Shown here in pieces: positions 1 through 64,000 of a stretch of DNA of 64,000 bases (position 1 is its first letter; each line of letters begins with the position of its first letter). Source of the stretch: Hyaloscypha bicolor E (taxonomy: Eukaryota > Ascomycota > Leotiomycetes > Helotiales > Hyaloscyphaceae); NCBI RefSeq assembly GCF_002865645.1, contig NW_020194558.1, forward strand, positions 2,942,014-3,006,013. The letters run 5' to 3'. The notes under the pieces were generated by a model that did not search any database, was not told where the DNA came from, and saw only the letters and a list, made by a program, of their open reading frames with translations. The translations under genes and the position numbers were made by a program.

Positions 1-2052
1 TTTTACAAGCATGTGAAGATCAGACTTCATCTTTCAACTGGCAAAACGTTCTTCTGGCTGTTGGTGCAACACTTGGAATCTCTGGAAAGGCCATGTACGT
101 TATGCCCCGTGTCACACTCTTTACGCAAGCATCCCACGACTCTTCGCCCTAAGAACAAGTACGAAAATAACGTCTAAAATTAGATTAGAAGCAATGCCTT
201 CTGTAATATTCAGAGGCTTACTCAGTATGCTACCCCTAGTCCAGCATTTCCCCGAGGAACGCCTCATACACTTAGAGACGGACCGTGGCGTTTGCAGCAT
301 CATCACATGGGCACATCATATTCTAGGCTTACCAATCTTGGTGAGATTACACGATAGCGGAGAAATTGTGGAGTACCACTTTGGTTCGTCTGAAGTTATC
401 ATTATCGATGTTCGCAGTAAGGTCCAGGAAAGCTTCTTACCATCGGGTGAACCTACTATGAGGCGCAGCCTTCCAACGATCACTCTTCTTGAAAGTTCAG
501 GTAAGGAAAGATTATTTACGATGGTAGAAGAGCCCGACGAAGATGTAATTGATGCTACTTTTAAGACCCCTGCATGCGGGTATGGAAGTAAAATCTTCAA
601 CGCAGAGGTCTCGCTAGAGGACGGCAAAGAAAAGGTGATTACAGAGATGGCACATATAGCAACGGCATTTGCTATCTGCATATCAAAGGTACTTAGTGTT
701 TCAAGCAATGACGCTCCCTCTACTGCTTCCGCCGCAGTAAGTCCTTTGTCGGACACTGTCTCTGAGGGTGTTGATATTGAAGATCGAAGTGTACGGGATG
801 AAGCATGCTCCCTCTTGCCGTACGAAGTTTCCAAAACTCGTATTTACGAGGCAGCCACCTTACTCTTCGGTGACTTGAAACTCATGCGGAAGAAAGTAGA
901 CCAATACGTGGTTAAGTACTCTGAGCGACCTGTGTCTGAGCTTCCAATACCTGAAGTAATCTCGGCGATGATTCAAGGCTGGCCGGAAAGAGGCGCCCGT
1001 ATGCCATCAGAGGCTGCAGGTTCTGCAACAGAATGGCCGAGGTTTCGCCAAATTGCAATGCAGCTTAGCACCTTGATCCTCGCGTTTGCACACGTTACCG
1101 ATCTCCACGCGGCTTCCGGCTTGCCTCTGTGTCAGTTTCCTCACCTACTATCTGGCACTGATCTATTGAAGCAAATAGCGACGTGGGATGGGTCTAAGCC
1201 ACTTCAGATCAAAAGTGACGTTTGGTTTGAAGTAATAGTACAACTCACCATCGGCCATACAACGGAAACCTCTTTCGAGACGACCAGTTTAATAAGTGCA
1301 CGCGGATGGAGTATTTTCTTGAATACCTTTGGCGATGCTGATCCGAGTTATATAGGTATTGGGAACCAAATTTCTTGGCAGAGTCATGTTTTATATCCCT
1401 TGTTTGCTGACATTTCTCAGATCCAGGGTTCCTTGCCATCAAAAAAGGAGTCCCGTGCCGAAACGGTGTCTGGAAACATCGAGTGATCGATGGCCCTAAT
1501 CAGGTCCGCGACCATTTGATTTGGAAACTAGAGGCAAGCCCCGGAGAATCCGTTGCACTCTCCTGTGCTGCAACCGTTACTTGCGGAACCCCTCTTGTAG
1601 GCGAGCGCGAGGACAACTTTGTTGTCAGTATTAGAGTACAGACCGTGGATGGCGGTGTCTCTGATAGTTCAAGTACTCCAAACATCATTCGGCGAACTGG
1701 CTACAACGAGCTTGCAAAAGCTCTTTGGAGAACTCAGAGATCCAAGCCTTGCCAGCATCACCCACGACTTGGTGAGAAGGTTGTTCTCGAACCGGGAGTT
1801 ATAGCTGTGTCTGGATTCGGGGATTGCAAAGATATGAAGGATCTTGGAGGATCAGACATAATAATTTGCTTGACTGCTTGCGATCCTACCGCCCGATGGC
1901 GGGCTCTGCTTTCAATGGCTTGTCAAAGCACAGCTGAAGGATGTGGATATCCACCGGTCATGCTCCGGGGAAGAGATTGCTGCTTTTCATGTGTGATTCA
2001 GCAGACTTGGCAGAAGGGTGCACCAGGCGATACCTGGTGCATCGTCCTGTAA
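1..2052 (+). CDS. Conserved fungal protein of unknown function (3' part, three exons)
   Basis: Partial gene entering from the left edge. Reading frames join cleanly as exons <1-94, 184-1355 and 1421-2052. Intron 1 (95-183) starts GTACGT and ends TTAG. Intron 2 (1356-1420) starts GTATTG, has a GCTGAC branch site and ends TTTCTCAG; it restores the frame exactly and gives a continuous DPGFLAIKKGVPCRNGVWKH stretch across the junction. About 630 residues are visible. The protein has no motif I can tie to a catalytic function; its hydrophobic WAHHILGL segment and Cys-rich C-terminus (RWRALLSM ... LRGRDCCFSC, ending in CIVL) resemble a family of large hypothetical proteins I recall from Fusarium-like fungi. 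The terminal CIVL has the form of a CaaX box, which is suggestive only. The gene abuts the A+T-rich block but shows no RIP damage itself. Confident as a gene, not as to function. Confidence 0.8.
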
Positions 2053-4635
2053 CTCTAGAAAAGTAGCAAGATATTCATTTTCACGCTCTTTGAATCTTAT
2101 CTATCGAAATTCAAGATCGCTTTGATGTTTTGCATGGGTTTTAATGGCAATAAATTCTTTGTTCGGTTCGTATAAGTTCTGCACCATTTCTAATTTATTT
2201 TCTAGGTTGCAGTAAGTTATCCCAGATATCTCTCTAGACTTTTTCCATAACAATAAATTATAACAAATCAAGGCGGTTTATTTTGGCTCAACTATATTTT
2301 AATAAGAAAATTAAAGTTAATATTCGATTCTAGAGGAACTTAAATTCGTTCAGTTAGATAAGATAAAGTTATATATTTCTTATAAATAATTTCCTTTATT
2401 TATATTAAAAATATTACTTAAAAAAGCCTTTTACTTATATAATATATTTTTTAATAAATAAGAGAAATAAACTTATTTTACTAATAGCTTATAATTCCTT
2501 AAAAAATTATAAAATATTTTTAAGACTAGTTAAGTTTTATTATATAATAAATATAAAAAATAAGCTATTTAAATAAACTTATACTTATATGTTAATTAAT
2601 ATAATAGTAATTAAAGAAATAAAAGAATATTAGTAATAGTAAATTCAAGGATTTTAATGAAATATAATTAAAAGAAATTACTTAAGTAAAGAATTACTTT
2701 TTTAATTAATTATAATATATATAAAGAAATAAACTCGCTATTACTTAAATTAATTTCCTTATATATTAATATAGTTATAAAAAGCTTTTATTTAATTAGT
2801 TAAAATTATAAAGCCTTTTTATTATTAAATATTCGAATTAAATTAAATTATTTAAAAAAGAACTTTAATAAAATAAAATAATATTACTAGTTTTATTAAA
2901 TAATACTCGCTTTTATAAAGGGCTTATTAAAGTAAATGTAATATAACAAAATTAAGAATTAAAAAGGCGAAGTATAAAATAAATAAAAGTATAATTGAGG
3001 ATTTTAATTTTAATTTTAAAAAAGAAAGAGTAATTAAATAAAAGAATTTAAAAAAATTAATTCCTATTTAAGTTATTATTATAATTTAAATCGAGTAAAG
3101 TAATTATAATAATTAAATAAGTTAATATATTTATTAAAAAAGTTAATAGCTATAAAAAAAATATAATATAAGAAAATAATATAATTATAATTAAGGCGAG
3201 ATATATAAGTTATTATAAAAAAATAAAAAATAAATCAAGTTCTTAAGTATTATAATAGCAGAATTAAAGTAATAATTAAAGACTTAAAGTTTTAAGTGTT
3301 ACGCTCTGCCGCTCCACTAGTAAATTTAGCATTACGTAATCATGCGATAACGCATACGGCTGGCTAGTATTTAGAATACCAAAGCTCCTGTATATACGAG
3401 CTTCCTTCCTTAGTTTAGAATCCTCGGATTAAGAGCCACTCTACTTTGCTTTCCAAGCCCAGAGCCCGGTATCGTGATATTAAGAATCTTATATATTAAA
3501 AATACTAAGCTAAAGAGAAGAAAAAGTAAGAAATAAAAGAAGAGAAATACTAATTAAAATTACTAAAATACTAGCTAGCTAAATAAAACTAGTTATATAA
3601 TAGCTACTTTATATAACTCTAGTTAGTACTATTATAAATATAAAGAAAATAAAAGAATTATTAATATAAAATAAAATATAATTTATATAAATAATATTAA
3701 AAAATAATATTATATTAAAAGAAATAAATTAAGGCCTAAAAAAGCAAATATTATATTTAATTTAATTTTACTAAACTTAAATAAATTAAATCTTAAAAGC
3801 CTATATTTTATTAATTATTTTATAAAATACTAATATTTAATTATATAAAAAACTATATAATTAAATAATTAAATATTTTTAATTTAATAATCTTTTATAA
3901 TAAGAGGCTTTTTATTATATTAATAAATTATATAAATACTTTTAATACTTAAATTATAATAAGGAAATATAAATTTATGAATTTATTACTAGTTTTATAT
4001 ATAATATATATATATATTAATTCTTTAAAAATAAAATATTTTTAATTAAATTAAATTATATAAAATAATAAATATATTCTCTTTTATATTATTTTATATT
4101 CGGATTACTTCAAATAATTAGCTCTCGGAATTTCTTAAAAAAAACTAGTTATATAAGAAATACTAGAATTTCTTTTTTTAAAAAATTATATATTAGAATA
4201 TAATTATATTTAAATTCTTAAAACTAAGTTTAGAATTATAAAAAAGAAACTTAAATGCCTTTTTTTATATTTTAATAGTTTTGAGATATAAAAGGCTTTT
4301 ATTATAATTTTTTAAAGCTTAGGAAAAAATCTAAAGCTAGTAGCTTTATAGAAAGTACTAAGAAAAAAAAACCTGGCTTTATATATTTTTTTCTTTTTCT
4401 TTTTATTATTATTATAGATTCTTTCTGCTTTTATATTTCTTATAAGTAAAACCGGCCTGCTTCTAATTTTATTATAAAATAAGCTAAACTATATAAAACT
4501 TGCTATTATTATTAAATTTATATTTCCTTTCTTTTTCTGGTTTAATTAATTAATTAATAGGCCCAAAATATTACTAATTATATTTAGTAATATTTTATTT
4601 TATAAAAACTCAATTCAAATATTCTTTTTATTTCC

Positions 4636-4669
<34 letters not shown>

Positions 4670-5747
4670 TTTCTATAAACGAATTAGCCCTATAGTATTA
4701 GTAACGGATTTATTAATTATTTATTATAATTCTAGTAAATATATTAAAAGATCTTTTTATAAATTTATTTATTATATAGCCTTTTAGCTTTTTTTTATAT
4801 TTTCGGCTAGTTCTTATATATATAACTGGTTTATTTATAGATTATTATATAGCTTATAAAGTCTTTTATTTTAGTTATATAAATAATTATTTTAAGTCTT
4901 ATTATAAAAAGAATAATATAATACTTCTTTTAATTTATAAGCCTTTTTTATATTTCTTTTACTTTTTTATAAATAATAATTAATTTTATTAGGCCTTTTA
5001 GGCAAATATTTAAATATTTAAATATATAATTATATTTTTACTTTTATATTAATTAAATATAAAAAGAATATATAAATTAATTTTTTATAGGATCTAATAC
5101 TTTTAAATTTATAATAAGCTCTTTTATTTATAAAATCTATTATAGCCTGCTTTATATATTAAATTCTCTTTTATATAGCTTTTTTTATAATCTATTTTTT
5201 ATAATTAATATATAGGCTATTAATTTCTTTTATTTAAATTATATAGTTTTTTTATAGCTTATAAATATATTTACAAATTATTATTTATTTATTATAATCT
5301 ATAAAATAGCCTGCAAATATTTTATAAGCTAGTAAATCGATTTCCGGATTTTATTTTATTTATAAATATATTTAATTTTCGAATTAAATACTAATTATTA
5401 TTATAAGAATTTTCTAATAAATAATCAGATTATAGCTTTTATTTCAGATAAATATATAAATATAAGCTATTATAATATAATATTTATAATTTATAAAACA
5501 GGATATAAATATATATAATATATATATTACTTTATTATATATATTTTTTTATTATATATATTTTTTTATTATATATATTTTTTTATTATATATATTTTTT
5601 TATTATATATATTTTTTTATTATATATATTTTTTTATATAATAATTCGAACTAGTATTATAATTTATAATTATAAAACTATAATAGAACTTATTTATAAA
5701 TATAACTAAAATAGTAGGTTTTTTATTAGTATTATTTCTATATTTAT
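2053..5747. other. A+T-rich, RIP-type gene-free block
   Basis: Nearly pure A/T sequence with TpA greatly over-represented and no sustained reading frame on either strand. This is the expected end state of repeats mutated by RIP (C to T, preferentially at CpA). I cannot recognise the original elements. It contains a G+C island at 3297-3482, an (AAT)n run near 4640-4665 and a 17-bp tandem array at 5533-5636. It ends at the first LTR. Confidence 0.8.
5533..5636. repeat. 17-bp tandem repeat (about six units)
   Basis: About six head-to-tail copies of a unit reading ATTATATATATTTTTTT, almost identical. Low-complexity satellite in the A+T-rich block just before the first copia element. Confidence 0.85.
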
Positions 5748-6044
5748 TATTAATATAGCTATTTCTTTAGAAGTTATATATATAGTTACGGGATATGAAA
5801 TATAAGATATAAGTAATAGGATATAAATAATAAGATATAAGATATAAGATATAATTATATAATCTCGTATTCTATTAGTAACTTGACTAGTAAACTAGAC
5901 TCCTTTAGGCTTAATAGATTTAGGAATTATATATTAATACTATAATATTATAATTCTTATTTCTAAATAATAATTTTACTAACCTTATATAAATAGTACT
6001 TTTATATCTATATAATAATATTATATATTATTAGTAAACTAATA
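5748..6044 (+). repeat. 5' LTR of copia copy 1
   Basis: 297-bp repeat starting TATTAATATAGC and ending AAACTAATA. The ancestral ends TG...CA have become TA...TA by C-to-T/G-to-A change. Confidence 0.9.
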
Positions 6045-9000
6045 GTAATTAGTTAGTATTTATAAATTAGGAAGAATTAAGCTATACTTATCTAAAATTT
6101 GGTTATTTAGGAATAAAGCCATTATTTTAGTTAAAGAAAGAATAACTATTAATCCTATTACTTATAATTTAGTTATATAAATAGGAAAAATACTTAATCT
6201 TACTAAGGCCTAATTATACTATATTAAAAAAAGAAATATCTATTAGTTCTATTACCTATAATTCGGTTATATAGGCAGGAAAAATACTTAATCTTACTAA
6301 ATACTAAAACAATTAGCTATTTAACTATTCTATTCTATTTCTATTTAATTCCTATAAAACCCTTTTAAAAACTACTTTCTTTTAAATTTCTAGGGCTCTT
6401 AAGTTTTAGAACTATTAAGTTTTCTCGGAATCTCAATATTTTACTTCTTAAATTTCACTTCCTAAATTTCTTATTATAAACGAAATTTTTACCTTAAATA
6501 TAATACCTATTATAAACTACTTATCTTATAAATTACTTTTCTTTTTATGAATCTATTCTTCTTATAAACTATTATATCTCGAACTAGATATAAGCCTATA
6601 GAATATATAATAGTAAAATATACTATAGTAAATAATTTCTTTATTAAATCTATCTAATTCGATTATTCTATAAATAATAATAATTTCAAGGAATTAGTAA
6701 GAAAATAGAAATATGAGATTAATCTAAATTTTACTAAGGCAGATAAAATAACTAAGTTCTTAGATACTAAACTATTTTAATATATTTTCTATAAAATAAT
6801 TAATAATAATCTTTAGGAACTATTTAGATATAACTTTAAAAACTTTACTTATTAAGGGAACTTTAATAAATTCGAACTTCCGGAGATATTATATCTATAT
6901 AAAATTCTTTAGTATAGTAATATATTTATATAATAGAATAATAGTACTAATATTATTATAGATATTCTATATATTATTATAAAAGAAAATAAATAGTATA
7001 TATAATTAAATAAGGATATATTAGTAGCTAGACTAGACCTTATTAAGGAACTAATTTTATTAGGCTTTATTACTTTTATAAAAAACAAGTACCTAGAATC
7101 TATTATTACTTTTTATTTTATTTTCTTTACTATTATATCTTATATTTTTACTAGATTTATATACTAATATAGAAGCTCTAAAAGTAAATAATATATTCCT
7201 ATTATTACTATTACTATAACTATATCCGAATAATCTCTAATTTCCTTTAATTATAAGACTTATTAGAGAAGTTATTAAGATCTATATTAAAAAGTAAAAG
7301 TATAATAGATCTAATAATAATTTTAATTATAAACTTATTATTTTCCTTAATATTTACTAATATATAAAGCTTTTATAAAAGGTACTAATATAAGCTTTTT
7401 CTACTATACTAAAGAAACTAGCTTAAGACTATTTCTATAATAACTAGCTCTTTTAATATATATATAAAGAGGCTTATATTAATATTTATAGCTTTTTTAA
7501 AGGCCCTGAATTTAAATATCGAAATTTAGATAAGTAAAATACTATTATATTAGTTTTTATAATAGCTAAATTTCCGGAAAAAATAATATTTGAAACTATT
7601 TAATTACTAATTAATAAACTATATTAACTATAATATAGTTTTATATCTAATTTATAAAATATTAAATTTCTTTATAATAAGATTATTATTTCTTATTAAG
7701 GCTTCCGAATATATAAATATATAATTTTAGACTCTTTTACGAATCTCGGCTAGCTTATTAATAAGCTCTAGTTATTTATTATTATATATAAGAACAAATA
7801 ATAAATTAATTCCGAAACCTTTTTTACTAATTAATAATATTATTCTTAGAATTCTCTAAGCTATTATCTCTCCGGAAATTATTAATATAAATCTAGCTAT
7901 AACTTCGAAACCTATAATAATTATTTTAAGTCCTATAATTATAATAATTATATTCTAAAGTCGTGTTTTATATATAAGAAACCCAAATACTATTTATAGA
8001 AGTATATACTAGAGAAATAAGAGGCTAAGAAAGCTTAATTTAGGAATAGAAATATCTATTAGTTTAGATTCCGAAATACTTATAACTTTAATAAATGCTT
8101 TAGTAATACTTATATATAGTATATTACTAAAGCTAAAAATAAAAAGAATAATAAAAGTAATAAGAATAAACTAGTAAATAATGCTTTTAAGGCTTTATTA
8201 GCAGAAATAAATAAAAAAGAGAAATATTACCCAGATTTCTATTTTACTTTAGTTAAGAGCTTTTTAGCCGCTTTTACTACTCCTATTCTACTAATAACTA
8301 TAGCTAATACTCTTATAAATAACCTTATTTCTCTTTTTCTTATATACTAGATAATAGGCGAAAATTATATCTTAGAACCTATTAAACCCTTAATAGAAAA
8401 TGCCTAGACTTTTATAATTAATAGTATATTAAGATATAATACTTATTACTTTTATAAAGTTATAATTAATACTAAAGCCTCTAGATACTTAATTACTAGT
8501 TCTAACTAATTCCAAGCTTTCTAGTAAACTAATAATAGTATTAAACTTAATAAAACTATTAAAAATCAAGTTAATATCTAGTTTAGTATTAGATTTATAT
8601 CTTCTATTAGATCTATAATAGTAAGTATACTAATTAGGTAAGTATAATTCTATATTATACTTTTAAAGACTTTATTTTTACTTAGTTTAGCTAATATAAA
8701 TAAGCTAGGAATTTACTTTAATAATCTTACTAATTATCTTATTACTTTTATTAGAAAATATATATTTATAATATAATATTTCGGATATTCTTTTCTATTT
8801 TGGAATATTATATTATAAGGCTTTATTTCCGAATTCTTTATTTATAACTTCTGCTTTTTTATAAAAGTCGAATTATAATATCTATACTATTATTTTAGTT
8901 ATTTATTTATTAGTAAACTCCGAAATATATTAGAATAAATAGGCTATAATATTAATATAAAAGCCCTTAAGTATTTTATAAAGTATTATAAGTAATACTA

Positions 9001-11742
9001 GAAATATAGCTAATTACTAAAATAATTTAAGTTTAATCTAAGAAATAATATTAGCTTTAATTACTTTATTATTATTAATATTTTCTATATTTCCGGTAAG
9101 CCTATATTTTATATTATTAATAAAGGTACTCGATATTAAGCCAGCTAATAGCTTTAGAATATTAGTATAATATATACCTGAAATATATTTAAATAATACT
9201 AGATTAATAACTATTTAGGCCCTTCTAATTAGATTATAGTAAATACCGGAAAGTAGTTTACTAGTAAGAAATTTACTTAGCTTATAAATACTATAGGAAC
9301 TAAAGTTAAGTTTATTTCTATAAAAGCTTATAACTTTATTAGAATTATAGAATATTACTATAGCCTAATCTAATATACCTATCTTATTATTATAGCTAAA
9401 ATTAATAGAATTAATAAGGATATTATATTTCAAATAGCTTTTAAGGCTATTAATAACTTTATAAGACCTAATAATATTATTTTAACTCTTTAGTTTATAG
9501 TACTTTATCTCGAATAACTAAATATAATACCCTATTACTTACTATATTATAGTAATTAGTAATACTTAAGAAAGTAATAGTAAAAATTCAGAAGCTTTAA
9601 GCTAGATATTAAATTACGAATATTTTAAATACCCGAAATAGTTCTAGTATTACTAATATTTATAAACTATTTCTAAATTCGAATATTCTTATTTAGTATA
9701 AAGGAAATACTAGTTAATCTAGTAATTAGAATAAATTATATAAGCTAGTAACTATTAATAGAAAGAACTATATACTAGCTCTATTATATAGTAATATTAT
9801 TTTCTATTTAACCTTTATAAAGCCCTTTTATATAAGAAATATTAAGGTTATTACTAATAGCTCCGAACCTAAACCTATTTCTAAACCTAATAATAAGACT
9901 AAAGATAATATAGCTATAATTCCTCTTGCTATTTTACTAAAGTATAATAGAGGATGCCCTTATAAGACCCCGGATATTATAGTATTTCTATAGGATAATA
10001 AACTATATAAGAATTCCTATTAAGTTAAAGTTATTAGCTTCCTAGAAAAAAGTATATTTGAGATTATTTCTAGATCTCAGATACTAAAGGAAATATATAT
10101 TTTTAGCTTCCGGTTTATTAATGAGATTAAGAATAAGAATATAGAAAAAGAGCTTAAGAAATTAAAACTAGTTATTTAAGCTTATAATAATAGTAAGAAA
10201 TATATAATATTAATATAATTATTTATTATCTAATATATTAGCTAAAGAATTATTCTTAGTATTATTATTATAATAATAGATATTATAGAATTATATTTAT
10301 ATAATATCTTATAAGTTTATATCTAATTAATAATTTTACTTAATTATAATTTTTATATTAACTTATTCTATAAGCTTACTAGAGAGCTAAATCTAAAGAA
10401 TAATTCTATTTTAAAAGTTATAAAATTACTATATAATATATTAGAAGCTAGGAACTACTAGTTTAAGACTTACTATTCCTATTATATTAATAAACTCTCT
10501 ATAAAATAGTTAATTTATAACTCTTATTTACTTTATAGCAAGTAATTCTTTAGAATTATTAGCTTTTAAACTAATAATACTTTATTTATTAGAACTAATA
10601 ATTTTATAAAAATAAAATAACTAAAGTTTTATAAGACTAAGTTCTTGGCTAAGAAATATAAATCTCTTACTTTTAATTATAATCTCAAATTTAATAGAGG
10701 TATTATTTATATAAATATTACTAGAATTACTTTTATATAGAAATACTAATATAAGAACCTCTAAACCATTTCTATAAAGAATATTATTACTATAAATAAT
10801 AGGAATACTATTTATTAAAATCTTTTTATTAAGAACTAATATATTATCTAATATATAAAAGAAGTATATATTATATTAGTCTATTAACTAGAAGCTTTAT
10901 ATAACTTATTAATTACTACTTAAGCTATTAAATTCTCGGAAACTAATATAAAGGCACTTAATAAGTATATTTAATAGCAAATTAAGAATATTACTAGAGA
11001 ACTAAGATTTATAAAGCTAGTAAAGAAATTCTTATATTTAATTATTTTTATAAATACTTTATTTATAAATAATAGAGATCTTTTCTCCTAAATTAAATAT
11101 ATTCTAGTTCTAGTAAATAGAACTAGATATACTAATATTATTTACTAGTTCTTTACTAAATACAAGAAAGTTACTAGAAGTATTTTAGCTTTAGAACTCT
11201 ATAATATGGCTTATAGTTTTAATATAGGTACTTTAGTTAAATTTATAATTAATAGAATACTAGAAATAGAACTATTACTAGTTATTTATACGAATTCGAA
11301 GTTATTATATAAATGCCTTATTAAATTAGATATTACTTAAGAGAAATACCTAATAATTAATATAATATATCTTTATTAGATATATAAATAATAAGAAATT
11401 ACGGAAGTTAAATAAATTAAAGGAAAATTAAATCCTGCCGATTTTATAATAAAATCGAAGCTAATAAATACCTTTAAGTACCTAATTAATACGAATATTA
11501 TATAATTAGATATAAAGAAATAGATTAAATATAAATAAGACAAAAAATAGATATATAGGATAAGAGAATATTATAGGAAGAGAAATTATATATAAAAGAC
11601 TATAGCCTTTAATATATAACTAAAACTTTAGAAGTAATATAAATATATAAAATATTTAGGAAATCTAATACTAGGCCGGATTAGGGAATTTATATATAAT
11701 TAGAGAAAGATACTATTTTTTGCGTTTTTAGAGAGTTTTTAG

Positions 11743-12088
11743 TATTAGTATAGCTATTTTTTTAAGAGTTATATATATAGTTACGAGATACGAGATACGG
11801 GATATAAGTAATAAAATATAGGTAATAGAATATAAGATATAAGATACGAGATATAGGTAATAGAATATAGGTAATAGAATATAGAATACGGGATATAGTT
11901 ATATAATCTTATATCTTATTAGTAATTCAATTAGTAAACTAGACTCTTTTAGGCTTAGTAAATTTAGAAATTATATATTAATATTATAATACTATAATTC
12001 TTACTTCTAAATAATAACTTTACTAATCTTATATAAATAGTACTTCTATACCTATATAATAATATTATATATTACTAATAAACTAATA
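11743..12088 (+). repeat. 3' LTR of copia copy 1 (expanded)
   Basis: 346-bp partner of the LTR at 5748. It is about 49 bp longer because of extra copies of a GGATATAGGTAATAGGATAT-like unit near 11790-11900. Confidence 0.9.
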
Positions 12089-12824
12089 TTTACCTAGTTT
12101 TTTTTCTGTTTTTTTATATTAGTTATTTTTTTTAATAATATATTATTTAATTAATTTTATTTCTATTAGTAAAATATTTATAAAAATATATATATATAAG
12201 TTTTATAAATACTTTAATTTATAAGAATACTTATATAAATAATATTAGTTATTTTTATATTTTTTATTAAGCTTTATAAATAGTAATTATTTTATATAAT
12301 AGTTCTTTTAAAACTTAATAGCTATTATATAATATTTTAGTAAATTAAGTTTTTTTATTATTTTTATTATTTTTATAACTAATTTATATTAGCCTGAGAT
12401 TATAGATTATTTTTTAAATAAATAATAAATAAATAATTATTTGAATTTCTTTTATTAAGTTTTTATTCTAAAAATATAAAAGCTTTTTATATATTTTAAA
12501 AACTATTTTTTCAGATAATATATAGGCTATATTTATATAATTAAATATTAAAAACATAGTCTTTTATATATATATTTACTTTTATTTCTTAGGAATTTTT
12601 TTTTTAATTTCTAATTTAATTAATAAAGTTATTTATATTAAGTTTCTAAACTCGTTATAAGATTCTATAAATAAACTTATAATTATAATAATTAGCTAGA
12701 TATTTTACAGGCTATATAGCTTTAATAATAATTTAAAAGCCTTATATATAATTTATAAAATACTTATAATTTTACTTATATATTAGAAAAGGTTTTCTAA
12801 AATATTTATAGCTATAATAATTAT
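12089..12824. other. A+T-rich DNA between copia copies 1 and 2
   Basis: About 0.7 kb of A/T sequence without open frames or recognisable signal, probably an older decayed repeat into which the copia elements inserted. Confidence 0.6.
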
Positions 12825-13122
12825 TATTAGTATAGCTATTTTTTTTAGAAATTATATATATAGTTACGAGATATAAGATATAAGATATAAATAATAAGAT
12901 ATAGGTAATAAAATATAAAATATAAGATATAGTTATATAATCTTATATTCTATTAATAACTTAACTAATAAACTAAACTTTTTTAGGCTTAATAGATTTA
13001 GGAATTATATATTAATATTATAATACTATAATTCCTACTTCTAGAATAATAACTTTATTAATCTTATATAAATAGTATTTTATAAATATATAATAGTATT
13101 ATATATTACTAGTAAACTAATA
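12825..13122 (+). repeat. 5' LTR of copia copy 2
   Basis: 298-bp LTR beginning TATTAGTATAGC and ending AAACTAATA. Confidence 0.9.
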
Positions 13123-16100
13123 CTAATTAGTTAGTACTTATAGATTAGAAATAGAATAGTTATACTAAAAAAAGTATCTAATAGCCCTTAGTAATATTAA
13201 TCTAACTATATTAAAGAAAAGAATTATCTATTAACTTTATAAAAAAGTATTTAATAGCCTAAGAAAGAAAACTCTAGTTCTTACTAATTAATAAGTAATT
13301 AGTCTTTTAATTATTTATTTATTTAACTTTTATTATTCTTTAAAACTAATTTCTTTTGGCCCCAAGACTACTTTCTTAGAAATTATCTTTTCTACTTATA
13401 TAATACTCGTATTTATAAGACTCTTTTTCCGGAATATATATCCTATATATACTTTTAAAGCTCTTTAATTACTACTTTAATTTTACTATTAAATTAAGTT
13501 CTTTAAGCTTTAGATTTTCCCGGAATTATAATATTTCACTTTCTAAATTTCTTATTATAGATAAAATATTTAAGAATAAAATATTTATTTTAATACCTAT
13601 AATATTTCTAGATATCTGAAATATCTAGTATCTTAACTAGATATCTAATATCTTAATTAGATATTTAAACTAGGTGTCTAATATCTAAATCAGGTATCTA
13701 GATACTTTTATTACTAAACCCTATTATAAATTACTTTATTCTCAAATTCCTCTTACTATAAATTATATATATATACTAGAGAGAGCTTAGTCCTAAGGAT
13801 TCGAGATAATAAATCTTTAAGATAAATATAAATAAATAAAGAAATAGAAGAATAGTATTAACTTAGCTAGCTCTAATTATAAGAAAATCCTAGATTATCT
13901 TAATACTAGATTATTCTAGTATAAGATAAAGAAGTTAACTAATAAGAATCTTTAGAAATTATTTAAAGAGGATTTTAGTAATTTTAATCTCGAGATATTT
14001 AATTAACTAGATTAATATATACTATACTAATTATAAGCTACTTTATAATATAATAATATTTATATTAAATATAACTATAATTACTTTACTATTATATAGT
14101 CTCTACTTAATACTATTTAAAAAGAAAAGTAATATATCTAGACTATTAATAATATTATTATTACTAGATAAAACCTTAAAGCAGGCCCTATTACCTTATT
14201 ATATATATTTCTAAATAATAGTATTATAAGAAATTAATATATTAAACTAATTATTACTTATATTTCCTTATAACCTATTATTTCTTTATTATCTATAACT
14301 ATTTCTATTAATACTAGACTATAGAAAGCTAAAGCTAATAATCTCCTATTACCTTTATTATCTCTAAATAGCCCTTTAGCTAGCTCTCTTATTATAAAGC
14401 TAATTAGAGAAATAGTAAAGATATATACTAAGATATAGAAATATAATAGAACTAATAATAGTTTTAACTAAAAACTTACTATTTTCCTTAATATCTACTA
14501 ATATATAGAGCTTTTATAAAAGGTATTAATAAGAGCTTTCCCTATTATATTAAAGGAACTAGTATAAAATTACTTTTATAATAACTAGCTCTTTTAATAT
14601 ATATATAAAAAGGCTTATATAAATATTTATAGCTTTTTTAAGAGCCCTAATTTCTAATATTAAAACTTAGATAAATAGAATACTATTATAATAGTAACTA
14701 TAATAGCTTAATATTCTAAAAAAACAATATTTAAGCTTATCTAGTTACTAATTAATAACCTATATAAATTATAATATAAACTAGTACCTGTTTTATAAAA
14801 TACTAAATTCTTATATAATAAGATTATTACTTCTTATTAAGATATACTAGTATACTAATATATAGTTTCGGATTCTTTTCCTAATCTCGGCTAACTTATT
14901 AATAAGCTCTAATTATTTATTATTACTTATAAGAAAAAATAATAAATTAATACTAAGATCCTTTTTACTAATTAATAATACTATTCTCAAAACTCTTTAA
15001 ATTACTACTTATTCGGAAATTATTAATATAAACCTAGCTATAACTTTAGAACCCGTAATAATTACTTTAAATCCCGTAATTATAATAATTATACTCTAAA
15101 GTCGTATTTTATATATAAGAGACCCAAATACTATTTATAAAAACATATATTAGAGAAATAAGAGATTAAGAAAACTTAATTTAAAAATAGAAATATTTAC
15201 TAATTTAGATCCCGAAATACCCGTAACTTTAATAAATGCTTTAATAGTACTTATATATAGTATATTACTAAATTCGAAAGAGAAAAAAATAATAAGAATA
15301 ATAAGAATAAACTAGTAAGTAATACTTTTAAAGCCTTATTAGTAGAAATAAATAAAAGAAAGAAATATTATTCTAATTCCTATTTTACTTTTATTAAAAG
15401 CTTTCTAACTACTTTTATAGCCCCTATTTCTATTATTCCTATAACTAATACCCTTATAAATAACCTTATTTCTCTTTCCTTTATATACTAGATAATAGGT
15501 AAAAACTATATCTTGAAACCTATTAAATAAATAGAAAATATCTAGATATTTATAATTAATAATATATTAAAATATAATATATACTACTTTTATAAAGTTA
15601 TAATTAATACTAGAGCTTCCAGATTCTTAATTACTAGTTCTAACTAATTTCAAGCTTTATAGTAAACTAATAGTAATATCTAACTTAATAAAATTACTAA
15701 AGATTAAGTTAATATCTAGTTTAGTATTAGATCTATATTCTCTATTAGATCTATAATAGTAAGAATACTAATTAGGCAAGTATAATTTTATATTATATTT
15801 ATAAGAACTCTATTTTTATTTAACTTAGCTAATATAGATAAGCTAGAAGTCTATTTTAATAATCTTACTAATTATCTTATTATTTTTATTAAATACTTTA
15901 TACCTATAATATAATATTTTAGATATTCTTTCTTGCTTTAAAATATTACTTTATAAAGCTTTATTTCCGAATTCTTTACTTATAACTTTTACCTTTTTAT
16001 AAAGATTAAATTATAATATCTATATTATTATTTTAGTTATTTATTTATTAGTAAGCTCCGAAATATACTAGAATAAACAGGCTATAATATTAATATAAAA

Positions 16101-18891
16101 GCCTTTAAGTACCTTATAAAATACTATAAGTAATATTAGAAATTTAAATAATTACCGGAATAATTTAAGTTTAACCTAAGAAATAATACTAGCTTTAATT
16201 ATTCTATTATTATTAATATTTTCTATATTTTTAATAAGCTTATATTCTATATTATTAATAAAAGTACTAGATATTAAGCGGGCTAATAGCTTTAAAATAT
16301 TAGTATATTATATATTTGGAATGCCTTAAAATAATATTAGATTAATACTTATTTAGGCTTTTCTAATTAGATTATAGTAAATACCGGAAAGTAGTTTACT
16401 AATAAGAAGTTTACTTAGCTTATAAATACTATAGGAACTAAGGTTAAAATCATTTCTATAGAAGCTTATAATTCCGTTAGAATTATAAAATATTACTATA
16501 GCCTAATTTAATATACTTACCTTATTATTATAGCCAAAATTAATAGAATTAATAAGGATATTATACTCTAAATAACCTTTAAAGCTATTAATAATTCCGT
16601 TAGACCTAATAGTATTATTTTAACTTTCTTGATTTATAATACTTTATCTTAAATAACTAAATATAATATCTTATTACTAACTATATTATAATAATTAGTA
16701 GTATTTAAGAAGGTAATAGTAGAAATTCAGAAGCTTTAAGCTAAATACCAAATTACGAATACTCTAAATATCCAAAATAGTTCTAGTATTACTAATATTT
16801 ATAAACTTCTCTTAAATTTAGATATTCTTATATAATATAAAGAAAATACTAGTTAATCTAGTAATTAGAATAAACTATATAAGCTACTAGCTATTAATAA
16901 AAAGAACTATATACTAGCTCTATTATATAGTAATACTACCTTTTATTTAATTTCTATAAAACTCTTTTATATAAGAAATATTAAGGTTATTACTAATAGC
17001 CCCGAACCTAAACCTATTTCTGAACTTTATAGTAAGACTAAAAGTAATATAGATATAATTCCTCTTACTATTCCTGCTATTTTACTAAAGTATAGTAAAG
17101 GATATTCTTATAAGAACCCGGATTTTATAGTATTTCTATAGGATAATAACTTATATAAGAACTCTTATTAAGTTAAAGTTACTAGCCTTCTAAAAAAGAG
17201 TATATTTAAGGTTACTTCTAGATTTCAGATACTAAAGAAAATACATATCTTTAATTCCTGGTTTATTAATAAGATTAAAAATAAAAATATAAAAAGAAAG
17301 TTTAAGAAATCGAGACTAGTTATTTAGGCTTATAATAATAATAAGAAATATATAGTATTAATATAATTATTTACTATTTAATATATTAGCCAGAGAATTA
17401 TTCTTAGTATTACTACTATAATAATAAATATTATAAAACTATATTTATATAATATCTCGCAAGCTTATATCTAATTAATAATTTTATTTAATTATAATTT
17501 TTATATTAATTTACCTTATAAGCTTACTAAAGAGCTAAATCTAAATAATAATTCGGTTCTAAAGATTATAAAACTACTATATAGTATACCGGAAGCTAGG
17601 AACTACTAGTTTAAGACTTACTATTCCTATTATATTAATAAGCTTTTTATAAAATAATTAACTTATAACTCTTGCCTTTTCTATAATAAGTAATTCTTTA
17701 GAATTATTAGCCTTTAAACTAATAATACCTTATTTATTAGAACTAATAATTTTATAAAAACAGAATAACTAAAGCTTTATAAGGCTAAGTTTTTAGCTAA
17801 GAAATATAAATGCCTTATTATTAATTATAATCTCAAGTTTAATAAAGGTATTATTTATATAGGTATTACTAGAATTACTTTTATATAAGAATACTAGTAT
17901 AAAAACCTCTGAATTATTTCTATAAAGAATACTATTACTATAAGTAATAGGGGTACTATTTATTAAGATCTTTCTATTAAGAACTAATATATTACCTAGT
18001 ATACTAAAGAAATATATATTATATTAGTCTATTAACTAGAAGCTTTATATAACTTATTAATTACTATTTAAGCTATTAAATTCTCGGAAACTAATATAAA
18101 GGCACTTAATAAATGTATTTAATAATAGATTAAGAATATTACTAAAGAACTAAGATTTATAAAGCTAGTAAAGAAGTTCTTATATTTAATTATTTTTATA
18201 AATGCTTTATTTATAAATAATAGAGATCTCTTTTCCTAAATTAGATATATTCTAGTTCTAGTAAATAGAACTAGATATACTAATATTATCTACTAGTTCT
18301 CTACTAAATATAAGAGAATTACTAGAAGTATTCTAGCTTTAGAACTCTATAATATGGCTTATGGCTTTAATATAAGTACTTTAGTTAAATCTATAATTAA
18401 TAGAATACTAGAAATAGAACTATTACTAGTAGTTTATATAGATTCGAAATTATTATATAAATGCCTTATTAAATTAGGAACTATTCGAGAAAAGCGTCTA
18501 ATAATTAATATAATATATTTCTACTAGATATATAAATAATAAGAGATTATAGAAGTTAAATAGATTAAGAAAAAATCGAATCCTGCTAATTTCATAACGA
18601 AATTAAAGCTAATAAATACTTTTAAGTATCTAATTAATATAAATACTATATAATTAGATATAGAGAAATAGATTAAGTATAAATAGGGCAGGAAATAAAT
18701 ATATAGGATAGAAGAATATTATAAGAAGAGAAGTTATATATAAAAAGCTATAGTCTTTAGTATATAACTAAAACCTCAGAAATAATATAGATATATAAAA
18801 TATTTGGGAAATCTAATACTAGACCAGATTAGGGAATTTGTATATAATTAGAGAAAAATATTATTTTTCGCGTTTTTTAGAAAGTTTCTAG

Positions 18892-19188
18892 TATTAGTAT
18901 AGCTATTTCTTTAAGAGTTATATATATAGTTATGAGATATGAGATACGGGATATAAGTAATAGGATATAAGTAATAGAATATAGGATATAAGATATAGTT
19001 ATATAACCTCGTATCTTATTAGTAATTTGACTAGTAGATTAGACTTCTTTAGGCTTAATAGATTTAGGAATTATATATTAATACTATAATATTATAATTC
19101 CTACTTCTAGAATAATAACTTTATTAATCTTATATAAATAGTATTTTATAAATATATAATAGTACTATATATTACTAGTAAACTAATA
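18892..19188 (+). repeat. 3' LTR of copia copy 2
   Basis: 297-bp partner of the LTR at 12825, differing mainly by A/G and C/T changes. Confidence 0.9.
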
Positions 19189-22100
19189 ATTATTTATAAA
19201 AATAGATATTTCGAATATTAATACTAAAATAATAACTATATATTTATAGTTTATAAATTAGGCTTTCTAAATTAGGAAATTATTTATAATAATTATTAGA
19301 TTATTTTATATAACTTATATTTCTTTTAGAAATTCCGCTTATATATTAATATTAAAGTTTATATATTTATATAAATAATTAAATATATTTATAAAAGAAT
19401 AGATTATATAACTATTATTATTTTAGGAATAAATAATAAAATTATCTAGTATTTTTAGACTTAATATATAAGTCTTATAAAAGCTTTCTAATATTTATTT
19501 AAATATTTAATATATTAGAAATTTCTCTTAGTTTAATATTTTATAATTTACTTTTTTTAAATAATATATAATCTGCTTTATAACTAATTTCTTATTTAAA
19601 TAAATTATAAATAAAGCTATAAATACTCGTTTAATTTTAATAGCCTTTTTTAAATATAATATAATATATAAGAATAGCTATTAGTATTTATATTATAAGT
19701 TTCTATAATATTTTATATAAGTTATTAAAACCCGAATATAAAAGTACTATAAATAAAAATATAATATTAGTTATATTTATTATTATAATTCGGGTTTAAA
19801 TAAATAATTCTATTTATAGCTTTTATTAATAATTATATATAGTTTATAATTCTTTAATAAGCTTTATTTAATTAAAGATATTTATTATCTTATATATTAT
19901 ATTATTTATATTATTTATAGTTTAATAGAAAATAATTAGAAATAGTTCTAATATTTTAATAAGGCTATTTTATTAATAATTAGCTATAATTTATAAATAT
20001 TCTTTTTTATAAATATTTACTAATAGCTAATTATAAATATATAAGTAATCTAAAACTAATATAAAAAGTATTTTTATAATAATTTAGCCTATAAGCTAGT
20101 TTATAACTCGTTAATTAATTTTTTACTACTTTTTATTAATTTTTATTATAATTATAGCTACTTTTTATTTGGTTTTAGTTTTATAAATCTTTAATAAATA
20201 TTTATAAATCTTGTTTTATCTAAAAAAATATCTTTAATTAGATTATAAGCTATTATATAACTAATTTATAGATTAATTATATTTATAAAATATTATTAGT
20301 AATTATAATATAAGCCTAGCTAAATATAAACTAGTATTTTTATTTTTAGATAATTATAAATAATTTATAAACTATTTATTTCTATTTATAAAGCCCGAAT
20401 AATACTAGTAAAATATTTTTTTTTATAAAACTCTTTATTACTATTATTATAGCTAAAGTAAAGTAATTCTATATATAGTATTAATAGATATTATAGCTTT
20501 TTCTTTCTCGAATAAATATATATTTTATTTCTAGTTCCGGATTTTATTTAAGTTTAATAAATTATTTATAAATCTAATTATTTAAAACGAGATATTTATA
20601 TAGTATAAGTATTATTTTAAGGTAATATATTAGCTAATAATTAATTTATAATTAATAATAAATAATATTTTCTTTAGAAAGATATTTATAATTCTTAAAA
20701 GAAACTTTATTTAGATTTTACTAATAGTTTTATATAATTTATAAGTTAATATAATACGGGCCTGCTTATAGTAAATATAGATCTAGATCTAGCTTTATTA
20801 GTTATTATTACGAATTAATATACGGGTTTATAATAATTTATTTAAATAAGATTTTATAGACTAGATTAGTAATTTTTTATATAACTCGTTTTTAAATAAA
20901 TAAATTATATTTCTGTTTTTTATTTTATATATCTAGTTAGTTATAAATCTAATTAATTATATTTATTTATAAAATAACTTTTATAGGCCCTATATAATTA
21001 TTAGGTTTTTAGTAAATAAGTAATTCTATTAATTCTAAATAATATAGTTTATAAACTTAATTAAATAATTCTAGAAATATTTTCTAGCCAGAAATAAATA
21101 TATTTTATAATAGATTTAGCTAATATAAATAAAGCAGATCCTGAAATTATAGAATTACTTTTAGAGGTTTTATAAAATATCTATTTACCGGATTTATTTC
21201 TCTTTAAGCTATAACTTAAAATTAGTATACCTATAATATTCTTATAAAATCTCTATTTATAGAAAGGGCTTTATAACGGGTTATAAATATTAATATATAG
21301 CTTTAAGAAGTTCTTAATTCGAATATAGCTATTAGATAGTAATTTTAATAGCTAATTATAAATAATTCTATGAATTAAGTTCTAGTTTATAAATTAGTAA
21401 TTGTTTTTTATATATTTCTATAAATAGTTTTTATTAACTTTATTTTTTATAATAATTATTAATAAGTTATAAGGCTAGTTATTTGAAATAATAGAAATAA
21501 ATTTATAATTACTAGTTTTTTCTTATAGCTAGTTTTATATAATAGCTTTATAAGTTATTTTTATAAATAGAACTTTATATTCTTTTATTTTCTAATATAG
21601 ATTATATAAATAATATAATATATCTAGAAATATTATAAAGTCTTATTTAGCTTTTAATTTATTTAGAATAACTTTATATATTTATAAGCTATTTTTCTTT
21701 TTATATTATTTATAAAAAGTCTATAAAGAATTTATATCTAATTTATATATTTAGTTAAAAGCCTTTACTAAGTTATATAACTTTAGCTAGAGCTTTTATT
21801 ATATAATATATCTTTATTAATTTCAAATTTATTTGAAATAAATTTAGAGTAAAATTATTAATTATTCCTAAAGCTTATATAAGGCCGCTAATTAATAATT
21901 TTAATAGAGCAGCCCTAAACTCGTATTATATATATTAGAATTTAATATAATTAATAATAATAAAATAATAAATATTATTAATTAAGTTATTTATATAAAT
22001 TTAAATAAACTTCTTTTATTAATTTTTTCTTTTATTTATTTATTTATTAACTTTTTAAATTATTAGCTAATAAACTTAATATTTTTAATAGCTTTATTAA

Positions 22101-22384
22101 TAAATATAAAAAGGGCCTTAAACTAATTATTTAAAATAAATAAATATAATATTACCTTTCAAATATTATAAAAAAAGTTTAAGAAAAAGTATTTTAAATA
22201 ATAAAATTTATATAAAATTAAATTTTCTTAATAAATATATTTTATATTTTCAAAATATTAATTAAAATAAAAAAGCTTTTTTTAAATATAAAACTAATAA
22301 TTTTATTATATTAAAGTTCTTTATTATTTATTATAATTAAGGCTAAAAAGTATATAAGAAATTAAATAAAAAAAAGTCTATTAT
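19189..22384. other. A+T-rich DNA between copia copies 2 and 3
   Basis: 3.2 kb of A/T-rich sequence with no usable frame. Scattered less-mutated stretches (for example near 20750-20900) suggest an old RIPed element on one strand or the other, but I could not assign a family. Confidence 0.6.
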
Positions 22385-22655
22385 TATTAGTATAGCTATT
22401 TCTTTAGGAGTTATGTATATAGTTACGGGATATGGGTAATAAGATATGGGATACGGGATATAGTTATATAATCTTGCATTCTATTAGTAACTTGACTAGT
22501 AGACTAGACCTCTTTAGGCTTAGTAGATTTAGGGATTATATATTAATACTATAATACTATAATCCCTATTTCGGAATAATAATAACTTTACTAACTAATA
22601 TAACTAGTATTTCTATACCTATATAATAGTATTATATATTACTAGTAAACTAATA
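22385..22655 (+). repeat. 5' LTR of copia copy 3
   Basis: 271-bp LTR. It lacks some of the GATATAGGTAATAG-type internal units present in copies 1 and 2. Confidence 0.9.
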
Positions 22656-25600
22656 CTAATTAGTTTATATATATATAGATTAGAGAATAGAATCTTTTAA
22701 GCTAAAGAAATATCCGGTAGCCTATAGCAAAATTGAACTAGTCTATATTAAAGGAGGGAATTACCTATTAACTCTATAAAGTATCCGGTAGCCTAAAGGA
22801 GAAAATAGCTAGCTCTTGCTAAGGACTAATAATTACTCTATTAAAGAAAGGAATTACTTATTAACTCTATAAAATATCCGGTAGCCTAAGAAAGAAGGCT
22901 CTAGTTCTTACTAATTAATAAGCGATTAGCTATTTGACTATCTATTTATTTAATTATCTATTATTCTTTAAAACTAACTTCTTTTAGCCCTAAGACTACC
23001 TTCTTAGAACCCATTTTTTCCACTTATATAATACCCGTATTTATAGGATATTCTCTCTAGAATATATACTTTATATATATCCTTAAAGCTTTTTAACTAC
23101 TACTTTAATTTTATTATTAAATCGAGTTCTTTGAGCTTTAGATCCTCCCGGAATTATAATATTTCACTTCCTAAATTTCTCGTTATAGACGAAATATTTA
23201 AGGGCGAAATATTTACTTTAATACCTATAATATCTCTAGGTATCTAAGGTATCTAGTATCTGAATTAGGTATCTAATATCTGACCTAGATATCTGATATC
23301 TAAACCAGATATCTAGATATTTTACTTTTCTATAAACTTACTATGAATTACCTTACCTTTAAACTTCTCTTATTACGAATTATATATATATTAAGAAAGG
23401 CTTGACTCTAGGAATTCGGTATAGTAGAACTATAGAATAGATATATATAAGTAAAGAAGTAGAAAGGCAGTATTAACCTAATTACCTATAGTAATAAGGA
23501 AGTCCTAGATTACCTTAATACTAGACTATTCTAGTATAAGATAAAGAAGTTAACTAATAATAATCTCTGGGAATTATTTAAGGAGGATTTTAGTAATTTC
23601 GACCTCAAAGTACTTAATTATCTAGATTAATATATACTATATAAATTACAAGCTACTTTATAATATAGTAGTATTTATATTAAATAAAATAATAAGGAAC
23701 TTACTATTATATAGTCCTTAGTTAATACTATTTAGGAAGAAAAGTAATATACCTAAACTATAGCTAATATTATTACTACTAGACTAGACCTTAATACGGG
23801 CCCTATTACCTTATTATATATATTCTTTAATAATAGTATTATAAGAAATTAATAAACTAAACTAATTATTACTTATATTTTTTTACTATCTATAATTGCT
23901 TCTACTAGTACCGGACCGCAGAAAGCTAGTAGTAACGGATTTCTACTACTTCTACTACCTCTATTACCTTTAAATAGCCCTTTAGCTAGCCCTCTTACTA
24001 TAAAGCTAATTAGAGAAATAGTAAAGATATATACTAAGATATAGAAATATAATAGAACTAATAGTAATTTTAACTAAAAACTTGCTATTTTTCTTAATAT
24101 TTACTAATATATAGAGCTTTTATAAGAGGTATTAGTAAGAGCTTTTCCTATTATATTAAAAGAACTAATATAAGATTACTTTTATAATAACTAGCTCTCT
24201 TAATATATATATAAAAAGGCCTATATAAATATTTATAGCTTCTTTAAAGGCCCTAGTTTCTAATATTAAAACTTAGATAAGTAAAATACTATTATAATAG
24301 TAATTATAATGGCTTAATACCCTAAAAAGATAATATTTAAGCTTGTCTAGTTACTAATTAATAACCTATATAAATTATAATATAAACTAGTACTTATTCT
24401 ATAAAATACCGAATTCCTATATAATAAAATTATTACCTTCTATTAAGATATACTAGTATATTAATATATAGTCTCGGATTCTTTTCCTAATCTCGGCTAA
24501 CTTATTAATAAGCTCTAATTATCTATTACTACTTATAAGAAGAAATAATAGATTAATACCGAGATTCTTTTTACTAATTAATAATACTATTCTCAAAATC
24601 CTCTAAACTACCGCTTGTCCAGAAATTATTAATACAGACCCAGTTATAACTTCGGAACCCGTAATAACTACTTCAAGTCCTATAACTATAATAATTATAT
24701 TCCAAAGTTATATTTTATATATAAGAAACCCGAATACTACTTATAGAAATATATACCAGAGGAATAAGAGGCTAAGAAGGCTTGATTTAAGAATAGAAAT
24801 ATTTACTAATTTAGATTCCGAAATATCTATAACTTTAATAAATACTTTAGTAATACTTATATATAGTATATTACCGAATTTAAAGGAAAAGAGGATAATG
24901 AGAATAGTAAGGACAAACTAGTAAGTAATACTTTTGAAACCTTACTAGCGGAAATAGATAAAGGAAAGAAATATTACTCTAATTCCTATTTTATTTCCGT
25001 TAAGAGCTTTCTAGCCACTCCTATAGCCTCTATTTCTACTATTCCTATAACTAATATCCTTATAGATAACCTTATTTCTCTTTTTCTTATATACCAGATA
25101 ATAGGCAAAAACTATATCTTAGAACCTATTAAATAAATAAAAAATACCCAGATATTTATAATTAATAATATATTAAGATATAATACTTACTGCTTTTATA
25201 GAGTTATAATTAATACCGGAGCCTCTAGATTCTTAACTACTAGTTCTAACTAATTCCAAGCTTTATAATAAACTAATAGTAATATCTAACTTAATAAAAC
25301 TACTAAAGATCAAGTTAATATCTAGTTTAGTATTAGATCTATATCCTCTATTAGATCTATAATAGTAAGAATACTAATTAGGCAAGTATAATTCTATATT
25401 ATACCTATAAAGACTCTATTTTTACTTAGCTTGGCTAATATAAATAAGCTAGAAGTCTATTTTAATAATCTTACTAATTATCTTATTACTTCTAATAAAT
25501 GCTTTATACCTATAGTATAATGTTTTAGATACTCTTTCCTGCTTTGGAATACTATTCTATAAAGCTTTATTTCCGAATTCTTTACTTATAACTCCTGCTT

Positions 25601-28495
25601 TTTTATAGAAATTAAATTATAATATCTATACTACTATTTTGGTTATCTATCTATTAGTAAGCTTTGAAATATACTAGAACGAGCAGGCTATAATATTAAT
25701 ATAAAAGCCCTTAAGTACCTTATAAAGTACTATAAGTAATACTAGAAATTCGGATAATTACCGGAATAATTTAAGTTTAACCTAAGAGATAATATTAGCT
25801 TTAATTACTTTATTATTATTAATATTTTTTATATTTCCGGTAAGCTTATATTCTATATTATTAATAAAGGTACTAGATATTAAGCCGGCTAATAGCTTCA
25901 AAATATTAGTATATTATATACTTGGGATGCCTTAAAGTAGTATTAGATTAATACTTATTTAGGCCCTCCCAATTAGATTATAGCAGATACCGGAAAGCAG
26001 TTTATTAGTAAGAAGTTTACTTAGCTTGTAAATACTATAGGAACCAAGATTAAAATCGTTTCCGTAAAAGCTTATAGTTCCGTTAGAATTATAGAATACT
26101 ACTATAGCCCGATTTAATATACTTATCTTATTATTATGGCCGAAATTAATAGAATTAATAAGGATATTATACTCTAAATGGCTTTTAAGGCTATTAATAA
26201 TTCTACTAGACCCAATGGTATTATCCTAACCCTTTTAATTTATAGTACTTTATTCCGAATAACCGAATATAATACCCTATTACTAACTATATTATAGTAA
26301 TTAGTAGTACTCAAGAAAGTAATAGTAGAAATTCAAAAGCTTTAAGCTAGATACCAGATTATAAATACCCTAAATACCCGAAATAGTTCTAGTACTACTA
26401 ATATCTATAAACTTCCCTTGAATTCGGATATTCTTATATAGTATAAAGGAAATACCGGTTAACCTGGCAGTTAGAATAGGCTATATAAGCTAGTAGCTAT
26501 TAACGGGGAGAACTATATACTAGCTCTATTATACGGTAATACTATCTTCTGTTTAATCTCTATAAAGCCCTTTTATATAGGGAATATTAAGGTTATTACT
26601 AATAGCCCCGAACCTAAACCTGTTCCCGAACTCTATAGTAAGGCTAAAAGTAATACAGGTATGATTTCTCCTGCTATTCCTGCTATTCTACTAAAGTGCG
26701 GCAGAGAATGCCCTTATAAGAACCCGGATATTGCGGTATTCCTATAAGATAATAACCTATATAAGGACTCCTATTAAGTTAAAGTTACTAGCCTCCTAGA
26801 AAAGGGCATATTTAAGATTACTTCCAGATCTCAGATACTAAAAAAAATATATATCTTTAACTCCCGGTTTATTAATAAGATTAAGAATAAGGGTATAAAG
26901 AGAGAGTTTAAGAAGTCGAGACTAATTATCTAGGCTTATAATAATAGTAAAAAATATATGGTATTAATATAATTGCCTACTATTTAATATATTAGCCAGA
27001 GAATTATCCTTAATATTACTACTATAATAATAGATACTATAGAGTTATATTTATATAATATCTTATAAGCTTATATCTAATTAATAACCTTATTTAACTG
27101 CAATTTTTATATTAACTCACCTTATAAGCTTACTAGAAAGCTAAATCTGAATAATAATTCGGTTCTAAAGGTTATAAAACTACTATATAATATACCGGAA
27201 GCTGGGAACTATTAGTTTAAAACTTACTATTCCTATTATATTAATGAGCTTTCTATAAAATAGTTAACTTATAACCCTTGCCTCCTTTATAGTAAGTAAC
27301 CCTTCGGAATTATTGGCCTTTAAACTAATAATATCCTATTTATCAGAAATAATAATTTTGTAAAAATAGAATAACTAAAGCTTTAAAAGGCTAAGTTCTT
27401 GGCCAAGAAATATAAATGCCTTACTATTAACTATAATCTCAAGTTTAATAGAGGTATTATTTATATAAATACTACTAGAATTATCCTTATATAGGAATAC
27501 TAGTATAAAAACCTCCGAACCGTTTCTATAAAGAATATTACTACTATAAGTAATAGAAGTACTATTTATTAAGATCTCTCTATTAAGGACTAATATATTA
27601 CCTAATATACTAGAGGAGTATATATTATATTAGTTTATTAACCAGAAGCTTTATATAACCTATTAATTGCCGCTTAAGCTATTAAATCCTCGGAAACTAA
27701 TATAAAGATACTTAATAAGTATATTTAATAGTAAATTGAGAATACTATTAGAGAACTAAGATTTATAAAGCTAGTAAAGAAGTCCTTATATTTAATCGTT
27801 TTTACGATGCTTTATTTATAAATAATAGAGATCTCTTCTCCTAAATCGGATATATTCTAGTTCTAGTAAATAGAACTAGATATACTAATATTATTTACTA
27901 GTTCTCTACTAAATATAAGAGAGTTACTAGAAGTATTCTAGCTTCAGAACTCTATAATATGGCTTACGGCTTTAATATAGGTACTTTAGTTAAATCTATA
28001 ATTAATAGAGTACTAGAAATAGAACTACTACTAGTAGTCTATACGGATTCGAAGTCATTATACAAATGCCTTATTAAATTGGGAACTACTCGAGAAAAGC
28101 ATCTAATAATTAATGTAATATGCCTCTACCAGGTATATAAATAATAAGAGATTATAGAAGTCAAATGAATTAAGAGAGAATTAAATCCTGCCGATTTCAT
28201 AACGAAATCGAAGCTAATAAATGCCTTCAAGTACCTAATTAATATGAATACTATATAATTAGATATAGAGGAATAAGTCGAGTATAAATAGGGCAGGAAA
28301 TAGATATATGGGATAGGAGAATAGTATAAGAGGGGAAGTTATATATAAAAGGCTATGGCCTTTGGTATATAATTAAAACCTCGGAAGTAATATAGATATA
28401 TAGAGCGTTTGGGAAATCTGGTACTGGGCCGGATTAGGGAATTTGTATATAATTAGAAGGAGATACTATTTTTCGCATTTTTAGAGAATTTCCAG

Positions 28496-28766
28496 TATTA
28501 GTATAGCTATTTCTTTGGGAGTTACGTGTATAGTTACAGGATATAGGTAATAGGATATGGGATACGGGATATGGTTATGTGACCTCGCATTCTATTAGTG
28601 ACTCGACTAGTAGACTAGACCCCTTTAGGCTTAGCAGATTTAGGGATTATATATTAATACTATAATACTATGATCCCTACTTCGGAATAATAATAACTTT
28701 ACTAACTAATGCAACTAGCATTTCCACGCCTATATAATAGTGCCATATATTACTAGTAAACTAATA
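28496..28766 (+). repeat. 3' LTR of copia copy 3
   Basis: 271-bp LTR, the least mutated of the six; it keeps several C and G bases lost in the others, so it is the best reference for the family. Confidence 0.9.
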
Positions 28767-29640
28767 ATTATATAATAATTACTTTAATTATATATTATTT
28801 AATAAATGAGAAAATAAATATATAAAAATATAAAACTCTTTTTTTTAAATAGTATTATTTTTAGAAATATATTAATAAGCAAATATATTAAACTAGTTTA
28901 AATTTATATTATAATAGCTTTAAAACTATAAATTAATATATTTTAGTAATTAAAGCTATTTAATTTATTTATTAAAAGTATTATTTTCCTTAATTTTTAA
29001 TATTAATAAAATAAGTTTATAAGTAATTTAATTATTTATTTTGATTATTTTCTTTTACTTCTATTAAATTTCTTATATTAGCCTAAATTATAACTTTAAT
29101 AATTTAGAAATAATTTAAAATTAAGTTTATAGACTTAAATTAAATAAAGGTACTTATTATTAAAATAAATAAGCTAAAAAGTAATTAATAATTAATATAT
29201 ATTTAAATTATTATTTAAGAGAAGTTTAAAGTTAAAGGAAATTTTCTTTATTATATTAGGTATTTTAATAATATATTTTATAATAGAAAAGTAACTATTA
29301 TTTTTCTTATTATATTTATTAAATAAGAATTAATATATGGAATTATAACTTTAATTTAATATTTATATAATATATTTCTTATAACTTATTTATTAAACTT
29401 ATAAGTACTTAAGAACTATAGGCTATAAGGGCTTTAATATTTCTAAAGCTTATAATATAACTTATAAGTAAATACTAGAGCCTATAAATAGTAATATAGG
29501 CAGCTACTATAGTCTATTTTGTAGCCTATAGAATAGGCTGTAATTGGGAGCTCAAAGGACTTATAAGTACTTATAAATATAGGCTACTTATTATTATAGA
29601 ATAGTAATTAATTAATTAATAAAATCTCCTTATTATATAA
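28767..29640. other. A+T-rich tail of the RIPed block
   Basis: About 0.9 kb of A/T-rich sequence with no open frame, grading into normal composition near 29640-29700. Confidence 0.6.
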
Positions 29641-29663
29641 CCTTTCAACATTTGATTTAGTAT

Positions 29664-30002
29664 CTACAAAGACACGTCAACGTTCCTTTTCTTCACTTTG
29701 AGCCTCAAAGTTTGTAGTAATAAATTCTGTGTTATATCATTTAGACTACACTCCCTTCTTATGTACAAATATGACACCCCGTATCCTTCAAGATATACTT
29801 CTCTGACATGGCACCAGCGGAGATCTACAAAGCCGGAAAGATGCCCATTTCTAAGTATGGAAACACCAGCTGTACCCAAGCTCGCAGCCTCTGGGATGCT
29901 TCTCCCTTCAATTATCGCTGGTGGAATCCAAGTGAAATCCAAGGTTAGCCATCTCTTCTCTTCGTCCAGGATCCCAACACGTAAACCAATACTCCCCTGA
30001 CC
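29664..30002 (-). pseudogene. Possible coding remnant downstream of the HxxHC gene
   Basis: On the - strand, directly after the stop codon of the gene at 30003-30683 and in the same frame, about 110 codons stay open (SIGLRVGILDEEKRW ... GTAGVSILRNGHLSG ... RWCHVREVYLEGYG). The composition and the run of plausible residues up to EVYLEGYG look coding. A GTGTCA...ACACAG intron could follow. There is no ATG start, and the remnant stops at the edge of the A+T-rich block, so it may be the tail of a gene destroyed by the repeats or of a gene fused and then lost. I do not recognise the family. Confidence 0.3.
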
Positions 30003-30683
30003 CTACGCCAAACAAGATGTGTAGTGATGCAAAAAGGCAATAATAGGTCTCGTATCATTCACATCACACTGCGAAACAAGCCCCTCCCCGCAATGTGCCG
30101 TATGTGAGTAATTCCCAATATGATCATCGATCGGTGTCCCGAAAACCCGCGACCGATGCAGCTTCCTCCATGTATACGTGCAATGTATCCAGTGATACTC
30201 CACAGAAACAAACATAGGCTCAGTACCCCCATTTGATTTAATACTCTCGATAGAAAGCTCCTGCTGTGCGTTTTCATCCCCGTAAAAGTGCCAATCCTTC
30301 AGTTTCAAAAACTCGTCTTCGAGTTCGGCATCGAAACAGGCGTTGGGAACGAAGGCGCCGGCTATGAAATCATAGACGCAGTCGTTTTGTAGGGCTTCCA
30401 CAGGCGAATTCCCGCAATGCTTCCATGGAACTGAGGCGGAGTTTATAAGTTCGGTGGGATGGTGGAATACAAGTACTACCCAGCCGATCATTCCCAGCAA
30501 GACAAGAGCCGTGACAACCAAGTAGATTTTCCACCATGGAATCCTTCTTAATTTTTCTTGGAGCCGTTCTTTCAGTAAATGTTCCAGGTGTGTTCGCGTG
30601 CTATCGGTTGAAACGGATCGTGATGAACGGCGATTCTCCGCCTCGGAGGAATACTGGAGTAGGCCGGTGGTGGATTCGTCCAT
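30003..30683 (-). CDS. Single-pass membrane protein with two HxxHC motifs (UstYa/DUF3328-like layout)
   Basis: 226 residues, single exon. It has a basic N-terminal cytosolic segment, one membrane span at about residues 52-73, then a lumenal domain with KHCGNSPVEAL at 88-98, DCVYD at 101-105, and two HxxHC motifs (HWIHC at 164-168, HTAHC at 194-198). This layout (short N-terminus, one span, two HxxHC motifs) is that of the fungal UstYa/DUF3328 proteins, some of which oxidise ribosomal peptides and other metabolites. The CGxSxxEA and CxxD region marks a related branch whose function is not established to my knowledge. A second family member lies at 42308-42961. No intron is needed, and the frame is undamaged although it lies next to the RIPed block. 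Confidence 0.75.
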   Translation of the reverse strand: MDESTTGLLQYSSEAENRRSSRSVSTDSTRTHLEHLLKERLQEKLRRIPWWKIYLVVTALVLLGMIGWVVLVFHHPTELINSASVPWKHCGNSPVEALQNDCVYDFIAGAFVPNACFDAELEDEFLKLKDWHFYGDENAQQELSIESIKSNGGTEPMFVSVEYHWIHCTYTWRKLHRSRVFGTPIDDHIGNYSHTAHCGEGLVSQCDVNDTRPIIAFLHHYTSCLA

Positions 30684-31807
30684 TTCTGAGCTACCTATTC
30701 GAGCTGCATATTAACCAAACTGCTCTACTTTGTTATTTGTACATTATATACTCACTATGGATGACTAAACTGAATAGAAAGGAAAATAATTTCCTACCAA
30801 GACGTCAAATGTTCGAACAATGACTGAGTTGAAGGGAAAACCAGCGCCTACCCAGATGGCAGAATGTTTCAGCACAGACCAAAAGTCAAGCTATAGTACA
30901 GAAAACGGTCGCTACCCTGTACTTCAGGGGCTTCGGCCTCTTGCAGCGTAGCGTGTTAAGCGATACTACTGTACATCGTCTCGCACTGCCACTTACGGAC
31001 AAACGCCTCGCCTCGCCTCGCCCCGCCTCGCACTACCCCGAATGTAAACCGAATCAGTAATGATTGGCCATTTCACCAGTGCTCTCGATGGATAGACAGA
31101 TCGTCTCACTATTTTTTGGATCCGGTTCATGAAAATGGATCGGATCTTCGTTTTTCAGAAGATTCATTTCAATTGGATGCCCTGTATCCTTGGTGCCAAA
31201 AGACCAGATCAATTTAGTAAATCCACTTTCTAAAGATTTTAAGATATGTTTCTAGGCTTCGCTCTTAAAAAGAATGCTGCAATACCCCGCAAGCTTGAAC
31301 ATCTGTTTTGTACTTTTGGGGGAGATTGAAATTTATGCTGTGAAATTAAGTATAAATAGAGGTTCCTGCCTGATTTATCATGAATCGCATGGACGAACCG
31401 TAGGATCCGTTCTCAATGTTTATAAATAGACTTGGTTCCATCCGTTCATCGAAAATACCAAGTCACCCAACATTCACATAAGTTGTATGTTGTAAAGATA
31501 AGTCAGATATTTTGGTCTGTTTAATAATCTAGAAGAGATGTCGTTCTGTCTTCATTTTACTATACGTCTCGACCACCCGTTTCCAAAAAAAACACCGTTG
31601 CCGAAAGGCCACAGGATCGCCGGGTACCACTGTGGCTGCCCACAGAATCGCTGTGAGTAGGATAGCACAAAGTGAGATGAAGGTATGATCTAATAATAAT
31701 CTTAGGATAACAAATGGCAGAGAAACTACCCTAGGCAAAAAAAGAGATCTCCCTGTTCCGACATAAAGCTCGAAGAATTTGGCTTGCCACAATCAACTGT
31801 TGTCCAA
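30684..31807. other. Intergenic region
   Basis: Upstream of the HxxHC gene and downstream of the aldo/keto reductase. It holds a short run of CGCCT pentamers at 31004-31031 and two TATAAATAG-like boxes near 31350 and 31420. An 87-codon open frame on the - strand (31529-31792) lacks an ATG at its start. I see no supported gene. Confidence 0.5.
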
Positions 31808-33047
31808 TTATACCACTATCTCTAGTTCATCAACTTGCTCCAAAACTTCGGGTGAAAGTTCAATAACTATAAAACAGCAAATCTTTAGTAACGAGGGGCA
31901 TTCTAAGGGTGAATTTCACCAAGCGTCACACACCTTCAAAATTCGACCGTAGTCTCTCCTCGTTCGAGCTCTTGGGTATCACGCTAGTACCTCTTTGGAT
32001 AGTCCAGCTCAATATAAGCTGTGCTGGCGTGATATTGATACGTTGCGCGATCTTCTGAGCAACAGGGTCACTTGTGACGTTCAATTGTGTGGCCCTATCG
32101 ATGGTGAGGGGACCCCAGGCTGTGACATGAATGTTCTTCTAAACGTTAGACAAGCCAAGTAAGAAAGGAGAACTATACACTTACTTTGGAGAGACACCAA
32201 TCCAGCCTCTCCTTCTTCGGGCGGTATGGGGTTGCTGGTATTTGATTCACAGCGGGAGGTATTTTTGCACTATCAAGCATTTTAACCTCTGGATCTGAGT
32301 ACTTGAAATGAAAACGAAAGGGCAGTTACGTGGTAATTAGCTCCTCGAGTTGTGCCTGACTGAAATTACTGACGCCGATACTTTTTGCTTTTCCTGCCGC
32401 GACAAGTGCTTCCATTGCTTGCCATGTTGACGCAATAGGCACATTTGTTACGAGCGGGTTTCCGATTCCATCCTCCGGAAAGAGTGTATAAGGGGTTTGC
32501 TTTTCATATGACTGCGGCCAGTGGATCTATTTTCCCCAGAGGTCAGAGAAATGCTTTATCATGGGCAACTCGATGAAGCAGTAATCTACCAAATAAAGAT
32601 CCACATAATCCGTTCCAAGGTCTTTCAACGTTTGTTCAAGAGCTGGTCCTACGTCCTTTGGATCATGTTCTGTATTCCAGAGTTTGCTCGTGATCTATCC
32701 AGCCAAATGCTATTTAGTTATCTAAGTAAGCGGAGCATCCCAAAATAGTTCTTACGAATAGTTCCTTCCGTGGAATGCCAGATGCTTTGATTCCTCGACC
32801 GACAGCAACTTCGTTCTGATACACCGGAGCGCAATCGATGTGACGATACCCAATTTGAAGCGCTATTTTCACTGTATTCTCAACTTCGTTTGGATCTGGA
32901 GCTAGAGCTGTGGTGGAGAACTGGATTGGCTTCAGGAAATTGAAGATGAACACTTGACTGGGAATGGTTCACAGATGTTCCAAGGCCAATGGCAGGCATC
33001 TCGAAGCCTGATGATAAGATCGCCGTGGTTTTGTTACTGATGGCCAT
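31808..33047 (-). CDS. Aldo/keto reductase, seven exons, intact
   Basis: NAD(P)H-dependent carbonyl reductase of the AKR superfamily, 296 residues, cytosolic by lack of signals. Exons on the - strand: 33047-32973, 32920-32756, 32694-32590, 32526-32330, 32269-32185, 32138-31934 and 31866-31808. The six introns are 46-67 bp, all GT..AG, and every phase matches (891 coding bases in total). The start [20 protein letters not shown] leads into the AKR GLGT loop. The catalytic tetrad is complete: Asp54 (RHIDCA), Tyr59 (VYQNE), Lys84 (TSKLW) and His117 (LIHWP). GVSNFS, VNQIP, VTAWGP and IPKSS, typical of the barrel and NADPH-binding strand, all follow. Length is normal for the family (about 300). It lies between an HxxHC gene and a regulator on the same strand; the substrate is unknown. 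Confidence 0.9.
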
Positions 33048-33339
33048 AGTGATATAGAAAATGAAGGTGGTATTTCACAGAGGCGCAGAATTGTTAATCG
33101 TGAATTGGAGTTGTTGGACGATGCGAGACACTTCGGGAACGAAGTCAGTTTCTTATAGATTATCGATCGCATACAGGCTAGCCGCAATAGGGTAGGATGG
33201 GCCCCTCCTTTATACACGCAGCCTATTTTTGAGATCTCACATTTCAGGCTGCTTGACAGCAGTCATGCATGTTTAGTTGGAATTGCATGACCCAAGTATG
33301 TGAATTTTAGCGCTAATAGATAGTATTCTTGGTTTATAC
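33048..33339. promoter_or_regulatory. Upstream region of the aldo/keto reductase
   Basis: About 290 bp between the reductase start and the 3' end of the regulator pseudogene. It should hold the reductase promoter; no specific element is recognisable. Confidence 0.3.
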
Positions 33340-34611
33340 TTAAACCAGAGGAAGATGCAGTCCAATACTCTTCACCGCAGAAAACCATTCACAATTTCCT
33401 GCACCAGCCTCTCGTTCCTTCCAGCAATGCTCTACAATTTCATGGGCTTGTGGTAAAGTCCCGAGAACTCCTTGTGCGAAACACTCTACAGCCACAAGAT
33501 CTCGAAAGGTATTCTGCTTGTCTTCCGAGACCATGCATCCGGTGACACAAGCTGGCCATACAACTCTAGCTAGTAGTTTCCGGTCTCTCAAAGCTCCCAA
33601 GGCATCCATTGCTCTTGCAACACTGTCATTGATCTCCGGTTGATCTGGGTGAGCGCCAGAAACCACTACATGAAGATACGTCAACGCAGCAAGAGCAAAG
33701 ACTTCAGTGATCGCCGAGCATTGGTCTTCTGGTGTAAAATTTGAGGAGGTTCGCATCTGACTTGTATTTTGGGACAAAATGCCAGCAAGCCCCTGATTCA
33801 AGGCTGCCTCAATCTTCACCCCCTGCCTGACAAGCTCGGCGACGTTCAGTTTTCGGTTCTCCTCACATTCTCTTTTCCAATTATCCAGTTGGGAGACCTT
33901 GAAGATTAGAAGCATGGCCCAGTTTTTGCAACCGAATAGTCTCTCTAACTGGATATTGCCTCTTTCAAGTAGAACCTCATGATTGAATTGTGAGGAAAGC
34001 TTGGCTCTCGTAGAAACATGTGCCAGGATGTCTAGCCACAGGAAGGCACCGAGAAGCAACTCTATTGCAAAATGATCCTCGGGGGAAAGAAAGTATATGT
34101 CTTTTAGTTCTTAATCTTCGAAGTCTCGAAGGCTTGGATCTGAGAATCTGACTCTGGTCTGTACTAAGGGGGGCAGCAAAGCAGTGGCTGCCCGCAGATG
34201 AACAGACCAATCACTAGACGAATTACTACTGAAAACCTGTATTATGGTCAGTTTTAGCTCTTATAATGGAAATGTGATGATTGTAGTTGAAATTACCTCC
34301 AAGAAGACAAATTGTAGGATACATGCAAGAGCTTTGATACTGCGAAGCATGCCTTCAGACCCGATCCACGTGTGAGCTTCACCTAGACGCAGTTGGAGTT
34401 CCTTCAAGGCAAAGATATAGTAGTCAACTCTTTCTGAAGGACGAAGATTCTCGAATAGCGATGGTCTTTTCCTCGAGAATTTTGAGTCACGATGGTACTG
34501 GCTGAAAGCAAGTGTTGCAAAATAGATCGTTTCGTCCCCGGTTAGAAGTGTTAATAACCAGCCGCGGCCCGTGCCATTGGCAGAGGAATTATGAAAGGGA
34601 AATTGAGTATA
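33340..34611 (-). pseudogene. C-terminal half of a Zn2Cys6 transcription factor (split by a transposon)
   Basis: The - strand frame runs from the transposon edge (34611) through QFPFHNSSANGTGRGW, LLTLLTGDE and YFATLAFSQYH, crosses a clean 60-bp intron (34296-34237, GTAATT...ACAG) and continues to the stop at 33340. QFPF...GRGWLL followed by an ALAxSxYH segment is characteristic of the fungal-specific regulatory domain (Fungal_trans_2 type) that follows Zn2Cys6 fingers. Two lesions are present: the 3.19-kb element that separates it from the N-terminal half, and an in-frame TAA at 34113-34111 between RDFED and ELKDIYFL. CAA to TAA is the simplest origin. The frame is otherwise intact, so inactivation looks recent. 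Confidence 0.8.
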
Positions 34612-37600
34612 CAGTCGGTCCGATCCAAAAGCGACAAAACGGTCGCTCTTTTACGCCCATAATAACTTTTTAACCATAACCCTAATTAATTTATACTAAG
34701 TAATATAATTATAGAATAGAACCAGGCAAAAAATACCTATTAATTAGATTTTTAATATAATTTATAGTTTATTAATAATCGAGGCTTAAAGTATACGGAC
34801 CCTTTTTACTTTTTTGATTTTTCCCTATATAAAACGCAAAAATATTTACTTACTAAGATTATATAAGCCCGGGCTTTAGGGAGAGATTATAGTATCTTAC
34901 TAGCCTTATTATTAATATAATAATAATAATTAAGTTCTATAAGCTCAAGTAAGCCTTCCTAAATACTAAATATAGCTTTTTTTAGTACTATATATATTAT
35001 ATATATAGTAGGTCCCTAATTATATAGGTTTTAAGCTAATTTTTGGCCGAACTAAATCTATAAACCTTATTTATTACTTAGCTATCTTCTTTCCCTTACT
35101 TTTGCATATTATTCCATTTATTTATTACCTTTTTAGATATTATTCTATGGCATTTTTGCTTCCGTATATACTAAGTAGCTTATTTAATACTTAATTCCTT
35201 CCGATATATATCTATCTAGTAGAACGTATGGTTATAAAACCTCCATATAGTCTTAATTAAATAAGCTTCAAATGCCTCTATTATCTTAATCTTAGTATCT
35301 GGAAAGCTAGTCTTCTTTACTTAATAATATCGAGTTTTGCTATATCCCTAGTATATCTTAATTAGATTAATTTCGTAGTAGAACTTCGGTAAAAATATAG
35401 CCTTATATCCCTAATCTATAATAAGCTCTTTAACTTGGGACTTCTCTTTAAAGAAGTCTTAGTAATTTAATAGTATATAAGCTAAATAGTATATTTATTT
35501 AATAGCAGGAAGATATTTAAGGAATATAGTATACTTAGTACCCTTTAGATACTTAAATCTTAAGCCAGGGATATTGCAATCTTGCTTAATAAGAATCTGT
35601 TCTATGCCCTTAGGCTCTCTTTCTCTATTTAAATTAAGTTACTAAAGAACTTAAATAGTATCCTATAATCCCGGAATTATATACTCTAGTAAAAAGTATA
35701 TATTTCTTCTATAGGCCTTAATATTATTCTTTTTAACTTTCTCTAATTCCTTATTTATACTAAAGGCATTTAGTATATCTTTACTATATAAAGCATATAT
35801 AGAAAACTAATTAAATATTAGAATAGCTATATAGTTTAGGTATTTCTATTTAAATATATCAAGTATCCTAGTAATCTATACTAGTAGCTATTTTGTATTT
35901 TACTAGGGGTCCCTATTTAAGCCTGGATATATAATTTAATGGATATCCAAATTAGGATTATCCGGGATAAAAATGCCTTTATTATTTAGTACCCTAATAC
36001 GCCCCTTAGGGCTTATAAATTCAGAATTATAAATTAGCCTCTCTTTACTCTTTCCGGGCATTTTTTGCTAATTATCTACTAGCCAGAGGCTCTTTTTATA
36101 GTCAAATCCATAGAAATAGCTCTTATTATAGAAGTATATTATATATACCTGAACTCTAATTAGAAATAAAGATTAAATCATATGCCATATACTAGCTTTA
36201 TCCTCCTCGTATTAAACTATATATAATAAAAGCTCCTTTATTAAGGGTAAAAATATCTCTTAATAATACTCAATTATATTAGGGCATTCGTATCTATTTA
36301 TATAAAGCCCTTTCTTAGTCTCATAGTAATAAAAGCCGAGCCTAGGGAGCTATAAGTAAGCTATACTATAGGTAATAGGCTTTTCTATTATTAATAATAA
36401 TTAAGGTAAAATCTCCTAATTAATAGTATTTAGGAAATTGTTTAGTAATATTATTCCAAGCTCTTAATTAATTAACTAAGTATAGTAGGCTAAAAAAATA
36501 TCCTTATTATTTAGATAAGAGATACTTTCTCTTTTACTACCCCTAGTTTCTTGGGAAATACCATACTACTATTAATAGTAATTAAATAGCTCCCTAATTC
36601 GCTAAGCTAGTATCTTTCTATTATTTAAGTAGTAATTACTAGAAGCTACTAAGAGTAATATATTAATCCTTTCAAGTTAATATTACCCTAGCTTTAGAAG
36701 CTATTAGGTATATTACCGGAGTAAGTATAAGTCAGTAATTATATATAGAATATATAGCTCTTTGGTTTAAGCTAGCTTAATATCTATATTATTAAGAACT
36801 TCTTAGTAAGTTATTTATATATCTAGAGCTTTATTATCTCTGCAAGCGTTTCTAATAAGGGCATCCAAAAATAGCTCGTTTATTTCATTATCTTTATCTT
36901 TAAGCCTTTACTTTTTCCTTAATTATATATTCCTAGAGATATTAATTAATCTCCTAATAATATCGAATTATAGCTTCTTTTATTTAAAAGATAGTATAAT
37001 TATAGGAGTCTTAAGCCTACTAGATTATTCTATAACTTAAGTATCTTTTGCCCTCTAATTATATATATATTTTTATTAAGTTCTTAATAGCTTTACTAAT
37101 TCCTTTATTAATTTGGGAATATATAAGCCTCTGGAAGCTAGAAATAATATTAGTATACTTATATTATAATAAAATAAGATAAGAAACTTACTAGCCTGCT
37201 CTATAAGTCTTTACTCTTGCTATATGAATATAGGCTTCTCTAAAATAATTATCTTATTATTACTAATAATAAGCTTTCGCTAAGCCCAAAAGAGAGTTAA
37301 ATCTTTAAGCTTTACTTTATTATTTTATTTAATATCTGATTTATTAGAATCATTTTCTATATTAGAGGATTTCCCATATCGTTCGTTAATAGATACTTGG
37401 ATTATAGCTTCTTTAGCTATAGTAAGAACTATAATTAAATTAAGAGTCAAATTAGCTCGCTTGCGTTTCTAAAGGCTTATAGAGGTAGCTATTAGAAGTA
37501 TATAAAAGGGGCACTGAATTAGGTTTGTGGTTATTAAGATATTAATATAATTATAGAAGAGCGGTTAACTAAGGGGGGCAGTCACGTGATAACCAAAGTA

Positions 37601-37803
37601 AAAAAACGACTATATAAAATGCAAAAATATTTACTCGCTTAATTACGTATATTATAACTTTCTTAATAATAAAGATATTATAATTTTGAGAACATAGAAT
37701 TAATTCCTATAGTATATAGTATAGTTTTAATTAATACGATTTATATTAATTAGTATTGTGGTGGTTTTTATTTTTTTTTGTCGCTTTTGGATCGGACCGA
37801 CTG
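34612..37803 (-). mobile_element. Tc1/mariner-like DNA transposon, copy A (3192 bp), inside the regulator gene
   Basis: Bounded by TA duplications at 34610-34611 and 37804-37805. The terminal inverted repeats are 28 bp and begin CAGTCGGTCCGATCCAAAAG; beyond them the two ends differ. The coding strand is minus. The long, stop-riddled frame encodes a large protein whose C-terminal part reads IFLPKFYYEINLIK (near 35400), matching the LPKxHCELNxIE motif around the last acidic residue of fungal DDE transposases, followed by a block ending RKQKCHR-like residues. Stops fall where Gln/Trp would be expected, i.e. RIP. Composition is A+T-rich but milder than in the copia elements. Copy B at 59394-62586 is the same family in the opposite orientation. 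Confidence 0.9.
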
Positions 37804-39125
37804 TAGAATGCTTGGTCCAAGTAATGCATAAGTAATGCAGCTTCATTCCGACAAAAACTCCGACAGGCGTCTGGCTTGTCCCCGGGTGCAGTCCAAGAAA
37901 CAAGCTCATTAGCCTTGCAAGTATTCACTGCTAGAGAAGGTTTCTCATGGGAAGCCTTGCTCACTTGATTGTTGCTGAAGGCGGATATTGAAACATCGAG
38001 ACTTCTTTGTGTGGTTTTTAACGCTCCATCGTCAATTGATGTTTCAAATCCAACGAGACATATTGATCCCGTATCTAAACATGTATTCGCAGGTCCCGGA
38101 AGCAATTGCAAATGAGATATTGGTTCGAGAGTTGAGGGTGAGCTGATTGGTTGTAGCTCGAATGATGCGTTTTGTGGTACAGATACATCTCGAGTTTGTG
38201 TTGAAATTGGTACGCTACCATAGCTAGCTTACCAGTCCTTCCAGCACCAGGTTCAACCACTAATTCAGGGTTCTCCACTCTCATTTGTCATGCGTCACTC
38301 GCCGAGCTTACCAAGCTTATTAGTATATCGTCATTTTGATTACCTTTGATTTATCAGCTAATTAATAATACATCGGAGAAAGCGGGCTCGGTATCACCGG
38401 TATCGCCAAAGGGTAATGGGAATAAATCCCTTACTTTGGACACTTTTCCTCTGTTTCCACAACCCACTCTTCTGTATCTAGTCATTCTGCAGTCTGTCAA
38501 CCTTCAATATATCGATTTTCCATCAATAAATCGATTACTTCACAATAGTTTGGATGTGGGTATGCAGAAATACTGTTTCCCCGTAGCTAATAGAAGATTC
38601 ACCTATGGGAGTGCTGATAATTGTAGAGAAATCAAATTTCGTGTCATTAGAACCGAGTATCTCGTGGTTGAATCCAGACAAAAAGTAACTATATGAAGGA
38701 TCCCAAGACATAGGAATATCAATCCCACTAGTAGTACTACACACGACACTTTCTGACGTAGAGTCTTCTTCTGAAGATACTGATGATGTTGGGAGAGCCG
38801 TCGGAAGGGTTGAGATTTCTGGGAAAGGAACGGGCCCTGATAGGTTGCGAGAACGCCTTTTAATTGTCTGCTTAACGATGCGCTTGATCCTCACAGCTTG
38901 GGATTTCTCTAACACACCACCATCCAGCCATGCTGGTCGTGGTCCATACCCATCACAGCTCAGGTTGAGACCCGTGCAATTAGAGCAGAGGGGATGGAGT
39001 TCGTCGCATTTTTTTCTCCTGACTCGACAAGTCCAGCACCCGTGAAGGCTGCGAGCTTCTTCAATGCATACAAAGTCATTACATGCAACAACACAGGCTC
39101 GAGAAGTAAAAATGAGCTTACTCAT
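37804..39125 (-). pseudogene. N-terminal half of the same Zn2Cys6 transcription factor
   Basis: The likely start is ATG at 39125 with a 63-bp intron after the fourth base (39121-39059, GTAAGC...GAAG), giving MKARSLHGCWTCRVRRKKC. An alternative without this intron starts MSKLIF. The binuclear zinc cluster is complete: C-W-T-C-R-V-R-R-K-K-C, then CSNCTGLNLSC, then GYGPRPAWLDGG, and a basic linker (KRIVKQTIKRR). A second coding stretch on the - strand from about 38220 to 37804 (YGSVPISTQTRDV ... ANELVSW ... LLMHYLDQAFY) ends exactly at the transposon. The junction between the two stretches (about 38600-38220) is unresolved; it may be a long intron or a damaged segment. The gene presumably regulated neighbours such as the aldo/keto reductase; this is inference from proximity only. 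Confidence 0.75.
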
Positions 39126-39386
39126 GTTTGGTTCGTTAAAGGAAAGCCAAATTCTGGCCAACCAGGCTGTTTGCCTACCCCACAAAATAGCTTTTTTACA
39201 TCGCTCTGCGATTCCGAGCTAATGATTTCACTCCTTTCCTTTGCCGCTGTGGAACATTGAGACGAGATTTATATGCAATGTGAAGGTGATGACGAGTAAA
39301 GGATGAGCCATGAGGGAAAGACTTGCACCAAGTTCCGACAGGCATACGAGAATGTGCGCTACTTCCAGCGTTTTATACCGGCTTTA

Positions 39387-39636
39387 CGAAGGCCGACGGC
39401 ATTAAAAATCGTCCATATTCGCTAGTGCAAGGAACACCAAAATCTCTTAGTTTTGAAATTTGTGCGTCACAACGCCACCAAATTCGTATGCTTTAGTTCA
39501 AGCTTGACAGGATAGAAAAGAAGCTCAAATATCCTTCATTTGTATTTTGGTGACTTTAAAATTATAGGGACGGTTTTGAATGATTTTCAAGGCTCTCGCT
39601 TAGCATTTAGACGATTTTTAATGCCGTCGGCCTTCG
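39387..39636. mobile_element. 250-bp MITE with 27-bp inverted repeats
   Basis: Perfect inverted repeat starting CGAAGGCCGACGGCATTAAA at 39387 with its complement ending at 39636, flanked by TA at 39385-39386 and 39637-39638. Size, TA target and absence of coding capacity fit a Tc1/mariner-type MITE. It lies upstream of the zinc-cluster gene. Confidence 0.85.
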
Positions 39637-40084
39637 TAACGTCAGCAATACTAGGCATTGCGCACTCTACCTGTAAGAAGTGCCATTATGATTTACTGCT
39701 GCCACAGACTCTCGGCAATTAGCATATCTGTGCCATTTAACTCCTTGTCATTCGGGAATTGTTTCTCTGCTCTTTCCTTCTTCGTTCCTTCTGCCCCCCT
39801 GACCCCAATCGATTGTACAACCACGCTTGTATTCTGCAGCGATAGAAAGCAGCGCAGAACCTCGTAACCGAACTCCCTACCAAAAGCACGACCCCACTAA
39901 AAGCACGATTTAGCGAATATTTTATTTCTTAATAATTAAATAACTATAAATCCGATTTATATAATATTTTATGTATGTACTCTATATATATATATATAAT
40001 AAAATAAGTAAATAATATAATAATGAAGTAGTTTAAAAGATATATATTTTACTTAATTTATTATATTTTAATATTAAATATATA

Positions 40085-40154
40085 AAATATTATATATATA
40101 AAATATTATATATATAAAATATTATATATATAAAATATTATATATATAAAATAT
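40085..40154. repeat. 15-bp tandem repeat
   Basis: About five copies of AAATATTATATATAT inside the degraded TIR element. Confidence 0.85.
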
Positions 40155-40699
40155 TATTAAAATTATATAAGTTATACTTTATTTATTATAATAACTTGAA
40201 ATATATAAAAATAATTTATTAAGACCTATTATTTTCAAAAAAAAAAATAAGTTTAAGCTTAATTTTTTATAAGAATAATAATTTTTTTATCTTTTATAAA
40301 ATAAAAGTTAATAAAATATATATAATAAAAATTATAATTTTTATTACTAATATTATATATTAGAATTTTATTAATTACTAAATCTTTATTAAAAACTCTT
40401 TATATATTTTATTTTAATATTTTATAAAAAATTAATAATATTAACTTTATTAATAATAACTTTTATTTAAATATTCTTTAAATAATATCCGTATTATTAA
40501 TTTATAAGATTTTAATAAAAATAATATAGACTTAAGATATAATTAAGTAAAAGTAATTATAATATATATAAGATTATATGTAATTAAAAGGCATATAATA
40601 AACTTCGAATATTACAAGTATTAATTCAAGAAATTAATAGCCCTTTAATATTATAATTCTATTACTATTTATATTATAGGCTTTAAGCTTATAAATTAC

Positions 40700-40734
<35 letters not shown>

Positions 40735-40857
40735 AGGGCCTTCTATTAAAAAAGGCTTCCCTAGATTTTATAAAAGAAATAGAAATTAGTTTTATACCAA
40801 ATCTAATATTATAGTTTTATAATTTACTAATTTATTTTATTGTTTTATTATTTATTA

Positions 40858-41043
40858 ATAAATATCTTATAATAATAAATATCTTATAATAATAAATATC
40901 TTATAATAATAAATATCTTATAATAATAAATATCTTATAATAATAAATATTAATAATAAATATCTTATAATAATAAATATCTTATAATAATAAATATCTT
41001 ATAATAATAAATATCTTATAATAATAAATATCTTATAATAATA
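40858..41043. repeat. 17-bp tandem repeat
   Basis: About eleven copies of AAATATCTTATAATAAT head to tail, one of them shortened. A satellite-type array, not spaced repeats. Confidence 0.9.
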
Positions 41044-41486
41044 AAGAAACTCTTATATATATTAATCTAATATTAAATAATTAATAATATTTATTTATTA
41101 TATTTATTTATATAAAGCTTTAGTAATTAAGATTTTTATATTTAAAATATTATATATAACTTTATATATTCTTCTTATATCTTATAAATACTTTTTTATT
41201 TAAAGTTAAAATTTAAAGATTTAATATTATAAAATAGTAAATTTATAATTTTTTTACTTTATAATAATATATAATATAAAAATTATATTAATATTTATTA
41301 TATATAACCCAAATAATAAAAAGTATATTCTGTATAATTAAAAAAAAAACATATATTTAAAAGATCGAACTATTTTATAAAGTAGTTATTTTTTAATTAA
41401 TTAAACTATTTTTGTATAAAACGTGCTTTTGGTAGGTCGTGCTTTTAATAGGGGGTTCGGTTATAAAGTTAACGGAAGCTTACTTA

Positions 41487-41740
41487 CGAGCCTGCTAACG
41501 TGGTTTTAGCGATATTTTCAGGCCTCGCCAAACCAAAGTCATTAACTTCACTCCACGATATTTAGATAACTATAAACAATACTGTCTCAAAACTCGAAAA
41601 TAGTAAGTAAAAGAAGGTATATTTAGTTTGAAGAACTTAGTCTACAAAATTGCGATATAAATTATAATTATTGAAATTCTTTTCAGGGCTGTTTTGTTAG
41701 CGAAATACGCTAAAACCACAGACTTTTGTCGGCAGGCTCG
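41487..41740. mobile_element. 254-bp MITE with TTA target duplication
   Basis: The left end CGAGCCTGCTAAC...GTGGTTTTAGCG and the right end (complement of CGAGCCTGCCGAC...GTGGTTTTAGCG) are imperfect inverted repeats. TTA occurs on both sides (41484-41486, 41741-41743). A 3-bp TWA duplication is the mark of PIF/Harbinger-type elements; no transposase is present. Confidence 0.7.
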
Positions 41741-41743
41741 TTA

Positions 41744-42307
41744 GCACCCTTTGTTCAATCGGTGAACAACTACCGGAAAAACTACCCTTGACAATTCGAT
41801 GACAGCCGACGCTAATATTCATTCAACGCCGCGAAAGCCTCTCCCGCGTTTGGCCCGCTGTTATAAGACCCTACATGCCACGCATTCGTCAGCAGCGCAC
41901 AACTGAGGCCGATACTTGGGTGCTCGTGGAGAGTAGAGGGGAGTGAAGTTTACGAACGCTGTAGGAGTAAGGTCGTATCTCGATGTGCAAAGGTCAAAGC
42001 ATTGAATTACAGGCCTGGAACCCTTGTTCAAGTAACGTATCAAAACAGACCCGTTCCAGCCTAAAACCCCGCAGCAACATCATCTAGCCTCTAGCTGCAT
42101 TCGGCTCCCAAGAATCTCGATTAACTCAATAAGCTGGCCCCGCATCACACTCCACATCATAGAGGTCCAGTTTTCAGACGTTAACCCAGGGCTCACAGTT
42201 TCCTCATAGTATGAAACAGAGAGCAGGAGGCCTTTCCCAGCTCAGACATATAGCAGCTTCCTAATGTAATAAGTAGAGTACTCTCAGCTACAGAAGCTGG
42301 ACTTACA
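41744..42307. other. Intergenic region 3' of the second HxxHC gene
   Basis: About 560 bp of normal composition. Short frames here (for example - strand 41861-42043) have no recognisable family or start context. It probably contains the 3' UTR of the gene at 42308-42961. Confidence 0.4.
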
Positions 42308-42961
42308 TCATAATAGATATGGACCGCAGCTCAAAAAGTCGACTTCACCATAGTTCATAGAATATGGCGGTGATGGTATGCTGTTGACGAGAATACGGGC
42401 GCAGTGTACCGTGTGATCGTAAGTGTACGACTCACTGTCGATCAGTTTTACTTTGCCTTGGGCTTGCGACTCGAGGGCGAGAGCTTGCAACTTCCAGACA
42501 TACACGCAGTGAGCTCTGTGGTGAAGGTCGTTGGTATACATGTGTGTGTGCTCTCCAAAGCGTATAACGTCCAATGGAATTTCGTTCGTGGCTTCTGGAT
42601 CTGAAAAGAATCGAAAGGCTCCCTCCAATAAGTATTCTTCGGATAATGCTTTATTATAGCAGTCTTCTTTGACCCAACCAGTCATCATGACATCAAACAC
42701 GCAGCCACGTTCCCGAGCTTCTGAAGCGCTGTTTCCGCAGTCTTTCCATACTTTGTATTCCCCAGAACTGGAAGTTGCAATACTATTTCCAATCGAAAAT
42801 CCGAGGGTCAATATCTGAAGAAGAAACAATATCCCGATGGATATGCTTAGACCGATGACATGCAACCTTGACAAGCAATAAACTGCATCTTGTCGTCGGT
42901 TGGTAGACTCTTCTCTATCTGAAAGGAGATTTTCAGCGTCAGGGTCAAACTTATAGTCCAT
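42308..42961 (-). CDS. Second single-pass HxxHC membrane protein (UstYa/DUF3328-like layout)
   Basis: 217 residues, single exon. It has an N-terminal cytosolic tail, a membrane span at about residues 34-58, then KDCGNSASEARERGC at 73-87 with FD following, and two HxxHC motifs (HRAHC at 148-152, HTVHC at 183-187). The motif order and spacing mirror the protein at 30003-30683 (CGNS, C-x-x-D, HxxHC-x-Y-x-W, D...Y-x-HTxHC), so the two are paralogues or members of one family, though clearly diverged. In UstYa proteins the histidine motifs are thought to form a metal-dependent oxidative centre; whether that holds here is inference. The gene is undamaged and lies between small transposons. Confidence 0.75.
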   Translation of the reverse strand: MDYKFDPDAENLLSDREESTNRRQDAVYCLSRLHVIGLSISIGILFLLQILTLGFSIGNSIATSSSGEYKVWKDCGNSASEARERGCVFDVMMTGWVKEDCYNKALSEEYLLEGAFRFFSDPEATNEIPLDVIRFGEHTHMYTNDLHHRAHCVYVWKLQALALESQAQGKVKLIDSESYTYDHTVHCARILVNSIPSPPYSMNYGEVDFLSCGPYLL

Positions 42962-43367
42962 AACGGAAACTGTGTGAAGATTTTGAATTTTTGCGGCAAT
43001 TTAAAAAATATTTGGGGGAAGTTGTCTTCGAGATGTCGACAACATTTCCACGCACCAGCTCGCATCGCCAGTGACCACATGCTGGTGCTCTACTTGGTAC
43101 GCTGACCCCCTGCCATTTTTTGAGTTTGGCAGGGGTTGCGAGAACCTTAACTAACCCCCTGTCTCCTCGTCCCGTCCCTCGTTGAGAGCAACGGATAATC
43201 CATGCCGATCACTTTTGCCTTATCGTCTCGCACTTCCATGTCCATTACTGACAGCTCGGTGAGCTCCTGCAGTTCGTCCCAGCCCCTGCCATCATGTAAG
43301 CCCTACGCCGTAATACAGCCGCAAGCGAAACAACAGTTCCAGCCGCATTTTTAAGCGAACTTTAGTA
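42962..43367. promoter_or_regulatory. Upstream region of the second HxxHC gene
   Basis: About 400 bp with a short hairpin near 43112-43136 (CCCTGCCA ... GGCAGGGG). Otherwise nothing recognisable; it ends at the foldback element. Confidence 0.35.
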
Positions 43368-43955
43368 AAACGAGATTTTGCAGAACCACGATTTTTACCT
43401 ATCGACTACGCCACGATCTCTTATTTAAATTATAAGCCCACTTATGTAATGGACGGGGGGCAGCTTGCGATTAATTTAAGCCCAGGTGCTCTTACCCTAG
43501 AAGCGTGGTTATAAAGTTATTTGTAAAACTAGTTTTTAGACCTCGCATCCCCCGCTGCTTCTCGCCTCTCGATTTTTCTGACTTTAATTCAAAAAAGAGC
43601 CTTTTTATTAATAACTTTATAACCACGCTTGTAGGGTAAGTGCACCTAGGCTTAAATTAATTGCAAGCTGCCCCCTGTCCATTACATAAGTGGGCTTATA
43701 ATTTAAATGAGGGATCGTAGCGTGGTCGGCGAATTACTAGAAAAACACACCAAAAATTCAAGAAATGCGGCAAGAAGAGCACATTTTAATAGTTTTGTAA
43801 ATAAATTTATAACGACGCAATTAGAATACATGCGCTATAGCTTAAATTTACTGCCTCGTATTCCCCCTTCTTTTTATAAGAGGAATAATGGTTTAAATAA
43901 GAGATTGTGGCATAGTCGATAGGTGGTAAAATCGTGATTTGTGAAAAACATGTTT
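43368..43955. mobile_element. 0.6-kb foldback/nested MITE
   Basis: Flanked by TA (43366-43367, 43956-43957) with imperfect terminal inverted repeats of about 60 bp carrying CACGATTTTTACC...CTATCGACTA...CCAC...ATCTCTTATTTAAA. Inside, an arm at about 43410-43525 recurs inverted at about 43611-43731 with high identity, and a diverged copy of the right arm follows at about 43790-43915. It has no coding capacity. This looks like one MITE that acquired a second, inverted copy of its own arm. Confidence 0.7.
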
Positions 43956-43957
43956 TA

Positions 43958-44760
43958 GTAGGGAGGGCAAGGCAAGGGGACCTTACTAAAAATTTACGTC
44001 GCAAAGCACTAAATTTTTAGTACCTATAGCCTATAATTTAGTGATTGTGGCCCTAAAATTTAGCGATAAGTAGCCTATAATTATAGGGCTTCCTTTTCCT
44101 CACGAGTCGCATGCCTTGAAGCTCGCTCTCGCTTTTCGCTTTTCGCTTTTCGCTTTTCACTTTTCACTTTTCACTTGCCCTCACCCCCCCCCCCACCTAC
44201 CCCTCACCCTCACCCCTCTCTCATATATATATAAATAAGAATTAAAGAGAAGAGTAATATTTTAAGTAGTAATAATAGGTAGAGGCACAGAAAGAGGGGC
44301 GTGGTATATAGGCGAATTTTTAGTGGGGTGAGCACGAGCCAGTTCGTACATCAAAAGTCGAAAACCGGATTCGAAAAGTTCGCTTGGACGATTGATCCTT
44401 ATGGCTTTCCGTATCAGTGGGGCGTGGTGACCCGCACTGGCGAGGAGCGGGGTAGAGATAAGCATCCCTACATCGCTGAGGTAGCATAATTGTGGTCTGT
44501 GTGTTGTAGCACCTCAAGATTTCTCCTTTGTCGTGTACAGGAGAAGTAAACTGTTATTAGAATTTCCTGTTCACTGGTCTCCTAACTGCATATATGAACC
44601 TCTTCTTTTTCTACTCGTTATGACACAAGTAATCTTACGTTTTCTAGTCCATTTCTTAGTTCTTGATTCTTGCTTCTCTGCTGCTGGTTTTGCTCTTAAC
44701 TAGAGAACCGCCGTATCCGCATAGTTCTCGGAGATCTTGACTGAGTACTCGAAGACGGCA
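43958..44760. other. Intergenic region with heptamer repeat and C-run
   Basis: Contains about six copies of a CTTTTCG/CTTTTCA heptamer at 44131-44174, an 11-C run near 44187, and overlapping short frames on both strands at 44262-44517 without recognisable content. The 3' part should hold the promoter of the glycosyltransferase gene. Confidence 0.45.
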
Positions 44761-45314
44761 ATGTCAGTACGCAAGAACACACGGTTTATAAGAAGACCAG
44801 CTTTATTTAATATTGGGTTCTCGCTCTTTATTCTTGCATTCCGTTGCTTCTGTGGTGAGGGGTCCAATCGCCAGGGGTGCATTAGTGCGCAGCTCGATGG
44901 CGAACCTGTGCCCGAGTTATCGAACAAAGTGATGCAAATCGCTATTGTCACGTTCACGACAAGTGAGACTTCATACACCCATCTCTCATTGAAGAACAAG
45001 CACAGTTAGTCCGGCCATTTTCACCTGAGAAGCGATCCCCTCTTGCTAATCCTATTTCAGGGTATGCCAGAAAACAGGGGGTTATGATTTCATCGTCGAC
45101 TACGAAACGAATGAATCGAGAGATATTATGTGGCACAAGTTCGTGATGCTGGAGGAGGTTATGGCAGCTGGAAGCCATGACTGGATCTGGTGGATCGACT
45201 TTGATACCCTGATTACAAACCACACAGTTGCACTTTCAGATCTCATCTCCAAATCTCTTTCCAAGTACGCGGAGCCAGATCAGATCGATTTTTTCCTCAC
45301 GGCAGATTGGTAAC
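44761..45314 (+). pseudogene. Broken glycosyltransferase family 34 (GMA12/MNN10-type) gene
   Basis: Golgi alpha-mannosyl/galactosyltransferase type, type II membrane protein. Exon 1 (44761-45004) starts MSVRKNTRFIRR, has a membrane span (ALFNIGFSLFILAF) and continues IAIVTFTTSE, YTHLSLKNKH. A 56-bp intron (45005-45060, GTTAGT...TTTCAG) leads to YARKQG. Then a run of five G at 45077-45081 carries two bases too many: the following YDFIVDYE, RDIMWHKFVMLEE and WIWWIDFDTLI (with the family's DxD) are in another frame. After DFFLTADW (45313) coding ends: a possible donor GTAACG is followed not by the missing catalytic C-terminal half but by LTR debris. Well under half of the expected length remains. 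Pseudogene. Confidence 0.8.
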
Positions 45315-45365
45315 GATCCGAACTTGAGATTGCCTAAGTTTTGCTAACCTAGCGTAATAGCTGGC

Positions 45366-45480
45366 ATCCCTAAATTTACTAAACCTAATTAGAACTAGTT
45401 TACTAATTAAGTTACTTATATAACGCGGGGTTATATATCTGTATTCTGTTACTTATGTCTCGTTATTTATATCTTATTAC
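45366..45480 (-). repeat. LTR fragment of the copia family
   Basis: Reads in reverse as the middle of the copia LTR (compare 28530-28660): CCCTAAATTTACTAAACCTA, CTAGTTTACT and a series of TATTACC-type units. Both LTR ends are missing. It sits directly behind the broken glycosyltransferase and in front of the solo LTR at 45510. Confidence 0.6.
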
Positions 45481-45509
45481 CTTCGAGTTCTATAATTATA
45501 TTATATAAC

Positions 45510-45836
45510 TGTGAGGCACGTAATAGCAGGGTGATGCACAAGTAGTCAAGGTAAATAAGCTGCAGAGTGACGCTTGCAAGTGTAACTGATTCCAAGAATT
45601 GATCCCAACAAAAGACTAATTGATGCCCCTTTCCAAAGCTAGGAGCGTCTCCCTATATGTTCCCTAGTGCTTAGCCAAGCCTGCGAAGCACTTTACTTAA
45701 CTAGGAAACACGATCCCATGCGATCCGTACGATTCCGATCGCCCGTATGATTCCGATCGCAAGCTTTACCTAAAATAGGAAACTAGATCCACGACATCTG
45801 ACACCTGTCCATGCGCCATCACGTGTGCCCATTACA
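45510..45836 (+). repeat. Solo LTR of a second retroelement family
   Basis: 327 bp starting TGTGAGGCACGTAATAGCAG and ending ...CCCATTACA, with TG...CA ends and a perfect 5-bp duplication ATAAC at 45505-45509 and 45837-45841. No internal region is present, so it probably arose by LTR-LTR recombination. A related copy is nested in the hAT element at 58496-58774. Orientation assigned by the TG start only. Confidence 0.8.
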
Positions 45837-45841
45837 ATAAC

Positions 45842-46925
45842 TTCCGAAATACTAGTTATACTAATATTATTAAAAGATTAAAAAGAAAAGATATAAAAAA
45901 AATTTAATTAAAAAAAATAAGAGGAAAAATAAGAGGAAAAAAAAGAAAAAAAGGAATTATATAATATAGGTTTATTTTATTTTAAAATTTAAAAAATGAG
46001 TTTTTAATTCATTTAGTTATTATAATTTTTTTATTTTAATCTTTAAATATACTTATTTAAAGAATCTTTTTAATTTTTAATTTAAAAATACTAGTATTTG
46101 CTTTTATAATAATACTTTCTTAAATAAAAAGTAAAGTATTAATTAAATTGACTTTTTATATTTTAATAGCCTTTTCTAATTTAAAGCTAAAAATAAACTT
46201 CTTAAAGTTTATTATATAAGCCTTTAAAAATCCGTATACTTAGCTTTAGTATAATTATTATTAAGGTAAAAATTAAGCCAAATATTATTCGAGTTTATTT
46301 TAAGAATATTATAATAATTATAAATTATAGCTATTAATTACTAATTTATTTTGGAAACCTTTAAAACTCTAGATTTTCTTTTTATTTATTTATAATTCTA
46401 TTACTAAATACTTTATTCTTGTTTCTAATATTCGAAGTATTATTTAATAGCTTCTAAATATATGCTTTAATAACCTTATTTTCTTTTACTTTCTTTACTT
46501 TAAGGTTTCTGAACTAAAATCTTTATTTCTTTAACATAGCTATTATAAGGTAATAGAAGCAATCCGAGCTACTTAGAATAAAATAAAAGAGATAATAGCA
46601 GTAAACCCTCTAAAAGCGAGCATATAATAGCTTATTTATAGTAGCAGAGTATGAAGAGAATGTAAGAGAGGTGGGATAATAGAAATAGAGGAAAAGGAAT
46701 AATAGTAAGAGAAGGGCTATAGCCGCATTTTAAGGAAAGGTAGTCCCAAACGGCTCTTATACCCTGAGCCGGGGGCAGCTGCCAGCGGCAGTGCTAAACA
46801 TGCTAGAGGTATTTCCTATAATTCCTACTATTATAGTCTTGGTAGAGCCATAGGTAAATAGGCTGGGCAATGCGCTAGGCATAAGCACGATTACTATAGA
46901 TACTAGGGGCGGCTCATCACGACTC
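45842..46925. other. A+T-rich stretch and flanking non-coding DNA
   Basis: 45842-46560 is A/T-rich without frames (decayed repeat). 46560-46740 is purine-rich (AGAGA, AATAGAA). 46740-46925 is more G+C-rich and may be part of the fragment gene that follows, since the frame of 46926 is open from about 46856. Confidence 0.5.
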
Positions 46926-47210
46926 ATGGCAGGCTGGAACCCCTTCAATACAGATCACGCTACACAGTCAACGATTTCACTTCGTGGCAGAATCGTCGAT
47001 TGTCTCATCGGTAAAAAAGTGTATTTCGAATCCCCGGTAACCTTGGCGGGAAATGAGGACCTGGACTATTGTAAACGTACGCAGCTTCGAAAGTTCCTGC
47101 AATTAGCTATACTACTCAACTCGTGCCGAATGGTCGCTCTGGAAACACTGCTGGCAACTGAGACTACAGCAAATTACCTACTCTTTGGCGCACGGGGGTT
47201 GGCGGGCTAG
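46926..47210 (+). pseudogene. Gene fragment, possibly HET-protein C-terminus
   Basis: 94 codons from ATG (MAGWNPFNTDHATQSTISLR ... GRIVDCLI). The phrase SLRGRIVDCL resembles the 'LxLRGxIVDxI' segment that follows the HET domain in many heterokaryon-incompatibility-type proteins, but no HET domain is present here. A 66-codon frame follows in another phase (47222-47422). Most likely a remnant; the family assignment is weak. Confidence 0.3.
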
Positions 47211-47221
47211 ACTCTTCTGGG

Positions 47222-47422
47222 ATGTTGGCCACAAAAGCCTATTTACTGCACTACGAAGACTACGAGCTGTATGTGCAACATGCTAGTACTTGTTCGACAC
47301 GGGAAGATGTCGAGACTATCTGTGAAGGGTGGCCTCCCGAGCGAAACCAAAGGCTGGCGCTGTTCTCTCTTGAAGATGGCCAAGCAGGACACCGGGAAGA
47401 GTTTGCGAAATTTACTTATTGA
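47222..47422 (+). pseudogene. Companion fragment to 46926-47210
   Basis: 66 codons (AYLLHYEDYELYVQHASTCS ... GWPPERNQRLALFSLED) in a different frame, 12 bp after the previous stop. Could be the continuation after a frameshift or lost intron. No family recognised. Confidence 0.25.
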
Positions 47423-48027
47423 TTAATTATACCCTGCGTGGGTCATATATCAATCGGACAAACTCCGTACACGTTGTCTCTAAAAATGTTCTCTCTATAC
47501 AGCTTGGAAAACGAATCCCGAACTTCCCAGATCTGACACTGATTCTCGATCAGCAGAGAATGTGGGTCTCACGGATTTGAAAGTTCTACTCACTCGTGTT
47601 CCGCGTGACTGGTCGCTCGGAAATCAATTCCGACTTGGTGGTTTTGAATATGAAAAGACTGATTAGGAAATTTTCGGCTATGTGCAATTCTCACTAGGAA
47701 CACTTCAAATCCCACCGTTTTCTACTAATAAAATCGGCCAAGAGCAGTCTTATAAATTTATCTGTACCTTTTGTCCTTCCATATTTAACTAGATTTAGTG
47801 ATAGATATAATCATTGTTTGATGCATTTGAAGTACTTCTTCCGATTCTGCTAGGAATATTACAGGCGAAAATTGCCTATTTCGTTTATGCGGCGAATGCC
47901 CCATCATCTACCCGGAACGCTCATTTACGATCTGCGAGGAAATCGAGCTCTAGGACCAGCAAATTTAAGCTGTCAACTCTGGGTTTCACATTGCTCCATC
48001 TTCCTCCAGTCGCATTGCTCAGGCAGG
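47423..48027. promoter_or_regulatory. Upstream region of the dioxygenase-like gene
   Basis: About 600 bp of normal composition. Open frames extend left of the chosen ATG at 48028 but the residues there (HLPGTLIYDLRGN...) do not look like the family, so I treat this as promoter and 5' UTR. Confidence 0.4.
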
Positions 48028-49215
48028 ATGGCGACCCACTCGTCCTCCAACATTCCTTCTCGAGTCTTCTCAATAGGATCCGAGCCATCACTGTCAGCTT
48101 TCAAGAAGTTATGTTCTCAGGAAGCATTTCAACAGGATTACCCGCTTTCCTCCCAGGTCTTATCAAATGTTCCAATTTACAATCTTGCTCAAATTGATAC
48201 CGGTGACAAAGGCCTGCACGCACGCTTACAGGCCGAGTGGCACCACATTCTTCTTGCCGGCCCCGGGGTCGTCGCCCTGAAGAATATGTATCCAGACAAA
48301 CAACTCATTGAGAAAGCGAACTCTGTATATGGTGGGATAATCGAGTCCGAAAAGCAAGCAGCTCGCAAAGGCGACCATTTCTCAAGCAGTTCCGCCAACG
48401 ATAGAATCTGGAACTCTTTCAGTAAGCACTGCTTATCCGAACCCGAGTCATTTGTAGAGTATTACTCAAATCCATGGTTATCTCTTATCTGCGAGGCTTG
48501 GTTGGGACCTGGGTACCGCATCACCAGCCAAGTAAATGTGGTTAAGCCCGGAGGTGCTGCTCAAGTTAGCCATCGAGATTATCACCTGGGCTTCCAGACC
48601 GCCGAAGCGTGCGAAAAGTTCCCAATCGCTATACAAATTGCGAGCCAGCTGCTTACGCTCCAAGGAGCAGTGGTGCACAGCGAAATGCCTGTTGAGAGCG
48701 GGCCGACCAGGCTCCTTCCTTTCAGCCAACGTTTTGATGAAGGGTACATGGCGTACCGCCTCCCTCAGTTCAAGGCATATTTCCTAGAAAATTATGTCAG
48801 CTTACCGTTATCGACTGGCGATGGTCTGTTTTTCAATCCTGCTTTGTTTCATGCTGCAGGTGAGAATGTCACGGAAGATGTTCAGCGAACGGCGAACCTA
48901 CTTCAAGTCAGTAGTGCCTTCGGAAAACCGATGGAATCAATAGATGCGCTTCCGTTGATTGAAGCAACGTGGGACCTTCTCAAGGGGAGATTTGCGAGAG
49001 AGGGTGAGAGTGCGGGAGTTAAAGCTTATGTTGCTGCTGTCGCTGAAGGCTATCCGTTCCCAACAAACTTAGACCGGCGACCGCCAGCTCCTGGTGGGAT
49101 GGCGCCGGAGTGTGAGCAGGAACTCTTGATGAGAGGCTTGAGGGAAGGATGGGATCTCCGATTAGTTCTGGATGCACTTCAAGAGATGAAGCAGAACTCC
49201 CAGTGTGTCAAATGA
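48028..49215 (+). CDS. Phytanoyl-CoA dioxygenase-like Fe(II)/2-oxoglutarate oxygenase with transposon-donated C-terminus
   Basis: 395 residues, single exon; the frame is open upstream but ATG 48028 (MATHSSSNIPSRVFSIGSEP) is the first start with protein-like context. The non-haem iron ligands are visible: H182-R-D184 in SHRDYHLGF and the distal His275 in FHAAGEN, with Arg287 (QRTANLLQ) placed to bind 2-oxoglutarate. This is the PhyH family, whose fungal members often hydroxylate or desaturate metabolites. The substrate is unknown. The last codons are odd: after QEMKQNS the reading QCVK-stop lies in the terminal repeat of a hAT element. Before insertion the frame would have ended KQNSKA-stop. 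The catalytic core is untouched, so the protein may still work. Confidence 0.85.
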   Translation: MATHSSSNIPSRVFSIGSEPSLSAFKKLCSQEAFQQDYPLSSQVLSNVPIYNLAQIDTGDKGLHARLQAEWHHILLAGPGVVALKNMYPDKQLIEKANSVYGGIIESEKQAARKGDHFSSSSANDRIWNSFSKHCLSEPESFVEYYSNPWLSLICEAWLGPGYRITSQVNVVKPGGAAQVSHRDYHLGFQTAEACEKFPIAIQIASQLLTLQGAVVHSEMPVESGPTRLLPFSQRFDEGYMAYRLPQFKAYFLENYVSLPLSTGDGLFFNPALFHAAGENVTEDVQRTANLLQVSSAFGKPMESIDALPLIEATWDLLKGRFAREGESAGVKAYVAAVAEGYPFPTNLDRRPPAPGGMAPECEQELLMRGLREGWDLRLVLDALQEMKQNSQCVK

Positions 49216-49995
49216 TTAGGTTTGATTTGATTAGACCCCCCTACTCAAATCAAATCAAGTCAAAATCAAGCTAATCAAATCATACTTAATTATAATCAAA
49301 GATAATCAAAGATAATTAATTAGATTTATCACGTGATTACACACATGACTCTGGAGCTTCGGAAGCCGAGATAAGGCTAAAATAAGGTCTGGGCTAGCCA
49401 TATTCGGTATTACTAAAGGCGCTCTTTACTAAACCAGGCCTAGCGCTAATTAGTAAGCGAAGCCAAAGGCGCTAGAACCTCCTTGTTTTCCAGTGATTCC
49501 TTGCCACTAATAAAAGAGCTATAAATAAACCCTTAGAGTAATTAAAGAAGAAGAAATAAGAAAATAAGAAGGGAAAAGAGAAAGAGATTTCTAAAGAAGA
49601 AAACTATCAAGATAAATTAATGTTATAGTAGTAGTAAAGAGCTTGAATTGAGCTATTTGCCAGGCTAAGGAAGCACTGGCCACATGCTAAGTCACGTGTA
49701 ATAACACCACGTGACTGGTACCACGTAATAAAAACTAGTTTATTATTTTAGATTTAGACTAATTTTATACTCTTATATATGCTTTATAGATTTTATTTAT
49801 ATCTTGTTACTATAGCTACTAGTTATTTAATAATCTTTAAAAATGCCTAAGATAGTATACTTTTGTATTATCACGTGATGATTATAGTTAATTATAATTA
49901 ATTATAATAAAAATCAAGCTAATCAAATCATACTTAATTATAATCAATTCTAACTAATTCTAATTAATTAGCCTTGATTATTTTTTGACACACTG
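49201..49995. mobile_element. Non-autonomous hAT element 1 (795 bp)
   Basis: Terminal inverted repeats start CAGTGTGTCAAA on both sides and an 8-bp target duplication AGAACTCC flanks it (49193-49200, 49996-50003). An 8-bp duplication with CAGTG-type ends defines the hAT superfamily. Subterminal regions are packed with TAATCAAA/ATCAAATC motifs in both orientations, as in hAT transposase-binding sites. There is no transposase frame. Inserted in the last codons of the dioxygenase gene. Confidence 0.9.
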
Positions 49996-50003
49996 AGAAC
50001 TCC

Positions 50004-52811
50004 AAAGCTTGAGCGTGGATACGTCCAAGGATGTTGAGGGTCGCTTGAAATGAAGGCCCAATGTTTTGGGTATTTTGGGTACACTTGTAATGAGCAGAAA
50101 TTAGCCCCGACTTTCAGAAAGAGACCAATATCGGGGGTTCTAAAAATGGCATTGCCATGAGAGATAATAAATGTTCTTATAACTATAAATCGCATTTAAT
50201 AAAAAGTATTTATATTATTTATTTATATTATTTATATTATTTATTTATATTATTTATTTATATTATTTATTTATATTATTTATTTATATTATTTATTTAT
50301 ATTATTTATTTATATTATTTATTTATATTATTTATAATAATAAAACAAAATTTAATATTTATAAATAAGAAATATAAGAATAAATCTTTCCTCAAATCTT
50401 TCGAATTCTCTTTTTATTTAATATTTCTATATTTTTATCTTACTCAAAACCAAAATAATAAATGTTATAAATATCTTCTAAGCTAGTTCAAGTCTTAGCC
50501 TTATTTAACTTACTCTCACTTATATTTTTACTAGAAGTAGTATATAGTTAAATGGTTATTATATATCGACTAAAATTGCGGTTAATAATATGGCTGTCTA
50601 TACTACGCCTATAAATAAAGACAGCTATTCTGGAATTGTGAACGGCTTCACCTTTTATAGACCTGCATTGAACTATAATAGGAATTATAAATTGAGTTAT
50701 TAGCCAGATTACGAGTAGGTGTATCTCTCAGAACTATTATTACCCTTGAACTTAACTAAACTACAAATCGCTTTAAAATGCTAGGCATGGCCGATTCGGA
50801 GTTTTTCAGGTACTCATTTACCACGAACGGAAGAGGGGCTTATCCTAGGGTTGTTACAGGTTGATTTTGATTTGAGATTTGATTTTTATATCTTTGAGCT
50901 CTTCTCGAACGGCCAAGATGACTTGCTTCCGTTGCTCTCAATGCTCAATAAACCGCCGTGTATAAACTTGCTTCTACCATCGGACTTCACTATAGTTCCC
51001 AGCACTCGAGCTTAATAGACCCCCCTTGCTCAAGTTGACTCAGGTCTGGCTCAAGTTCAGCTCGAGGCTGCTCAGCATGGCTCACCCTGTTTACGGCGCG
51101 GCGTAATTTTAGGCACTTCTCACTAGAAGTCGTTAGTTTGTAACAAGCTGTCTGAAAGGTACCTCTATCTAGAAGCTGTCACTACTATACATTCACAACA
51201 CGCTGACAGGTAAGTCTTCTTGTACTTCACGGGGCTGTTTTCGTTTCCCTGTGCGTTTTGGCCGAGATCTAAAGCTTAGGCCCGCGAGGGTGGGACTCGT
51301 TTCGACTGCTCAGCTAAAAATAGAACATAACGCGAGGACTGCTTGAGAGCCATTTTTGGATCCCGTAAAATTACACGCGAATGGTAAGGTTAATTTGGCG
51401 TCACAGTTCAACGACATCCTATTCGGTTGTTCTAGAGGCCGAGAAGTTCTTGCTAAGTCACTTTTAATACGGAAAGGGTAATGTTATATAAAAAGAAAGC
51501 GGTAAGCAAATGTCTTAAAACTCGATGCACGGGATACTTAGCCCGGCACGTGACTGGTCTCGTCAAGCAGTTCTTAAATGCAAGGGGCCGCATAAGCAAG
51601 TGCAAATGCGAAGAGTAAAAGCCAGATTTTCTCTCATTAAGAGAATATATTGCAATATTGGGCAGTACCGGGACCCCCCCCCCCAAGAAAAGGAGGAAAT
51701 AGAAGAAGATAAGAGGAGTGTTTAGTCTTAGGGGGAGACCCCCCAACCCCCCTTAAGTATCTGCTAGTTTTTTAATTTTTTACAAATCATGTGCCATTGG
51801 ATTTTTAATATCACGTGAACTTTTTGCCACACTAGCCCACCGCGCGTAACTAAAACTTTGCATTGACAAGTCAAAATCTTACTTTTAATAATATAAATGA
51901 AGCGAATGATTATTTTAATCATGCTAATAAAATAAGAACATAAATATGACGCCGTTTAATCACTCCAAGGGAGATCGCTTTTGACTATAGTACCTATCAA
52001 TTACAATTATAGTAAAGGGGCAAATAAACAAATAAAATATTTATGTAAAGTGTCGTGAAAGATAAATAAATTATATTTGCCATGTGACGGCTCTAGTATA
52101 ATACTCTTTATAGAGAAGACTGCTTTAACCCCTTAATACTAGCTACGTATAGTCTCAAACGATCCGCAGCACATTTTAGAGGATAATTTCGGGTTCATCT
52201 ATTACCTATCAGCCACCCATTCCCTCACCTCTTTTCTTCTCTTTCTCCCTTCCCAGCCACGCCTCCCTCCCCATCCCCACACAAACTTCAACTAGGGTAC
52301 TCTCTCCTAGGGAAATACTCTCTAGAGAGCCTCTATATATTCTAAGGAACCTCCCAAATAATAGCTCTCTAACTAATGGCTCCCTATAATATATAAAGAG
52401 CTCTCTGGGGGTGAGCTCCTTTGGGGGCAGCTCCCTGGCAGCTGCCTGGGGGAGAGCTCACTGCAATAATAATAATTAGCCTATCTTAATATAATACCTA
52501 ATTTTATATACTGGCTATAGTAGTTACAGGCCTCAACTTAATTTTAGTATAGTTGCACGTCTAATTTCAAGTGGTTTGGGTTTTTTGGTGTTTTGGTTTT
52601 TCGGTTTTTTGGGTTTTGACCCTTCACCTCCTAAAATCCTGCCCCAGCACTGTCCAGTGCAAAGCTGGTCGCAGAGCAACGGATAGAATACATATACTTA
52701 AAGCCAATAATAAATTTGAAAACAAAAAAAGACCATTACATCAAGTTAGGACACTATGGACTTTAAAGACCAAAAAGAACGTAGCAAAACAAAAAAGTCT
52801 GTCACGTTAAA
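50004..52811. other. 2.8-kb non-coding region
   Basis: Holds the former 3' end of the dioxygenase gene (AAAGCTTGA just after the hAT duplication), a 13-bp tandem array at 50208-50333, a 12-C run near 51672, stretches of ordinary composition with only short frames, and T/G-rich low-complexity DNA at 52571-52620. I see no supported gene. The region 50995-51090 (repeated GCTCAAG/GCTCGAG) may be a subterminal part of another element, unproven. Confidence 0.45.
50208..50333. repeat. 13-bp tandem repeat
   Basis: Roughly nine copies of TATATTATTTATT, nearly identical. The long frame across it (50157-50486) is a by-product. Confidence 0.9.
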
Positions 52812-53624
52812 TCACTTCGCAATACGTTCCTCGACCCATTTCAGAGAGAAATCAGCAACCTCCTCCCACCCATCCTGGTTTACAATTCCATGACTCCTCC
52901 CCTCAAAAATCTTCATCTCGACTACCGCGGGGCCTTTGTAATGCTTCAGTTCTGCCTCTACCACCTCTACCGGCACGACATGATCCTTGGTACCCCCAAT
53001 TAGCAACAGCGGCACCCTATCCCTCTTCGCAAAATCCACATGCCCATCTGACTTGGTATTACCCGTCGAAGTGAACGCACCCTCCAAACCCTGCCACAAG
53101 ATGTGCCCAGCTGAAGGGATTGAGTACTTCTCCCACAAAACCTTCGACTCCGCCTCGCTCAGGTGGTTCCCAAACGCGTAGTGGAACTGGCTTTCGGTGA
53201 TAGGTACCGCGGCTTTGTACGTCGACGGATGCCCCAGGACGCCGAAGCCGGATTTGATAGTCGATGGCTTTAGGGCGATCACACCAGAGGGCTGGCCTGG
53301 ACAAATGCCCACACCCGCAGCGCCGAGGCCGCGCGAGAGCAGGATCTGCGTGAAGAGGCCGCCGAAGGAATGGCCCATAATGATAGGCGGTGTCGGAAGA
53401 GCTTCGATGATGGAGGCGTAGTGGTCGACGATCTGACGGATGGTGAGGTCGGCGAGTGCGCTAGGGTCGCGGCGGATCTCTTCGGGTGTGCGGGAGTCGA
53501 TGCCGGGCCAGCCTGGTGCGAGCACAGTGTAGCCTGCAGCTTTGAAGTGGGTGACCCAGTCTTCCCAGCAAAGGGGGGTCATCCAGAGTCCATGGACAAG
53601 AACGATGCTTGGTTTTGAAGCCAT
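52812..53624 (-). CDS. Alpha/beta hydrolase, intact
   Basis: 270 residues from the ATG at 53624 (MASKPSIVLVHG); the open frame continues 29 codons upstream, but VLVHGLW at residues 8-14 is the usual N-terminal strand and oxyanion region, so the downstream start fits the family. Catalytic triad: nucleophile Ser86 in GHSFGG, acid Asp214 in GGTKDHVVP, His245 in EGRSHGIV. Single exon, length normal for the family (about 270), no signal peptide, presumably cytosolic esterase/lactonase-type hydrolase of unknown substrate. The G+C content is higher than in neighbouring genes and codon use is clean, so it is not RIP-affected. It stands alone between repeat-rich stretches, convergent with the dioxygenase gene. 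Confidence 0.85.
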   Translation of the reverse strand: MASKPSIVLVHGLWMTPLCWEDWVTHFKAAGYTVLAPGWPGIDSRTPEEIRRDPSALADLTIRQIVDHYASIIEALPTPPIIMGHSFGGLFTQILLSRGLGAAGVGICPGQPSGVIALKPSTIKSGFGVLGHPSTYKAAVPITESQFHYAFGNHLSEAESKVLWEKYSIPSAGHILWQGLEGAFTSTGNTKSDGHVDFAKRDRVPLLLIGGTKDHVVPVEVVEAELKHYKGPAVVEMKIFEGRSHGIVNQDGWEEVADFSLKWVEERIAK

Positions 53625-55239
53625 AGTTGACGTGGTATTAGGAAGTCTTGTTGAGGAAAAAAGGTTGCAGATGGTATGCTGGGCGAAGCAAGATGTCAGA
53701 TGAGAGGGCAAATGTCCAAGAGGAAGTGAGACTCACGATGCTGTTAAAACGGATTTGAAGGCTGGTGAAATAGCTAAGTATTTGAAGTTGACTTAAGATT
53801 CAGGATGCGCGAGGACTTGCAGTCCTTTTTATACCAGCAGACACGATTCATGATCACAGGAAATCAGCAAGAATCCATGCACGGTGGCAATATTAGCAAC
53901 GAGTACAGATATCGACATCGGCGACTAACAACACAGTGGGAGACGTGATAACTGAAGCGGCACGCGATAGGTTCCCCATATTGAACTAAACCGGATCTAG
54001 AAAATGCAAGGGCCCCTGCCACACTGCGGCTGGGACTGCAGGGACTGCATGGACGGTGAGGGAAGCCATCCGATCTTAATTGGTCACGTTTCAACTACAA
54101 CTTTCATTCTAAACCAATATCCTACCATTTGAGGCGCGGATTACTGTTGTGGGTACAGTTGGTGGCTACTGTATCACGTTGACTTCATCGTAACTAAGTC
54201 ATCCATGTCCAGAGACATCTCACAATGGGCAGTTGCAACTCCAATCATTGCATTCGGCCCGCTCACCGTATTATTCGTTTTTGGACTTGGTATTGAACTC
54301 TCCTTCAGTGGGCAACATGCATTAGCCTCCATAATATTTGGGTTCCTAGAGACCCGGTGCTGAAAGGATGTGAGGATAATTTTAGCGATGCACTCCGAAG
54401 GCCTAACAGCGGAGCTATCAGGGTATCCGGTTCCAGCACATGCAGAAACTCCCAAAAGCATTCCCCCCGAACAGCTAGCTGAAAAATAGTACTGTAGATC
54501 GGTCCAAGGTCTTCCCTAAACATTAGAGCTTGCCATTGCCACAGACCAATTCCCGTGGATGATATGGGCCTACTTAAGCAGGACTTCAAGTTGCGTTGCT
54601 TGGTACTCGAGAAGGATGCAGCCACTATATACAGTCCTCACATAGATAGTTCGTGGCCCCCAAGTTTTTGCAAGACAGGAAATTTCCTTTGGTGATACTG
54701 TGATAATCGTACACTCGGAGATTGATTTGCTGGTCTTCAGGCAGGGCTTGCGCATTAGCGATTCGAAAGGTCCGCAAAGGGAATGTTCCCAGGATGTGAG
54801 CGCAGTAGGGAGACAATGTTTGCGGTAAGGAGGTTCCGGCATAAAGTAAAGAGAATAGGTCACAGAGTCTGTAAGACCCTGTGGCGGTGCGTTCGGTTAA
54901 CGAGCCCTGTAATGAGCCCTGCGGACATCTTGGATACAGCGCTCGGGCGCTGTAACCTAGGTGGGTTTACGCCTAAAGTTAAGCGGTCCCAGTGATTGAT
55001 CTTTTTCGAAGCTACCTTCGTACTTTATGCCGGAACCTCCGTGGCCAATGAAGTGCGGCGGCTGACTCAGCTGCGAGGAATGCAGAAAATTCCCCTACCA
55101 TTTTCACACCTCACTCCCAGTTGACCATCAATTCCTGGGCACGTTACCCATCAGATGAAGCCGGCAGGAGCAGCATGCGCTCTCCATTTCCCGATTTGGT
55201 CATGATGTGAAGGTCGGACTCGGCGTTCAACTGCTATCA
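53625..55239. other. Intergenic region with possible coding remnants and an inverted repeat
   Basis: Contains the hydrolase promoter (left), then overlapping short frames on both strands at 54170-54860. On the + strand 54211-54354 reads as a membrane-like segment (ATPIIAFGPLTVLFVFGLGI) and 54387-54488 as MHSEGLTAELSGYPVPAHAE; they could be two exons of a decayed gene, but no family is recognisable. A 20-bp perfect inverted repeat (GGAGGTTCCGGCATAAAGTA) sits at 54829-54848 and 55021-55040. Confidence 0.3.
54829..55040. repeat. Inverted repeat, possible MITE
   Basis: Arms 54829-54848 and 55021-55040 are perfect complements, 20 bp each, with 172 bp between. Size fits a MITE, but I find no clear target duplication next to the arms. 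Confidence 0.5.
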
Positions 55240-57287
55240 ATGGCTGACGGGAACAGCCAACCCTGCTTCGATGAAGACCAAAACAACGAGCACGGAATCG
55301 AACATGCAAAGAATGGTAGGAACGATTCAGATACGATAAGGCTCAGAAAAGCCCTTGGCCTAATTCAGCAAGTAGTTCCCAAACCGGAAATCAGCCCTCA
55401 AGCAAGGAAGGGGAAGCGCTCTCGTGACAAGCTGGCAAAGGCAACGCCACAGCTGCGTTTCATAACGACCACGAATCCAGAACAGGATAAAGATCCCCGG
55501 ACACGAAAGGCTGTCCGGTCGCATGTTGCTCGTCAATTTCACGTTGTAAGGCAACAAGCTTGGGAAGATGAGGAAGAATTACAAGGTAGGAACCAATCTC
55601 AATCCCCGGCTCCGAATGCTGAAAATGCTGTTGGAGATTCGCTTGGGAGAACCTCTCGAACTCTGTCACTTAAAATGTATTAGTTTTCATGGATCGTGAC
55701 TTACGGTTATAGGGGGTAGAAGTGGAAACGTTACAGGTCATGCCAACACGGCGTTGGAGGTACAGGGATGCTCTCAGCAGAAGTTCCGACAGCCAACTGG
55801 AAGTTTGGTCACTGTGGTAGGGCCACAGGGAATTGATCCATTTTCTAGTTGCTCATTGCACGTCACACCTCGCATGAACATCCTGATAGATCATTGTAAG
55901 AACCGATCTCCTTGGATCTCATTTCATATATATTCTGATTCTCGTTGATGAAGTCACAATACTTATGAGTCTAAATTATATCACTGGCTTACCTAAGACC
56001 CACAGTCTTGAACGTCGTTGGACCTCAGATGAACGTGTTTGCCATCAACTCAAGTAACGCTACAGATCCAATAAAAACGATCTATATCCCATTCAGCATC
56101 GCAGACCCTTGTGTTTTCCATGGTCTCTTACTACTCTCGGCCCAAAGCTTTGCTAAATTATCAGGCGATACGAGCTATCGTATTACTGCTTTGACTCATA
56201 AAGCGGAGTGCATCCGGTTGGTCAATAAAGCCTTGGGAGTTTCTGGAAAAGCGACGAGCGATGCCACAATTGCAGCAGTTTTGATGCTTGCCGTTGAGGA
56301 GGTCAGTTTAATTTTATTGACTCATATCTCCAGAACAATCTATGAACCGATCCAGTCTAATGTAGTTCTAAGCTTCTTCTGGGGAATCTCGAGGTATTCA
56401 AGGCCCATTTGAGTGGCCTCCAGTCTATGGTGTCGATCAGAGGTGGCCTCCACACTCTGGGCCTCGGTGGAATTCTGGAACAGCTGGCACTGAGGTACAT
56501 ACCTGCCCCAAATCCGTATTATGTGGCACTGCTAACGAGATATGTCTTCAGTTGTGATCGTGCCTGCGAGATATTTACGGGATCGAGGCCACTGAGAACG
56601 TTGTCTGAGAACCTCTCAGAAAGACGCCCATCAACTGGGTTACCGCCAGGCTTCCACGAGATCCTCCAATCGGCTGGTATCAATCGTCAAATGGCGGGAT
56701 TCATTGCCGATGCACAAACTACCTCGCTGATCAAGATGTATTTCGCATATGAAGGGACAACTGACGCCGAGCTACGATTTTCAGATACTCACTGCGACTT
56801 GATTTCCCAGCACATCGATCAGATATCGTCTCAGTATATGATCACAAGTGAGGCGATCGAGGCAGCTCCTCTTTTACTGGTCGAAGAATGCCTCAGTTAT
56901 GGGCTTTTGGCGTATCGTATGGTGATGCTTCGACCCACCCCACCTGACCCTTATTTCACTTTAGAAGTTGGAAATCGGCTGAAGACCACATTGGTGAGAA
57001 CGGAATTCCTAGTGCATTGGCGAGACCAACTTGACTTGTTGCTCTGGATAACATTCATGGGTGCGAGTACAACAACGGAAGGTCCGCTGCGAGAATGGTA
57101 TGTGCTTCTGCTAAGTGGTATCAACGGCCACCTAGGCACGAAGTCGTGGGCGGAGATTAGTCGTATTTTGGAAAAGTTCTTATGGCTCGGACGCTGCGAA
57201 AGTCTAGGGATGGTTTTGTGGTTCGAGGTGGAAGGCCTCTCTACTGACCAACCTTTGCTCCAACCTTTAATGTTGGCTTGGAAATAG
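55240..57287 (+). CDS. Fungal-specific regulator-domain protein without zinc cluster, four exons
   Basis: 607 residues. Exons: 55240-55676, 55720-55895, 56006-56301, 56373-57287; introns of 43, 110 and 71 bp are GT..AG and all phases agree. The N-terminus has a basic segment (ARKGKRSRDKLAKATPQ) and LRFITTTNPEQDKDPRTRKA followed by RSHVARQFHVVRQQ, a signature of a family of fungal proteins that share the regulatory domain of Zn2Cys6 factors but lack the cysteine cluster. Next come GIDPFSSCSLHVTPRMNILI, TIYIPFSIADPCVFHGLLL and AVLMLAVEE, then LLLGNLEVFKAHLSGLQSMV and SIRGGLHTLG, all typical of that domain. No cysteine cluster is seen, so DNA binding is doubtful. Intact and free of RIP. Role unknown; it may regulate local genes. 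Confidence 0.8.
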
Positions 57288-58059
57288 CTGCGACGTGGCA
57301 GATACTAGAGATTCCCTATGATCGCTTTGCTCCAAATAGCCTATTTCCTTCAACACGCCCTCTATATCCAAAGTCCTGGTAAATTCTCCCTCGAGAGGAA
57401 GATGGCGATTTCGATACATGCGACAGCGGCTACAAACTCTGCCGCTCTCCATCGTGGTACCTCTTCTGAGTAAGCATTGACCGGACGCCTACAGCGTAGT
57501 AGAGACCTATATATACAATAAAGGGGGCAGTCGAGCCTTATCTCCTAGCCTCTCAGGGCCGTGGGATAATATCCTCTACAGTCGCTTCAATCACCACTAC
57601 CCAAGTTCAAAACACAATCACCTGCATAACCTCAACCCCCAAATTCCTCGGCCACCACGGCTGGTCAATCCCGCTCCTTCTCGTGCCAATGTTTTAGCCC
57701 ATTTTTAGCCTTCTCGCCCTCAATCTGCAGGACGGGCTTCACGCAACGCGCGCCAACTTCAGTAGAGGTCTACCCACCAACGTACATCTCGCTCCACGTC
57801 TATTAGACCCTGTCCGAAGTCCCACTACATTTGATTAGAGTTTGGGAGTGGTCGCAGTCCCAAAGAGCGAGAGTGTGATATTTATACCAGGGGCTTCATT
57901 GTAATGGTGTGTTAATCTTTGAAGTGTTTTGAGCCCATGTTGTGATTGAGCGAGGCAGTCTGCCTAACACCAAACATCGAAAGCTCTCATGCCCTGAAGA
58001 CCATTTGGTGCCGAACGCCAATCCTAGCAAAGCAAGGCAAGCGTGTTTTTTCTCTTAGC
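57288..58059. other. Intergenic region
   Basis: About 770 bp between the regulator-like gene and the GMC relic, including both 3' UTRs. Short frames only (for example - strand 57267-57452, no family). A TATATATACAATAAA stretch lies near 57510. Nothing else recognised. Confidence 0.4.
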
Positions 58060-58245
58060 CTAAACATTGCCTGATATATGAAGCTCGTCCTTCTTTCTAG
58101 CAATCAGTGCAGCGGCGCGCTCCGCAAGCCCATACAGCGTTGCTTGGGGATGCCCACCAACTGGCGCAGGAAAAACGCTTGCATCCACAACTCTCAGTCC
58201 TTGAATGCCTTTCACTCGCAGTTCTGCGTCAAGCACCGAGCCAAG

Positions 58246-59039
58246 CAGTGTGTCAAATGATTAGATTAGATTAGATTAATGGGCATTAATCTAATCTAAT
58301 CAAGGAAATTTACCATTAATCATATTCTAATCATAATCTAATCAGATTAATCGATTATTAATTGCTTAATTTGATTAATGGAGCACGTGACTAGACACGT
58401 GATAGCGCTAGCCGCATAGGGAGCGCGCTTTACCGCATTAGGGCTACGGCCACCTAGCGGCGGCCTGGGCCGCAGCTTACCAAGCTGTGAGGCATATAAT
58501 AGCAGGGTGATGTACAAGTAATCAAGGTAAGTAAGCTTTAGAGTGACGCTTGCAAGTGTAACTGATTTCCAAGAGTTGATTCCAACAAAAGACTAATCGA
58601 TGCCCCTTTCCAAAGCTAGAAGCGTCTCCCTATATATTCCCTAGCGCTTAGCCAAGCGTACGAAGACCTTTACTTAATTAGGAAATGTGATCCCATACAA
58701 GCTTTACCCAAAATAGGAAACTAGATCCACGATATCTGATACTCGTCTATGCGTCATCACGTGCGCCTCTTATAAATAATTGGTTTATTATTATAGAAAA
58801 GGAGTTATTAGTTAGTTATAAGGTTATTTAATAATTAATAAGTAAAAGTAAAGAGAAAAGTAAGAAAAGTCAAGAAACTCCGGTATCACGTGATTAATCA
58901 AGTATTAATCAGATTAATCAAGATTAATTAATCTAATCTAATCAAAAAAAATCTGAATCACGTTAATCATAATCTAATCACATTAATCAATTAATTAACC
59001 GATTAATTTGATTAACGTGATTAATCCTTTAATACACTG
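58246..59039. mobile_element. Non-autonomous hAT element 2 (794 bp) with a nested LTR
   Basis: Ends CAGTGTGTCAAA (left) and complement of CAGTGTATTAAA (right), with 8-bp target duplication GAGCCAAG at 58238-58245 and 59040-59047. Subterminal arrays of GATTAGATTA/TAATCTAATC are present on both sides. The middle holds a solo LTR-like copy (58496-58774). Same terminal family as hAT element 1, but the interior is unrelated. No transposase frame. Confidence 0.88.
58496..58774 (+). repeat. LTR-like repeat nested in hAT element 2
   Basis: Starts TGTGAGGCATATAATAGCAG and matches the solo LTR at 45510-45836 through most of its length, lacking a short CGATCC/GATTCC-rich segment present there. C-to-T differences dominate. 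The bases flanking it (CAAGC, AATAA) are not duplicated. Confidence 0.75.
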
Positions 59040-59151
59040 GAGCCAAGTGCACATCTCCCTGCGGCATGGATGTGTGGGATTCTAACCTTACGGATCCGAC
59101 CTTCAATTTCTTCCTTGCTGCTTTCCACTCTCAGTGGGCTCAGTCCAGGCG

Positions 59152-59393
59152 TTTAATAAATTAGGTATTAATACTTTTTCTTTTATTAATATTAGAGTAA
59201 ACAAATATACTTTTATTAATTCTAAGTTCATGAAAATAATAATATAATTCTTAGATATTAAATTTATTTAACTAAAGTTATCTTATAGCACAAAGCCCAA
59301 CTGTAGTAATCCATGTAATAGATCTGTTAGAACTGAATGTACGCTAGTACACTATAGTTTATATACTGGATCTATTTAGAGAACTTAAGGTTA
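59152..59393. other. A+T-rich spacer
   Basis: About 240 bp between the GMC relic and transposon copy B, A/T-rich in the left half. No feature seen. Confidence 0.5.
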
Positions 59394-62300
59394 TAGTTGG
59401 TCCGATCCAAAAGCGACAAAAAAAAATAAAAACCACCATAATACTAATTAATATAAATCGTATTAATTAAAACTATACTATATACTATAGGAATTAATTC
59501 TATGTTCTCAAAATTATAATATCTTTATTATTAAGGAAGTTATAATATACGTAATCAAGCAAGCAAATATTTTTGCATTTTATATAGTCATTTTTTTACT
59601 TTAGTTATTATATAACTACCCCCCTTAGTTAACCGCTCTTCTATAATTATATTAATATCTTAATAACTATAAACCCAATTTAGTACCCCTTTTATATACT
59701 TCTAATAGCTATCTCTATAAGCCTTCAGAAACGCAAGCGAGCTAATTTGACTCTTGATTTAATTATAGTTCTTACTATAGCTAAAGAAGCTATAATCCAA
59801 GTATCTATTAATAAATAGTATGGGAAACCCTCTAATATAGAGGATAATTTTAATAAATCAGATATTAAATAAAATAACGAAGTAGAGCTTGAAGATTTAA
59901 CTCTCTTTTGGGCTTAGTAAAAGCTTATTATTAGTAATAATAAGATAATTATTTTGGAGAAGCCTATATTCGTATAGTAAGAGTAAAAACTTATAGAGTA
60001 GGCTAGTAAGTTTCTTATTTTATTTTATTATAATATAAGTATACTAATATTATTTCTAGCTTTTAGAGGCTCGTATATTCCCAAATTAATAAAGGAATTA
60101 GTAAAGCTATTAAGAAACTTAATAAAAACATATATATAATTAGAGGGCAAAAGATACTCAAGTTATAGAGTAATCTAGTAGGCTTAAGACTCCTATAATT
60201 ATACTATCTTTTAAATAAAAGAAGCTATAATTCAATATTATTAGGAGATTAATTAATGTCCCTAGAAATATATAATTAAGGGAAGAGCAAAGGCTTAAAG
60301 ATAAAAATAATAGAATAAACGAGCTACTTTTAGATACCCTTATTAGAAATACCTATAGAGATAATAAAGCTCTAGATATATAAATAACTTACTAAGAAGT
60401 CCTTAATAATATAGATATTAAGCTAGCTCAAACCAAAGAGCTATATACTTTATATATAATTACTAACTTATACTTACTCCGGTAATATACCTAATAGCTT
60501 CTAAAGCTAGGGTAATATTAATTTGGAAGAATTAATATATTACTCTTAGTAGCTTCTAGTAATTATTACTTAAATAATAAAAAGATACTAGCTTGGCAAA
60601 TTAGGGAGCTATTTAATTACTATTAATAGTGGTATAGTATTCCCCAAGAAACTAGGGATAATAAAAGAGAAAATGCTTCTTATCTGGATAATAAGAATAT
60701 TTTTTTAGCCTGCTATACTTGGTTAATTAATTAAAAGCTTGGAATAATATTACTAAACAATTTCCTAAATATTATTAATTAGGAGATTTTACCTTAATTA
60801 TTATTAATAATAGAAAAGCCTATTACCTGTAGTATAGCTTATTTATAGCTCCCTAGGCTTAGCTTTTATTACTATGAGACTAAGAAAGGGCTTTATATAG
60901 ATAAATACGAATACCCTAATATAATTAAGTATTATTAAGAGGTATTTTTACCTTTAATAAAGAAGCTTTTATTATATATAGTTTAATATAAGGAGAATAA
61001 AGCTAGTATATAGTATATAATTTAATCTTTACTTCTAATTAGAGTTTAGGTATATATAATATACTTCTATAATAAGAGCTATTTCCATGGATTTGACTAT
61101 AAAAAGAGCCTCTAGCTAGTAAATAATTAGCAAAAAATGCCCGGAAAGAATAAAGGAAGGCTAATTCATAATTCTGAATTTATAGGCCCTGAGAGGTATA
61201 TTAGGGTACTAAATAATAAAGGTATTTTTATCCCGGATAATTCTAATTTGGATGCCTGTCAAATTATATATTTAGGCTCAAATAGGAACCCTTGGTAGGA
61301 TATAAAATAGCTACTAGTACAGATTACTAGGACACTTAATATATTTAAATAGAAGTACCTAAATTATATAGCTATTCTAATATTTAATTAGTTTTCTATA
61401 TATGCTTTATATAGCAAAGATATACTAAATGCCTTTAGTATAAATAAGGGATTAGGGGGAATTAAAAAGGGTAATATTAAGGCCTATAAAAGGGATATAT
61501 ACTTTTTATTAGAGTATATAATTCCGGGATTATAAGGCACTATTTAAGTCCTTTAGTAACTTAATTCAAATAGAGAAAGAGAGCCTAAGGGCATAGAACA
61601 GATTCTTATTAAGCAAGATTGCAATATCCCTGGCTTAAGATTTAAGTATCTAAAGGGTACTAAGTATACTATATTCCTTAAATATCTTCCCGCTATTAAA
61701 TAAATATACTATTTAGCTTATATACTATTAAATTACCAAGACTTCTTTAAAGAGAAGTCCCAAGTTAAAGAGCTTATTATAGATTAGGGATATAAGGCTA
61801 TATTTTTACCGAAGTTCTACTACGAAATTAATCTAATTAAGATATACTAGGGATATAGCAAAACTCGATATTATTAAGTAAAAAAGACTAGCTTCCCAGA
61901 TACCAAGATTAAGGTAGTAGAGGTACTTAAAGCTTATTTAATTAAGACTATATAGAGGTTTTATAACTATATATTCCGCTAGATAGATATATATTAGAAG
62001 GAATTAAGTATTAAATAAGCTGCTTAGTATATACGGAAGCAAAAATGCCATAGAATAATATCTAAAAAAGTAATAAATAAATGAGATAATATGCAAAAAT
62101 AAGGGAAAGAAAGTAGCTAAGTAATAAGTAAGGTTTATGAATTTAGTTCGGCCAAAAATTAGCTTAAAACCTATATAATTAGAGACCTATTATATATATA
62201 ATATATATAGTACTAGAAAAAGCTATATTTAGTATTTAGGAAGGCTTACTTGAGCTTATAGAACTTAATTATTATTATTATATTAATAATAAGGCTAGTA

Positions 62301-62586
62301 AGATACCGCGATCTCCCCCTAAAGCCCGGGCTTACGTAACCTTAGTAAGCAAATATTTTTGCGTTTTATATAGGGAAAAATCAAAAAAGTAAAAAAGGTC
62401 CATATACTTTAAGCCTTAATTATTAATAAACTACAAATTATATTAAAAATCTAATTAATAGGTATTTTTCGCCTGGTTCTATTCTATAATCGCATTACTT
62501 AGTATAAATTAATTAGGGTTATAGTTAAAAAGTTATTATGGGCGTAAAAGAGCGACCGTTTTGTCGCTTTTGGATCGGACCGACTG
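59394..62586 (+). mobile_element. Tc1/mariner-like DNA transposon, copy B (3193 bp), inverted relative to copy A
   Basis: TA duplications at 59392-59393 and 62587-62588. The right end carries the intact terminal repeat (complement of CAGTCGGTCCGATCCAAAAG); the left one begins TAGTTGG, two C-to-T changes. The coding strand is plus: from about 59730 (RKRKRANLTLDLIIVLTIAK) to about 62070 (RKQKCHRIIS) one frame can be followed through many TAG/TAA at Gln positions, about 780 codons. Near 61805-61850 it reads IFLPKFYYEINLIK, the region around the last acidic residue of a DDE transposase (LPKxHCELNxIE in intact relatives). The large N-terminal extension is unusual for the superfamily. Inactive by RIP. 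Confidence 0.9.
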
Positions 62587-62711
62587 TACCCCGCGTGAGC
62601 TGAAAAAATAAGTTGTCAACCTCCAAAACATTGCAACAAAATCAATCCCAATAGTAGTGGCACTCAATTCTCGATACTCTGTCTCATTTCATGACATGTT
62701 AGAGTGCGAAA

Positions 62712-64000
62712 ATGTTTAGAAGAATCGCAGTCGTATCTTCTATCGCCTTCACAGGCTATGCTGTCAACGCACACTATTCTCGGCGCTCAACATCGTCCGA
62801 CATCCTAGATCGGAAATCGTCAAAACTGCCCTCGAGCACGGATTTTCCCGAGAAGTCGAGTCTGTCAAGTATATATTCGCGACTGAACAAAGAGAGAAAT
62901 GAAATTCGGGTATTGGAGTTGTTGCCGGCTGGAAAGTCTCAGGATATCCATTGCAATCTCAAGATAATATCGCTGGATGACAAACCAACATACACTGCTC
63001 TCTCTTAAACTTGGGGGGATCCTATTAGGTTGAGTGGATCTCCGTGGTCGCTACGAGGGATCTTTCAGTATTTGTGGGCATTGTTCTCGAAATATTGGCG
63101 GCCACAACCTACATCTATATACCTGACTGGTACACCGCGCAAGGTAACACCGAACCTTGCCTCCGCGCTACTTCATTTACGAGATCCCGAGAAGTCTTTA
63201 ACTCTTTGGATCGATGCTGTTTGTATCAACCAGGAAGATTTGGCGGAGAAGGGGCACCAAGTGGGTCAGATGAGGCACATCTACGCCTGCGCCGAAAAAA
63301 CCTGCGTCTGGCTTGGACCATCCTCCGACAATAGTGACGTTGCTATGGATTTTATAGCCAATTCGGGCTCAATAAATGTCAAAGATCCAAGGTTTAGCGG
63401 AAAGGACGTTCCTTCCTTGGCTTTATCGGCGCTGTTCGCCCGCACTTGGTGGAGTCGAATCTGGGTAGTCCAGGAAATATTCCTCTCGAAAAATATCATT
63501 GTGAAGTGTGGTGACAAAGAGGTTGATTTTGAGCAACTTACCAATCTTTCCAGAAAAGAAACAGATTTGCGGGCTTATTATCGTACAGCCGCCGGTCAGA
63601 TTCTTGGGGGCGCAGGTCAACTGCGCTGGACTTTCGTGCCCCCAATGATGCCATTCCACATTATGTTTGCGAACTGGCATAACCATCAGATGGCAAAAGA
63701 TAACGTGGAACTTGGGCCCCTGTCTTTTTGGATGTTTAATACCACTCGTTTTGATTCTACTTTACGTCGGGATAAGGTTTATGCGCTGTTGGGCCTCTGT
63801 CCACCCACGGATACTTCCGCGCTCGAGATAAATTACGACGAAAAAATTAAGCCGGACCGGGAAGTGTTTAAGGAGACAACGGCTCATCTTCTCCAAAGCG
63901 AAGACGACCTTTCCGTGCTGCAGTGGGGTCAAACAGACAAAAAGCTGGTTGACTTGCTTTCATGGGTGCCAGACCTATCCTTGGATACTTCCCCGCGCTT
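62712..64000 (+). pseudogene. HET-domain (heterokaryon incompatibility-type) gene with one nonsense codon, partial
   Basis: One frame is open from ATG 62712 to the window end except for a single TAA at 63006-63008. Upstream: a hydrophobic N-terminus (MFRRIAVVSSIAFTGYAVNA), then RNEIRVLELLPA, which resembles the start of a HET domain, and KPTYTALS. The TAA sits exactly where HET proteins have Tyr in ALSYTWGDP; TWGDP follows. Then VTPNLASALLHLRDPEKS, LWIDAVCINQED, QVGQMRHIYACA and WWSRIWVVQEI, the core HET motifs, are all in the same frame, as is RRDKVYALLGLC further on. Tyr to stop needs a transversion, so RIP is not the cause. About 30 residues between TWGDP and VTPNL are more than usual; no phase-compatible intron explains the stop. 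The 3' end lies outside the window. Confidence 0.8.

Follow-up and report, generated by a model that had tools for sequence, protein, structure and literature searches.

A Zn2Cys6 regulator gene of Hyaloscypha bicolor carrying a solo LTR, a RIP-mutated DNA transposon and an in-frame stop codon

Described elements and the locus

Tc1-like DDE transposons of fungi (PF13358) duplicate a TA at the target and have inverted ends, and in classic Tc1 the spacing from D to E is shorter than 150 residues. Transposons of the Fot1/pogo group, like the element described here, also combine a TA duplication with short inverted ends. RIP takes place in the sexual cycle, via RID or a related methylase. The changes that it leaves are C to T in CpA/TpG context, as described in the available portion of PMC12543289. 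Among the Ty1/Copia retrotransposons of ascomycetes, the fungal GalEa elements have LTRs that start with TGT, and make a 5-bp duplication; LTR lengths given in the accessible part of PMC5445492 are 138-311 bp, with one outlier of 545.

The window examined here is a stretch of 64,000 nucleotides (C24:2942014-3006013 of a source genome of 82.0 Mb in 76 contigs). Within it a gene for a Zn2Cys6/Fungal_trans_2 regulator, on the - strand from about 39125 to 33340, has three lesions: an LTR, a transposon and a TAA. The transposon resembles Tc1-like fungal transposons in its TA duplication, its inverted ends and a related transposase, but differs in a DDE_3 score below the cut-off and in a 150-residue gap between the presumed second D and E that is longer than in classic Tc1. 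The LTR shares the TGT start and 5-bp duplication with GalEa, and RVT_2 is present between pairs of LTRs of its kind; however, it ends CAATA rather than CA and is 349 bp long, against the 138-311 bp in the portion of PMC5445492 available. We consider it probable (roughly 0.75) that the gene has been decaying, with the LTR arriving before the transposon and RIP changing the transposon in place or at an earlier site. The sequence itself shows both insertions with their duplications, the in-frame junctions, the stop and the copy-specific changes of RIP type; the order of the insertions is an inference. The find is ordinary in kind and constitutes no new kind of system. In the parts of the literature that were accessible, no treatment of the regulator locus was met.

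A regulator gene with three lesions

The coding pieces of the regulator all lie on the - strand. The first (38548-39125; its ATG, placed at 39125, is a guess) is an open frame with the Zn2Cys6 cluster (Zn_clus, PF00172, E=1.6e-10 in 38535-39218). The second (37806-38195), recognised by paralogue matches and its open frame, ends LLMHYLDQAF at the transposon; the 37746-38228 piece gave no Pfam match. Beyond the transposon, the third (34297-34611, starting YTQFPF) holds the first part of Fungal_trans_2 (PF11951, profile positions 14-108 in 34261-34650). It is followed by a likely intron (34237-34296, GTAATT...ACAG, read from the frames and from matches to relatives), a short coding piece (34114-34236, matching P0001 at 1-29 and P0002 at 20-63), the in-frame TAA (34111-34113) and the last coding piece (33340-34110), in which profile positions 141-381 were matched with E=1.7e-39. 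Cluster and regulatory domain are thus both present across the pieces, in the same order as in paralogue loci. A homologue search with one exon returned two metagenomic proteins, at 46% and 39%, and a plasmid collection searched with part of the gene gave no match.

The transposon occupies 34612-37803 (3,192 bp, 26.3% GC). Its 30-nt inverted arms, at 34610-34639 and 37776-37805, are 100% complementary and consist of 28-bp TIRs (left, 34612-34639, + strand; right, 37776-37803, - strand) plus the TA target duplication (34610-34611 and 37804-37805), which was read from the arms and from the flanks of other copies. At least 88 matches to the transposon were found genome-wide (a lower bound, with 40 of 177 candidates scored), and so the inverted repeat is not due to chance. 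Of the 30 best loci, 25 have both TIRs with at most 4 mismatches, and all 25 have TA on both sides; in two further copies (L021 and L026), also TA-flanked, one end has 5 and 6 mismatches, respectively, and three loci (L023, L025 and L037) are partial matches only. Insertion of the 3,192-bp element is a clean TA-site transposition.

When the transposon and one TA are removed, the regulator frame continues as LLMHYLDQAFYTQFPF. If 45 bases from each side are joined and only one TA is kept, the result is CCAAGCATTCTA/TACTCAATTTCC, and one of its three frames is open, reading NEAALLMHYLDQAFYTQFPFHNSSANGTG; the open frame across the transposon site reads LLMHYLDQAFYTQFPFHNSS. As comparators for the uninterrupted gene we used paralogues (six loci, 22-35% identity over the last exon), which are not empty alleles of the site; an empty allele was not found. 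Junction spacing was read in four of the six (L040, L041, L042 and L044; L043 and L045 were left out), and all four run through without interruption, having exactly two residues where the transposon lies in the regulator. Moreover, all four regulator pieces match L040 and L041 in order. A first-pass annotation of this DNA had proposed that a transposon splits a Zn2Cys6 regulator and that removal of 34612-37803 together with one TA restores the frame. The open junction frame and the two-residue spacing in the paralogues bear this out, and the joined flanks are consistent with the codons then proposed for the junction (GCA TTC TAT ACT CAA TTT). The TIRs, the TA duplication and the Zn_clus and Fungal_trans_2 matches in the flanks agree with the proposed split, and the uninterrupted paralogues agree with the proposal that the two halves are one gene, the flanks being of one protein kind rather than of different families.

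The interrupting copy itself has no long open frame. The least mutated of the 26 aligned copies, L027 (39.8% GC), has an open frame of 350 residues (element positions 1656-2705, - frame), and the transposase frame of relatives likewise runs in - strand orientation within the element at 34612-37803. The L027 frame matched DDE_3 (PF13358) weakly (E=1.7e-5; 25.2 bits, below the Pfam cut-off of 28.6). Transposase relatives numbered 402 at E<=0.001; among the best 120 of these, PF13358 was carried by relatives, and several had been named Tc1-like transposase by their source. About 150 residues separate the presumed second D from E in the L027-family transposase (the residues were chosen by eye). 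The element thus appears to be Tc1-like, on a weak DDE_3 match. (A Fot1/pogo identity was rejected: DDE_1, PF03184, occurs at 93 places in the genome, and no copy of the 30 has one inside it or up to 1 kb away.) A second copy, 93% identical and in opposite orientation, lies in the window at 59395-62586 on the - strand. Ten copies (L025, L036 and L037 included) match as two parts with a gap of 203-468 bp and look interrupted by additional small inserts.

Between the first and second coding pieces lies a 349-bp genome repeat (38199-38547, + strand, TGTTGAAA...CAATA), which starts TGT and ends TA. A comparison of the flanks of its copies identified a 5-bp target duplication, GTTTG, at 38194-38198 and 38548-38552. 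In a genome search in which 40 of 201 candidates were scored, 40 of the 41 matches listed, the regulator copy counted, had at least 91% identity; identical 5-bp flanks were found in 23 of 28 copies compared, the regulator copy among them. At C1:243304-248434 and C29:738909-744045 the repeat forms same-direction pairs about 4.8 kb apart with an RVT_2 match between them, which identifies it as a Copia-type LTR and the regulator copy as a solo LTR. With the LTR and one GTTTG removed, the regulator frame reads HTHIQTRDVSVPQ; left in place, the LTR introduces in-frame stops. Around the LTR, 41 GT...AG pairs preserve an open frame, so that splicing might in principle remove it, and the reading that it could not was dropped.

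The residues on either side of the TAA match P0001 at 1-29 and 34-290, and hence the stop falls within a stretch that is continuous in relatives (P0001 and P0002). This nonsense codon, downstream of the transposon, carries no date. The LTR, the transposon and this one TAA aside, the coding pieces are open and no frameshift is needed to read them, so the regulator may have functioned until lately. (With no constraint, the private divergence of the LTR would predict about 1.9 new stops over 2,154 coding bases; 1 was seen, which is non-decisive.) Both the second insert and the stop were absent from the first-pass account, which had taken the transposon to be the gene's disruption. That part of the account is not supported, since the same frame contains an apparently older 349-bp solo LTR and an in-frame TAA.

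RIP and the order of the insertions

Compared with L027, the transposon in the regulator has 435 C>T/G>A changes, 4 reverse changes and no transversions, and 244 of the 435 fall at the 317 CpA/TpG sites of L027. The composite RIP index is +0.45 to +1.21 inside the transposon and negative outside it. The changes in this comparison are transitions only, with CpA preferred, and are limited to repeats, and in being C>T/G>A with CpA/TpG preferred the changes are like those described for RIP in the portion of PMC12543289 available to us. The sets of changes are copy-specific: relative to L010, the nearest copy, 104 sites are changed only in the regulator's transposon, 111 only in L010 and 349 in both.

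Because RIP yields transitions only, transversions and reverse transitions can reveal that a heavily mutated copy is young. Among the nine closest copies, 711 alignment columns have transitions only and 6 have a transversion, in no case one that only the copy at 34612-37803 carries. Set against the other 25, that copy has just five private changes, 4 C>T and 1 G>A. Over its 3,192 bp it thus has no transversion of its own among the copies compared, which argues that the transposon is young; together with its TA-site transposition, this agrees with the earlier suggestion of a clean and recent insertion. The same check is usable for other RIP-mutated insertions.

The LTR differs in this respect. 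Compared with 27 others, its 349 bp contain 7 private changes, of which 5 are of non-RIP type (T>C or C>A), and this is the highest private count among the 28 copies (L053 is next, with 6). Non-RIP private changes are thus 5 in 349 for the LTR and 0 in 3,192 for the transposon (Fisher p=9.1e-6, or p=9.3e-5 when two adjacent LTR changes are taken as one event). Two private marks of the LTR occur a single time in the genome. These counts suggest that the LTR probably inserted before the transposon, with the caveat that a lost or unsampled LTR subfamily would mimic age in a comparison of 28 copies over 349 bp.

If the LTR is the older insert, the transposon probably hit a gene that was already failing, and we infer that the regulator had failed by the time the transposon arrived. 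The sequence of events would be that a Copia retrotransposon entered the gene, duplicating 5 bp, and was reduced to the 349-bp solo LTR, that a Tc1-like transposon then entered a TA inside the regulatory domain, and that the transposon was mutated by RIP at CpA/TpG, either in situ or at an earlier site, with the surrounding gene bearing no detectable trace. An apparently older LTR and a premature stop in the same gene point to ordinary decay rather than to a single clean silencing event. The case also urges caution, in that even where a transposon insertion looks clean, the loss of the gene may have another cause.

Largely RIP-spared ends of the transposon copies

The ends were compared in the 23 copies for which they are aligned, L010, L021 and L026 having been dropped. 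In the outermost 28 bp there are six CpA-type sites, which are changed in 0-22% of these copies; the mean at the other CpA-type sites is 60%. At the right end, the number of copies changed, of 23, is 2 at 41 bp, 8 at 44 bp, 12 at 46 bp and 21 at 49 bp, and at the left end it is 3 at 46 bp and 18 at 59 bp; the change rate therefore climbs near 45 bp from the ends. Sites with low rates occur further in too (left, 111 bp, 2/23; right, 116 bp, 0/23), and 19 interior sites are changed in at most 15% of copies. In the flanks of 26 loci, positions 2-50 bp from the element resemble those at 800-1400 bp, and a RIP trace is absent. A possible difference from RIP as described is that the outer 45 bp or so of the copies are largely spared, and the flanks are without trace.

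Note that the copies were picked largely by recognisable ends, which is a selection bias. In the three dropped copies, 5 of 18 end CpA sites are changed, and in L026 the right end has 3 of 3 changed. Four copies that are interrupted or truncated gave a mixed result at their internal edges. The idea that selection on the ends accounts for their intactness is weakened. We offer only tentatively, and rate as somewhat improbable, the idea that RIP in this fungus fades about 45 bp inside both repeat edges and stays out of the flanking DNA, such that Tc1-like copies killed by RIP would mostly keep working ends and could move in trans. If this were true, the RIP defence would leave transposon copies that are dead but mobile, and neighbouring genes would be spared.

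Alternative readings and the surroundings of the gene

Three other accounts of the locus may be set against decay with the LTR first. It is rather unlikely that the regulator worked, with the LTR spliced out and the stop arising later, until a single recent hit by the transposon, the disruption first proposed, silenced it and its local targets. The otherwise open coding pieces, the 41 frame-keeping GT...AG pairs and the youth of the transposon are what such a course would produce, but two coding pieces have the LTR in frame between them, its duplication is the mark of an insertion into coding sequence, and it brings stops, and a TAA stands in frame downstream of the transposon. That the flanks are unrelated genes brought together by chance is extremely improbable: a middle piece that has no Pfam match of its own would fit, but the pieces line up in order with shared paralogue loci (L040 and L041), and the two-residue spacing at the junction in four of four paralogues read contradicts it.

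The remaining account concerns the place where the transposon was mutated. It would have undergone RIP elsewhere and then moved, with intact ends, by means of the transposase of another copy, and we regard this as doubtful. Both TIRs of the element at 34612-37803 are unmutated, with 0 of 6 CpA-type sites changed, and the gene flanks have no RIP signature, as would be expected after such a move. Against this, most copies have spared ends, with a margin that seems to exceed the 28-bp TIR, and no compared copy shares the change set of this one (L010, the nearest, is separated from it by the 104 and 111 site differences given above). Since cut-and-paste transposition leaves no twin, however, the missing twin does not count decisively against a prior move. 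Decay of the regulator with the LTR arriving first, which leaves the site of RIP as either of the two, is the reading that we favour.

Several other features lie near the regulator in the window. Downstream of it, on the same strand, is a spliced aldo/keto reductase gene of which three pieces match PF00248, a candidate neighbour for a putative local regulon. The regulator is flanked by two membrane-protein frames, at 30003-30710 and 42308-43000, which look similar and have no Pfam match. AT-rich blocks lie around the gene-bearing stretch, at 2001-30000 (12-30% GC) and 40001-41000 (9% GC). A second regulator-like gene is present on the + strand at 55975-57287; Fungal_trans_2 positions 16-106 were matched in 55975-56412, and a further open frame at 56361-57287 had no Pfam match.
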